From Cryptococcus deneoformans JEC21 (lineage: Eukaryota > Basidiomycota > Tremellomycetes > Tremellales > Cryptococcaceae), in contig NC_006679.1 of NCBI RefSeq assembly GCF_000091045.1, positions 970,041 to 1,034,040 on the forward strand: 64,000 nt of DNA. Reading direction: 5' to 3'. Made by a program: the position numbers and the translations under genes. A model generated the notes under the pieces. The model saw nothing but the letters and a program-made list of their open reading frames with translations, had not been told where the DNA came from and ran no database searches. Shown one piece after another: positions 1 through 64,000 of this stretch; position 1 is the stretch's first letter, and every line of letters starts with the position of its first letter.

Positions 1-1278
1 CAGAAGATATGCGCCGATCGGACGCCAGCAAACATGACCTAGCCTCATACGCCATAATAACTCAGTTATTAACAGACATATTGGACAGAGAGTACACCCT
101 GGCCAATAGCCACGAATAATACAGCACCGATGATCGATCAATCCCGTTATGGAGGACCACGAGGTTGATCTATCGAGGTTGTTGTATGTTGTACGGCCGT
201 TAAGCGTCGTCAAATAGTCAAAGTGAATCCCGATGAAATGGGCATTCGTTCCGAGAAGGTTTATGGAAAGGCAATCGAATCATTTTCGAGGTAGCTATTA
301 AATAGTTTTTGTAAAGACTACGTGGTGGTGTCTTATCTTCTTTTAAATCATTAACGATGAAATGTAGTGCTTACGACTCAGCCTCCGGGTCAGAGATTGC
401 CATTATGGAGGAATATGGAGGTCAATCAAGGCCTGATCTTAGAAGAGGATCATGTGTAGAGTCGTGTTTAGGAGAACATGAGAGATGGAAAGAGGTAACA
501 GGGGCATAGCTGCTACGAAAAGAAGAATGCTACGGGACGGCGAAGCCGATTATTCGTGTCTTTTTTCCCCTTTATTATAAAAAAAGAAACACCGCCGTCG
601 GCTGTGCCTGATCAATGATAATCGAATATCTAAATTGGCCGGCGTTCAATCCGGAGGAGACGGCGCCCACACTCCTTTAAATAACCAATCTTATCTAGAT
701 CTCATTCTGAGATAGACTCCGAATAGATCTAACCGCCCACCTCCCTTATTCTTGACCTGACTCGGTCCTTCACTGTTTGTTAACATTCTGTTCTCTTGGA
801 TTCTTCGCTGCAGCGTCAATCGGTATGATGACTGTCTCAGAGAACTTTGTCACTCATTGGCCTTGAAACTTTCAGCCGGCCATTCTGTTCTAGAAGGCGG
901 CGAGGAGTCACGGTCGTAAGGGAAAACAAGCTACTTTAGCAGCTTTAGAATTCGACTGACAGCAAAGGAAGTTGCGGCTTCTTGAACTTTAAAAAACGAG
1001 GTGATACATACGACCTTTGGTGTGGCGAACCAAGCTGGCAATGCCGTCTTACCGTTATCGAATGCACAGCGAGTGTTGGAACCTGGAGTGCACACGTACT
1101 TTTATGGAGATTCATCCTGTAGCATGATGATGGGGCGATATTCGGTTATACACACCGGCTGATATTTTCAAAGACGTACCTCGACGAGCGATGCAGCATC
1201 TCCATTCACTTTCAGACTTACTCAAATCTTTACCAGCCTACCTCATACCTTTTGCAACTCCAAACTTGACTTATCAAC
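1..1278. other. Gene-free stretch at left edge
   Basis: No reading frame here has codon structure, splice sites or motifs that I can support. It is AT-rich with short homopolymers, for example T/A runs near 560-590. It probably holds the promoter remnant of the pseudogene that follows and the flank of a gene outside the window. Confidence 0.5.
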
Positions 1279-2335
1279 CATGGCCGTTGCCACCCCCTCT
1301 ATTGCCTATGTCGACACCTCCGAGCCCGAAAATGTCCGAAACCATCACTCAAGATGGCGCTGTCATTGTCAAAGAATTTCCTCTATCCCGTGCTTCATCG
1401 CCAGTTTCTCGAGACTATTGAACCTCATTTTGCAGCCCGAGACATTTACAGATCTACTTCTGCGCACAAGGAGGTCAGCCTTGACTTCTTCCTTGACGGT
1501 TCTACCCCAGTTTACCGTCACTAAAGCAAGGATCCCCACCTTGTTAGCAAAGTCATGAGGTCTCCTATTCGGCAAGGTATCATGGACAAGTTCCTCAGGT
1601 AAGTATGTACTCGCACAGTTTTGGTTGGGTATAGTGGACGACATTGTAATGGCCATGCGATAGTGAAGAATATAGTATTTACACCGGTCACAAGCTCGTT
1701 CCTCAGAAAAGCGGTTACGTGCTCGGTTCCACAGCTGCTTTGTAAATTGGTCCCCGGCTGCAAAGCCCAACTTCTTCACCGAGCAAAGTACCATCCATCC
1801 TTCTCTTGTTTTGCACTGAAAGGCTGACTCATACACCGTCATAGGACCAAATGCTCCTATCTCATTCGCACTGGCTCTACCAATCTCCTCTTCACCCCTT
1901 ATGATCGGCTGCCTTATCCCCGGCGCCAAGTGTACCAAGGAAAACGGTGCTACCGCCGTCATCCCCAATTCGCACCTCTGACCTGCCGGCAGAATCCCCC
2001 ATGTCGAAGAACGCTGCTACGTCGAGATGGATCCTCGATCTGCTCTGCTAGCTCTGGATCCTTGCTATCATGGCGCTGAGGTGAAGAACTTGTGTGAGAA
2101 GAGTGACCAGAATGCGTTGAGTACGTTGTTTGCAGACTTTGGGCAGAAGGATTACTTCATGCTGGATCAGGAGATTCTTTCGACTCCTATTGAGTTTTTC
2201 TGACAGCTGCCCGAGGATGTTCTTAGGCTTGCTGGGTACTGTAGGCTCCATTCCCATTTGGGGTAGTCGTTGACAAGGGACTGCAGTCAAGTCCCGCGGC
2301 GGTGAGGCTATGTTAGGACCAGTAAGGCCCCCTCG
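1279..2335 (+). pseudogene. Decayed phytanoyl-CoA dioxygenase (PhyH)-like gene
   Basis: Fragments of a PhyH-family 2-oxoglutarate/Fe(II) dioxygenase lie in order but in changing frames. The start is MAVATPSIAYVDTSEPENV at 1279. TQDGAVIVKEF (about 1345) and ETIEPHFAARDIYRST (about 1409) follow. SKVMRSPIRQGIMDKFLR (about 1546) ends at a perfect GTAAGT donor at about 1600. QLLHRAKYHP (about 1770) sits where the metal-binding HxD is expected, with Asp replaced. ENGATAVIPNSHL (about 1940), the turn before the distal His, comes next, then LALDPCYHGAEVKN (about 2050) and the C-terminal LRLAGY (about 2225). Frameshifts and stops (for example TAA after GSTAAL, TGA after NSHL) prevent one protein. Known members act on acyl-CoAs or secondary metabolites; the substrate here is unknown. 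Splicing cannot rescue the in-exon stops I see. Confidence 0.8.
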
Positions 2336-3046
2336 ACCACCTAGATGTCGAGATCGCCTTGAGCAGATACATCCTGCCCATCTCAGGAGCTCCAATGACT
2401 GCGTCTAAGGAGGCTAGAGGGATCATTTTACATATGTTTTGGAAATTGTTCCGTCCATTACCTAGTCCTTGTTCTCATTCCCGTTTAGTTTTTGCTTCAT
2501 TCTTCAAGTTGAATTAGTAGTGTTTCAGTTGTTGGTTCTAAGTTCTGAGTTTCTCAAAAGTTTTCGAATCAGTTTTGTGAATTAAATCTTACCGCAATGC
2601 GTGGTCCACACCAGAGTGCCTGCCAGGAGGTTCAAGAAGAGAAAGAAGAAGATAGGTCACTTCCAAGAAGATGGGCCGAGTGACGTCACGTTTTGGTCTG
2701 TTTCGCGATTCGATGACAGACAAAGAAGCCCTTCTTTTTTATTGTATCACAAACAAGACAACACAATACGAAGCAACTATTTTGACCTTCTTCATTGAAG
2801 CATTGACAAAAGAACGACATTAGATTCGTTTTGATTGCCGTATGGCTGTTTGGAATCGTCCTATTTTTCCGATGTGTCCCGTCGAAGAATGAGAAACTAG
2901 CCTTGTCATGTGAGGAGTCTCTTCGTTTACTCGTCGGCCATCTCTAACGGAGCCGGGGTTTGTAGGGGCATTATTCATTAAACCGCAACAACACTACAGC
3001 GTTATCCGCCACATGGGCCATTTGAGCTGTGAAGAGTCACAACGAG
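2336..3046. other. Intergenic, no gene seen
   Basis: A short open frame at 2601-2798 has no family features. The region probably holds the promoter and 5' UTR of the next gene, and possibly an upstream non-coding exon. Confidence 0.4.
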
Positions 3047-3991
3047 ATGAAAGAATCATATGATTTTTCGAGAAGAAGGCTTGTCAGTCTTGCTCCCATC
3101 ACCGAGGTTCACGACCTTGTTTTGGATGAACTCGCCCATATTGCTCCGACCAAGTACTTGCTCCTCTCGAGATATCACTACAATCGCATACTTCCGTCTC
3201 TCTACGAAAACTTTACCATCCCATATCACTATGAAAAGGCTCTGGCTGGTACCAAGCCATTCACAGCCACCAAGATCCAAGCACTTTCGCATGTGAAGCG
3301 GCTTTACATTGCCATCGGTCCCGATGCGAAGTGGCAAATCCCCGAAGGGGAGAGAGAGAGTTTGCCTTCATTTCGGCGAGTGTTGACCAACTTTGTGCGG
3401 AAGCATCGACCGGTGTTCCCTCAGTTGGAGGAGATTAGTTTTCCGGAGAACTTGGGATACCCGCCTTTTGACGATTCTTGTGATCATAACTTTTGGGATA
3501 TCATGTTTTCATCCATCCCCTCCTCCTGTCGAGTGTCCATTCATTTTGTCAAGCCTGATGAAGAGGAAATCTCAGGGAATGGCGAGAGAAGCAAGCTTCA
3601 ACTGCTATATAACATTGCTTCGCGAAATTTGTCTCTCTATATTCATCGTCGCCAAGACGGTGCGACAACTCTGAATCGTATCATTACATGGACGATCAAG
3701 GGTAAATCTCATCCTGCCCTTGACTACCACATCCTCAACGCAAACCTGGAAGATCTGAGTTCTCCTATTCACGGGAAAAAGGATAAGAACGGCACACTCA
3801 GGGTCGCTGCGCCAACAACGGAGAGCCTGAGAAATAGGCTACACGATAATTTGGAGTTATGGCAGGAGGACATGTACAAGATGATGTTTGCGGATACGTC
3901 GGAGTGGAATTATAAAGAGAGATACCAAGTGGGCGTTATGCTATGTGATAGCGCCAGCTCAGTAAAATCTCTGAGGTATGAAGATGTCTAA
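3047..3991 (+). CDS. F-box-like family protein, copy 1
   Basis: Single-exon gene of 314 residues, started at the first ATG of the frame; the frame is open a little further upstream but only through a GTG. Residues about 17-60 have the family's N-terminal signature: VHDLVLDELAHIAPTKYLLL, then SRYHYNRILPSLYENFTI. It is spaced like an F-box helical bundle (hydrophobic LxxI/L, a Pro, LLLSR, then PxLY). The rest has no named domain. The same signature opens the proteins at 5311, 8043, 14190, 16807 and 45434. A role as an F-box adaptor for SCF ubiquitin ligases is inference only. It is the shortest copy and its C-terminus diverges. Its last 56 bases overlap, antisense, the end of the next gene. Confidence 0.75.
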   Translation: MKESYDFSRRRLVSLAPITEVHDLVLDELAHIAPTKYLLLSRYHYNRILPSLYENFTIPYHYEKALAGTKPFTATKIQALSHVKRLYIAIGPDAKWQIPEGERESLPSFRRVLTNFVRKHRPVFPQLEEISFPENLGYPPFDDSCDHNFWDIMFSSIPSSCRVSIHFVKPDEEEISGNGERSKLQLLYNIASRNLSLYIHRRQDGATTLNRIITWTIKGKSHPALDYHILNANLEDLSSPIHGKKDKNGTLRVAAPTTESLRNRLHDNLELWQEDMYKMMFADTSEWNYKERYQVGVMLCDSASSVKSLRYEDV

Positions 3992-4858
3992 CATCACTTT
4001 TAATTATTATTCCAACAAGTACGATAATCAGCGCTCCAAAAGCAATAACCAGGTACCATCCCAACTTTATCCGCTCAATGTGCATCTTCTGCACCCTTTG
4101 TTGCGGCTCCTGGATTTCTATTTCTGTGTTTCCAGTACACTCCCTCTCTATTGCGCCTTCTTCCGCCTCGGGTGCTCTCTGCTCCTCGTCGGTATTCAAT
4201 CCCATCAGTGACTCGTGCTCCTCTTCCCTTCGCCCTGGCACGCTCAATGCTTCTGCCTCAGTTTGGTTGGCATGCTGCCCGTGCGCATTCAGGGTAACGT
4301 CGGGCACCTGCCCATTAACGCCAATACTTTCCAGTCGCACCTCACGCACCCCTTCTTCCAGCTCTCCCAATCTTCTTTCTTGCCATTCTGCATCTTCTTT
4401 CCCTTGCAAGAACAAAAGGTAGATGCGAAGGATGAAAATAGGCAGGCACTGGTCTACAAGAATCACTTGGTTATTGCTGGTCGTACTAAAATGCCTGTGA
4501 GCAGAGAATCGAATGTTAATGAATCGAGTAAGTATGCCATCAAACATGGCTAGGTGTAGCTACGGCCAGAGATTCACCATATGATTGGAGTGTGTAGATC
4601 CTCATCGTGATACTCAAATTCCCCTTGGACAAAGCGTTCAACCTGATGGACATGCGGTTTCTCATCCTGTAAAGTGATGAGTTTAGCTGGAGTGCAGACT
4701 GAAAATAGGGATACGTTCACCTCGTATATCCTTGTATATGCAAGCATAGTGCCCGAGAAGATCATCATTTGCGTGCCGATGAACAGAGGATAGAGATATT
4801 TTGGGCACACGGGCTTCATTGCATGATCCAGATAAGGATACAAGAAACCACTCATCAT
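3936..4858 (-). CDS. Orphan single-pass membrane protein
   Basis: Unrecognised. Three exons, complement(3936..4494, 4578..4666, 4721..4858), join in frame to 261 residues and stop. Each intron has a GT donor (GTGAAC, GTGAAT) and CAG acceptor. The N-terminal 45 residues are hydrophobic and start MMSGFLYPYL. The middle is acidic and Glu/Gln-rich with coiled-coil-like heptads around WQERRLGELEEGVREVRLES. Near the C-terminus LGWYLVIAFGALIIVLVGII is a clear transmembrane helix, followed by about 20 residues. This suggests a tail-anchored or type II membrane protein facing the cytosol, but localisation is inference. The final codons overlap the 3' end of the convergent F-box-like gene. The first ATG of two adjacent ones was chosen. 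Confidence 0.6.
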
Positions 4859-5310
4859 GTGGCGGGGTTGCCTGTGTTTGAGACATGACTGAACGATGCG
4901 ATATCCCTAAATACTAAAAAGGCTCTCTAGGCATAAATTGAAAGGCCAAACATGGAGCAAAAACCGATCTACAACGATAAGCAAACAGAACGAAAATCCA
5001 TGTTGGAGTCGCGCCGCCCTCAAGTCTCCTCAGCTTATCTGGGTCTTGCCTGCCTCGTGAACGAAAGAGAAACACTGAGCGAGTAGCGAAGCCGAAAAAC
5101 GGAGAATTAACCGAGAAGACTCACCTCATGAGGTACCCTGTTCGGAGTTCCGGCGATCTCCATATAAGCAACGGCCGAGGGGGGGCCGAACCGCCGAACC
5201 TTTGTCGTGTCGTGTTCTCAGATCCGCGGCCTCATTTTACTGCAATGTTCGTACGATGTATATGGACTTGAACATTCCAAGCCAATCTCTCCCCTCAGCT
5301 GCCCGAAATC
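4859..5310. other. Divergent promoter region
   Basis: About 450 bp between the 5' ends of the membrane-protein gene (minus) and the second F-box-like gene (plus). A short competing frame (4683-4886) runs into the minus-strand gene and is treated as a shadow. I see no other gene. Confidence 0.45.
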
Positions 5311-6534
5311 ATGCCGAGGTTCCTCTCGTCTCCGGCCCACTCCCCTCGAGCGGCAGCTTCTCAACTCCCAGCCAATGAGATCACCACTCTCAATCCATTC
5401 CCTGCCGACATCATCGATATCATCTTTGACCATCTTGAAGCGGTAATCCCTATCACGCTCGCCTGCCTTTCCAAATCATGTTATGACAAAATTATCCCTA
5501 AAATCTACCGAAATGTGACGATCTCCAAGAAGAATGCCACGAAAGTATTCTACGGTATGTGTTCCGACCAGACCGCAGAACTGCCGTACCCGTATGGAGG
5601 TTTCCTCTTCTCCACGAGGAAGGCTGAGGCGTTCAAGCATACTACACGGGTGGCTTTTCAAGACATTTGGGCTGCAGAGGCCATTGTTATGGCTGCGAGA
5701 GAATACCCTACACACGAATTCGGCTTCATGGCGAAAGAAAACAGCTATCCTATGCTGTTCCCATCGGTAAAGTACGTACTTTTGGGGAAAGACATACTGC
5801 GCTCTCTACCAGACACTGCTCAGGATGTCAACATAGCGGAGCAGCGCCGGTGGGAGACAAATCATGTGATGAGTGTAGACAATATCAAGAAAATGGAATG
5901 GATCGAGCATCATGGGAATTACTACGTCACAGCGGGCGAGTTTGAAGATCTTCTGTTTCGCATGGTCGATCCAGAAATTGTATGTTTTGACATGATGTAT
6001 GTCGATTCGTCAAAGGGGAACAGCTATAATGGGGCTTTAGTCACCGATTCTCTCAATTTGCACCCGCCTAAAGGTCGAGTCGTTATCCACTGGTTCTTCT
6101 ATGATCCACTGGACCAACGTCCTCTATTCGGAGAGCTTGAACCTTCAATCCTTATCAGTATCGTCTTTCACACTTCTCCTCCTCCCAACGAACCTATTTC
6201 CGATCCCGAAATTGCCGCAGCTTTCAAAGCCTTCTCCCAGCTGTCACCCATATTGCAGGCGAAAGAATTGGCTTTAGCTGTGGATAAACTTATCGAGGAG
6301 ATCCTGATGTACGGTCAGCTTGTAGGCCAGGACAGATTACCAGGGCCCGAAGAGACACAGTCATGTGAGATTGAGCTTTGTATGCCGAATGCAAAGATGG
6401 TGAGGGATATATGGAAAGGGACAGGGACGGAGTTGTCGGAAATGTGGGTTAGGTTCACTACGGAATGGGAGAAGATTATAAAGTTTAAGGATTTGGAGGA
6501 TATGGAGCCTTGTGGGGCTTGTGGAAGGAAATAA
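5311..6534 (+). CDS. F-box-like family protein, copy 2
   Basis: Intronless, 407 residues, with a clear ATG. After a Ser/Pro/Ala-rich leader the family signature sits at residues about 31-75: FPADIIDIIFDHLEAVIPIT, then LSKSCYDKIIPKIYRNVTIS. It continues with the NATKVFYG element that the copies at 16807 and 45434 share as APGFFHG and VSSFFYG. The middle has two short strands typical of the family (HTTRVAFQDI; VVIHWFFYDP). The C-terminus ends in CGACGRK, a CxxC pair. F-box function is inferred from the N-terminal helix pattern; no substrate-binding repeat (LRR, WD40, Kelch) is visible. Confidence 0.8.
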   Translation: MPRFLSSPAHSPRAAASQLPANEITTLNPFPADIIDIIFDHLEAVIPITLACLSKSCYDKIIPKIYRNVTISKKNATKVFYGMCSDQTAELPYPYGGFLFSTRKAEAFKHTTRVAFQDIWAAEAIVMAAREYPTHEFGFMAKENSYPMLFPSVKYVLLGKDILRSLPDTAQDVNIAEQRRWETNHVMSVDNIKKMEWIEHHGNYYVTAGEFEDLLFRMVDPEIVCFDMMYVDSSKGNSYNGALVTDSLNLHPPKGRVVIHWFFYDPLDQRPLFGELEPSILISIVFHTSPPPNEPISDPEIAAAFKAFSQLSPILQAKELALAVDKLIEEILMYGQLVGQDRLPGPEETQSCEIELCMPNAKMVRDIWKGTGTELSEMWVRFTTEWEKIIKFKDLEDMEPCGACGRK

Positions 6535-6897
6535 GCGGTTCGAAGTGAGTATCTGAACGGGATTCGGATCACGAGACGCGTGCTAACGGGATAATTAGAC
6601 TGCTTAGGAATCAGATGTATTTCTTTACATGAGATACGATCTTGGAGTATATGATACGAACATAGATTGGCGTGAGTATGATTGTGATCATTTTACTTCT
6701 TAATGTGCAGTACTGATGATATGATGTAGCAATAGATATTCATTCACACCATTTCATTTCATTTCATTTCCATTATAAAGCACATAGAGTTTGTCCCATC
6801 ATGAAAAGATCCAGTACACTTTTTCATCAGCTCACCGCATCTCCACATGCTTCCAATGACTTGCTACTCATACCAGCTCCACCACTTTTCTTCAACC
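6535..6897. repeat. Intergenic with short ATTTC microsatellite
   Basis: This gap lies between two convergent F-box-like genes. It contains four tandem ATTTC units at about 6751-6770 and T/A-rich likely 3' UTR sequence. No gene is seen. Confidence 0.5.
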
Positions 6898-8043
6898 TTA
6901 AGCCGGAATCTCGATGAAGTTACAGTGCTCGTACGCGAACTGCTCGACGTCTTCCACCTCTCCCTCTGACATCTTCCTGTAGGGCCATTTCCCAACCGTA
7001 CTCCTTATCCTCTCCGCCTGCGGAGTCCGATACTCCACCATAAACCCGTCTTCCCACACCTTCCTCCATTGCCCGTATCCTTTCGCCAGTTCCATCACAT
7101 GCATCGGTATGATCTCCGCCAAGACCAGACATTGGGACGAGCGCACACAGTTGGCACTGTGGCTTGTGTAGCTATCTTGGTCCGGGGCGGGCAGGAACTC
7201 AATTATAAGTCGACGGCCTTTCGGCCAAGGTCCGAGATTAATGTAGTTGGCAGAGCGGGGCCAGTCGTCCTTTGAGAGCTTGATGATTGCCGTCCGGGGC
7301 TGGAGGGCGTCAAGAAGAAGCTGGGTGTGTTCAAAGAACTCCTGCCGAACCTCCTTGCCTTGGAGATGAACAACAAGTCCCTCCAATCCTCCTTCTACTG
7401 ACTGGACTAGTTCGCAGAGTAAGCGGAACCAGAACCGACAACTCACTGGCTCCGAAGAAGGCATCCAGATACTGCAACACCCCGAAGCTTTGAGGGACAT
7501 CTCTACCCATCGAATCCTTGCGAAAGGCTTGGGACCAATCTCGCCCCTCAGGTAGAACTCCCTCTTGTGGTTTATGAGTTGCCCCAAGGCCGAAAAGCAG
7601 TCAATGGCCAGATGCTCTGCGTATAATAGCCCTCCAACAGATAGACTCGCCCTGAGATTCGACAGGTCAGGCTTCAAGGCAAAGCGAGAAAGCCGATCGT
7701 GGCATGCTGTGATCGTCCTAAGCACTACGGGAAGGCAGACAGCATACGAGGCTCTGGAGAGACAGAGGGCTGTGATAGGTTGGAGAACAGCGTATTCTTC
7801 AAGGATCTGTCGGTGCACTGGGTAAAGGCGGGTAAAAAGAGCGATTTCTTGTGTAGACGGGCCCTCAGAGGTGTAAAGAGAGAGGAAGAATTTGGGAGCG
7901 AAAGGCAAAGCTTGAGTGCCGGGTGGTGATGAATCAACAGGGCTGTCGAAGGAAATGGAATCGGCACTGGACTTGTTGAACGCCCGATTCACTCGACTGA
8001 TTATCTGTTGAGAGGCGAAGGTATACTTCTTCTTGGTGAACAT
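6898..8043 (-). CDS. F-box-like family protein, copy 3
   Basis: Single-exon, 381 residues, start ATG at 8043. The family signature appears at residues about 70-115: LYPVHRQILEEYAVLQPITA, then LSRASYAVCLPVVLRTITA. YAEHLAIDCFSALGQLI follows, the equivalent of the post-signature strand-helix seen in the other copies. No recognised substrate domain. It is convergent with copy 2. The N-terminal 70 residues are Ser/Pro-rich and poorly conserved. Role as an F-box protein is inferred. Confidence 0.75.
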   Translation of the reverse strand: MFTKKKYTFASQQIISRVNRAFNKSSADSISFDSPVDSSPPGTQALPFAPKFFLSLYTSEGPSTQEIALFTRLYPVHRQILEEYAVLQPITALCLSRASYAVCLPVVLRTITACHDRLSRFALKPDLSNLRASLSVGGLLYAEHLAIDCFSALGQLINHKREFYLRGEIGPKPFARIRWVEMSLKASGCCSIWMPSSEPVSCRFWFRLLCELVQSVEGGLEGLVVHLQGKEVRQEFFEHTQLLLDALQPRTAIIKLSKDDWPRSANYINLGPWPKGRRLIIEFLPAPDQDSYTSHSANCVRSSQCLVLAEIIPMHVMELAKGYGQWRKVWEDGFMVEYRTPQAERIRSTVGKWPYRKMSEGEVEDVEQFAYEHCNFIEIPA

Positions 8044-8509
8044 TGTAAAGACACCGAAGATAGAGTATCAGTGGATGCGGATGTCGTTGGGACGGAAGAT
8101 AGAGAGAATGAGGGAAAGCAAAATCAGTTGATGAAAATAAAGAACTAAATAGAAGGAGATAGCCATGGTGGATAGATGGTGGATAGAAAGCGGAAAGTCG
8201 TACAAGGTCATATAAGGTCACATAACTGTTTGGTTGGCATGTCATTCAGTGTATATCCGCCTATTTCTTATCCTAAATTCAAAGGCACTCTCCTTATTAC
8301 CAAAATCTCCTCTACCACTCCTCGTGGTATGCTGCCAACAGTGGCGCATAATTAAGTCCATCTGATCTGTTTGATCGTACTACTTTTATACGAAACAATC
8401 AGCGGAGACTATGGTCTCGAGTACTCCTGACGCCCTTTGAACCTGCACAGGCAATGTATAGGCTTGTACACTATCCCTGAAGATTCAGGTTCCATCACGC
8501 TTATCTTGA
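8044..8509. other. Intergenic, no gene seen
   Basis: Promoter side of F-box-like copy 3 and 3' side of the metallopeptidase gene. No supported frame. Confidence 0.4.
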
Positions 8510-9538
8510 TTACTTCTCTCCATAATAGGCCAAATACGCTTCCCACAGCTTGTCCAATTTATGCCCCGTCATTTCCTCCCACCACGAATCGTTCCATTTT
8601 TCGTATATCAAGCGAGAGTCAATAAGTCGTAAAAGGTCAGGGAAGGGACCTAAGCGTGGTTTAGAGGGAGGCACCGGGTGGAATGGCTGTTGATATGTTT
8701 GGGAGGAAGCGGGGTATTTTGTAGCTTGAGCGAGCGGGGCGGATGTCGAGGTTGACGATTGAGATGGTATAAGGATATGTTCTTGACGCCCATTTACCCC
8801 ACCGCCATCTCCTGTACCTCCATCGTTTTCAACTAACCAAGCCAAAAACCTTGCGCCAGCATCATATCCATCCTCCCACCCCTTCTTCTTCTTCCCCTGT
8901 CCTGGCTTTCTCCAGTGCGGCGGATCAAGCCCGGCATAAAGACGGCAGACATCTGCGATAGACTCAACCAACCACCCGGGAGTACTTCCTTGGCCATCAT
9001 GTTGGATTGTGTGCACCATTTCATGCAATACTACCACATATGAGACCCATAATAAGCATCAATCTTTGAGCGCACAGAATAGAATTAGATACGTACAAAC
9101 ACCTTTGAACTCTTTGACGGCCATTTCCACCCTCTTCTGGCCCTTCCGTACTTCGTCCATAATGTTCCGTACCCAATTCAAACTCACCGCTATTCGTCCT
9201 CCACTTGTAGCCGCTAATCCATCCTTATCCTCCAATACAAGCTCCACCAACTGATGCCTCCATCCACCTCCATTGCCCAATGATAACCGCGGATGAATGA
9301 ATGCGGCCGCATAGTGGAGGAAGAGGATAGGATCGGGGAGACAGGAGAGGAAAAATGCTGTGGCAGGGGAGGTCGATGGATCTGGGTGGGAGAGCGAGAG
9401 GAGGAGAGAAGTGGCAGGGATACTGTGGGGGAACGAGCGGGGAGAAGCGGGTTGGATGGAGTCGGGTGTGGAGAGATAAAACTTCTTCACGGGTGGTGGA
9501 GGGAGCGGAGCTTCTTGGGTGGGAATAACGGGGGCCAT
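8510..9538 (-). CDS. Basic-secretory-protein-type zinc metallopeptidase-like
   Basis: Two exons, complement(8510..9030, 9097..9538), give 320 residues. The 66-nt intron has a GTACGT donor and TAG acceptor, and joins to VKEFKGVLLHEMVHTIQHDG. This is the HExxH zinc motif of the plant basic secretory protein / BSP family (peptidase-like clan MA). WLVESIADVCRLYAGLDP and GYDAGARFLAWLV, the conserved segments after HExxH, follow, and the C-terminus KWNDSWWEEMTGHKLDKLWE closes the domain. I see no signal peptide at the chosen ATG (MAPVIPTQ), unlike plant homologues; an upstream in-frame leader exists but is only weakly plausible. A Gln/Ser/Pro linker inserts between the halves. Peptidase activity is inferred, and the substrate is unknown. 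Confidence 0.8.
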
Positions 9539-9808
9539 TGTAGAAGAAGGAAATTGATGAAAAAAAGAAGATGAAAGACAAATGAAAAAGTGAACTGCAG
9601 GAGCAGTGCGTCTCTGAAAGTGTATGATGATCTGGAATAATCGATTGCTGCGCACGAACGGGAGCACTAAAGATCGATGACGTCTTATCGCGATGATAAG
9701 ATAACACCAACAACAGAAGCCAACGAAAGGGGGAAAGATCAGATGGGGAGTGTTTTTTGCTGTCTGCTATATTTATTATGACATACAAGATACCACATTA
9801 CATATACA

Positions 9809-11516
9809 TTAAATTATATCCATTATCCGCCGAACAGTTGGGGCTTCAACATCATCAGGTAAATCTACCATAGCAGTGTCAGCCTGCCCCTGTTCCCCCA
9901 GATCCTCACGAGAAAACTCACAAGTACTGAGCAGGTCAATTTTCCTAGGTGGAGGAGCTCGGAAAGGAAGTGCTTCATCGATAATTGGTATGGTCATATT
10001 TTGAAAATCCTTCCCAGGCTGTAGACGAACAGTAATGGCCTGGAAGAATTTTTGGCCCGGAGGGACAATGGCGGGGTTGTTGGTGGCGTATTGTTTGACC
10101 AGTTTGTAAATTTGGGCGGGGATGAGGTCTGAACAGACTTCAAAGATGTGATGAGCGTCTTCTGGGGATTGCTACAAGTGAAAAGGGCTCTGGGTTAGTA
10201 GCATACGGTTGCTGATGAGGGAAGATACCTACCATCCTCATTAGGCCGATTTTAGTGGCTTGCTGTATATGTCTGAGAAGGTGAAGGTCGTCGGTCATAT
10301 CATGAGATCTGCACCATTCTAAAAAGTTATGATCAGAAATGTGAAGACGCCATGTTCCAATCTTCTCACCTTCGATGCGCTGGAGGTTATACTGGATTTG
10401 AAGGCCTGCAAAATCTGGTGAGCGCTCCAAGTCTTTTAAAGGGTAAACTAAACACTGCGCATACGTACCGCGTTTAAATGAACAAAAATTTGTCCTCCTG
10501 ACGAGATCATTGAACGCCACCCTGTTAATCAAATCCAACAATTCAGAAAATACATTTTTCACAATCACAAGCTCCACAAAGAATTCCTCAAAGCACTTCC
10601 ATAAACTGTCGAACAAATCGATGATATCCATCGTCGTATACGTCCTTCCTGGGGGCGATTCTGTTCCCAAGGTCAATTTCATAAAGCTCGTTATTGGCCA
10701 GGCCGACTTGTCCTCTGTGAAGAATCCAGGTAGGGGTTGAGCTTCGATTATGGCCGGTATAACCATCAAGGCCAAATGCCTCTTGATCTTCCGAATGAAC
10801 GATTGATAGATGTTGTATACGAGAGAGTCCAAATCGTGCCTAAGGATGGACATTCGAATTTTCCAATCTAGGCAATTGTTATGTGGTTTGCCTTTTTCCA
10901 CTAAGGAAACAAAAGAAAACATCTCTTGTGCGTTGCTGAGCCAAAAGATTTCGGGGATTATGGCCAGTGATCCGTCATATGACTGCACCGCGTTAGCTCA
11001 TTCAGCAAATCCAATTCAGAAACATGGGCTCACATGAACGCAGTCTTGGATCATGTGTAACACACTCCCAAAAAAAGCATCCGAATCATCCATCATACAA
11101 TGCCTCCACATCTCTGTGCCGATACATCCGATTGTGTGGACCGGGAAAAATACTTCCATCTGTGAGAGACGCGACGTCGGAGTTGGCCTGGGAATCTTGA
11201 GGTTGATGATGAGCGATCGGAGGATTTCTTCATGAATGGCCTTCTGATGATCTTGCAGTATCATTCCAACCGCGCAAAAGTTGTTCTTCTTCTTCTTTTT
11301 CGGTTTCTTGGGAGTTGCAGATGCATTGTTGGGTGTGGCAGGCGCCTTCTTCTTGTAAGGTGTCGGTGTTGCAGCAGGTGTCCTCCTCAGCGTGGTGGTT
11401 GTTGCAGGTGTCGTCTTCGGCGTAGGAGTCGAAGGAACTTCCTTTGCGGCCGATGAAAGTCCACCGGCAGGCAAGAGCTTTGATGACGAGTCTTTACCTT
11501 TCCTGTGTGACGGCAT
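9809..11516 (-). CDS. Lysine-rich orphan protein
   Basis: Unrecognised multi-exon gene. Exon 1 (from ATG at 11516) encodes a Ser/Thr/Pro/Ala-rich tail with TPKKPKKKKKNN, a strong candidate nuclear localisation signal. About 80 residues follow with MEVFFPVHTIGCIGTEMWRH, ending DCVH at a GTGAGC donor. Later exons encode a helical region beginning QSYDGSLAIIPEIFWLSN and running through FDSLWKCFEEFFVELVIVKN. Further introns start near 10470 (GTACGT), 10370-10320 and 10210 (GTAGGT). The last exon (IPAQIYKLVKQYATNN onward) stops at 9809. No catalytic motif or named domain seen. Nuclear location is inferred from the lysine cluster only. Confidence 0.6.
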
Positions 11517-12119
11517 TGATGGTCTGCGTCAGCGAGAAATCGGTTGTTAGTGCCTGGTAGTTCCGTCCAGAGGGCGAAAGTAAAATGACTGCTGATAGGC
11601 GTAATCAGAGAAAATGGGAAATATTGTGGAATGATGCAGTGATATCGTAGTGTTGTGATGATGGAACATCGTTCAACTTCAACAAAACACGAAGATCCGC
11701 ACAATCACATCAAAAATAACAACGTCGCAAGCGATAAGAAGTGAGAATATGAATATGACGAACTTACATTTGTCGATCATGTCCGAGAGAGTCTCGTTAA
11801 GGTAAAAAAAAAAAGAACAATACATATCTTCATAAAAGCCGACAATAATTCATGTCGAATCACCCAAGTAACTGGGTGTAATACCAAGCATGTTATGGGC
11901 AGGTAAATTTCGAAAGTATGATTGCATAAAACATGTACAGCTGGGAGCAATCATTTTTCCGAGTATATTATCAGGTTACACATGAGCCTTTTATTTCCCA
12001 TTCTTGTTCGTCAACTGTCCATCATGTTGTGATATCCTCATCTGGCTACTGTCATTTATCATCAGTCGGCATTCTTGAGCAAGTCTAAACGCCGGACTCA
12101 CATAGACCTCCGGCATCAT
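11517..12119. other. Intergenic, no gene seen
   Basis: Upstream of the orphan gene and downstream of the lectin gene. AT-rich with an A-run near 11805-11815. No supported frame. Confidence 0.4.
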
Positions 12120-12858
12120 TTAGGTAGATGCAGTGGCAGTGGCAGTGGCGATGGGGGAATCAGTAAGAATCGAGACCTCGGCAGTTGAAGTAGTGGGCTC
12201 AGAAGAGTCCGAGGATGAAACGGCGGTGGTTGCGCTACCGTCGGCGGGAAGGGTAGTAGTACTTCCGCTGCCGGCACCTTCAATGAGATACCAGACTACA
12301 GAAATCAAAATCAGCTTTGTGCTCGAAAGATGTGCGGTAGGATATAGAAACGTACCTTGGTTGGTATTGCCGGTGGTGCATTGGTATGTCTGAGGTCCGT
12401 TATCGCCTTGGTCAAGACATTGGTCGCCGCCGGTGATGGCAATACGGTTGTCTGGGGTTAGGTACCAGCTAGTATCAAAGTTAGAATCGTACTGTAAGTA
12501 GAAAAAGGAAATCATAAAGGACTCACGTCTGCTGGAAGAGACCGGGGTAGGAATCCCAAATCTTTACGATCTCATTGTTTTCAGTACCAGTGCCAGCATC
12601 CAAAGCAATATTTGTCCCGCTCAACAAGATGCTTCCAGAGCCGGGGTTGATATCCCACCAAGTTGCTTGTTCGCATGGCTTAGTGATGACTTGGAAACCG
12701 TTACCCCACTTGACACCTTCGGGGACAAGGCATTCCCCGTTACGATGGGATTGAATTTGCACGCGAGTGTAGCGCTTGTGAAGGGATCGAGCCTCAGGCA
12801 AAGGTGAAGCCGCGGCGAGAGAGACGATCGAGAGAAGGGCGACGAGTGTGGTGAACAT
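12120..12858 (-). CDS. Secreted ricin-B-type (beta-trefoil) lectin-like protein
   Basis: Three exons, complement(12120..12295, 12356..12468, 12527..12858), give 206 residues. Signal peptide is residues 1 to about 18 (MFTTLVALLSIVSLAAAS). A Kex2-type KR follows at LHKR, so the mature protein would begin at YTRVQIQ. The trefoil repeats are visible as CLVPEG..WDINPGSGSILLSG, IALDAGTGTENNEIVKIWDS and ITGGDQCLDQGDNGPQTYQC, with QxW-type Trp positions. A Ser/Thr-rich C-terminus (STTTLPADGSATTAVSSSDS onward) suggests O-mannosylation and cell-wall association; I see no convincing GPI hydrophobic tail. The first intron is joined at an acceptor (ACTAG) that closes the frame as QQTWYLTPDN. Carbohydrate binding is inferred from fold. 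A decayed relative lies at about 28690. Confidence 0.8.
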
Positions 12859-14189
12859 TATGACCGTAGGTTTATAGTATATTATTTGGTTCGTAGTTGT
12901 AATAAATGACTAGAGTAATACGGATATCTCGCAGCTTGGAAGAAGAGCAAGGATAGGACTTCATGGCTTCCTTTATACCTTCCCTGCCGATTGAGAGCTG
13001 TGCAGTGTGTGTATATGCAGTCTGCACATGGCCGAAAAAGCAATGACTTGCAAGTAGTAAAAATCCACTAAAAGCCCGGTTTAACACGGCCCCCTCTCCT
13101 CAGCCTCTCCAAACGTAATAACGTTGGTGGAAAACCTGTGGTGTGGATATAGGCCGACCTTCGTGGGCGCCTCGTGTCCTCTTTTAGCCTTTGGACATTT
13201 CTTCGGTCACACACGGACGACGGTGCGGTCGATCACTCAGTGCCTTCGTATGATAAACTTTGCCATTTCCTGCACGCTGCTTTCGATATTTCGGCATTGC
13301 AGTGCTCTGTCAAGGCGGTTGTGGTCATGCCCGAAATTTGAAGCGGTCGGCATCCGTCGTCATAAATTGCCGCTTATTGTCATCTAACGTAAGCTGTGGC
13401 TTGCAGTGGATGTCACGTGTTCTGCAGGACTGATCGTTCGCCAAGAAGGTTCAGCTAACAAGGCTGTACGCTGTGTATCTTCTGCTCCTCATGAGGCATG
13501 AAGTTGTGCGATTAACGACGTTGTGGAGGGTGGAGCGGAAGATGCTGATGTGGGCTTCCATCATGTGCCTCCTTCGGATCGTACTAGCGTCGAAGCGGGA
13601 GCTTAATTTCTCTTATCCCGATCCCGAACACGCGATGGAGCACCGCATCTTATGCCCGTCGGTTGACCGATCTCCTCCAAAGGAACGCCCAAGTCCGAAA
13701 CGAGGGCGGGTCATCAATGGACTAACTATACGATTCGTTGGAGAGGAGTGTAGAAAAACGACATAACCTTGTAGTAAGGGTCATCAATAGTGCGCTACAA
13801 CTTACAACAGAAATATGATGTATACGTACGTAAAACCACATTTCGCTCAAATGTTCATGTCATCCAATTTAAACAAATGTTCCACGTCATCATCGGATAG
13901 GGAACGCAATGAGTTTCTTCTACGTAATCATCCGTTATCGCTACGCAGTACGTACTGATATTCTACGCTTATTCTCTGCTTGCTCATTTGGGTGTCTACA
14001 CCTTGTTGCCGAGCCTGACCTCTTGTAAACTATCCCAGGCCAGCATCTTATAAGCAAAAATTATCACAAACACATCTCCGACCTTTCCTCGAACACTCAT
14101 CCTCGTGGAATCTACCCTGGTCAAGTTTTGGGCAGCCGTGAGTCCAGAGGCCTTTCCATGTTGGATTTATACTAAAAAGAGGAAACCAG
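12859..14189. other. 1.3 kb without a supported gene
   Basis: It holds the promoter of the lectin (minus) and of F-box-like copy 4 (plus). Open frames at 13124-13387 and 13473-13766 show no domain, no splice partners and no signature of the neighbouring families. It could hold an unrecognised decayed gene. Confidence 0.4.
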
Positions 14190-15197
14190 ATGTCCACCAA
14201 CAAGATTCTTGACCCCGTATCTGGTGGCACAGCGTCCACTAATCTCTCACCCTCATCATTCGCACGTCTCCTGCCCGTCCAGCACCTCATTTTCGAGCAG
14301 CTCTCTCTCGTCTGTCCCCTCACAGCACTCAGAATATCTCGGTTTTCCTACAGAATCACTATCCCCATCCTCTATCGAGACGTTACGGCATCCAGAGAGC
14401 TCTTCAGAGGATTAAAGCAAGAGACGGAAGATTATCAGCGCACAGTTCAAGCTTTAGCATTCACCCGGGTGTTGCGCTTGACAGACTTCACCAGTATGGA
14501 TGCTGTCTATCACTTGGCATTTGATATTGGAGAACCTGACCCGGAGACAAAAGAAAGGTACCCAAGGCTGTACCAGAACCTATTCCCAAAAGTGGAGAAA
14601 ATCGTGTACAACTGGCCGGCGGTACAGTCAGATTACCACGAGTACATAGATATTTTGGAGTCTTCATCATTGGACTTTGTGGTCGGTCGCGGTAATCGGT
14701 TGAGGCTTCAATTGGGAGAAAGGTTTAGAGAGGTAGAAGTGCATCTAGAGAAGGGGAGGATTGATTATTGGATGGAAATTGAAGAGTTCATGTTCTTCAA
14801 TGGCCCAAAGGATGCGGTGATCTACATCGACGTGCATAACCCAACCATACTAAGATCAATCGGTAAATTTATGCCGCTAGCATGGGCTAGTGCGGAGAAG
14901 TTGAGAGTCGTGGTAAAAGCCGAGGAACCAGAGTCCGATAGGTTTTCATCGAAAGAGGAATATGTGGAGCCTCTGGCGGGATCATTAGCGAAGTACGCGT
15001 CACGGCTGAGAGAAGGCGATAATCCAACGGATGAGAGTCAGGTGGGACCTTTTCAGAGACCAAAGAAAGTCTTCTTTACCTTCCCAAACCGAAAGGCGGT
15101 GATCGAGGAACTCTTTGAACGTATAATTGGTGAAAAGGAAGATGAAGAAGCTGCGGCTCTGGAAGAGGTCATAAATGAGCACATGGTGTTTGAGTGA
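14190..15197 (+). CDS. F-box-like family protein, copy 4
   Basis: Intronless, 335 residues, ATG at 14190. Signature at residues about 28-70: LLPVHRQ-type helix here as LLPVQHLIFEQLSLVCPLTA, then LRISRFSYRITIPILYRDVT. The next strand/helix pair FTRVLRLTDFTSMDAVYHLA corresponds to KTLVFSDPEAMESIM in copy 5. The C-terminal 60 residues are acidic. It is convergent with copy 5; the two are separated by about 460 bp, consistent with local duplication and divergence. F-box assignment is inferred from helix pattern and hydrophobic spacing. Confidence 0.78.
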   Translation: MSTNKILDPVSGGTASTNLSPSSFARLLPVQHLIFEQLSLVCPLTALRISRFSYRITIPILYRDVTASRELFRGLKQETEDYQRTVQALAFTRVLRLTDFTSMDAVYHLAFDIGEPDPETKERYPRLYQNLFPKVEKIVYNWPAVQSDYHEYIDILESSSLDFVVGRGNRLRLQLGERFREVEVHLEKGRIDYWMEIEEFMFFNGPKDAVIYIDVHNPTILRSIGKFMPLAWASAEKLRVVVKAEEPESDRFSSKEEYVEPLAGSLAKYASRLREGDNPTDESQVGPFQRPKKVFFTFPNRKAVIEELFERIIGEKEDEEAAALEEVINEHMVFE

Positions 15198-15658
15198 TGA
15201 CCAGTGAGGATGTTCACTAGCCGCGCGATTTGTCAACCGCCATGAAGCTATGGGGAATTAGATACAGAGGCAAGTTGATCTTTATCATATCTGTGTATCA
15301 GTTGCAAGAAACCGAGTCTTAACGGCATAGGTCTCGAACTTGCCGACAACTCTCCGCCTAAAGTGAGCTGATTAGCCCCAATCATATCTTTGCAGCAGCA
15401 GGTCGTCACGGCAGCCTGCAAAGCCGACAACGATCAAGTCAAAGGGAAGGATCGTCCCTGGCGTAGAGAAAATGATCAGATAATGTTATATACATGCGCT
15501 ACAAGGAGGGGAGCCTAAAACTCGTGAAGGTTGACAACAGTCTGAAAAGCCCAAAAGCTGCACATCCATTAGCAACCGTCTGACAGTCAAACGACACATC
15601 CTGGTCACTTACATGATTATAATGACGCTTCCAGCGTAGACTCTTTTGACTCTCTAGT
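15198..15658. other. Intergenic between convergent genes
   Basis: 3' flanks of F-box-like copies 4 and 5. Nothing further recognised. Confidence 0.4.
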
Positions 15659-16807
15659 CTAGTCGAATGCAGGGGGTTCCCACTCGCCTTCTTCTTCGCC
15701 CTTCTCTCGCAATTCAAAACTTTTCCAGAAATAATCCCAAGTAGCTGTATTCCGTCTCATACCCAAATCCTCAATCAACTTGGCCAACTCTCTCCTGACA
15801 TCCTGTTCTTCTATCACCTCGAAAACTGCTGGCACACTATCTCGACTCGTATGTATCCGGAACAGATTATATATCGCATACGCCGTGACTTTCGGATCCA
15901 CCGGCGGCCGCTTGTCAGGGTCCGCATGGGGCACGAACCGAATGACAAATGGTGCCGGCGTCTTTGCAGGGAGGTAGACTGGTGCTTGTTGGGGTTGAAG
16001 ATGAACACGAATAAGAAGTGCGAAATCAAACACTTTTCCGGGCGAACGTCTCTGAATTGACTTGATCCATTGACGCCTGCCTCTGTACGCTATTGTCCTA
16101 AACACCTGCTCCACGGATATCCCATCGTACGTCTCTCCGCTTTCTAGATCCACGCATAGCTTTTTCATTTCTGGGAGCTGGTCTTCTAGCATTCTCGAAA
16201 AGCTCATTGCGTAGATCATCATTGCAGACAGCCCTCCTGATGGTGCTAAACCTTCTCGAGCATCATCGGGAAAGCCATCAATGTCGTGTGGCGGTGTGAG
16301 GAAGAAGCGAAGTATAGGCCAACCTATCTGGACGTTTGTAGTGTGTGGAAAGAGCGGATAAGTGATGTCTAGGCGAGGACGCCAGAAAGTATCTGATCCT
16401 CGCGGTATTGGTGGCTGATAAACTTCCCGCATGATACTCTCCATCGCTTCTGGATCCGAGAAGACTAGCGTTTTGACGAGCTGCAGAGACTTGGCCTTGC
16501 GTCCATCTGGTCCATCGGCGACACCATGAAAGAAGCCCGGCGCATTGTCCGAATTGAGAACGACGCGGGTGTAGAGTTTTGGCAAGAGCTTCTTATGAAA
16601 TGATGGAGAGACGCGCAATAAAAGGATTGGAGATAGCTCTTCGAGATGGGCAAAGATGAGATGATGGACCGAATGCAGCGGCGCGAGAGTGGTGAGCTGG
16701 ATGTTTGGAAGTGGAGGCTGCGAAAGCCGGGGAGGGGTTACGTGTTGCTTGGTGATGGGCTCTCGTCTGGCGGCAAATATCATGGCATCGTGAAAGGCAG
16801 AGGACAT
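15659..16807 (-). CDS. F-box-like family protein, copy 5
   Basis: Intronless, 382 residues, ATG at 16807. It has the clearest family signature: LHSVHHLIFAHLEELSPILL, then LRVSPSFHKKLLPKLYTRVV at residues about 43-85. APGFFHGVADG and LVKTLVFSDPEAMESIMREV follow. The C-terminus reads WDYFWKSFELREKGEEEGEW. Best template for building a family profile with the copies at 3047, 5311, 6898, 14190 and 44316. Substrate-recognition part is not a known repeat. F-box/SCF role is inference. Confidence 0.8.
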   Translation of the reverse strand: MSSAFHDAMIFAARREPITKQHVTPPRLSQPPLPNIQLTTLAPLHSVHHLIFAHLEELSPILLLRVSPSFHKKLLPKLYTRVVLNSDNAPGFFHGVADGPDGRKAKSLQLVKTLVFSDPEAMESIMREVYQPPIPRGSDTFWRPRLDITYPLFPHTTNVQIGWPILRFFLTPPHDIDGFPDDAREGLAPSGGLSAMMIYAMSFSRMLEDQLPEMKKLCVDLESGETYDGISVEQVFRTIAYRGRRQWIKSIQRRSPGKVFDFALLIRVHLQPQQAPVYLPAKTPAPFVIRFVPHADPDKRPPVDPKVTAYAIYNLFRIHTSRDSVPAVFEVIEEQDVRRELAKLIEDLGMRRNTATWDYFWKSFELREKGEEEGEWEPPAFD

Positions 16808-17032
16808 GGCGATGCCTGGGAAGTCGAGCTGACCGGTAATTGGTATGCCAGTTTAGGTTTCTTTCTGTTGGTGTCGATGGAGAATAATGAATGTACGTAT
16901 GACGGACAACGGGGCGAATGAAGAAGGAGGTCGATGTTACGGCGGTTAGGGGCGCTTGTTGTTTGCAAGACGGACAAGGCCGCTTACTAGTCGGCCGAAG
17001 ACAGCATTAGCGGAATCAAACAATCACATTAG

Positions 17033-17040
17033 AAAATAGT
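17033..17040. repeat. Target-site duplication, left copy (AAAATAGT)
   Basis: The 8-bp AAAATAGT precedes the left terminal inverted repeat and recurs exactly after the right one (19732-19739). Duplications of 8 bp are typical of the hAT superfamily. Confidence 0.88.
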
Positions 17041-17332
17041 CACCTCTTTCACCTCCAAAGTAGTACTTATAAACCTTAATAAAAACGCCCCTATAAGCAA
17101 GGCTATTAGCCATTTTCATTGGAAGATTGCATAGCAATCTGACCGATTGCATTTTCTCCTTTCTCACCGTCTGCAGGACACATATTGGCCAACTGCATGC
17201 ATATTTTTATATCAATCGGTAGCTACGGGGTGTCCGAGTCGGATAGTTCATTGCAAAAAAATTGTTCAGAGGGTGCATATCTACCACATATATAGGGGCC
17301 TTCTTTCCATAGTAAACCGGAAGGCAGATTTG
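17041..17332 (+). repeat. Left terminal inverted repeat
   Basis: It matches the reverse complement of 19440-19731 almost perfectly. It contains an internal short palindrome GATTGCATAGCAATC. Similarity stops at AAGGCAGATTTG. Confidence 0.9.
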
Positions 17333-19439
17333 ATTCCGTCGAATGAGATATGCGGAGAAGAGGAACGGACGAAGACGAGAACGAACGAGCGCCGACATTT
17401 AGCATATTTTACATCCTGCTTCCTTCGTCTGTCATGGCTTCATTGACAATCTTCTACACAGACATGTCCTTGGCAGTAGTAAATTAGTAAATAATAAGCG
17501 CCTCCTATTCTTTTGGCTGGCTTATCATGTTCAGGAAGTACTATCATCATCTCTGACTCTGTCGTCATTTGGCCATCATGAACGTGTGACTTGAGCACGA
17601 TTGTTTGTTCACAAAGCTAATTGCATTAGCAACCACATTGGATGTGACAGAGTGCTTGAGCAGAGGCGCCAGCAAGGATAGGCGGTGGAGAAGTTGACAT
17701 CGGACACTTCAGACTGTAGTAATATGTCGTCGGCCTTTGAGGGTAAGACGAGAGACTTGGCATATCTTATATCTTACATCTTATAGGACTCCAAGGGGTA
17801 ATTCGAGCTCGGACGGGTACGATTAAGGGATGGACTACTCTGATTCAAACGTTCTTTACTCCACTTGATCAGCCTTTATTTGCGGACAATCTTAATGCTG
17901 GATACGACAACTGTTCGCATAAATGTCTACCTGCAGAAAGTACGGTACCATCACCTGGTATTCAGATCCGATAATTGGTGATTTTAATCTGATATCCCGT
18001 TATATGTGCTTGAGCAATAATGCCAGACAATCTCAAGATAAAATCATGCGATCGAGTCCAGAAGACCATTTGGTAATCGATAGTAAGGTGCCAACTGAAT
18101 TGTGCAGCGGAACAAGAAAAGAATAGGGTGCGCTCGGCAAGTGTCAAAAGCGTGAATGAAATCAGTTCCGAAACCATGCTTAATAGCAATATCTACTCTC
18201 TTAGCTCTTCCATGCATCTGGGTGTGTTCATCATAGTTATATACGAATGTCAAAGTCAACACCTCAACAGCAGATAGAAGGAAGTAAGAAGTCCAGTTAT
18301 TATTAGATCGCTGTCCGTGTTCTCTGTGCCATCTTCCAAACTTGAAACTCTCATCGTTTGAACAGTGCCCTTCCTTGGCTGAGGTGGCCACCATGTGCTT
18401 TTTGTTTGTTGGGAGGCTTATCTCACTGACTCTCAGCTCATGCCTTGATATTTCACTCCTGCACTTGGGCACTGCTGTTGTCTTCTTCCTTTTGACATGA
18501 CGCAGAGGAGGGGGACTTTCAGTCGTTGGTTCGAAATGAACCTTCTTATCAATGAAAGCGTTTATGACCTGGTTTCTCTTTGGATTTTCCATCATGGCTT
18601 ACAGTCTCATAGGTTCAACACAACCATCTGTAATGCGGCCAGACAGAATATCCAAAGTTCAGACTTACCCATCATTGATTTATCTTTTTTACCCTCTAGC
18701 TTTTCTTCTAGAAGAAATGGCGAAGATTCTGCTTTGTGTCCACGCTCGCCACCTGATCCGGGACGCTATTGAAAAGTAGAAAACAAAAAAGGCAAAGGTT
18801 GGAAAGGATGTTGCAACTTTATGGGTTTGAACAGATGCAAACGCAAAAGCCATGCCAACAAGGGCGAGCTAAAAAAACGACTGACGTACTGAACGACATT
18901 CGCAGACTTTAGCATTTCACATAGTTCTACCTGATAAGAGCCATAAGCACACATCATACTAGCCTCTAATCTCTGGCTACTCAATCCAGATCTTCATCGC
19001 CACCTGAAGATGGAGAAACGCTGGGTTGCCGGGGGATTTGCAACTGTCGGGAATGATTATGTATAGTAGTAGCTCCTACTGCAAAGGCGACACTTTCCGC
19101 GATCAATACAACAGTGTTTATTATCACGTCATAGCGAACTATGGGGGAGACAAGCATGATGTTGAGGCCGAGGGGACAAGAAAGATGGCGAAAAGGATGT
19201 TGAAGATCGGCTATGCTGATATACAGGACGAAAATGAAGAATGGCGGTTTCCCGATCAAGCTATGGAGAGAGAAAAAAGAATGAAGTTGTATGAACGACT
19301 GTTTACTCAGACGGTGAGTGACAAAGACAAATACTACGTAGGCTAAATAAATATTGGAACCGAAAGATCTTCTTTGGACGGACGGCGGCCTGAAGAACTC
19401 GAAGAAGGTACCTCCACAACAAGTCTCAGCCGACGGAAA

Positions 19440-19731
19440 CAAATCTGCCTTCCGGTTTACTATGGAAAGAAGGCCCCTATATATGTGGTAGATATGCACC
19501 CTCTGAACAATTTTTTTGCAATGAACTATCCGATTCGGACGCCCCGTAGCTACCGATTGATATAAAAATATGCATGCAGTTGGCCAATATGTGTCCTGCA
19601 GACGGTGAGAAAGGAGAAAATGCAATCGGTCAGATTGCTATGCAATCTTCCAATGAAAATGGCTAATAGCCTTGCTTATAGGGGCGTTTTTATTAAGGTT
19701 TATAAGTACTACTTTGGAGGTGAAAGAGGTG
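19440..19731 (-). repeat. Right terminal inverted repeat
   Basis: Reverse complement of the left repeat. It ends GGAGGTGAAAGAGGTG at 19731 directly before the right AAAATAGT target duplication. Confidence 0.9.
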
Positions 19732-19739
19732 AAAATAGT
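19732..19739. repeat. Target-site duplication, right copy (AAAATAGT)
   Basis: Exact copy of 17033-17040. Confidence 0.88.
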
Positions 19740-20337
19740 ACAGGGTTATCCCTCATTGCGTCGTCATTCGTCATCCTGACTCGTTGCTTCGCGAGCCTCG
19801 TCGTTCGTTTCATTTGTCTTATGAATATTGTTTCATTGATTCATCCGCTAGCCAGTTACTATCTTACTATTATCTTGTTGCATCCTCGGGGTTGTCCTGC
19901 ACTTGTCCAGTAAAGATATTCAGTGCCAACCTTGGTGAAAATGACAGTATATTTTTTTCCTCGGCGTCCCGAGGGCTGCGGAATTCTACGGCAAACCAAT
20001 TCGGCTCACTTGGTTTCGAGGACCCGCCATGCGTGTGCAAGGTAAGGCAAGAGGGCGCAATGGAAGCTCGAGGACCTAACAAGCCCTTTCATGTGCACAT
20101 AAAACTTGGCTTATCGCATGCTGACACAGCTAGAAAAAATGACTATTCCACAATACGCTTTTATAGTAACCCTGTGTACAACCGGAATCCTGCCCATCCC
20201 ACCCCATTTCCCCTAAACCATCCCCAAGATCTTTCCAATGAATGCCCTCTCCATCCCCAGCATCTGTTCAAAAATGAGACCAGATATGGTCAGTCAGCCC
20301 ACCATTCATCTACTATTGCTACAAAACTCATTATGTT
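19740..20337. other. Flank right of DNA element, no gene seen
   Basis: Several frames are open for 60-200 codons but none carries family motifs or clean splice partners. It includes the likely 3' UTR of the minus-strand membrane-protein gene. Confidence 0.35.
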
Positions 20338-21035
20338 GTCATTAAACTTACCAACAACCACCAAAATTGGATCACGACAATTCCCCCTATACACATTTGG
20401 GAAGTTCGGCGAACGGCTCTGCGTAGCCTCGCATCCATAGCTCGGCTCCAGCCATATCTCCTCCCTAGGAGCGACCATTGCTGGCTGGCAGAATATTTAG
20501 TGACCGCGTCTTGGGAAAGGTCACTAAATACTTCTGGCCAACGGAGGAATGACCAAATAGAGAACACCAATAATGAAACCACCATTGCCACACTGCAAAT
20601 GCTGTGTTAGTCGACCCCCCATTTTTTTCTTGTCCTTGAAGATATAAAAGACCTATGGAGGTTGACTCACGATTTTAGTGGTTTGGTGTCGGTGAGATAC
20701 CAGGCGAGGGAGAAGAAGAAGGGGAGCAAAAAGAAGAAGAGGTCAATGGCAACTTTAGACAGAAAAGGTAAGTAAGCAAATCTTTGTAAGTTCATTATTG
20801 TTCCTTTCCACCACTTACGAAGACACACCCACTGCTTCGTGGTAGACATCACCAGCATTGTTTCTGGCACATCCTCTCTAGAAGGCGACGCATGGTATGG
20901 GGGAGGATGGCCTTCTTGCCGTCTTGTGATGCCAAATGTGGCACTGGTTGTTTTTGGGAGCTCATTGGCCATGGGCAGTCCTCTGGGATCACTTGAACTT
21001 GCCGTTGTTGGCTGTTGTACCTGGTTTGGGCTCAT
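20331..21035 (-). CDS. Small multi-pass membrane protein, WSR family copy A
   Basis: Two exons joined at a GTGAGT donor near 20669 and a TTTGCAG acceptor near 20598 give KPLKSVAMVVSLLVF and run to a stop at 20331. The N-terminus (ATG at 21035) is Ser/Pro-rich with a PPPY motif (GHPPPYHASPS), a potential WW-domain ligand of Rsp5-type ubiquitin ligases. Three hydrophobic helices follow: KVAIDLFFFLLPFFFSLAWY, VAMVVSLLVFSIWSFLRW and CIGGIVVIQFWWLLVSLM. Between the last two lies QQWSLLGRRYGWSRAMDARL then RRAVRR. This matches QEWSLPYFKWIRICWSRRTD then MRLRGAMR in the gene at 39923, so the two define a small paralogue family of unknown function. Confidence 0.65.
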
Positions 21036-21671
21036 CTTGAGTAAGTATAGACAAAGTGTGATCAGTTAAAGTCAAAGAAGCAGATTGCGCTCATATACAT
21101 ACTGGGACGGAAGGTAAGGGTCTTGGTTTAGGGCAGAAGAGAAGAAGTAAGTGTTCGTCGTGTATGGAGTAAAAAGGAAAGAGGAATAACAAAGTTTCGT
21201 AACCATAGTGCAGGTTGGAAGACGCCAGGAAAGCTGGTATGCTTTCTCACTTCTGACACTAGATAGGTATAGATCGGTCGTTGCATTAGTTCAAAGGACC
21301 GTTGGTTGTGCACGGACCGTTGGATCACTGGTCGGTCAGTGCGGACGGGTCGGACAAGTGAAGTGGAGGGGTGAGTGGAGGTAAGGAACGGATAGATCAC
21401 GTGATTTACCCTCCTCAAACTCACCGCTGCTGGGAGAGTCATCACTTCCGGACTTTAGACATCCGTGATCTCATAAATCACGGAGAAATATAAAATGGAT
21501 ACACAAGAATGTATCCGCCATAAAAATACGTACATTCCTGATTCACTACACTACACATATAAAAGGTCACAATGCTTGTTGTATACTTCTACCCGAAGTC
21601 TCGTTTTGTCCCGCCGAATTAATCGCTGCTCATCATACCTTGGTTGAGGCCAATAACGATCCGACTCCGAG
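21036..21671. other. Divergent promoter region
   Basis: Shared upstream region of copy A (minus) and the PPAY orphan (plus). Nothing further recognised. Confidence 0.4.
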
Positions 21672-22685
21672 ATGATGTCCATGGCTGACGAACCACCTGC
21701 GTATACAGCCATCGATAACGTTCCCCAACCTTTTTTCCCGTCATGTTTTAACAAGTACCCAAAGGCTCTCGGGTTCTTCCGCGAGACAAACGATCTATTT
21801 AGCATCGCTAGCAAACCCAATGTGTACACTTCTCATCCAACCATTGACTATCGCCACACTTCAGACAGAGAGGGAAAATATTATTTTACTGGTCTAAAAT
21901 ATAATGAAGAGAGCGTGAGTTACTCAACACACATGGCCTTTTGCCATAGCAGTGATGACGCTCATCAACAACGAAAGATGTCGAGGTCCGATGTATGCAA
22001 AGCATGGCTCTTATCACTTGACACCTTGTTTTATTCCGAAATGTTATTGACAGAAGGTGTCAGGAATTTGATTGATGTGAATGAGGGGGCGCATGGTGAT
22101 TCCCATAGTTGTTCTGTCAAAAGTAGAGCGGAATGTTATCGAAGCGTGAGTCCAGCAATCTCATCCCGATGACCCAGCAAACTCGGCCCTCCATCGTTTT
22201 TTCTTATTTTTTTGTTCATTGACGCTGACAACTTACCCATTCACTTCATTTTGAAGTGGAGAATACTAGCCGAGGCTCTTACGATCGCTATGCACAAGCT
22301 ATATTTATGGGAAGAATCACATTACCTTCCCATCCGCTTGACGCCTTACACGCCCGATCAACTTAAGGAATGGCGAACCCTAGAAACCTTCATCTCCTTA
22401 CACACTCAGACTCAAGCCCACGCTCAACATAATTCCCAAAACTCCATCCATTTGGCCCTGGACGAAGGCTCGCAAGGTGGCCGACTCCCCAACGATGACG
22501 TTAATAACGATAGCGATACCATGCCATCTTGGATCATAGAAGCCTCTCGACGGGTATTGAATGGATTCGAGGATGGGCTACTGTACTGTGAAGGACCAGA
22601 ACATGAGTTCAAACTTGCCGACCTGGGGTTGGCGGATCAATTACCCTCACGAAAGCTTTATGGTTTCAATTTGGTGCCCCAGTGA
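21672..22685 (+). CDS. Orphan protein with N-terminal PPAY motif
   Basis: Unrecognised. Two exons, 21672..22145 and 22257..22685, joined GTGAGT / TTTGAAG give 300 residues in frame. The N-terminus has MADEPPAYTAID, a PPxY motif like that of the adjacent divergent gene. The C-terminal exon starts WRILAEALTIAMHKLYLWEE and is helical, with a Gln/His/Asn-rich segment in the middle. A second intron beginning at the GTGAGT near 21914 is possible but would not be needed to keep the frame. A copia-type fragment begins just past the stop codon. Confidence 0.5.
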
Positions 22686-22699
22686 TCTGTACGTCACAA

Positions 22700-23340
22700 A
22701 TCAGGTATAGCTAGCGGTTACGAGTAGAGTTTCTACGCTCGCATGAAGAAGAAAGAAGGAATAAAGCGTATGAATAATGTCTATAAAAAACTTCATTATT
22801 GCGTCTCGGAACCTTAACCTCGCTTAATTTTCACCCTCCTCGGTTGGATCACTCTTCTTCGTCACATTTCAACACTCCCCCTTGATCCAACTTCTCCATC
22901 TTCATCTTCTTCATTCTCAATAAATCACACAGTTTCGTAAAGGTTTCTGTTGGAAGACCCTTTGTCAACAAGTCGGCCAGGTTTCCAGCTGAAGGGGCAT
23001 GTTCTAGTGAGATTATTCTGTCCGCTACCTTTTCCCGGATGAAGTGGGGTCTCATATCGATGTGTTTAGATTTCCCATGGTATACAGGGTTTTTCGACAG
23101 AGCAATTGCCCCAGCATTGTCGTTAAGCAATTGGAATGGCTTACCTCCCAGACCCAGTCCAACATCTTCCAACAGGCGTCGCAACCACACTGCTTGCTTG
23201 GTTGTATTCTGCTTCTGTAGTTGATAGAGCCACGGTGTTCTGCCGCTTTGATTTCCAAGCCACCAAGCAAGCCTCCATATACTCCTCCATGTACTTTGAA
23301 TACATATCCGGTAGTGGATCGCCTCGTATCCATATCTGTA
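22700..23340 (-). mobile_element. Defective Ty1/copia fragment: RNase H end and LTR
   Basis: The minus strand encodes the copia RNase H region. MDTRRSTTGYVFKVHGG (about 23333-23283) is followed, after frameshifts, by QNTVALSTTEAEY, then VWLRRLLEDVGLGLGGKPFQ and NPVYHGKSKHIDMRPHFI. It ends GVLKCDEEE at a stop near 22849. A purine tract AAGGGGGAG follows, then TGTTGAAATG at 22874, consistent with a polypurine tract and start of a 3' LTR reaching to about 22700. The reverse transcriptase, integrase and gag of this copy are absent, so it is a 5'-truncated relic. Confidence 0.8.
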
Positions 23341-23827
23341 ATGATACAGAGGAACGGGGGTAGGAGGAAGAGGACGAAAGGGAAGTAGTTTTGAGGCGCC
23401 GAGAGGAGAGAGAGGGACGAGGGAAGAAGGACAGAGGAAGAGTAGGAAGAGTAGGAAGAGCGTGCGAGGAGGCGTTAGGGAGGAGAGAGGTCCGAGCGGA
23501 GGGTGCAGGGAAAGTTTGAGAAAGATACGTCAGCTTTACGAGCTGAGAAAGATATAAAAGGCGTAGCCTTAGAGTAGATAAAATGCTTTGCCCCACGCAG
23601 TTTAGTCTTCTCGAATTCTCCAGTCTACCGAGCGACTTTGTCCACGCTCAGAGCTTCTAGCTCAATTGAATACAAACGACCGAGGACAACGAAACTATTG
23701 TAGCTTAAGGTGCTTTCCGGCCTCTACGAGGACAGGGTACCGCTACAATAGGGAGCTCCGGTTTTTGAATCTTCTATCTCTTTTTACATCAAATAGATTA
23801 ATAGGTTAGGCACATGTATTACCATAG
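23341..23827. repeat. CT-rich possible LTR segment with 57-bp palindrome
   Basis: The stretch adjoins the broken RNase H end. It carries a TATAAAAG box at about 23554 on the plus strand and, at 23695-23751, an imperfect 57-bp palindrome with perfect 10-bp arms (CTATTGTAGC / GCTACAATAG). It may be a solo LTR of another element (TGTAATGATA at 23337 to CGCTACA near 23747), but I found no matching target duplication. Confidence 0.4.
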
Positions 23828-24979
23828 CTAGTTCCACCAATTCCTCTCCTTCTTCAAGTCTTCCAGCTCCCCTGTTTCATACCATTTACGCGGGCCTACC
23901 TGCTGTAAGGTAACTTGGGGCGCAGTATTATATTTGAGGCCACGTTCTAGAACCTCCTGAAGCAACATGTCATTCCGCGCCTTAATCTCTCCAAGGATGT
24001 TTATCATGGGCGTCCAGAAAGAGTTGTTTAAAGATTCAATAGCGCCGTGGCTATCTTTGTCGGAAGGGGCAGTGCTGTAGCAGCGTTTGGCTTCATTCCG
24101 ATGGTTAGCAACAGATACTGGGAGACTGATCTCAGGGGGACCTACCGGAATTTATCACAGTGCCCACAGTGGCCAGTTCCTTGTTATACCAGGCCGCCCA
24201 GGAGCAAAAGAAGGCCAAACGACGGAAACGTTCCCGACGGCGTCGAGGGCATTGTTGCTCAGACGAGGCTTTAATCAATACTGCCGCCATGTTTGCGAAA
24301 AGGGCAGCTTCTCTGATTAGAAGATGTAAGCTTTTCAATCTTCTTGTGCCAAAGGCCCTCCCGACTCACATCTGCCCAAGCTTTTGGCGTAAGGGATTGG
24401 CGAGGGGAAGCGCTTCTATATGATATGGAAGAAGCTGATACCAAGCATCGGCGTACGTCATGAGAGCATCTTTGAACTCGTTAGCCTTGTACTTCCTATT
24501 GGTACCCGCTGTCAGCTCATGATAATGTAGATATGTAGTTTTGTACTCACTTGTTGGCTTCATCCTTTTGTTTCTCAGCTTTATCAAGCCTGATCTTCAG
24601 AGGCGGATCCTCCACGGAGACCTGTCTCCGCTTCTTATCATCTTCTTGGAAGTGGATCCGAGACCAATCTTCGTTATGTTGTCGCCAGATCATCTCGTAT
24701 ATGGAGAACTTGGCATATGTGAGGTACCGGTACTCTTGTACTATTCCAGTTGGGCGTAGCTCGTACGTAATACGAGACTCGGGATAATATGGTGGAAGAT
24801 CATTGTACCTAGAATTAGATGTCAGCCTGCGCCCTGTGAGGATTGGGTAGCATCATCAGAACTTACTCGAGATGCGTTTGTTTGGGGACGGGAGACCATA
24901 CTTCCCACATCTCTTTCAGGGTAAGATCCCGAGGTTGAGTTTGTGCTGGATTGGAAGGCGTGTCTAAAAAGATGTCCAT
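23828..24979 (-). CDS. TPR-like orphan, tandem copy B
   Basis: Multi-exon gene on the minus strand, start ATG at 24979 (MDIFLDTPSNPAQTQP), stop at 23828. Exons join as TPRDLTLKEMWEVWSPVPKQ, then YYPESRITYELRPTGI and WRQHNEDWSRIHF. A tetratricopeptide-type helix pair is next: ANEFKDALMTYADAWYQLLP, then EAALFANMAAVLIKASSE. The C-terminal exon ends LEDLKKERNWWN. An intron near 24140-24110 is not resolved cleanly. Every segment has a counterpart in the upstream gene (25,0-26,4 kb), so the two are tandem duplicates. TPR pairs usually mediate protein binding; partner unknown. Confidence 0.55.
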
Positions 24980-26487
24980 TCTGCAATCAGCCAACGGTAG
25001 TCTGCAGGAAGAAAACAGCACATACCTCTCTTCTCTTTCCAGCTATCTCTCCAGCTAAAAGGCCCGAAATAGTATGTGACTTCACCAGGAGGCATAGGAA
25101 TCTTTAACCGCTCGTCGATGTCCTTGTACCAAGCTTCCTTGTTGAGATTTTGGAGGGCATTCGCTTGGTCGTCAAAGTATTTGATCATTTGAGCCACATA
25201 TTTCTGGTCTGGAGGAGTCTCGTTCCGATCGAAATTGATCTCAAATGGATAATTCCGGGCGTCAACATATAGGATTTTCATCATATCGGATGCTCGGCGA
25301 CCTATGAAACAATAAGCGATCGTCACTCATTAAGCTTATTCGCGTCCGTAAGGGTGTCGACACTCACAGCAGCTATAGATAGGTCGCACCTTGGCATACT
25401 CCCTGACATCTATCGCCGTCCAGCAGCACTGAAAAACAGAATGAAACTGCACCATTGCCGTCACCTTGGTGTAGAAATTTTCAATAAGATCTACCTCGAA
25501 ATCAGCCTTGGCCAATTTGAACATACAAGCAGCCATGTTGTCGAACATTGCCGCCTCTCTGTGCAATACTGTGAGCGGACCACCAAGTCAAGACACATTG
25601 ATACGTACACCTCTCCGAGCTTGAGTCTCAGTGGGCTGTGTTCGGGCAAGGCCTCGATGTGCCAAGGGAGTATCTCGGACCACAGTTGGTTGTACTGGAA
25701 CTTTGCATCCTCAAATTTTCCTTCTTGGAACAGGCTGCCGATTCAAGTCAGTTACACAGCAAGATCAACAGATGGTTTAGGTACTCACGCGTTGACATCT
25801 TTTCTCAAACCTTGTTGATCATCGATATCTCGAGACAGCTTCTCTTCCGTGGCATCCAAGTTCCTCTGCACTCGCAAAAAGTCCCTCATCACACCGGCTT
25901 CATCTTCTCCAAAAGCGTTACACTGTATTCGGTCCCTCAATCTGAGTTTGAAAGAGCGGATGGCTTGCTTCTGGAGAGCGACCGTATTAGGAAGTAAGTG
26001 GTAAGTGGTTCTTCTCGGGGGATACTGAGTGGGTACAGCATTGCTGGACGAAAAGTCAGTAACGCCCAGACTAATTTTAGCTCAGTGACACTTACCTGAG
26101 AAGTTTCGCCTTTGACTTGGCTAGATTGGGATCAAACTTGTCCTCGAAAGAAGCCCACAACTCATCCTTGGTAAGGGGACGAGGATTGATCCTGTCTTGA
26201 GGATCTCCGACCTCGGTGATGGTTACCTCTTTGGAGCCTAAATACCTTGTGAACGTGTATTCGGGCATCGTCTCCTGCGTACAGCGCGACCAGTTGTGTT
26301 TGTGCTGGTGCAGCAAGTACCAGTTGCCGTATTTCAGGTATGTGATGTTCCCGATGATATCCGTCGATCGATGACACGTAGCAGCCGCCGGCTGGCTTTC
26401 GGCCAGACTGCGGAGATAAGTCGATCTCCGTGTTGAGACGCTGGCTGTAGGATGTCCATCATAGAGTAGACAACTTAGATACTCCAC
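24964..26487 (-). CDS. TPR-like orphan, tandem copy A
   Basis: Multi-exon minus-strand gene. Exon 1 ends KSKAKLL at a GTAAGT donor near 26087. Exon 2 (SNAVPTQYPPRRTTYHLLPN onward) ends at GTGAGT near 25790. Exon 3 has LFQEGKFEDAKFQYNQLWSE and PWHIEALPEHSPLRLKLGE. The next exon gives EAAMFDNMAACMFKLAKADF. A later exon carries NYPFEINFDRNETPPDQKYV and PMPPGEVTYYFGPFSWRDSW. The start is uncertain: ATG at 26268 (MPEYTF) or 26487. The longer form includes YLKYGNWYLLHQHKHNWSRC, resembling YEMIWRQHNEDWSR of copy B, which favours a longer product. The stop at 24964 overlaps the ATG of copy B by 16 nt in another frame. Confidence 0.5.
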
Positions 26488-26530
26488 CTCACTTTTAACA
26501 TAGTAAGTTCCAGGTCACTTCGTAGTTACA

Positions 26531-26694
26531 TGTTCGTAGAAACTTCTGTATACCTTCATATAGCCCCTGAAGCCTGAAGTGCCCACAGATTCTGACAGAT
26601 TAAGAGTCGTGAAGCGCACATAGCGACTATACTCGAACGTTCAATCTGTATCGAAACGTCTTATAGCTCCTAAACACTCGCCAGGAGCACAACA
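26531..26694 (+). repeat. Putative 5' LTR of copia gag fragment
   Basis: A 164-bp segment bounded by TGTTCG and CACAACA lies directly before a possible primer-binding stretch (GGTTTCGACACC) and the gag ATG at 26728. No second copy is present in the window, so the boundary rests on TG...CA ends and position. Confidence 0.5.
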
Positions 26695-26727
26695 GGTTTC
26701 GACACCTAGTTAGTCCAATCCGTCAGC

Positions 26728-27935
26728 ATGCCAGACGAACAATACTCAACCTCCATCTCATCTATCCCCAAGCTCATCGGCAAAAGGAACTTCATCGCCT
26801 GGCGCCGTGCTATTCTCGCTTATCTCTCCGAACGAGGTGCCCGACGCGTCCTCGAAGGATTTGAGAAAGAACTCTATCGTCTCGAAGGGGAAAGTCACCG
26901 CCCTCCGGGGGAGTACGCTGGCGCAAATCCTCCCTCTGGCTTCGACGTGGGTGGTGAGAAGGAATTCAACGAAAAGTAGCTTATCAAGTGGGATGAATGG
27001 CAACGCCGTGAGTCCAAGGCCAGGGCCGCCATAATCCTTTCGGTCTTCAGGCTATTGCGGGAGAGATCGACGGTTTGTGGCCCTCCCATGATATGTACAA
27101 GCGCATTTGTTCGCTCTTCAGTGTCGGCAACGACGCTCAGAAGGGCGATATCTCCTGGCGCCTCAACACTCTCACTCTGCGTGAGAACGCCACCTCCCAG
27201 GAGATGCAAGCACACTTCGACGCCTTTTCCACTCTACTTTCCGAAGGCAAGTCTGCCGGCCTCGACGTGGCCGACTGGGACCGTCGAGAGAAATTCCTCC
27301 TCTCTCTTCCCAGAGATCTTCAAACCACTCTTCGAACCAGTCTTCGTGGTCGCTCTACCCAGACCTGGGCCGAGCTCTGCAGTCTCTTCAACGAAGTAAT
27401 CGACATTCGATCTCGCCAAGACCTCCGCGATGCGCAAATTAATGCGGCTGTCAAGACTCCGAAGATAGGAGGAAGAGAGACAGGAGGAAAAGGAAAAAAT
27501 AAAGGCAAAGGAAAGAAAAGGAAAAATAAGAAGGAGAACAGCAGTGCAGGAGGGATCAAGTGTAATTGGTGTGGCCTCAAGAACCACACGGAAGAGAATT
27601 ACCTCAAGGAGAGCGCAGGCGAGCTCTCACAGGCGGAGCTCCAAGAAGCAAACAAGGAGTACAAGCAGAGGCACAAGGGATCGGGCAACCCCATTGCCTC
27701 CACCCATGATAATCGCGCTGTTGCGGGTTTAAATCCCCCTGGAGACACCTTTGTCGACACTGCCAGCTGGTCAGCTGGACCTATAAACTACTTATTTACC
27801 ATCCAAGAGCCCGAGTCCTTTATCCCCTTGAGAGGGAAAGCAAGGGAAGTTGAAGAAATCCAGGAAGACATTGAGACGCTTTTCAGCTACCATTTCTTCA
27901 AACATCACCGTTGTCATCCATGGTTTCTTCACTGA
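26728..27935 (+). mobile_element. Defective Ty1/copia gag relic
   Basis: The gag N-terminus starts MPDEQYSTSISSIPKLIGKR with NFIAWRRAILAYLSERGARR. A TAG interrupts after EFNEK (about 26977) and a frameshift follows near 27045. The frame then resumes as EIDGLWPSHDMYKRICSLFS and DRREKFLLSLPRDLQTTLRT. The nucleocapsid zinc knuckle is CNWCGLKNHTEENY, C-x2-C-x4-H-x4-Y, so the fourth ligand is changed. After an incomplete protease-like start (VDTASWSAGPINYLF) the sequence ends; integrase, reverse transcriptase and RNase H are missing. Orientation is opposite to the RNase H fragment at 22.7-23.3 kb, so the two are not one simple element. Confidence 0.82.
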
Positions 27936-29395
27936 TCCCGGGGTCTGCTTTCAATTATCCCGTGGCGCACCGTCTTTGTATCGTCATTCTCTTCGAGGAG
28001 CAGGTCAACGATGCTGATGGCTTTCGAACAAAATCGACAATATTTGTCGCCCTTGGGTAGGGCAATCTCTTTAACACATTATACGCCATAGGATATTTAG
28101 TGACACATTGCAGGTCCGAGAGTCAAAGTGTGCTTCGCTCTTTTAACTTTGTAATCTAAAATAGCCTATAAGGAACAAAGTGTTATGGATTAGGTCTTCC
28201 CTCAGGGATGTTTCTTCGAGCCGTCTCGGGGTCTCAAGGACGAAAGTGCCTATGATAATAGATTAAGGACTAATTTTCCTCATGGAGAAGGGCGAAGATA
28301 ACAGTAGCTTTATTTATGCCTTTCGATAGATATGGTAAAAACATTTGCTTCATAGCTAGTAATAGAATAGTAGCATGGCCGGTGTTGTTTGTTACCTTTG
28401 CATCATTTGTGTGTTGGCACTGCATAATATATCGCCAATGGAAAAACGCCGGTCGATCGATCTTATCGGCATACGTCATATCAAGGCAGATCCGCAATCT
28501 TTTAACGTGTGATAAAAGTAGTTTTAAATCATCGGTCTCTCTTCAGCTTTGGAAATTCGTAGCTAGCCAGCAGAGATCAGCAACGATAGACGTATGCCTA
28601 GCCTATTACCTCTCACCCGTGCTTTTCCGACAGACGCGGGTAAATGTACCTCTGCACGATTGCAGTTGCTGAGAAGTGAGATTATTTAGGTGGCATTTCA
28701 CCGACGATAGCCGTATCGTTATTACTGGCAAGAATCTGTGCCTCGACCTGGGTGATGTTCCTCAGACGTATCATCAGTGTACCACTGGAAACGCGGACCG
28801 AAATAAGCTTTCTTTTGGTTGGTATCGATCAGAACAATAGAAGCGATGCTGACAGTCACTAGTTTGGTACATCCTTGAGGCGACGCAAACATTACCATCT
28901 CTGGCTCCAGGAGAACACCTACTGAAATCCCCTGAGACTCCCTTTACGACCGCTATCGAGCAGTCCACATCTTCAGATCACTGTGGAGACTCCTTTGTCT
29001 GCAGAGAAAACTGGAATCAAAGCCGCCATTTCGACGGCAATTGTCTGAGTAGAAACTTAATCTAAAAGATGGAGAGAAGATGCCGCGCATTATCTAACCA
29101 GACAATGGAAGAAAAATATGATTAATATACGATACTGAACTAAGGAATACGAGCCTTGTTCGTCGAGATGCGATAAGAGACAAGTTCTTACTGGTAAATG
29201 GGGGACCCCTAAAAGTCCCGCCCCGAGAACACCGAATATTGCCACCCTCCACCGGACTGGTTGGTTCGGTAATCTTCTGGACTAGAGAACGATGGATGAT
29301 GTTTTTTTTCGTCCTATCTGCATCTCTATTCTAAGTCTACGTCTACAATCTTCCTCCTATTTCATGCCCTTCCCCAGTATTCCCTCTCCTCCCTG
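27936..29395. other. 1.4 kb without an intact gene
   Basis: Apart from the lectin relic listed separately, no supported coding sequence. It contains the promoter of the Zn2Cys6 gene, with a T-run and CT-rich stretch near 29305-29395. Confidence 0.45.
28687..28840 (+). pseudogene. Ricin-B lectin relic
   Basis: The plus strand reads WHFTDDSRIVITGKNLCLDL, then GDVPQTYHQCTTGN and, after a short gap, FGWYRSEQ before a stop. It aligns with WYLTPDNRIAITGGDQCLDQ, GDNGPQTYQCTTGN and VWYLIEG of the intact lectin at 12.1-12.9 kb. No N-terminal trefoil repeats or signal peptide are found upstream. The 3' Thr/Ser-rich tail may survive in other frames to about 29045. Confidence 0.75.
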
Positions 29396-32300
29396 ATGTC
29401 GTCTCAGCCTCCTCCCGCGTCAACTGCTTATCCTCAGTTGCCTCGCGGTGCGGCTCAAATCCCTCCCTTCCCTCAGCTGCTCCACATCAAGAACGAGCCA
29501 TTGGCAACTCCTTCTGCATCTACGCCTAGCTCCCACCCCACGGACAGCCACGAGATTGTCGCCATGTCACCTGAAGAAGACGACGAAGGGCATGACTCGG
29601 CTCGAGGAACGAGCCCTCCGCCTGGAGTAAAGGAGAAGAAAAAGACGCAGGGTACGAGGCGGAGGGTCGTGCAGAGCTGTTCAGAGTGTCGAAGGAGGAA
29701 AATTCGATGTGATAAAAAGTAAGTTGTCTAGACATGGTGTAATGGAAGATTTTAAGCTGACTTGTCAAAGATTTCCATGTGGTGAGTGTAGGACATTATG
29801 CACAATTTCTTGGACATGCAGCGGCGCTCGTCACAAGCATCTCCTGACACTTTCTAGGCCCATGTATCCTCCGGAATGATCAGGCAAGGTGTCATGAAGT
29901 TGGATTGGTGAGTGCTACGTACAGGCCCACTCAGACTAAGACTAGGCCGGACAGCTAATCCGTGACGCGGATCTCGTAGAATGAGAAACAATCCACCAAT
30001 GTCCCAGCGTAAGAATCCTCACCTTACGTGGTGTATTTTTCTTATTGATCCTCCATAGCAACTCCAATTACGCCTCCACTGCCGATTTAGCCACCATCCA
30101 ACACCGTCTCGATGCTCTCGAAGCAAGTTTGTTGAAAAACGGCGCACTTCGCAAGGCCGATCTCGACCACTTCCTCAAAACTATCCAAGAAGCCGAGCCA
30201 AAGAAGAAGGCTAAGAGTCGAGATGGCGAAGACATTGCGGTGGACGATACGGAGGGAGCGGCATTGACTCTTGAACATTTGGCGTTTGGCCGCTCTCGTG
30301 CAGATGGAAGTCACGCTATTCCTCATTTCGCTACCCGCCTCTCTTCCGTAAGCAGACCCGCCCCTAATAACGATTATCATCTTGCAAGATCCAATGTACC
30401 CTTCTACAATTCGCCTCCTGGTTACGATCCCAGTTCGGCGTCATCTTCTGGCCGAAAGACTAGTTTGAATATCTCCAGCACGCCTGACCAGGCCAAGAGA
30501 ATTGAATTGTCATGGGAAGAAAGGCAGCAGAAGATTGAGCAGTTGATGGAGGTGATGGGACCCATGGATGTGTTTGATTTGTTCTTCAGGAAAACAGATT
30601 TGGCAATCATTGCTTTGACAAAGCTGCTACCGTCAAGGCATAGGGGAGAACTGTTGGTCAAGGCGTATCTCGAAAAGGTCGATTGGTTACATCGATGTGA
30701 GTTGGGTGATAAGCGTTTTGAAATGTGTGCTGACTATTATCAGGCATTCATGTGCCGACATTCCTTCGACAATGTAATGATTTGCATTCCCTACCCCCTG
30801 AACGCGTTACTCAAGAGATTGCTTTACCCTTCCTCGCCCTGTACTTTACAGTCTGCACTGTGAGTTAGTATTTGGCTCATACGAGCCGTGCTAACAGACC
30901 GTAGCTAGGATTACAATTCATGGATGCCTCAGAGATCAGCAAACACTTCACACTCGAGGAAGCTCATACGTTGCCTGACACCTGGTACCACGCTTCTCGA
31001 AGTGCTCTTTGGGCTGCAGACTTTTTAGATAACCACACGATGGAATCACTGCAGTGTATCTTGCTTTTAGGTGTTTTCCTGGTGAGCTTTTCATGAGAAA
31101 TGATATAAAAGCTAACAATTTACAGAACAACCGAGATCGTGCCGACGCGGCTTGGGCATTACTCGGTGCTGCTATCAAAATGGCTCAAGGCCTCGGTCTC
31201 TCTCGACTCGGCGCAGAGCAACAATCGGTTGACGGCAAACCGTTACCGATGTGGACAGGCCGATGGGAAAGTCTTATTCAGCGAGAAGTCGGCAGGCGTA
31301 TATGGTGGAACTTGGTTTTCCTCGATTGGTCCCTTGCGCCTAGCTACAACTTTTCGTGTAGTATCCAGCCAGATCAGATCAAGACCGCTTTACCGGCGAA
31401 CATTGAAGATGAGGATATCATTGACGGTCAACCGCTGAAACCCCAACCGTTGAGTGTTAGGACAGGGATGTCGTTCCAGCTAGCTAGGCTCAGGTTCGCC
31501 GAGATTTCTCAAAGACAGATTTGGCAGGCGAACAACAACAATCATCCTCCTTACTCTTTCGTGTAAGTTTCTCGCCTTACCGTCGATTACCATCGTTAAT
31601 TTCCTGATTAGGCTGAGCGTCGATGGCGAACTTCGAAAAGCAATGATGGAACTCCCTTCCTTCTTCCAGCCTGACCAAAACACCAAAGGTCCCCCTTCCA
31701 ACGAACCCAAGATTTTGGTGCGGTACTACGAGAAGACTATCCTCAACCTTGCTATCCACTCGCGAATGCTTAGGCTGCATAGGCCGTGGTTGTCGAGAGG
31801 TTATGAAGATGAGAGGTTTGCGTATTCAAAGGAGCAGTGTATCAGGGCAGCGAGGGCGAGTTTGAGGATGATGTCCGATGGGACTGCATCGTATTTGGAG
31901 AAGTGGTGGCTGCCGTTATTCTACGTATCTGTTTCGGGTCTTGTGGTGATAATCGATCTTTTGGTAAGTCGACGTATTGTCTCGAGATTTTGGTCTCAAC
32001 TGACAGTCATGTGCAGAGGACAAGTCGAAAGGATATGTTCTCGTCTGAGACTCAGGAGAAGATCGATGAGGTCAAGAACGCTTTGAATCAGATGAGGAGG
32101 ATTGCGGATGTATCTCACCCTTCGAGGGCGGCAGTCAGGGTAATGGAGCTGTTGTTAGGTAAGTAAACGCCAACTACGCGTATAGACTTTTAGTTAACCT
32201 CCGCACAGCTGAGGTTGAGGACCGTCGACGACCTCCTGGATCAACCTTGGGCAAACGCAAGAGCTCGCCTGATGGTGATGACGAGGAGTCTGGTCTTCAG

Positions 32301-33116
32301 CGTGCCGTGAAAAAGCTCATCCATCAAGCACAGCTCGAGGCTGAGTCTCCCAGTGCTTCATTCGGTTCGGGTGCCACTCCACAAGACTTTCCGGTAACTG
32401 TTTCGCCAGCTAGAGACTTCAATGACAGGGATCGGGACCGCGAAAGGCCCGTCTTTGATGCTTACCCCATGCCTTTCATTCCCGTGCCTCCGACAATCAA
32501 CAACGCTACCACCCCTACAGCTGTGCAGCAGCAACCCCATGCTCATCAGATCATTGGTGTTGGTAACAACAGTCCTTTCACATTCCCTGTTGACACGACG
32601 AACGCCACAGCGTTCCCTGCGTTCGATACTACCACCACGCGCGGCTCGTTTGCTCAAAATCAGCTTGACCCTACCGTCCGGTCCATGCTCTCTAGCTACT
32701 TCCCTCCGAACAACAACAGCAATGGGAATGGAAACGGCATCGTCGGTTCTGCCACCGCTCCTCAAGCTCCGGATGACTTCCTGAGCAGGGTGTTTGGATT
32801 TGGTTGGGATGGGGTGGGCACGACGGGTCCGCCTGCGCATCCCGATGAAGCCGGGATGGATATCCTTGGAAACCAGGGACAGTCTCAAACCCAGCCGTCT
32901 GGCGGCGACGGTCAGCAAAACCAAGCTCAAAACCAGCAGGACCAGCATCAGCAACCCGGACAACTCCATCCTCCTCGTCAGCAACCCGCCGCCGCACAAC
33001 AGCAGGCGCAACAACAGCAGCAGTTAACGCCAGAGCAGCAGCAGGCGATGAACTTTGCTATGGCGCCCAACCCTTATGCCTACGGCAATTGGACCAACAG
33101 CGGTTGGATGGCGTAA
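29396..33116 (+). CDS. Zn(II)2Cys6 fungal transcription factor
   Basis: Roughly 1,060 residues in about eleven exons. The N-terminus is Pro/Ser-rich. The zinc cluster is CSECRRRKIRCDKK + FPCG + PCILRNDQARC, which is C-x2-C-x6-C-x5-C-x2-C-x8-C. It is assembled across exon 1 (to 29718), an 11-nt exon (29771-29781) and exon 3 (29858-29907). A heptad-like linker follows (IQHRLDALEASLLKNGALRK) and a basic patch PKKKAKSR. The fungal_trans middle-homology domain runs from about FDLFFRKTDLAIIALTKLLP through CIHVPTFLRQCNDLHSLPPE, the hallmark AAIKMAQGLGLSRLG and REVGRRIWWNLVFLDWSLAP. The C-terminal 280 residues are Asn/Gln-rich and end YGNWTNSGWMA, a likely activation domain. Target genes cannot be read from sequence. 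Confidence 0.88.
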
Positions 33117-33354
33117 ATTTGAAAGACACTTCGAAATGGAGGTAATTTGGGATCCGTTGGGATTCCATATTTTATAATTTCTTGTCCTTTTTTTGTAGTC
33201 TTTTTTGTACATGGTGTTCCTTTTCTTGACTTCGGGTTCAATAACTTCCTTATAACTGGATTCACAATGAGCAGGGCATGCATTGATTGCTTAGTATTAT
33301 GCTGATAATTATTACAAATGCTTCTAATTCTCTAGTATTCCGTTACACCAAAAA

Positions 33355-34985
33355 TTACTCAACATACAAGATGATCTGCCTTTTGTTACCCGCTCTGACG
33401 ATGGCGATATGGCCGTCTACGAGGTCTTCTACAGCAATCTTCTCTCTGTGGTCGCTAATCTTCCTGTCGTTCACTTGCAAAGCGAATGATTGAACTAATC
33501 GCTGAGTTTCGCCTATTTATCATATTAGCACCTTTTTTCTGATAAAGATAACGAAACACTTACCAACAGACCCGCACAAACCATATGTAACAGCCATCTT
33601 TCCAACGCCCATCTCGGCCAAATTCTCCTTCTTCACCCGGTGGAAACGCTTATCTCCCCGGAAAGCATCCAACACTTTTTCAGCTGTAAGTGAGGATGTA
33701 GAGGTCGAATAGAGTACTTGAGCCGCTGTGAGAGCTCGGGTAAGGGCAGCAGGACCGTGGACGAGTTCAGTGACTTCAGCTGCGAGGAGTTTTTGAGGGA
33801 GACGCTCGGTTTTAGAGATTTGGTGAGCTTGCATGACGTCTTGAATTTGGGAGAGAGGAAGGAAGGTAAAGAGTTTGAGGTATTTCTCAACGTCTTCGTC
33901 TGTTGTACGAAGGAAGAACTGGGGAGGAAATTTAGTTGTATGGAGTGCAGGACAAGAGAATGGACATTACCTGGTAGAACTCTGCCGCGCTTGTCCTCTT
34001 TTCGTCCAACCACACCGCGTTCCCGGCAGATTTCCCAAACTTTTCACCCGTACTTGTAGTTAACAGGGGAATGGTCAGACCATACACATCTTCCTCCTCT
34101 TCCTTTACTTGTTCACCCTTTTCTTCCCTCTCGGCGATTTTCCCTCGGCGAATAAGATCAATACCAGCGACGATATTTCCCCATTGGTCACTACCGCCTA
34201 GTTGGATATTGCATCCGTGTTCGGAGTGGAGATGGGAAAAGTCGTACGCTTGGAGAAGCTGGTATGTGAATTCGGTGTATGAGATACCAGAGTCCGAGCT
34301 GAGTCGGTTTTTCACGCTATCCCGAGAGAGCATGGTAGATACCCTAGCCATTTTTCCCGTCGTCCTCAGAAAGTCCAAAAGGCTCACATCCCTCATCCAA
34401 TCATAGTTGTTCATAACCTTGACGCCTCTACCTCCGTCTTTGCTCATGGCAGTAAGGTCCATACCGCGTTTGCTGAGGTATTCTTGGCCGCGAATGAAGA
34501 AACGGTGGACTTGAGAGGTAATACCTGCAATGTTGAGGCGAAGTTCAGACGGTGTGAGTGATTTACGTTCAGTTGAGCGGCCAGAAGGGTCGCCTATTGA
34601 GCCTGTAGCGCCCCCAATCTGTGAATGGTAAGTAATATGTACATATAGGTTTTAGATAACGCACAAGGCAGATGGATTGGTGGCCGCGAGCCTGGAAGTG
34701 TAACAAGCCCAAAAGCGGTATGAGATTGCCGACATGTAAAGAAGATGCTGAAGGGTCCACACCTGAATATATAGTTGTTGGGGAAGCGACATGTTGCTTG
34801 AGCTTATCACTGGACATTTGTCAGCCTTCAGCGCATCCTTTGATACAGACTTACCTGGTAATTGCAGCTACGAATCCACGTTCGTCCAGCTCCTGCAGCA
34901 CCGTTGCCTTGGGGGCGAGGGTTGAGGATTTACGGTGAAAGAGATGAGCACCCCTCTTAGAGACACTGAGTCTTATTAAAACCAT
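33355..34985 (-). CDS. MSY1: Mitochondrial tyrosyl-tRNA synthetase
   Basis: Class I aminoacyl-tRNA synthetase that charges tRNA-Tyr. Start ATG at 34985 gives a basic, Arg/Ser-rich leader ([20 protein letters not shown]) typical of mitochondrial import. The active site shows [15 protein letters not shown] (HIGH-class motif as HVGN) and [20 protein letters not shown]. Tyr recognition shows [15 protein letters not shown], then [18 protein letters not shown]. The KMSKS-class loop is GEKFGKS. A C-terminal S4-like segment follows ([20 protein letters not shown]) with a GTAAGT intron inside, ending ILYVE. At least six introns. An acidic insertion ([16 protein letters not shown]) precedes the KFGKS loop. 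It converges with the transcription-factor gene; the two stops are about 240 bp apart. Confidence 0.9.
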
Positions 34986-35534
34986 TTGCGATACAGAAGG
35001 GACAATGGGGAAGACGTCGAGAAAAACAAAAAGGAGTAGTCAAAAGATGAAGAATACTTATCCAGAAAAAGCTCGCCAGTTCAATCTTCCACGTCATGAC
35101 TCCATACCGCCGCTGCCAAACAGATGATGCGATCGAACTACTGCGTACAACAGTGTTAAAAAATATCTGTATTCTGCCCTCCCCCGCCTACGCCTTTTGT
35201 GGTATTAGAGTAAAGTTTATGCGTCGATGTATTGATATCACCGCGACGCCACCTGGTATTATACCGATGCGTGCATCATAATGATATCAAGTAATATCAG
35301 ACATATCATCTCTGTCTGACGTCCGTTGTTCGGTTTTGTCGTGTAGGTCTTAAATATCCGATAACCATTCTTGTAACGCTACATATTTTATACTACTAAT
35401 ACAACAGTGGAAACTAACACGTCCATCCCTAATTTGCTTGTACAATCTAGTGGCTTACCTCGCTAGCCTGCTCCGCTGAGATAACGTTCTCGCCCATACG
35501 CATTTGCCTATCGACCGTCCTATCACGCACCACA
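34986..35534. other. Intergenic, no gene seen
   Basis: Promoter of the synthetase and 3' flank of the NFKBIL1-like gene. A 61-codon frame at 35096 shows no features. Confidence 0.4.
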
Positions 35535-36811
35535 CTATACTATCCTAACCAAATCATTCAACACCCTGCTAACCTGATCCGCACCTTGTTGGACCTTCTC
35601 CTTATCCTTCTCTCTCACCCTTTCCAACACTCTAGAGTGAAATCTATCGGGGTGGAAATTCCTTATCGCCTCTCTTACAGTCTTTCTCAGATCCCCCCTT
35701 GTCCCTCCTGCGGAACTTGATTTCGAGGTTGACAGATGACTGGCAACAGCTGTCATGAATTTCCGGACATTCTCGAGTGTGAGAGTATCAAGGAGGATGC
35801 TCTCACTTGACCCGCTTGATCCTCCTCGGGCAGAAGGTCGGAAGACCGGCCAAGGAATATCGTCGAAACGAAGTTCGGTAGATTCTACTTCGCCTCCAAT
35901 TTGCAGAGATTCCCATCTTGTAAAGTATTTCGTAGGGTCGTCAAGAGTGCCGTATGGAGCGGTGTGCGGATGAGGGATCGGGATAGGCGAGGAAGACGCA
36001 GATGAGCGAGCGCGATGTCGTTCGTATTCTTCTCTCTCCAGCCTGTGACGTCTCCTCTCCTCTTTCCGTTCCCTCTTTTCACGTTCAATCTCCCTTTCCC
36101 GTTCCCGAGCTTCACGTTCACGTCGATGTCGCTCAGCAGCAAACATCTCCTCCGCGCGTCGGCGAGCGTACATTCCCTGCCTCACAAAATTTGTATATTC
36201 ACTCTCTGTCATGTGTCCCAGTGGGGGGATAGGGATACCGTAAGGATCAACTTCATCTAGAGGATTGCGTCGAGTTGAGTGAACGTGGCGGTTGCTGAAG
36301 GGAGGAAAGGGGAAAGGGCCAAAGCCAGGGGGCCGAGGTATACTGGGTGAAGAAGGACGCCATCTTTCAGGGATATGCGTGAATGATGGGCCCGCTCGAC
36401 CGAATGTAGGCCAATCCTCAAAAGGATCAGAAACTTCGTTCGCCATCCAACGCATCTTATCCTCCCAATCTCTCTTCTCAATCTCTTCCCGCGCGTGACG
36501 AGCGTAGCCACCCATCCATTCGCCTTCACCGTCCTCCTCTTCTTCAAAGTCTTGTGGCCTCTGTTTAGGCCGCTTACGGGGTGGGGATATTGATTCTTCG
36601 CGAGGAGGACGAGGCGGAGAGACCGCGTACCCGTTTGCTCGAGAAATGCGTTCTTGTTCTTTTCGATAGCGGCGTTGCTCGTGGCGGTAAATCTTCTCTG
36701 CCTTGTCTGTTTTCGTCTCTTTTCTGAGTGTTCAGTCAGTTAAATTCGCGTTGCAACAGCAATAAGAGCTCACAACTTAATCTTTGATGGTCTCACGTCA
36801 TACTCGCTCAT
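35535..36811 (-). CDS. NFKBIL1-like protein with J-like C-terminus
   Basis: Two exons, complement(35535..36723, 36777..36811), give 407 residues starting MSEYDVRPSKIKKETKTDKA. Very basic and charged: REREREIEREKRERKEERRR, a long single-helix-like segment, occupies the middle. The C-terminus has FDDIPWPVFRPS, then LRKTVREAIRNFHPDRFHSR and VSRVLNDLVRIV. This order (IPWP, then a helix with HPD-RF, then a final helix) is that of the NF-kappa-B-inhibitor-like 1 / IkBL family, which in animals is nuclear and linked to mRNA processing. Ankyrin repeats of the animal protein are absent, as in other fungal members. Function here is inferred. Confidence 0.65.
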
Positions 36812-37515
36812 GCTCGGGGTGAAATTGAAGATGAAAATAAGAAGGAATCGTTGTTTTTAATCCGTAGCTTCGTTGGAGTCCATCGAAAAAACAAGAAGTT
36901 ACGACGCTTGTGATCTTCATTACGTAATCATATCCGGTATCGGATCACGGTCACCAGGTTTGGCATTTTAGAGCCCGCTGAGCTATTCAATCAGTGGTGA
37001 GCTATAAAACTGAGTCTCAAACTAAGGTGGGTGCCGACGAGGTGCTGGTATGTTTGGACCCAGAAGGCAAGCCTACATTCAACAGGCTGGACAATCTGGC
37101 AGCATTTCATCGTCGACACTTGCAGGTTACCTTGGAAGTGATGATCCCTCGTTGGGCAAACGGAACTTCGGACTTTTGCTGTTGTTTGAGATGTTACCTG
37201 ATGGATATACAAGCGCTTGTTGTTCTGGGAATCCATATCCACCGAAATTGAACATAATTCGCCTTTGTTACTCATGATATCCATCTGTCCCATGACAGTT
37301 CGTAAATGATATAAAAATTCAATCGGAGCTCGGGGGGAAAATCAGCGGTGACTTGACGTTGCGGGGAGATTATCAGATCAACGCCGACAGATAGACGGAA
37401 GGACCAACCGGATATCCGACACCGATACAAAAACACAAAGTCATATATATAACGAGAGCACAGATCAGGGGTCAAATGAGTTTGTCCTTTTTCTTTCGAT
37501 TCCGTTCAGCTGAAG
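36812..37515. other. Divergent promoter region
   Basis: Shared upstream region of the NFKBIL1-like gene and the MFS transporter. Frames at 36991-37293 in both strands have no motifs. Confidence 0.4.
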
Positions 37516-39531
37516 ATGGGTGAGCAGCGTTATGAAATTGAGAAGAGAGACATAACCGCTCCGCAAGATTCTAAAATCCGCGAGGATATGGAGAAAGGGT
37601 TCGAGCAAACAATGGAAAGCGATGTGGCCCCAGTGAAGCAAGAAGCACCGCCAACCGAACACGAACTGTCCATGTTCGAACATACCTCGACTCGACAGTC
37701 GACCCACTCTCAACGACCGCGCTCCACTGTGGATAGAATGGAAACAGAAGTTGGATCACCGCCTGATGAGCCAAAGTCGCATTTCCTTGATGGGAAGGGA
37801 AATCTTTTTCGAGCGACGTTCATCACCACTGCATGTGCTACTCAATTACTGAGTCAAGCAGGGATAGGTATGGTGATGATACCCCTGCATGTTATCGGAG
37901 AGAGTTTAGGGACAGATGATAATGGGCAAATGAGCTGGATGGTTGCTAGTTATGGGTGAATATTGAAGTGAAGTTGAAATGGATAAAAGCTGATTTAAAA
38001 AGCTTGACAGTTGGGATGCTATTAATCATGGCGGGGCGATTGGGTGATTTATAGCAAGTGTCTCATTCCTCCGCCCATAGCAGCATAACAGGGCTAACAT
38101 CCACTCAGTGGTCCAAAACGCTGGTGGATAATTGGTATCTCTGTCATGATCGTCACAAACATTGGTACGGGCTTTTGCAAGACACCTATCGAGTTTGACA
38201 TCTGTCGAGCGTTATGCGGCATAGGATGTGCTTTATCAGGTAAGTCGATTATCCCGTTTGGCTATACATGATAGTTGTAGTGTGCTAACTCCAACTAGTG
38301 CCCAACGCTCTTGCGATTCTGGGACGGACATATCCCCCTGGCTTCACCCGAAACATCACATTCGCCCTTCTCGGTGCCCTTGCCCCCGTAGGCTTTTGGT
38401 GCGGTGGTGCTATCGGATCCATATTTGGTCAGCTGGTCAAGGTTGGATGGATATTTTGGTTCACGTTGAGTCCTCCCTTTATCTGACTCTTTATGCTACC
38501 GAAAAAGCTAACCATATCATGTCATAGCGCAATGTTCACCGCCATATTTCTGGGTGTGGGGATCCTTGTCCTTCCTCCTGACGAGCCCCATCCAAACCCC
38601 TCTGAACGGCATTTCGACTGGTTAGGAGCTGCACTCTTAGCCCTCGCTCTTGGACTGTTCAACTTTCCCTGGAACCAAGCTCCTCTGGTCGGATGGCAAG
38701 AACCCTATGTCTACATCATTTTCATCATCTCCATCTTGTTTTTCGTCGCGTTCTTCTTATGGGAGAAGCATATCGGATTGGGAGCGTTGATCCCGATAGA
38801 AGTATTGAAAAAAGACAGTTTGCTGGTGTATTTGTGTTTGTGGTTGGGCTGGATGAGTTTCGGAACGTACCTGTTTTACCTCACGTTCTTGTAAGTTCTT
38901 CCTGCTTACTCATAAACTTGGCTCAGTTTTTTTTTTCACAGCCTTCACGATATCAGAGGCTACACCCATCCCCTCACCGTCACCGCCCAAATGTTCCCTC
39001 TCGTGCCTGGAGGCTTCTGCGCCGCCCTTCTCGTCCCATACCTCATCAAGAAATTTCCCGGGCACATCATTTTTCTCTTCGCCATGTTTGGCTTCATGTG
39101 TGCCAATCTTTTCATGGCGACAGCGCCTGTGAATCAAGTGTATTGGGCGAACACGTTTGTGGGGATGCTGTTGGGCATGTTTGGACCAGATTTGAGTTTT
39201 AGTACGGGCCAGTTGATCGTTAGTAATTCAGTGGATAGGAATTTGCAGGGTATAGCAGCGGGGATCGTGAGTATGATCACCAACTATTCGTGCGTCGTCC
39301 TTCATCAAGCCAGTCTTCCTGACTAACGCTGCTGGTAGCCAATCAATAGGGCTGGGTATGACAGGGACGGTAGAGTCATACGTGAGAGGGCCTGGCACGA
39401 CGTATGATGATTTACTAAAAGGTTATCGGGCGGCCTTTTACTTTGGGACTGGTATGGCAGGATTTGCCGTTATTGTTGTTGCTCTTTTTGTGAGAATGCC
39501 AAGGGCGCATAAATCAAGTGATGTACATTAG
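37516..39531 (+). CDS. MFS transporter, DHA2-type drug:H+ antiporter
   Basis: Seven exons (37516..37955, 38003..38053, 38109..38239, 38299..38464, 38528..38890, 38942..39289, 39339..39531) join in frame to 563 residues. A hydrophilic N-terminus of about 95 residues precedes TM1 (FRATFITTACATQLLSQAGI). Motif A-like AGRLGDLYGPKR lies after TM2. The segment around CRALCGIGCALSVPNALAIL and GALAPVGFWCGGAIGSIFGQ corresponds to TM4-TM5 with a motif-C-like Gly/Pro pattern. A central loop (EPHPNPSERHFDWLGAALLA) and later helices give about 14 TM segments, as in Atr1-type DHA2 exporters. It probably exports small toxic compounds at the plasma membrane; substrate unknown. The second intron uses a GC donor (GCAAGT at 38054). 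Confidence 0.87.
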
Positions 39532-39922
39532 GGATCTCTCACAATAAAACTATCATATCATAGCATGTGTGGCATGCGAAATGGAACTGCCTACGATAAC
39601 TTGTAATTACGATCTCACATGCCCCCATAAACAGCGATGTCTCAGGTCCTTTGAACTAGTTGCTGGCCGTTGATTGAATGCCACCGTCTGTTTTACTGCA
39701 GTTGCGTTGTTTTTTCGTTTCTCTGTCCACCATCTTCACTTGCCTTATATCGGCGCTCAACTCGGTGAGTTTTGGTTGTAGCTGCCAGTGGAGCGAAGGG
39801 GACGACAAAAAGAATATTTGCTTACTCTTAAGGATACCATGATAAACACAGCTGTCTTATTTCAACTTTCAATTATTCCCATAAGGCTGATGACCTTTGG
39901 CCAACAACCTGTTTCCCCAGGC
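39532..39922. other. Intergenic, no gene seen
   Basis: 3' flank of the MFS gene and promoter of the membrane-protein gene. Confidence 0.4.
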
Positions 39923-40645
39923 ATGTCTTCACAGTATCTTCTCTCCAAAAGAGCACGCGTCTACACCCCTGAAGCCGAAGATGGAGATATCGAACAAGGT
40001 CTGACAGAGGGGGAGAATGGGGATAATGATCTAACAGATACGTTTGCCTATTTTTCATTCGGTGAGTTCAAGCTCTAGCTCAAAAGACACAAAAACAACC
40101 AAAAGAGTTTTCGGCTATTTGCTTACACGTCTTCGGAACAGTGCTGGTTGATTGTCAACTCGCTTTCTTTTGTTTAGATTCTACGAATCTTGCTATCATA
40201 TCAAATACGCCATCGCGCAGAATGTCAGTTCACCGTTCCCTCTTTCCAGATCCAACTGGACTTGGTCGTCCCGATCAAGTCCCAAGTTCGGCTGTCCTTT
40301 ACAAACTATCGTGAAAGAGAACGAGGGCTAACCAAGACCGAACCTCATCTTGATAGCTTCGCCACCTCGATGACTATTCTCGCACTTATCTGGTCAATTA
40401 TCCGCTGGAAACACATCTACGGCGATCATGCAAGGTTTGTTATAGAAAACTATGCAGAACCGCAAGAATGGTCCTTGCCATACTTTAAGTGGATTAGGAT
40501 TTGCTGGAGCAGGAGAACCGATATGCGGCTGCGTGGAGCAATGAGATACCTGGGTATTGGATGTAATGGTGTAATTCGATTGGTGGCAATGGCGTGGTTT
40601 TTTGTGAGCTTTTGTTTCTTTGTAGTTTTGATTTGGTGGGGATGA
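39923..40645 (+). CDS. Small multi-pass membrane protein, WSR family copy B
   Basis: Three exons (39923..40061, 40178..40310, 40357..40645) close in frame at 186 residues. The second intron, GTGAAA...CTAAC...GATAG, is 46 nt and must be removed to avoid an immediate TGA. An acidic cytosolic-looking N-terminus (YTPEAEDGDIEQGLTEGENG) is followed by TM SMTILALIWSIIRW and a loop QEWSLPYFKWIRICWSRRTD then MRLRGAMR. The final TM is VAMAWFFVSFCFFVVLIWWG. The loop and both helices align with the gene at 20331-21035. Function unknown. The start could be an upstream ATG in the same frame. Confidence 0.6.
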
Positions 40646-41144
40646 CAAGGTTGATGGACGCCAGGTACTCTAGATTTGGAGCATTGAAATAAACGCCTGA
40701 AAATGGATAGAAAGGCAGATCACTGGAAGTATCCTCGAAGTCGGATAAGTTACTTGTATGAACCGTATAGTACATGTTATCTTATCAATACCTTATGATT
40801 CAAAATTAGCAACATCTTTTTGGCACTTTTTTTTTATTTGAACTTACTTTCGAGAATGACGAGATCCGGCGGTTGGATTCCGAGGTCCAAAAAATCCAAG
40901 TTGAAAGAAAATAATGGAAGACATGTTATGAGATAAAAGTATGGCTGTTTGACAGTTGGCAGTTTTTTATTCAGCCGCCGTGCATATGTCTATATATGTA
41001 TGGCTACAGAAGCTTTGTGAGTTATTGCACTGACATCTTTCGGGGGGGCAACTTACAAGATCTATGAATTACAATCATCTACTCATCTGAGTCGCACTAC
41101 CGCCCTATTCACCTCACACGTAAACCGTTATCGAAACTGGATAT
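40646..41144. other. Intergenic between convergent genes
   Basis: 3' flanks only; T-run near 40828-40836. No gene seen. Confidence 0.4.
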
Positions 41145-42476
41145 TCACTCCATCATAGCGCCAATAGCTTCACCAAATCTCCTTGCTCTCCTTGCAACTT
41201 CCCCTCTCTCACCCATCACTGTCAACCTTATGCTCACCCCTTCGAGCGCGGGATCATCATCCAAAGAAGGCGCAGGTGTGAGGGTGTATCGAGAAAAGGC
41301 GTAGTTGAGAATATACGTGTCGAAAGCCTTTGATGGGTTTGAAGGAGACATGAATCGAACGATACCTTTAACTCGATAGATTTCGTAAGAGAGCTTGGAC
41401 AGTTCCTTCTCCAAAAGCTCTCTCTCAATTGGCTCCACAGGTCCAACGTTCTCCTCAACTTCTGGCTTTTGACAATCTCCGCATTCCTTGCCTTCGCCTT
41501 TTCCTCCCACACGCTTGTGTTCATGTTTCGGCTTCTTCCCTTTATACACTCCCTTGACCTCCACTTCATCTCCATGCCATCCTTCTCTAGTCGCCATCTC
41601 GCCCCAATCTTTTCTTTCGCCATCCTTGACGGACCAGAGCTTGCTGTCAAGACCAAAGATGACTTCAGGCTTCGGTGGATTGGAAGGGGCGGGACCAATA
41701 CGGAGTTTAGGGGTCTCGTCGTTGAGATCGTTAAGACGGTCCAGGAGAGTGTCGAATTGACGTGGGTTGGGAAGGTGGTGTTTGTTGAGGAGGATGAGGT
41801 CGGTGTACTTGGCTTGCAACTGTCCCTTGTGATTAAACTTTTTTTCCAAGTTGGGTTTGCTAGGTAAACTCACTTTTGCACTAGGCGATGAATCTTCGTA
41901 TCCTTCAAAATTAACACAATCCACCACAGTCACAACGCCATCCAACTTGAATCCTTCAGGTTCAAGTTCCTTGATTTGCAAAGCCAATGTCGCAGGGAAG
42001 GCCGATCCGCTAGATTCGATAATGATTCGGTCGGGTTTCATTGTTGATTTGACTTCCATCAAAGCGTTGGAGATAAGTCCTACAGACGTGCAACAGAGAC
42101 AGCCGTTCAGAATTTCAGAAACGCCTGTGATGTTGGACTGAGAAGCAAGGACAGAATCGACTGCAAATGAAGGCGTTAGCTAACTATAAGTGTTTTTGAG
42201 GAGAAGCGGTCGCAAGCCCACCTTCAACGTCTCCATATTCATTCTTGAGCAGTACGACTTTGTACTCTTTCGGTAGTTGCTGGATAAGCGAAAGGATAGT
42301 TGTGGTCTTGCCCTGCTCCATCTGGTCAGCTCAGCGCTCTTTGCTTTGAACGCAAAATCCGGACATACAGCTCCTGTGGGCAAGTTAGGTTTTGTCCTCT
42401 CACTTTTCCCCCGTCACTTACCAAGAAATCCAGTAAAACAGGTCACAGGAATAGCCTCATCCTTCTCAAGCGTCAT
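41145..42476 (-). CDS. CobW/ZNG1-type GTPase metallochaperone
   Basis: Four exons, complement(41145..42160, 42222..42312, 42369..42373, 42422..42476), total 1,167 nt, 388 residues. Exon 3 in transcript order starts GGCAAGACC; the 5-nt exon GAGCT before it completes the Walker A as CFTGFLGAGKTTTIL. Switch/metal motif: EILNGCLCCTSVGLIS, the family CxCC. Walker B region is IIIESSG and VVTVVDCVNF; base recognition LLNKHHL. A His/Cys-rich insertion (KHEHKRVGGKGEGKECGDCQ) may bind metal. The CobW C-terminal domain shows IYRVKGIVRFMSP. Eukaryotic ZNG1 members deliver Zn to methionine aminopeptidase; that role is by family. Divergent from CIA1 with about 190 bp between the ATGs. Confidence 0.9.
42369..42373 (-). 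other. 5-nt coding micro-exon (GAGCT)
   Basis: Flanked by CCCACAG upstream and GTATGTCC downstream on the minus strand. It is the only joining I found that restores GFLGAGKTT between exon 1 (ends CTTG) and the exon starting GGCAAGACC. Flanking introns are 48 and 56 nt. Confidence 0.85.
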
Positions 42477-42666
42477 GTTTGCTGTGGTTATGGATACTGA
42501 AGAGAAGTAAAAGCGAGATTTATCAACATCAGAAGATTCGTTATCACCAAAAAAAAAAAAAGCCCAAAAAGTTCCACATCATCACGTTCAGCAGCAGTCG
42601 ATAACGGCGGAATCTCGAACCAAAAGATCCTCAACTTGACTTGTGCACGAAACAATATCTCTAAAA
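42477..42666. promoter_or_regulatory. Shared CIA1 / CobW-GTPase promoter
   Basis: 190 bp between divergent start codons, with an A-run at about 42549-42560. I recognise no specific factor site. Confidence 0.6.
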
Positions 42667-44231
42667 ATGCTTCGGCTCCAATCCCTGGGTTCCCTCCCGG
42701 CCCATGCCGAACCAGCTTGGACAGTATCTTTCAACCCTACCCGCTCTCTCCTCGCATCATGCTCCACAGATCGCACAATCCGTCTTTACTCCTACATTAT
42801 ACCCTCTTCCTCCGATGGTTTACCAAGCCAGGACGATTCCCAGGCCGTGTTTAGTCTTGCTAAGGTTATAGAAACGGACCACAAGAGGACTGTGAGGAGT
42901 ATAGCGTGGTCCCCTGATGGACGAACATTGGCAAGTGGGAGCTTTGATTCGACCGTCGGTGTGTGGGAGGAGGTTATTCCGCTTTCGGATGACGAAGAAG
43001 AAGAGGATGAGGGTGCACAAGGGGTGTATAAACCGGCTGGAGTGGACTCGGATGGAGATGGGGATGGGGGGAAAGAGAAGGAGTGGGAATGCGTGACGAC
43101 GTTGGAAGGGCATGAGAGTGAATGCAAATCGGTTGGGTTTTCGAGTGATGGGGCTCTGCTCGCGAGTTGCTCCAGAGATAAAAGTGTATGGGTGTGGGAA
43201 GGTAAGTCCAATGAAGTTTAATGATTATGAATGGTTCTAATGCTTGATTTGTTTATATATTTTTTTCGGTATAGTCCAACCGGACGCCGATTTTGAATGT
43301 ATCGCGGTCATGATGGAGCACTCTCAGGACGTCAAGTCCATCGCCTGGCACCCACACGAAGAGGTTTGTTCATTTTCGTTTATACCTTTCCCTTCATCTA
43401 TTTCTCAGGCATTTATTACCTCTTGAGACAACAATTGCTAACGTTGAATTGCGATACAGATCCTGGCTTCTGCGTCATACGACTCTTACATCCACCTCGC
43501 TTACGACGACCCCGATTCTGACTGGTGCATCTTCCAAAAACTCCATCCCTCTCTCCCTTCTACTCCACTCACCATCCCATCCACTTCCCCGTCACATTTA
43601 ATTGATGCGTTGGTTCCTACGGAAGAAGAGAAGAAGGCAGAGGCGGAGTTGCAAGTCCCGCCGTTGGAGGAGGATGAGACTGTTTGGTGTTTAGCTTGGA
43701 GTCCCGACGGGAGGTGGTTGGCTAGTGGAGGTGATAATGGTGGAATCCGTCTTTGGCAAAGAACGTATGTCTTTGTATCGTACACATTTCGAGACCAGAT
43801 GCCGGTAGTGACTGACTGTAACCTATTGCAATCACAGAGGCTCACAACCAGACTCGGCGTTCAAAGAGATCTTACACACCGCCGCTCACTCGCGTTCAGT
43901 CTTTTCTCTTTCTTGGTCCCCACCCTATCCATCCGCCGAGTCTGCCGGCTCCACCGACTCTACTGATTTAGGGATGCTCGCTTCTGCGGGGGAGGATGGT
44001 AAGATTATCATCTGGCAAATCACCGTCCCTCCATCTCCTTCTTCCGCTTCACAAGAAATAGATAATGAACAAATCTCGATCAGACCGATTGCCGCCCAGA
44101 AAGATGCGCACGGCGTGAACGATATCAACTCGGTAGCGTGGTGTGTGAGAGAAGATAAAAAGGGATGGGGGATGTTGAGTAGTGCGGGGGATGATGGGAG
44201 TGTCAAGGTTTGGAGGGTCGTCAGGGATTAA
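42667..44231 (+). CDS. CIA1: Cytosolic Fe-S assembly WD40 protein Cia1
   Basis: Four exons (42667..43201, 43275..43363, 43460..43764, 43838..44231) give 440 residues. WD repeats are evident: AWTVSFNPTRSLLASCSTDR with TIRLYS; RSIAWSPDGRTLASGSFDST with VGVWEE; SVGFSSDGALLASCSRDKSV; VKSIAWHPHEEILASASYDS; CLAWSPDGRWLASGGDNGGI with RLWQRT; LASAGEDGKIIIWQ; and NSVAWCVREDKKGWGMLSSA ending VKVWRV. Seven blades fit the Cia1/CIAO1 propeller, which in the CIA targeting complex hands Fe-S clusters to cytosolic and nuclear apoproteins. Acidic insertions lengthen blades 2 and 5. Start ATG chosen at MLRLQSLGSLPAH; an alternative lies eight codons upstream via CTG/ATG-like context and is less likely. Confidence 0.88.
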
Positions 44232-44315
44232 GGATGTCAAGAAATGTTTTTATTTTTTGATTTTTTACTTCTTTTTCCATCACATTTCTATGATCTGCTA
44301 TATGCTATTGAATAT

Positions 44316-45434
44316 TTATCCTTCAACAAATGTGAATCCTTTCACATCTACACCTACATCTCCAACAACTCGCCGGACTTCTAGTGCATTTTTGAGTTTG
44401 AACTCCACTCTGAATCCGTCTTCTCCTGCTTCTTCCAAATATGCTCTCACTCTTTTTGCTTGCTCATACGGGGTTCCTGGTTGAGATAGATGTGAAAAGT
44501 TGATGACGACTTTTTTGGCTGGTGGTGGATACTTTCCCTCTTCCTCATCTTCCCCATCGAACACCGGTATATACACCCCTTCCACTTCTCTGGGAGGTAT
44601 GACCAACTCCAAGGTATCTAATTCCCATTCCCCAGCAAGTTCGTATATTGCTTCTTTTAAAAACCTTTTTACACCTCCTTTCCATCCTTCACCATCTCCT
44701 GCTCCCCCTCCCTTTTCCGCTCCGACTCTGGTTGCTCGTGAGCGGCACCGGGCATCCCCAAGATGGATGATAAGGTGCCTAACGTTCAATGGGATACAAC
44801 AAATGGGCACAGGGTCGAAGATTGGGTAGGGGGAGTGCGAGTCGGCGAGGTAGTACATTAGGTCCCAGCCGATTTCCAGGGTATGGACATTGCCTAGTGG
44901 CCAGGAGTTTGCGGGTGTTATCTGTGGCGGATACGAAGAAGATGAAGATAAAGAAGAATGAAAAGTTTCGAGAATAGGTGAAAGATCAAGGACTTTGACG
45001 TGCGCTGCACAGAGGATGGAGAGAGCCATAGGGTCGAGTAAGGTGATGTGGGTCGTATAACCTAGAGCAACTGATTTTCTCCCTCTTGAAAATTGGTGGG
45101 TAGGGGATGTTATTGGCGGAAGTTGCCATTCGGGAGCAGGGAGGTGTGGGAATGATGGGAGTCTTTTGCGTTTCCCCCCTACACCTCTTCCTCCCTGTTC
45201 CCAACTAGGAGGGGCTGTCAAGAAGCCATAGAAGAATGAGCTGACATTGTTCTCATCGAGGATGACTCGTTCGTAAACAGCAGGAAAGAGTTCCTCGTAT
45301 AGCGATTGGGAGAGCAAAAGACACTTCGCCGGCTGAAGGCGCTGGAGGTGGGCGAGAATACGGGGGAGGAGGGAACGGAGGGAGGAGAATGTGGGTGGAG
45401 AGTGAGACGGGTTTCTTTCAGGAACTTTGGGCAT
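44316..45434 (-). CDS. F-box-like family protein, copy 6
   Basis: Intronless, 372 residues, ATG at 45434. N-terminal signature: LRSLLPRILAHLQRLQPAKC, then LLSQSLYEELFPAVYERVIL at residues about 17-60. VSSFFYGFLTAPPSW and YTTHITLLDPMALSILCAAH, the family's strand/helix pair, follow. WPLGNVHTLEIGWDLMYYLA matches FPHTTNVQIGWPILRFFL of copy 5. It lies alone among conserved housekeeping genes, about 28 kb from the cluster at 3-17 kb. F-box role inferred. Confidence 0.78.
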   Translation of the reverse strand: MPKVPERNPSHSPPTFSSLRSLLPRILAHLQRLQPAKCLLLSQSLYEELFPAVYERVILDENNVSSFFYGFLTAPPSWEQGGRGVGGKRKRLPSFPHLPAPEWQLPPITSPTHQFSRGRKSVALGYTTHITLLDPMALSILCAAHVKVLDLSPILETFHSSLSSSSSYPPQITPANSWPLGNVHTLEIGWDLMYYLADSHSPYPIFDPVPICCIPLNVRHLIIHLGDARCRSRATRVGAEKGGGAGDGEGWKGGVKRFLKEAIYELAGEWELDTLELVIPPREVEGVYIPVFDGEDEEEGKYPPPAKKVVINFSHLSQPGTPYEQAKRVRAYLEEAGEDGFRVEFKLKNALEVRRVVGDVGVDVKGFTFVEG

Positions 45435-46351
45435 TGATATTGACTTGGACGTTGGGTGGTTGATAGTGTAGTGTAGTGGGTAGTAATTTGTTGCTGCTTT
45501 GCTTTTTTAGAGCGAGGTTAGAGTCTAGTAGTAAGCCTGAATGTCTTGCATGAACATGAGCTGTGTGCAAAAGAGCGAATCGCATTATTACAATTAGGGC
45601 CGGCACATATTCACCATCCCTCATCATCGCTGTTCGGATTCCAGAAGATGAGAATGTCTGAGACAATAGAAGTGGTGTGTTTTTCCGTTTTGAAAGTTCG
45701 AATTGGATTCCCCCGTGGCGTGATCGATGCTCATTCATTCACTCGTGCCTGGATGATAAGCGAGCCAGCGTTGTTTGGTTCCTTGGTCCCGCAACTTTGC
45801 GGCATGCTGCATCCAACCCCGTGGTAAAGGCAGACAATACAGACGAATAAACTCGCGCTGGGTAGTGATGGAGCTCCTAACAACTATAGTATACCTTTGT
45901 AGGATCTGATCAGGAAAAGTTATTGACAGATGGAGAGGGAATCATCCAGATACCAAAATATTTTGGAAGACTTAGTGAGAAGAGATAGAAGAGATGCGGA
46001 ACCATCAAATGCTGCAGATACCCCTCCGAAACGTTAGCCCACTGGCAGTGGGATTGCATGGACGAATGCTGCGTACAGAGCAACTTTATACTACCAGCAG
46101 AGGCAAAAAGGAGAAACAAGCCGTAGTGAACACGGACGAAAAGGATAAACTGTTAACAAGCAAGTAACGTAACTAAAGTGCAGTAATAATTACATAATGC
46201 ATTTTGCAATTATGTAATCACTTTGGATGTGCTCTTAAAATGGTGACGTGGAAGCTGGCGTAGCAATGACATCGACGAACTGCTGGCACCAGCGACATTG
46301 GACAAGAATAGCGAGACTCCGACTCTATTCCTTGTATGTCAAGGGCTTACA
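45435..46351. promoter_or_regulatory. Intergenic with HRD3 promoter elements
   Basis: About 0.9 kb between divergent starts. Notable are a 30-bp palindrome at about 46188-46217 with perfect 10-bp arms (ATTACATAAT / ATTATGTAAT) and TGACGTGG at 46244-46251, which matches the core of unfolded-protein-response elements, about 100 bp before the HRD3 ATG. Binding is inference. Confidence 0.5.
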
Positions 46352-49330
46352 ATGCGCATATACCTACCACTGCTGCTCCTGGCAGCCCCCCTTCTGAGAG
46401 CACAAGATGCGTGTGCACCTCTAGAGGACGCGGAACAAATATTAGAATCACTTCAACCGGCTCCGGACGCACATCTACATTCAAAGCTTCCTGACCTGGC
46501 GCCGTTTGGGAATCACGGATGGGCAGACGGTCTCGGGTGGTCTCAGGATGTGAGTGCATGACCAGCATCATGAACTAACATATTACAGGGTCCGTTATCT
46601 ACAACATTGCGTCTTCTCCCACGTGTGTTCTCTGCGATATCCCCGACAAGGCTCCTGTCGCAGACTGCCAAGACGATAGGAAGGAAAGGAAACGCCAAAA
46701 TGTCGAGGTCGAGGAAAGAAAGGGCCGAGAAGGTGTTGGAGCTCGTGCAAGAAGCGGAAGAAGCTGGTTGTGATAAAGTGTGGCGGTTTAGAGCTCGGCT
46801 CCGGATGTTCCCACCCAGAGGCATCAAGCAGGACCTTGCAGCAGCTTATGAAGCGTACAAGAAACATCTCGAGATTGAACCCAGCCCAGAGGCTCAGTTT
46901 ATCCTCGGGGTATTCCACTCCACAGGGCTTGGTGGGATTCCAATTGATCAAGGCAAGGCGTTATTGTACTATACTTTTGCAGCAGCGCAAGGGTATAGGC
47001 CTGCGGCGATGGCGTTGGGGTACAGACATTGGGCGGGGATTGGGGTGAAAGAGGATTGTGGAGTGGCTCTGGAGCATTATTCTCATGCGGCTGATATTTG
47101 CAAGTCTATCCAACCTTTCTTTTTTTGACAAAACATTCGGACTAACATTCTCCGTTTTGCAGCCTATCGACGTTTCCTCGACGGTCCACCTGGCGGTCTC
47201 ACTCTTCCCCTCACGCCTATCCGCCTGTCTGACCGTGTAGGCGGTATCTACGGTCCGCACGCTTCATGGGCGTCAACAGGCGCCAACTCTCTCCGTCCTG
47301 CTATTCGAGCATCTATCGCTTCTGCCCGAGGGGAGACGACCCAAGAGATCCTCGAATATTACCAGTACCATTCCGATCGTGATTCATACATCTACACCGC
47401 CCGCCTCGGCCGGTTATTCTACCATGGCTCTGTCCACTTTTCGGCGAATGGGATATCTTCTGGCGCGGAGAGCGTAGGCGCCATTCCTCAATCGTTTCAT
47501 AAAGCCCGGACATATTTCCTCAAAGTCGCCCGTGTCCTCTGGCCTAGCGATTTCCTCCCCGGTACGACTGACCAGCCTGCCGGGCGTCGCAAATTGACAA
47601 AGGAACAAGAAGATAAAGTCCGTGAAGCCGCAATGATTTCCGCGTCCTTCCTCGGTCGGATGGCTCTCCGCGGGGAGGGGCAGAAAGCGGATTACCAACG
47701 AGCCAAAATGTGGTATGAGCGCGCTGCAGAGTTGGGAGATCGGGAAGCGCTTAATGGGCTGGGTATTTTGTACCGTGACGGTCTCGGTGTACTTGTTGAT
47801 TTGGCAAGGGCGCAAGGTTATTTCCAAGTTGCCGCTGCTGCCTCTTTACCAGAAGCCCAAGTGAACGTCGCGAAACTCTTACTTAACCGCGGGGAATACC
47901 AAGCAGCTCTTCCTTTCCTCGATTCAGCTCTTCGGGGTGGAAATCCGCTCGAGGCATTCCACCTTTCCGCTCAAATCCATACTACCCACGGCCGATCTTC
48001 GAAATCTGCAAGTCTCCCGCCGGCCATGTGTGGTGTAGCTGTAGCATACGAGAAGCTCGTCTCGGAGCGCGGATCGTGGAACGAAGATTACTTGTTAGAA
48101 GCGGATGAGGCGTGGGCGAGAGGGGAGGAAGGGAAAGCGATGATGGGGTGGTATATCGCTGCCGAGATGGGGTACGAGATTGCGCAGAATAATGTGGCGT
48201 TCATGCGCGAAGGAGGGTGGCAGTTTGATGCGGAAAGGGAAGGCGAGTGGGTAATAGGGAAAGGAAAAGCAGAAGAGGGAGATAAGGAGGCGTTGGTATG
48301 GTGGTTGAGAAGCGCGGCGCAGGATAATGTGGATGCAATGGTCAAAGTCGGAGATTACTACTGTTCGTCCATCTATTCCACGTCTTTTATCGTTTCTCTT
48401 CATCGCTGATAACTTGAACAGACTCAAAGCAAGACTACCCCCACGCTCTCGCTCACTACCTCTCTGCATCCGAGACCCAGCAATCTCCAATGGCATACTG
48501 GAATCTTGGTTGGATGTATCAATCCGGTCAAGGTGTAGCGAGAGATTGGCATCTGGCGAAACGCTATTATGACCTAAGCAGAGAGACGGGTGAAGAAGCT
48601 GGTCTGGCAGTTTGGTTCAGTTTGTGGGGTCTTTATCTCCAAAGGTACGCTTCGGTTTTATTCTATTTTATTGTAATTTTACCATGCTTCCCCACTTTTC
48701 TTTCATCTGCCCAGAGCATTATGCTGATCCAGATTGTTCGTTACGTGATGTAGCTGGTGGACACATTTCAGGACTCGCGGCTCTATTTCTGGTTTACCGC
48801 TCTTTGAGCCACCGACACCATCCGATTCCAAACCCCTCGGGACATGGTCCCGCCTCAAGTCCCTTTTTACCTCACCTTTCCAATGGGCAGAACTTGAATT
48901 TGATGAGGACTGGGAAAACAACCTTGAGCCGGAAGGGATCGTTTTGGGTGAAGGTGACATTGAAGGAGGGGGAGGAGCACTTGGAGAAGCTGGAAATGGA
49001 GGCCGGGAAGGGAGGGAGTGGGAGGGAGAGACGATGGGGGAGATGATGGAAGATCTGCTGTTAATAGGGCTGATGTTTGGTATAGGGGGGTTGATGTGGT
49101 TAAGAGCGAGGTGGGCGGCAATGGCTGGTAATGGTGGTAGAGTACAGGGCGACGCCGCGCAGGCGCAAGGGCCGATAGGTGGTGGTGTAGGGTTTGAAGG
49201 TGCAGAGGCATTTGGTGCAGGCTTTGAGACTCCACAACAGCCCGAAAGAGTGCAGCAAGATCGACCGCCCGAGGAAATACAACGGCCGCAAGAGACAGAG
49301 GACGAGGAAAACGAGCGGAGGGAGGAGTGA
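46352..49330 (+). CDS. HRD3: Hrd3/SEL1L ERAD subunit
   Basis: Five exons (46352..46549, 46589..47099, 47163..48362, 48422..48644, 48754..49330) close in frame at 902 residues. Signal peptide MRIYLPLLLLAAPLLRAQDA. SEL1-like repeats are obvious: EAQFILGVFHSTGLGGIPID with QGKALLYYTFAAAQGYRPAA; AKMWYERAAELGDREALNGL; MAYWNLGWMYQSGQGVARDW with HLAKRYYDLS. The Hrd3/SEL1L marker CGVAVAYEKLVSERGSW and GWYIAAEMGYEIAQNNVAFM are present. A C-terminal TM (MEDLLLIGLMFGIGGLMWLR) is followed by an acidic, Gln/Glu-rich cytosolic tail. It recruits misfolded ER-lumenal proteins to the Hrd1 ubiquitin ligase. The second intron uses a GC donor (GCAAGT at 47100). Last intron acceptor has an 18-nt in-frame alternative. 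Confidence 0.9.
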
Positions 49331-49635
49331 TGGATGGGTCGAGGGTGTTGTAGGACTGTCTTCTTTATGAGCTCACGATTTCAAGAGCTTTGCATGTCAC
49401 ATTATCAATTATCACTTGGTTCATTTATGTTTATTAAGGGATTCATGTTCAATTAAGTTGGTCGACTTTGTCATTAACATCACGTCAAACTCTATGCTAC
49501 ATATATCATAAAAGGGTTATCAACATTGTTATGCTTAATAATGCTTTTTTAACGACCACCAGCTTCGTTGGGAAAATCTGCAAACCCCATCCATCCCTCC
49601 TGATATTCCCTCAATGTCTGAAAAGCTGTAATACC
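49331..49635. other. Intergenic between convergent genes
   Basis: 3' flanks only; nothing recognised. Confidence 0.4.
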
Positions 49636-50080
49636 TTACAACAGCCCAATAGTGATATCGCCTTTCACCCTCGCAGTCAAATGCACCTCTACTAGCAAAT
49701 CAAGCGAGATATTGATGCTCAACGAGTGCTTATCGTCTTTGTGTGCACCACCGGGCTGCTCCTCGGGGGTGAGCTCGGAAAGCTCGTTGGGAAGGGGGGT
49801 ACGGTGAGAACGGAGTGGACCGAGAGCGCGGTCACGGGCGGTCTCGGAACGAGGTGGGTTCTTCGGATTGGTTTTGGGCCCAGGAGGGGGGGGCATGTTG
49901 AGTGTGGGTTTGCGACTTTTAGTAAGGGCAGAAGAAGACAGACAAGCGAGTTGGTAAGCTATGATAGCATGACGGAAGGTGAAAATGAGACGAGCTTACC
50001 TGCCTTGGCTAGGGCGTTGCTGCTGGAGTTCCTGTTGAGGCTGCGGCTGCTCTTGCTCAGGCTGCTCCTGCTCCTGCTCT

Positions 50081-50113
<33 letters not shown>

Positions 50114-50268
50114 TCATCTTCCTGAGGCTGTTCCTCTTCCTGCTCCTGTTCCTCTTCCTGAGGCTGTTCCTCTTCCTGCTGCTCCTGCTGAGGTTGTTCC
50201 TCCTCCTGCTGTTCCTGCTGAGGCTTTTTCTTCTGCCCCATGCGTCTAGTCTCCTTTTTTTCAGACAT
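49636..50268 (-). CDS. Glu/Gln-rich small protein with conserved C-terminus
   Basis: Two exons, complement(49636..49915, 50000..50268), give 182 residues. After a basic start (MSEKKETRRMGQKKKPQQ) about 70 residues are EQ/EEEQPQ repeats encoded by CTCCTG-type trinucleotide-like units on the plus strand. A Pro-rich linker (MPPPPGPKTNPKNPP) and the C-terminal motif SLSINISLDLLVEVHLTARV ending KGDITIGLL follow. I recall this amphipathic V/L-E-V-L-A-V-GD-TL-LL ending from many short fungal proteins of unknown function with low-complexity N-termini. The repeat is a candidate site for length polymorphism. Confidence 0.7.
50000..50220. repeat. CTCCTG/CTGCTC simple repeat
   Basis: Compound hexanucleotide repeat, purest at about 50066-50112 (CTCCTGCTCTTGCTCCTGCTC...). 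It encodes the E/Q tract of the minus-strand gene. Confidence 0.8.
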
Positions 50269-51304
50269 GGTGATGATCTATACAGGTGTTTGTTATTAGA
50301 GGCAACGGCGCTCGGAACTGGTAAAAGTGAGTGTTGGTTTATGAATAGAGCAGGGCTCGTTGATGAAAGGGAAAGGGATTATCCTGTCCATTCCACAAGA
50401 TTATATATGATTCTGTAGGCAGATGGCCATATGGGACTTGAACTGAGGTGTGACTACCAAAATACCGTGATAACGTCATAAAAGACAGCTTGTAATGTCG
50501 GACACTCCGTCGTCGTTGTTGAGTCTTCTTCGTAAAAGGGTATGTTTGGTGTCATATCGTCCCTTTTGAGGAATTACATCATTATCCAGGGTACAGCCGT
50601 TAGGCTCCACAACTTACGCAGTAGTTTTTATTGTGATCAGCAATGTTGTTTTAAATTTATACAGTTGCGAAAACACAGGATGACGTTCGTAAGTGCTGCC
50701 GTGCCTGTCGCCCTACGCATGGGGCCGGTTAAAAAAGTATGTAGTTATACATCTGTAGATCTAGACCTCCTGGTTGTCCTTGTTGTTGAACTACAATTGT
50801 TGAATTTTAACTACATTGTAAGTTCAACTACATTGTAAGTTCAACAACAAGGACAAGGCTGTATCGGCGAGAAGATACACCATCCATCAATTTCATCTTC
50901 TGTGTTCCGTATGAAGCCATTCAAGATATTTTAGAACATGTCTTCTGCCATTATTCTTGAAATCTATATGTTTATTAGCCGCATGACGTCATGGGCTAAA
51001 TCAGACCAGAAGGTGCTGTATGATTATGGCACGTCAAGCAAGATAACCTCTATGCCATGATCTTTTGTCTAGAAGACGGAGATTGCTCGAGACATCCTGG
51101 CGAGATTATAGATGACTTGATAATGATATCCGCCGTGAATGACAGAAAATCAAGTTCAGATCATATCTACTTGCATTTTTCGTAAGGCATAAAGAAAAGA
51201 AAAGAAAAGCTAGACGAAAAAAAGACCTTTTTTGGTATCACACACATCTCCCACCCGCATCAAGGAGTAGTTATAACAAGGGATGAGATTCAATGGGACG
51301 GGAT
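50269..51304. other. 1 kb without a gene; contains a hairpin
   Basis: 3' flank of clathrin and promoter of the E/Q-rich gene. The only structure is the inverted repeat at 50774-50856, listed separately. A TCATAAAAGACA-like stretch and a GAAAAGAAAAGAAAAG run (about 51191-51208) are simple sequence. Confidence 0.5.
50774..50856. repeat. Perfect 19-bp inverted repeat with tandem repeat in loop
   Basis: Arms TTGTCCTTGTTGTTGAACT (50774-50792) and its exact reverse complement (50838-50856). The loop holds two tandem copies of the 17-mer AACTACATTGTAAGTTC (50809-50825, 50826-50842), the second overlapping the right arm. Confidence 0.9.
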
Positions 51305-54300
51305 TTAGTAGAACCCAGTGGGTTGAGCCATCATACCTCCATTCGGCATGTTACCCATGAAGGGTGGTCCGCCCCTGAGCATGCAATTTGTCAGGGATGA
51401 ACGAATTTAAAGCTGAATCAACTCACGAAGGTCCGCCAATCATCAATCTCCCACCCAATCCAGACCCCATCAAATTACTTGGCTCATTATCCGGTTCCTT
51501 CTCAGCGGTCTTAGTTCTAAGCTCTTTGACCTCCTTTTCAAGCGCCGCAACCTTGGTAGCTTGATCTCGTTGTTGCTGGAGTTTGTAAGGCATAGAGTAA
51601 TCTGACAAGCCGAATCGCCAAGACTATTCATCCCTGATCAGTGATTGCTAAGAAACAAGTATGGGGTGAAGACGTACCATTTCCTCAACAAAGTCAGCTC
51701 GGACAAACTCGAAGCAGACATAGAGAATAGCAGCGAAAGCATCCTTGTTGCCAATAGAAACAAAGTAGCCTGCAAGCTCCTCACAAACGGCAATGTCTTT
51801 GCTCGCAGCAGCAGTCTCAAGGGCGTCTCGCCATAATCTATCGGCCTTTGAGAGAGAAATAGACTCTTCCCACAAAGAGTTGAGCTAGAACAAATATTAG
51901 CTAATGTCTTGGTTACCCAATCCATGGCAGGGCAACTCACTCGGTAAAGCAAAGCAGCGATTCTCCTAAACTCCAACAACTCGTGCTTCTCCAATCTCTT
52001 CGCCAACTTAATTGCATCGTACTCATCATAAGTCTCCAAACTGCTTCGCAAAGTGACATGATCCTCCTCTTCAATAAGCAGGTCGTTGTAAGCCTCGTTG
52101 ATGACGGCGAGATTGAGCTTTTGGGTGGCGATGAGGTAAGGTTTGGCGAGAGGGAGGTGGTCTTCGGTTTGGAGGATCTTGATAACTCGACTGTGGTCAA
52201 GTCGGGGGGTAAGAGCAGCAAGAAGATCGGGGAGGAGGGTGGGCTGCAGACGTTGGATTAGCATTGATTGTAAAGTCCAATGTAAGATGACTTACTTGTC
52301 GAGCAAGGTAGAAGGACACGGCCCGGTAGGCAATTTCCATATTGGCAACCTTCACAATAACCTTCTTGAATTGATCGTGGTCCCAGTCGGCGAGTCGCTC
52401 CATCATAGCCAAAGAAGCGTTGTCGGGTTCATCTACATCTGCGCATTAGGATTTCCATCCATCTTAAAAGATGTGGGAAACTTACCGTAGACAATGTAGA
52501 GGAAGACAAGCTCGGGCCAGAGGTGAGCCTGTTCTGCGGCCTTGATGACTTTGGGCTGCAACAATGTTAGTACAGGCCGCCTCGTCCTTGAGACAGAAGG
52601 TACGTACAATGTTGACACGCTGCCAGAAGAGCTTCAAGTGCTCCATGACTTTGACCCAATGTTAGCTCGCATTCCCCAATCAATAAGAATACGCACGCTT
52701 CTCGGGTCGGTACTTGGCGTACAAGACACTCAGTTCTGTGAACATGCCCTGTCACACAAGAGTCAGCATGCAAACCACCGCTAGCATGCGAATAAAAAGA
52801 TCTCACCATGTGAGCCCTCTCCAAACCCAAACCGGCCTCCATCAAGGAGATAATCTCGTCAAAGTAGCCATTCCTCTCGTAAAGTGACAACAAAGCAGGA
52901 AGTTCCTCGGCGTGAACCTATATTTCATCAGCATATCACTCTTTGAATCCCTAAGAGAAAAGGAGACATACGACAAGGTTCAAACCACAAATCTGCGCCA
53001 ATCGGAACTCCTTCTTATCCACACAAGCAGCGTTAACCTGCTTCCACACCTGAGTGTTACCAGCCTTCCTAGCTGCGTCAACCGCCGCCTGGTTCTCGCC
53101 CAAGTAGATCAAAGTGGTTGCCAACCTAGCCCAGTTGGAGATGCTTGAGAATAAGAGCTTGGCAGCCTGGTAAAGCTCATCATCGAAACATTTCTCACCA
53201 ACCTGCAAGACGTCGGCAACGTTGGTCATACCGAGGAACTCTTCCATATCGTGCAATCGGTCAGTCTTGGCGTAAGCGTAAGCGAGCTCAGTGTCAATCT
53301 TGGGCTCGCGGGCAGTCTTCCTAGCCATCTGGAGGTATCGCACCAGGTCGTCATGCTTGCCAGCTCGGTTGGCAATCTCAATAACTTCCTCAAAGTTGGA
53401 TGGGTCATCAGCTTTGATGTAAGAGTCGATAGCCTCCTTGACACGCAAACCGTCAAGTTGGGCTTTACCGAGTCTGCTCCAGACAGCGGGCTCGTTGATC
53501 TTGTTGGCATAGGCGAAGCCTCGGTCAATGGAAGCCATATGTTCAACAAGGACGCTCATTGCCTCGGCGTGCATGTCGTGCTTCTGATAAATTGTGAACG
53601 CCTCCTCGTAAAGACCGGCCTCGGTAGCGACCTTGGCGATAGTCTCAACGTCATATCCTGAAAGCTTGTTGATATAACCCATAACTTTGCCTTTGTCGTT
53701 CTTGATAGCGGTGAGGAACATCAAGCTCTGCAAAGAGCGGTTGTCGCTGAAAGGTGATGGCTCAATTATGATCTTTTCGAGCAATTCAAGTAAGGGACCG
53801 TGAAGTTCCATGTGCATGAATGCCTTAACGGTGACGGACACATCATCAGGATCGACACACTCGGGGATGGCAGTGGCAATGATCTGGTCGATAAGGGCAC
53901 GGCGGTGGATAGACTCGGGATTGAGGACTTGTGTCCAGAGGTCAACGTCGCGTCGCTTAACGAGGTATCGAGCCTGATGTTTGTACATCTGGTTCTCGTT
54001 GGTGATATTGATGAGCTCGTCGTCACAGAAGCCCTTGGCATAAGCAATATAGGCGAGATAAGGATCTCGCTTCTCGCAGTACTTGCCGACAATAGCGGGG
54101 TCGTAAAGGTTGTTCTCCTTGAGGAATTTTTCGGGGTTGTTGTTTGAGTCGATAGAGATTTTGGCGATGGCGTTGTAAATCGCGTGGTCGGTAGAACCCT
54201 GCTCAACCTTGTTGTTGAGCCAAGGCAAGATGAGCTTGAGCCTGTTTCGCTTCTCGACTTCATCCACCAAATCGTCAATGGGGAAGGTGCCGGTAACACT

Positions 54301-57022
54301 CATCAACAAGTTCTTCACGGTTGTCTCATCGCAGTCAACATCCAACAATCCGCCGATAACCTGGGGGGTTCTGGCAGAGTTGACTCGCTGGACATAAATC
54401 TCAATGAAATTGGTCAAACCGTTCTGGTAAAGGTAGAGAACCAAGTCATGTACAAAGTCAAATCGGTCGCAGACAATGATAAGAGGGAGCTGGTCGTCGA
54501 GACGGGCTTCCTTGAGGAAGTTCTTGACCTTCTCGGGGTTGTAAAAGTTGGACTCTCGGCAGATACGCTCGACCTCGCGGATTTGGCCGGTACGGGTAGC
54601 AGCTTGAATGTACTTGAAGTGAACCTCGGGGTCTTCGCTGAGGTTGACAATGGAACCGAGATAGTAGTACAAACCTACTCTGTGTCAGCTTATTATTCAA
54701 ATTCCAATCTCTAGCCGGACGACTTACCGTCCGAACTCTTGAACTGCTCAAACAGTTCGATGAGCTTGACAGAACCAAGCAAGTCAGAGTACTTGGTAGC
54801 GATCTGCACGACGATCGGCAAATTTTGCCTCAAGTTCGTCCTCAACATTTCTTGCAAACAAGCAAAGCTCTGCTCGACAGTGAGTCGTCCAAAGTAGTCC
54901 ACCAGCCACTCGGGCTTGAACAAGTTGGTGTGTACAACAACCCTCTTGATATCGTTGATATCCTCGTAATGCTCCAAAGCCCTCTGCACAAGACCCGCTT
55001 TCTCAGCGAGGTTGGCGATCCGAGGCCTGTCATAGTGGGTGAACATTTCGTTGCCCAAAATGGCATCCGCAACCTGAGGAGCGCTCATCAAGTTCATTTC
55101 AAGCAACCTTGTCTGGAGTGGACCTTGCTCGGGCTTGTTGTCCTTGAGAGCGTCGAGGAGAATAGAAGTAGCTTGCTGGAGCATGTTCTGAGACATGAAG
55201 ATGTCGACAATTCGGTCAAGGTCAACGAGAGGGCCGTTCTCATCGTTGACGAGCTGTGTAGCAAACTCGGCACCTTTGTCGGGGTTGATACGCACAAGAT
55301 GCTGAAGAAGCTGAGCATAGTCAGGAGTATAGCCGACTTTTTTGGAGTAGAGAACAATCTTGTCAAATTGCCCGAGCTCAGCGAAACAAGCAACGACCTT
55401 GTTAGGAACGTTGGCACGAAGGTAGACGGATAGAGCGAGGTTCATATCGGCCATTCGACAGAGGTCACCGAGCTCCTCACTGCTCTCGAGCTTGTTCTCC
55501 TTGAGCCACTTCTCGAGGAGCTGCTTCTTGCCTTGCTGGACAACAGGGCGGGCAAGTTCAAGAGATTCGTACTTGTTGAGCTCTCCCTTCTCGAGCAAAA
55601 TACCAAAGTACTGTAAGATGGGAGTAAGAGTACCAGGAACAGCGGGGAGATTCTTGAGCGTCTCAATTGTTTGAGGGGTTCGCAACAACCCACGGGGAGA
55701 GTTGGCGGCAATCTTGGCAGCCTCGCCGTACTGGCCGTTCTGGATGTAAACTTGATACTGCTGTTGGATCATACCGTCCGCCCCAGGGAGACCGGCACGA
55801 GTAGCAAGCTTGATAGCGAGCTCCGGGTTGTTGAGAGTTTCTGTATTGTCAATAGAGCTCTAGCAAATGATGAACTCACGTTGGATGTAGGGCACAATAG
55901 TCTGCTCATCCACGCTAACACTCAAAACTTGGCCCTTCCTGTTAACTCCGATGATACCTGACAATGTCTCATACTCGGCGGTGGTGAAAATGGTCTCGCC
56001 GGAAATCCTGTTCATGTAGATACACTGACCAGTTTCAATTTCATAAAGGTGAATGAAACCGAACTTGGTGACGAGGTAGAGAATACCATGCTTCTGGGAG
56101 ACTTGCAAAGAGACGGGAAAGTCGTTCAGGGCCTCGGGAGGGAAGAACACGTCGACAGCCTTCTTCTGGAAGGGAGGGTTGGGTGCCTGGTGACCAATCT
56201 CAACGATGTGCAATTTGGCACCAGCAGCAGACCTGACTGCAAAGGCAAACAGTTTTGTAGGGTTGGGAGCACCGTCGAGCTTGATGGAAGCGAATGTAGC
56301 GGCGTGACCTTCGATGGGTTGTGAAACGCCTCTCTCGATAGAGTAGAGTTGCATGGCACCCTTGATCTTGAAACCGTTCTCACCGGGTTGGCCGGCATTG
56401 GGATTAGAAGAGATACCGACAAGAACAAGCCATTTTTCGTCGTGTGATATTCTATAGTTGATGATTTGGTTCGCAGTGAGGTTGGCGTGTCGGTCAAATA
56501 CCTGTCGCTAGTTAGCGCGTAAATGTCTTAGTCTCAACTCACCTTGGTAGGAGCAGTCTGACCATCCATAACCTTCCAGTGGTACACTTCTCGTTCGGTA
56601 ACGATACCCAAAGTAGTATTGTTGATCCAAGTCCAGAAAGTCACATCGTCGTTCATAAGGTGGGTACCAAGCTTGGCTTTGGCGCCGAGGTTGAACACTT
56701 GGAGCTGTCGACCGGCTGTACACGTGTCAGTCGCTTATTCTTCTTTCCTCTGGGTAGCTGACCCACCCTTGAGAGCTAAGATCTTCTCGTTTGCTCTTGG
56801 GTTCATAATAGCCGAATCAGCCGTGATAGGCCTCCTAACGACATCACCAGCATCGTTCAAGTTGACAATGACGACCTGAGGTGTATCGCCGGTTTCTCTG
56901 ACACAAATCCAGGCATCTGATTCGAGTGTTAGTGTTTGGAAGGAGATGGAGGTGGGTTGGACGCCTAGGGCTGTGAGTTGGAGGTGTTCAGTGAACACGA
57001 TAGGCTTCTCTGGCGCTGCCAT
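51305..57022 (-). CDS. CHC1: Clathrin heavy chain
   Basis: Start ATG at 57022 ([20 protein letters not shown]), stop at 51305 (ends MAQPTGFY). About a dozen exons, with the main ones near 54711-55850, 52951-54680 and 55865-56500. The N-terminal beta-propeller shows [20 protein letters not shown] and [17 protein letters not shown] linker and heavy-chain repeats follow through the leg, for example [60 protein letters not shown] and [20 protein letters not shown]. Length fits the approximately 1,680-residue family. Three heavy chains form the triskelion that coats vesicles at plasma membrane, Golgi and endosomes. The C-terminal tail is Gly/Met-rich ([15 protein letters not shown]). Many long frames on the opposite strand are coding shadows. 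Confidence 0.95.
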
Positions 57023-57382
57023 GATGAAGCTGATGTCTGTGTTCTTGGGGATTTTAGAGTGGTGCCGTGCCGCTGTGCTGACTGTGGGTGGCAAAAAGAA
57101 GAAGAGGGGAAAGAGGATGAGTCAACCGGTAGTTCTAGTCTATGAAATGGTAGGGAGATGGTAGTTGGATGGGTTGGCTGGTTGCTGGCAGTGAGAGGAG
57201 GCCCGAGCGCATGAGCGCCCGACGCGGTGCGTGATGACGACGCACAGGGCCACGTGGCGGGTTTATCGGCCTTTACCCCCGAGGCACTTCTACACGCGCC
57301 TGCCTTCTCATGCATGTTGCATTCGCTGATGACCCGTCGACTATCTGTTTCTTTTTGAGTTCGATTTGCTTTCCAAACAGCA
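57023..57382. promoter_or_regulatory. Shared CHC1 / R-SNARE promoter
   Basis: About 360 bp between divergent starts, if the R-SNARE ATG at 57383 is right. CT/AG-rich near 57100-57200; no specific site recognised. Confidence 0.45.
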
Positions 57383-58450
57383 ATGACCCAATCTGTATGA
57401 GTTGTCAATATGGCAAAATCCTTGCAATTTGAATAATGTCTCCTTGAGAGTGATAGAGGGATAAAGGAAGGGTTTTACATAAAGGACCTCATCAAGCTTA
57501 CATGTGCTAATTGTCGAACAAGCCTCTGGGATGTAGAAACTCTAGCCTTCTTGTTGTGCTTCTTTTGGCTGTAAGGACTATAACATCCTATTCCGAACCA
57601 TGTAGGTACCTCTTTACCCCAACAACCCCATATCGGAGTGGCGTTTCTTGCGATTCATCACCCTCCGTCACTGATAAATCAAAAGGGCTGAGCCATATTC
57701 GCCTTCTGTACCGCCTCCGACGTACTCATACGGCCGACCACAATCTGGTAATCTCAGCCAAGATTCCAAGGCGCGAGAAGGCATGTTTTGAACCCCTTCT
57801 TTGGTTACAATGAGGGCAGAGTTGTTGAATATGATGGCATTAACGCTTCCACCCTTGTAGAGCTGTTCGGCCAAGGTAGTCAAGGTATTCAAACCCAAGT
57901 CCAGGTCAACGACCCCAATCAACAGGGGAAACAAGGACAACTCGATCCCCAAGGTGCCAAGATCACTTCCATAAACACCCAACTCCAAGAGACTAAATCA
58001 ATCCTCCAGAGGAACATCGAGTCCCTCACTGAGAGAGGGGAGAGGCTGGAACATCTTGATCAGCGGACTCGTACGTCGTTTGTTGCTTTTGAGGACGAAA
58101 AAGATAATAGTATAAGAGAGGTGGTGGAGATGGATGGGTTGAGAAAGAGTCTAGAAAGGCTGATGGCTGACGGTGTCGCTATGCCCTCTTTTCGGACATA
58201 GATGATCTTTCGATACATGCTCAAACTTTTAAAACGCAAGCAACGATTACTCGTCGGAAATTTTGGTGGAAAAACATGAAAGTGCGTTTGCTCTTCTCCC
58301 CTTTCTTCCATCTTCCCCTGCAATATATCTTCTAATCTGATCTGACCTGTTGATTTGACAACAATCGATCAGTGGATGATCGCGATAGGATTGTTGTTGG
58401 TCATCATTATCGCTGGGATCGTGGCTGGCGCTATCAAAGGATCACATTAG
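57383..58450 (+). CDS. Synaptobrevin-type R-SNARE (SNC1-like)
   Basis: Exons 57861..58070, 58202..58281 and 58373..58450 are secure. The upstream part is tentative: a 12-nt exon at 57383..57394 (MTQS, GTATGA donor) and 57693..57747, which together close at 144 residues. The SNARE motif is ITSINTQLQETKSILQRNIE, then SLTERGERLEHLDQRT, with Arg of TERG as the zero-layer residue. After splicing it continues DLSIHAQTFKTQATITRRKF with WWKNMK and the tail anchor WMIAIGLLLVIIIAGIVAGA IKGSH. This is the exocytic v-SNARE pattern (Snc1/2, VAMP2). The N-terminal YSPSVPPPTYSYGRPQS replaces the usual short Pro-rich leader. It drives fusion of secretory and recycling vesicles at the plasma membrane. No longin domain is visible. 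Confidence 0.82.
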
Positions 58451-58721
58451 TGACTGTTCAACCTAAAGCCCAGGGGAGGTTTTGACAAGGAGTGGAAATG
58501 GGTTGAATTAGAATGAGATGTAGGTGTTAAATGTCGAATATTCCCTCACATGCCTGCGGACTTGAGATTTTTGATACGTAAGAAAATGTAGACATCGATA
58601 TGAGAATATGCAAGACCAAGAGATGTATGTACACTACTGCTACGCCATGCTTTTCCTTCTCTCTTCCACCTCCACGGGCTCCTTTACTGATCGCAAGCCA
58701 CCAACCATTAATTCTTTATGC

Positions 58722-60690
58722 TTATTGCTCCTCAAGCCTCAGCACAGCTACACTTTCCACATGCGCCGTCTGCGGGAAAAGATCGAACCCCCTCAAACTC
58801 TCTACTGTATATTTCCACCCTTTCACACCTTCTTCTTTTCCTTCACTAACTTGTCCACGCTTGTTACTTTCATGGACGAGGTAACCCACATCCCTCGCTT
58901 GGGTGTGTACGTTACACGAGACATAGACAATAGTGAGAGGTCGGAAGTTGAGGAGTTGATCGAGGAAGGGGGTGTCGCAGCCTTTTCTTGGGGGCTGCAT
59001 TTTCATTGGGTTAGTTTCGCTATCTTGAAAGAAGGAAGAAAAGAGAAAAAAGGAGTAAACTTACATCAACGACAACACAAGAATGTCTTCCCGCAAAACC
59101 CTGCTCGGCCAACCCTCCAAAGATATCCTCCGCTTTCCCACACAACCACGTCGTCTTATCCTTTAGCCCATTCATCTCCGCGTTCCTCTTCGCCGCTTCT
59201 ATACTGAGCGAGGAAATCTCCACTCCAGCGACGGCAATGAATGACGGGGAGAGGGTGATGCCAAATAAACCGGAGCCGCAGTATGTGTCTACCAGGTGAG
59301 TTGGACGGGGGAGGTTGGGGTTGGGATTGGGGGCAAAGATGGCTTCTTGCACGTATGTAGTGAGCGGGATAAGAATTGAGTTGTTGTTCTGGAAGAAGCT
59401 CCCCGCTGTGAAGGAAAACAACCATGGCCCTACGCGTTCATACACTTGCGCCTTGTGATCCGTCACTGCTACATGTTCCTCCTCGCCCGCTTCTTGTACG
59501 TTCCATGGGTTCTCCGCTGTGGGTAAAGGTTCAGGTTCGAGAAGGGCATCACGTAAGAGGATGGTAGCGCCTTTTTTGTAGGACATGATGCTAGATTTGA
59601 CTTGGGCACGAGAAAGGGTGAGTTGGGTATTGAGTACGGGCGTGGCAATGGGGCATTCTTCGATATCCATCACACCGGGTTTACCTTTACGTTCAAACCC
59701 GACTCTGCACTCCCATCCTTTCCTTGCTTCATCCTCCGCGTTGAGTGCTTCTTCCTCCCCAGGAGACGCTGCTTCCGCTTGAAGCTTGACGAGCTTTTCC
59801 TTTGCCCATTTAGGAGGGGCATCAAAATGTGGGGTGATCTTGGTACGGTACCCCCACTGTTTAGGAGAACCGATGGTGGGTAAGATGGTAGGTACTAGAG
59901 AAGACGGTAAAGTGGAGAATCGTTCATATGCAAGTTGGACAGTGCGCAGTTTATGTTGGAGTTGGAGGTGATAAGGTACAGGTTGAAGCTGACATCCGCC
60001 GCATTCTCCAAAGTACTTGCAACCCGCATCGGGGTTGACCCGTCTATCGCCCTCACCGCCTCGGTAAGTATCGCTGTACTCTAGGATTTCGACGAGGTCG
60101 GCGAGGCAATGGAGACGATCGTGCTTGTAGATTTTGGCGCGGATACGGTCGCCAGGGTGAGCAAATGGTGTGATGATGGCCCATTTCTTCTCGCCGGATT
60201 GGAATAACGACAGAGATTCGCCTATCGTAAAAGTTAGCGGGTTGATTTTATATATGAAAAAAGAGAGATAAACCCCACCCGAAACGGTAAAAGCACCGGC
60301 AGTCAATTCGATAACCACAAAACTCCCCAACTCGCTCGGTGCCTCCCATTCACTTCCATCCTTCTTAGCCAACAACTCGTCGACATACTCTGGTCCGAGG
60401 AAATCACGAACATCATGCCACATGACATCTGCCGGAGAGAATGGTTCCGGCAAGGGCTTTCTTCCCTTTCGCCTGTCTCTCTTTGTTTGTTTCTTGGGCT
60501 GCTGCTGAGGCTTTGACGGTTCCGCAAAGAGAGCATTGACGGGAGCCTCTGTGACGTGCGTAAAGTCTGCAGGTAGTTCCTGTTTGAAACGCTTTGCGGG
60601 AGGCGAGCGGATGGGGCTGGTGGTCATTGTGAATGTTCTAGTACGAGCTACTATGGATATAAGACGCCTTGGGATAAGACTTTTCAACAT
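58722..60690 (-). CDS. TRM2: tRNA (uracil-5-)-methyltransferase Trm2
   Basis: Three exons, complement(58722..58994, 59065..60221, 60279..60690), total 613 residues. A possible mitochondrial leader (MLKSLIPRRLISIVARTRTF) precedes a second Met, MTTSPIRSPPAKRFKQ, allowing dual start use. A TRAM-like region contains PFAHPGDRIRAKIYKHDRLH. A cysteine cluster GCKYFGECGGCQLQ follows, then the SAM-binding core: LVDTYCGSGLFGITLS, VEISSLSIEAAKRNAEMN, DPPRKGCD split by the last intron, and YVSCNVHTQARD with the nucleophilic Cys. It ends HVESVAVLRL with the catalytic Glu. QNNN (SFFQNNNSIL) is the Gln/Asn signature of the TrmA fold. It makes m5U54 in tRNA. Divergent from RPT4. Confidence 0.93.
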
Positions 60691-60935
60691 TTATCTCGTC
60701 GCAGCTTGCAACTTTTTGTAAACAAACCGGCCAATCCCCTCCAAGACGTTTGTGAATTTTTGGTGGAGGCGGAAGGTTATTTATATCTTAATTAAATATT
60801 GATTGACCTTAATTAATGCCTTAACCAGGCCGCGTCACTCTCCGCTGCACCCAAGTCGCCATCTTCTCTTTCCACTGAGATACACATATCTTCTTCCTCA
60901 GATTGTCAGTATATCCTCAATACTGCTCACCAACA

Positions 60936-62636
<1,701 letters not shown>

Positions 62637-62849
62637 GTTGGACCTACGGACATCCATAGAAAATTTTTGGAAATGTGGAAGGTGACCCAATGCGTGATGC
62701 ATTCATACATGTAATATCGACTATCGACTATTGATATCGAAAACACTGGAGGATACTGCAACACGATACTAAGAACGACGGAGATGATGGGGTTAGCAAT
62801 GTGACCAATATGGCCGTAACCATACAGAATAATAAACATCACTTCCATT

Positions 62850-63920
62850 TTACTTATACCCACACCCCATCTCCCTTTGCCTGGTACCCTCGGTACGCGT
62901 GATCAAACACTTCTTGAACGCTTCCCACCTCTCCTCCGTCCATCGCTCTTTGCCTTCTTCTTCCCAGAATGTTTCTAACGATTGATCGAATTTGGTTCGT
63001 CTAGGCACAACGTACCTAACCATTACCCCGCCCCCGTCTTTACCGCTACCGTTCGATAGATGATAACAATTCCAAGCGATACAAAAATGAAGCCACATGG
63101 GTCGGATGTATTGTCTGGGGCCGACACGTCCAGAGACGTCGAGATCGTATATGATTACGAATGTGTTCGCGAACGCCAGGCCTTGATGTTTAGATGAAAC
63201 AGGAGGGATCCGGGGTGAAGGTGAGGGGAAAGAAGATGAAGAAGGCAGGGAAAAGGGTTGGAAGAGGAGAGAGAGTGTGTGAGGGAAGGGGATGATCGGG
63301 ATAGGCGCGAAAAGGTCGAATGACAGATGAATTTTTACTTCCATCACTTTGACCTTTGTTGCTGATACCGAGTCCATCGCTGCAGAGCACAGCATATCCA
63401 CTGCACAGGAAGTTCCCGTATCCGTCCAATCGTAGGCTCCATGCCGCCGGTAGACGTCTGGTGAGTTCGTCAGATCGAAGCAGAAGGATACGTTTCCTAA
63501 GTTAGGGCCGTCTCTGGATCCGAATCTTATGTAAGTGAAAAAGGTCTTGATGAATGGTGTCCAATAGTTCTTGATTGCTTGGGCCGACGGCAACACTTTG
63601 GAGCTTGAGCTTGATTGGTTGAAGGCGATGTCATTGATCAGTTGTTTTCCGAAATGGGCAATCTTGACATTTCCGAAAAGCGGTTTCGAGTTGTTTGATG
63701 GTTGGCCAAGGTCATGACGGTCCTTCCTTTCCTTGAGGACTTGAAGCAGCTCTCTCATACCTTGCGCATCCTTTATACTGATTTTCTCGGCCATCATCAT
63801 TGCCTTCACTTTTCTCTCCCCACCCCTATCGCCAATCCCATCTTCATCCTCTGTTTTTGCCCTAGCAAACCCTTTGAGCAACCCATCAACCAGACCTCCT
63901 TTGATTACCAAACACTGGTA
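62850..63920 (-). CDS. Partial orphan protein at right edge
   Basis: Unrecognised. The frame runs down from about 63918, just after TTTACCAG on the minus strand, which looks like an intron acceptor; the apparent start there is TTG, not ATG. The true 5' exon is therefore probably upstream, at or beyond the window end. About 350 residues. Charged, Lys/Glu-rich N-terminal part (KISIKDAQGMRELLQVLKER), then strands such as FFTYIRFGSRDGPNLGNVSF and TFVIIYDLDVSGRVGPRQYI, with a Ser/Pro-rich insertion (SLPSSSSFPSPSPRIPPVSS). The C-terminal WEEEGKERWTEERWEAFKKC is helical. No motif of the F-box-like family. It converges with RPT4. Confidence 0.5.
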   Translation of the reverse strand, partial: YQCLVIKGGLVDGLLKGFARAKTEDEDGIGDRGGERKVKAMMMAEKISIKDAQGMRELLQVLKERKDRHDLGQPSNNSKPLFGNVKIAHFGKQLINDIAFNQSSSSSKVLPSAQAIKNYWTPFIKTFFTYIRFGSRDGPNLGNVSFCFDLTNSPDVYRRHGAYDWTDTGTSCAVDMLCSAAMDSVSATKVKVMEVKIHLSFDLFAPIPIIPFPHTLSLLFQPFSLPSSSSFPSPSPRIPPVSSKHQGLAFANTFVIIYDLDVSGRVGPRQYIRPMWLHFCIAWNCYHLSNGSGKDGGGVMVRYVVPRRTKFDQSLETFWEEEGKERWTEERWEAFKKCLITRTEGTRQREMGCGYK

Positions 63921-64000
63921 AATTAGCCCAACATACCGATCATAGCACAGTTTATTGAGTCGACAAGCTAAAAGCGGCTCGAGATGGTCTGTTATGCGAA

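Follow-up and report, generated by a model that had tools for sequence, protein, structure and literature searches.

In Fusarium, the cytochrome P450 gene CYP621A is reported to contain a 1-nt exon that has RNA support and is conserved within the genus. The same paper cautions that exons of this kind escape annotation pipelines, and it also mentions an 8-nt exon in an I-helix motif (PMC12940212). In the P450 genes of Phanerochaete, the shortest exon reported has 6 bp (PMC1184071). A 5-nt micro-exon of rice was verified by RT-PCR sequencing (PMC8831610). In two Cryptococcus papers (PMC3990503, PMC8022950) the term micro-exon appears solely as a read-mapping option.

The window analyzed here is a stretch of 64,000 nucleotides of Cryptococcus deneoformans JEC21. 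It contains a GTPase gene whose nucleotide-binding P-loop (Walker A, GFLGAGKT) was proposed in the initial annotation to be completed by a 5-nt exon, GAGCT. The micro-exon is real, and three exons together encode the Walker A loop, with GAGCT as the middle one. The proposal is borne out by an enumeration of the possible splice forms, by the deposited protein P0002 and by the intact loops of P0001 and P0007. Judged by title and the start of the abstract, none of the literature matches listed describes this micro-exon, which may sit in the supplementary tables of Cryptococcus annotation papers.

Gene and exon-intron structure

The exons and introns of the gene are collected in Table 1. The interval 42313-42421 (109 nt) consists exactly of intron 1, the micro-exon and intron 2. 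The initial description of this interval, in which exon 1 ends in CTTG and GAGCT lies between a CAG acceptor and a GTATGT donor, agrees with these coordinates. Counting both ends, the distance from the branch adenosine to the end of the intron is 12 nt in intron 1 and 14 nt in intron 2. The N-terminus of the gene product is the same as that of the C. neoformans homologue P0001.

Table 1. Features of the window gene and of its upstream neighborhood (positions within the window)
Feature	Position	Strand	Description
Exon 1	42422..42476	-	55 nt; ATG at 42476; MTLEKDEAIPVTCFTGFL plus the first base of Gly19; ends CTTG
Intron 1	42374..42421	-	48 nt; GTAAGT...CTAAC...CAG
Micro-exon	42369..42373	-	5 nt, GAGCT; supplies bases 2 and 3 of the Gly19 codon and the complete Ala20 codon of GFLGAGKT
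Intron 2	42313..42368	-	56 nt; GTATGT...CTGAC...CAG; spliced out in P0002
Exon 3	42222..42312	-	91 nt; begins GGCAAGACC at 42312; GKTTTILSLIQQLP...
Intron 3	42161..42221	-	61 nt; GTGGGC...CTAAC...CAG; spliced out in P0002
Exon 4	41874..42160	-	287 nt; GCLCC metal-binding motif
Intron 4	41820..41873	-	54 nt; GTGAGT...TTAAT...CAG; in frame, stop-free; absent from P0001 and P0002
Exon 5 and stop	41145..41819	-	675 nt; end of the 370-aa protein
Common promoter	42477..42667		191 bp, shared with the divergent WD40 gene
Divergent WD40 gene	from 42668		WD40 score 106.6 bits

The coding sequence was initially given as 388 residues, a length that has to be corrected to 370, the in-frame intron of 54 nt having been overlooked. 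The longer form is rejected because intron 4 is missing from both P0001 and P0002; at this site the deposited P0001 reads SAKLQAKYTD where the 388-aa form carries 18 extra residues. Being in frame and without a stop, intron 4 is easily taken for coding sequence.

The neighboring gene on the other side of the common promoter resembles, in our assumption, CIA1 of iron-sulphur assembly.

The micro-exon and the reading frame

The splice forms from the ATG to intron 3 were enumerated with GT or GC donors, AG acceptors and introns of at least 35 nt. Those that stay open beyond 340 aa were searched for GxxxxGK[ST] close to the N-terminus. Altogether 5,366 one- and two-intron forms were enumerated, 905 of which are open, and GFLGAGKT is found in just one, the micro-exon form. 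The single-intron forms number 254, and GxxxxGK[ST] is present in 0 of the 23 that are open. The two-intron forms number 5,112, of which 882 are open and nine carry GxxxxGK[ST], GFLGAGKT being one of them. A second of the nine, GFLGQGKT, fits GxxGxGKT as well but depends on an exon of 2 nt, on GCTGTA as a GC donor and on GAG as the acceptor.

When GAGCT is skipped, the frame shifts after GFLG and a 42-residue peptide results, in keeping with the earlier prediction that skipping would inactivate the GTPase. The retention of intron 1 yields a product of 20 residues and that of intron 2 a product of 86 residues. Because each failure examined yields a short peptide, both intron removals are needed for the enzyme, and GAGCT is needed in every working mRNA.

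To estimate the contribution of chance, the interior of the gap was resampled 200,000 times from a first-order Markov chain between unchanged outer splice sites. A 5-mer that restores the P-loop, bounded by AG and GT and flanked by at least 40 nt, appears in 0.38% of the resamples, and in 0.067% when a GTRNG donor is added; none of the 200,000 has the restoring 5-mer, the GTRNG donor and both branch sites. Both strands of the window were also scanned for pairs of introns of 40-80 nt, with a GTRNG donor and a CTRAY branch, that enclose an exon of at most 10 nt. The GAGCT pair is the sole consensus pair of this kind in the window; the same scan of 40 first-order Markov copies gives a mean of 0.125 per strand. 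Markov controls of this type understate chance: in the 264-kb scan described below, the real sequence has roughly twice the number of consensus introns, 312 vs 153 in the copies. The true chance thus exceeds the Markov estimate, and the protein-level evidence is independent of it.

Evidence from the P0002 protein record

Read from GAGKTT to its last residue, P0002 is identical to the window product (352 of 352 residues), and introns 2, 3 and 4 are absent from it. Its N-terminal MPT corresponds to an in-frame TTG-CCC-ACA at the tail of intron 1, the TTG having been taken for a start codon of the bacterial type. Counted from this TTG, the intron-1-retained open reading frame has 355 residues, exactly the length of P0002. 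The record has the source code 'lgn', which we read as assemblies of archive reads, with 3 contigs, the longest of 2,176 bases, and 11 member sequences. The MPT start, the length and the absence of introns 2-4 together indicate that P0002 derives from a spliced RNA contig that keeps intron 1. P0002, which is a protein record, therefore carries the GAGCT|GGC join at intron 2, intron 1 itself being retained; the intron 1 join is predicted from the intact P0001 and P0007 together with the frame and the signals for splicing. The RNA from which P0002 derives had lost intron 2 while still containing intron 1, which makes the two introns separable.

Deposited proteins of related species

The survey of deposited models used 18 named Cryptococcus and Kwoniella rows from the 120 homologue rows listed, with P0002 left out and G[FYWL][LI]G[AS]GK[ST] as the Walker A pattern; each row represents a 90% cluster, whose members may carry other annotation. 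The pattern is intact in two of the 18 (P0001 and P0007) and broken in 16. The C5:241560 paralogue, with its P-loop inside one exon, has the pattern intact in 19 of the 19 named rows of the same genera. The expectation that gene finders would miss the exon is thereby confirmed, with 16/18 broken models for the window gene vs 0/19 for the paralogue. The remaining 101 of the 120 rows listed have the pattern intact in 95 (96 under a wider pattern), and the six exceptions are one GFLGLGKT and five models that start 3' of the loop. For the two genera, the outcome points to a systematic annotation error, with 16 of 18 representatives left without an intact nucleotide-binding loop, which would mislead comparative and structural work.

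The broken models differ in form. Six of the 18 rows, five carrying Ala and one Ser at the variable position, read GFLG[AS]V[RSGC], the sequence encoded when the micro-exon runs on into an unspliced GTRNGT donor. The other 10 of the 16 are without donor read-through and comprise late starts, IP-GKTS joins and other forms. The start of P0003 (C. gattii), MGQGKTT, is what translation from an ATG in the intron 2 tail would give; the window counterpart is MEQGKTT. P0012 begins MPIFSLGAGKTS and reads SLGAGKT, which is consistent with TTAG|GAGCN. P0011 has a late start; P0014, P0015, P0016 and P0019 join IP to GKTS; the disrupted loops of P0010, P0013 and P0021 fit none of these types.

Because six of the 16 broken models read through a GTRNGT donor, the micro-exon is probably shared and old. 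A common micro-exon would be the simplest cause of model errors at the same site across species, and these protein footprints suggest that it may be conserved across the relatives. P0032, P0034, P0050 and P0112, which include Tremellales sp. Uapishka_1 and Cryptotrichosporon argae, begin MVGLVENAL, 3' of the P-loop. With these four starts, the micro-exon may reach beyond Cryptococcus and Kwoniella.

Family assignment of the GTPase

In a profile search with the 388-aa form, PF02492 scores 126.8 bits (cut-off 20.7) and the CobW_C profile PF07683 scores 14.5 bits (cut-off 22). The closest solved structure is that of E. coli YjiA (E 5.9e-18). None of the bacterial CobW equivalogs (YjiA/PRK11537, CobW, ZigA) reaches its NCBIfam curated cut-off; the best NCBIfam model, NF008578, scores 92.8 bits vs 361, and ZigA 61.4 vs 600. 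The 370-aa protein contains the Walker A motif GFLGAGKT (GxxGxGK[ST]) and GCLCC (GCxCC), and Walker B (hhhExxG) reads IIIESSG, as checked on P0001. The NKx[DE] motif is replaced by NKHH in exon 5. Among the 120 subfamily rows listed, NKHH occurs in 7, NKHQ in 2 and NKWE in 74, and 22 have no pattern match; the nine NKHH/NKHQ rows are eight named Cryptococcus and Kwoniella rows and P0002. The paralogue has NKxD in 118 of the 120 rows listed. In these nine rows the acidic residue of NKx[DE] is lost and the nucleotide specificity may differ; NKHH is taken as divergence within the family because the other defining motifs hold.

The gene was initially labeled CobW/ZNG1. The CobW/COG0523 part of the label stands, and the ZNG1 part is rejected, since the paralogue search and a tree place the gene in another set. 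The tree comprises 34 rows (32 of 240 rows and two own genes), with human and yeast ZNG1 left out, and separates the set A of the window gene from the set B of C5:241560, which holds the rows named 'COBW domain-containing protein 1', with a support of 100/100. Some relatives of the window gene are named 'COBW domain-containing protein C15D4.05', and some of the paralogue 'COBW domain-containing protein 1', which we take to be the old name of ZNG1. ZNG1 has an N-terminal CPEL-type motif that binds MetAP1. This motif is absent from the N-terminus of the window gene product, MTLEKDEAIPVTCFTGFLG; the N-terminal region of the paralogue carries VPQL, which is weak taken alone. The likely ZNG1 orthologue is thus a different gene, G000:C5:241560, and the window gene is, as predicted from its motifs and its place in the tree, a COG0523/CobW nucleotide-dependent metal chaperone GTPase of another subfamily than ZNG1.

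A further gene, at G000:C1:1786106 (L010), is presumably UreG-like, and its P-loop, with GG in one open stretch and RPVGSGKT in the next part, a separate open stretch, is seemingly interrupted by an intron. Three kinds of COG0523 protein are also described in Aspergillus fumigatus (PMC12584730).

A candidate 8-nt exon in tryptophan synthase

Consensus intron pairs around exons of up to 12 nt were sought in 264 kb (the window and 200 kb from C1), which gave 4 pairs at 3 places, vs a mean of 0.55 (range 0-3) in 20 Markov copies. At L027:9663 (minus strand, G000:C1:1700001-1710000), an 8-nt exon, GACCAGGC, lies between introns of 46 and 45 nt and joins MAEQLKQVYADKKAQ to AFVTFLTAGFPT in tryptophan synthase. 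The product scores 85.7 bits with PF00290, and its alignment to a solved TrpA-type chain is gap-free. P0241, the protein deposited for C. deneoformans JEC21, includes the residues joined by GACCAGGC. At this site 10 of 12 Cryptococcus and Kwoniella rows are uninterrupted, P0241 among them; P0245 is shortened, and the P0249 model of K. newhampshirensis continues into the donor of the 8-nt exon. GACCAGGC is a probable 8-nt micro-exon. Two credible micro-exons in 264 kb suggest that more would turn up in a genome-wide census. The candidate at L018:7597 was rejected, because none of the frames read gave a product that was convincingly continuous.

Splicing model and alternative readings

The initial annotation held that a 5-nt exon needs unusual exon definition. 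This demand can be dropped: the introns on either side are short and complete, and because C. neoformans has many retained introns, intron definition is the predominant mode predicted for it (PMC2397502). Exon definition is dispensable because the introns of 48 and 56 nt can each be defined on their own. In the proposed mechanism, the spliceosome would pair the splice sites across intron 2 and excise it, fusing GAGCT to exon 3. Subsequently, intron 1 would be removed against a downstream exon of normal size, or the two steps could take place in the reverse order. Neither step would require the recognition of an isolated 5-nt exon. An obligatory 5-nt exon in the Walker A motif of a CobW-family protein, spliced by ordinary two-step intron definition, is very probably the explanation of the locus as a whole. 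We infer the two-step intron definition and the order of removal, the latter from one intermediate, P0002, which fits intron 2 leaving first. Against so simple a picture, the codon bias at exon ends and the SR-like proteins that a review describes for C. neoformans hint at exon-based regulation (PMC5851062).

The 109 nt could instead be a single intron or a twin intron (stwintron), a class known in fungi (PMC12403724), with no micro-exon. This is hardly credible, as the excision of all 109 nt gives CTT GGG CAA GAC, a frameshift and the 42-residue peptide, the open single-intron forms lack the motif, and P0002 has GAGKTT including the Gly-Ala of the micro-exon. A stwintron, with nested introns and no exon between them, is ruled out by the frame and by the 5 nt that P0002 keeps. 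The splice choice could also be a neighboring one. An intron 2 acceptor 9 nt upstream (GACCAG) would give GFLGAMEQGKTT, with MEQ, and a 2-nt exon GA would give GFLGQGKTT, with Q. Both forms are open; on the other hand, an intron that uses the GACCAG acceptor would end 4 nt past the branch adenosine, and the GA form depends on the weak donor GCTGTA and a GAG acceptor. MEQ or Q within an intact loop is found in 0 of the 18 deposited homologues (the MGQGKTT of P0003 being read as a start inside the intron), and P0002 reads GAGKTT. Since the homologues and P0002 lack them, these choices are judged highly improbable.

The remaining alternative accepts the exon and concerns its use. The retention of intron 1 or the skipping of GAGCT would be a regulated switch that tunes the amount of enzyme, for example with the zinc supply. 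The transcript behind P0002, with intron 1 retained and intron 2 spliced, does exist, and PMC5006051 is cited in favor of this reading. However, intron retention is very common in this organism, and a single intermediate is not evidence of regulation at the window gene; the switch is unlikely. A broader proposal builds on the obligatory exon. The 5-nt exon would couple the introns in an ordered, obligatory checkpoint in which intron 2 leaves first, the retention of intron 1 would be the regulated step that sets the amount of working chaperone, the arrangement would be ancestral to Cryptococcus and Kwoniella, and core metabolic enzymes of this lineage would use a set of micro-exons, such as the 5-nt exon of the window gene and the 8-nt exon of tryptophan synthase. 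Taken in full, this proposal is speculative and rather doubtful. The obligatory exon itself offers a clean test case in which a short-intron, intron-definition spliceosome meets an exon far below its own footprint, and every splicing error examined ends the protein early.

Comparison with known micro-exons

The tryptophan synthase exon shares the organism and the short-intron architecture of the window gene, but it has 8 nt, and gene finders coped with it far better (10/12 rows) than with GAGCT. Outside Cryptococcus, the Xlr2 gene of Trichoderma also has a fungal micro-exon, with intron 1 retained in some T. reesei transcripts; there the exon is described as an alternative switch in a transcription factor, whereas inclusion in the window gene looks obligatory (PMC11121469). 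The plant micro-exons of up to 15 nt are often misannotated, like GAGCT, and are conserved across species, as GAGCT may be; they belong to another kingdom and to other genes (PMC8831610). The micro-exons of the Phanerochaete P450 genes are found, as in the window gene, in a basidiomycete with short introns, but in a different gene family, and the part of that report available describes no exon of 5 nt (PMC1184071). The CYP621A exon of Fusarium resembles GAGCT as an ultra-small exon between two introns in a conserved enzyme motif; it differs in having 1 nt, in lying in the P450 PKG motif and in belonging to an ascomycete, whereas the window gene has 5 nt in the Walker A motif and belongs to a basidiomycete (PMC12940212). 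With exons of 1-8 nt in fungal enzymes already published (PMC12940212, PMC1184071), GAGCT extends a known kind.
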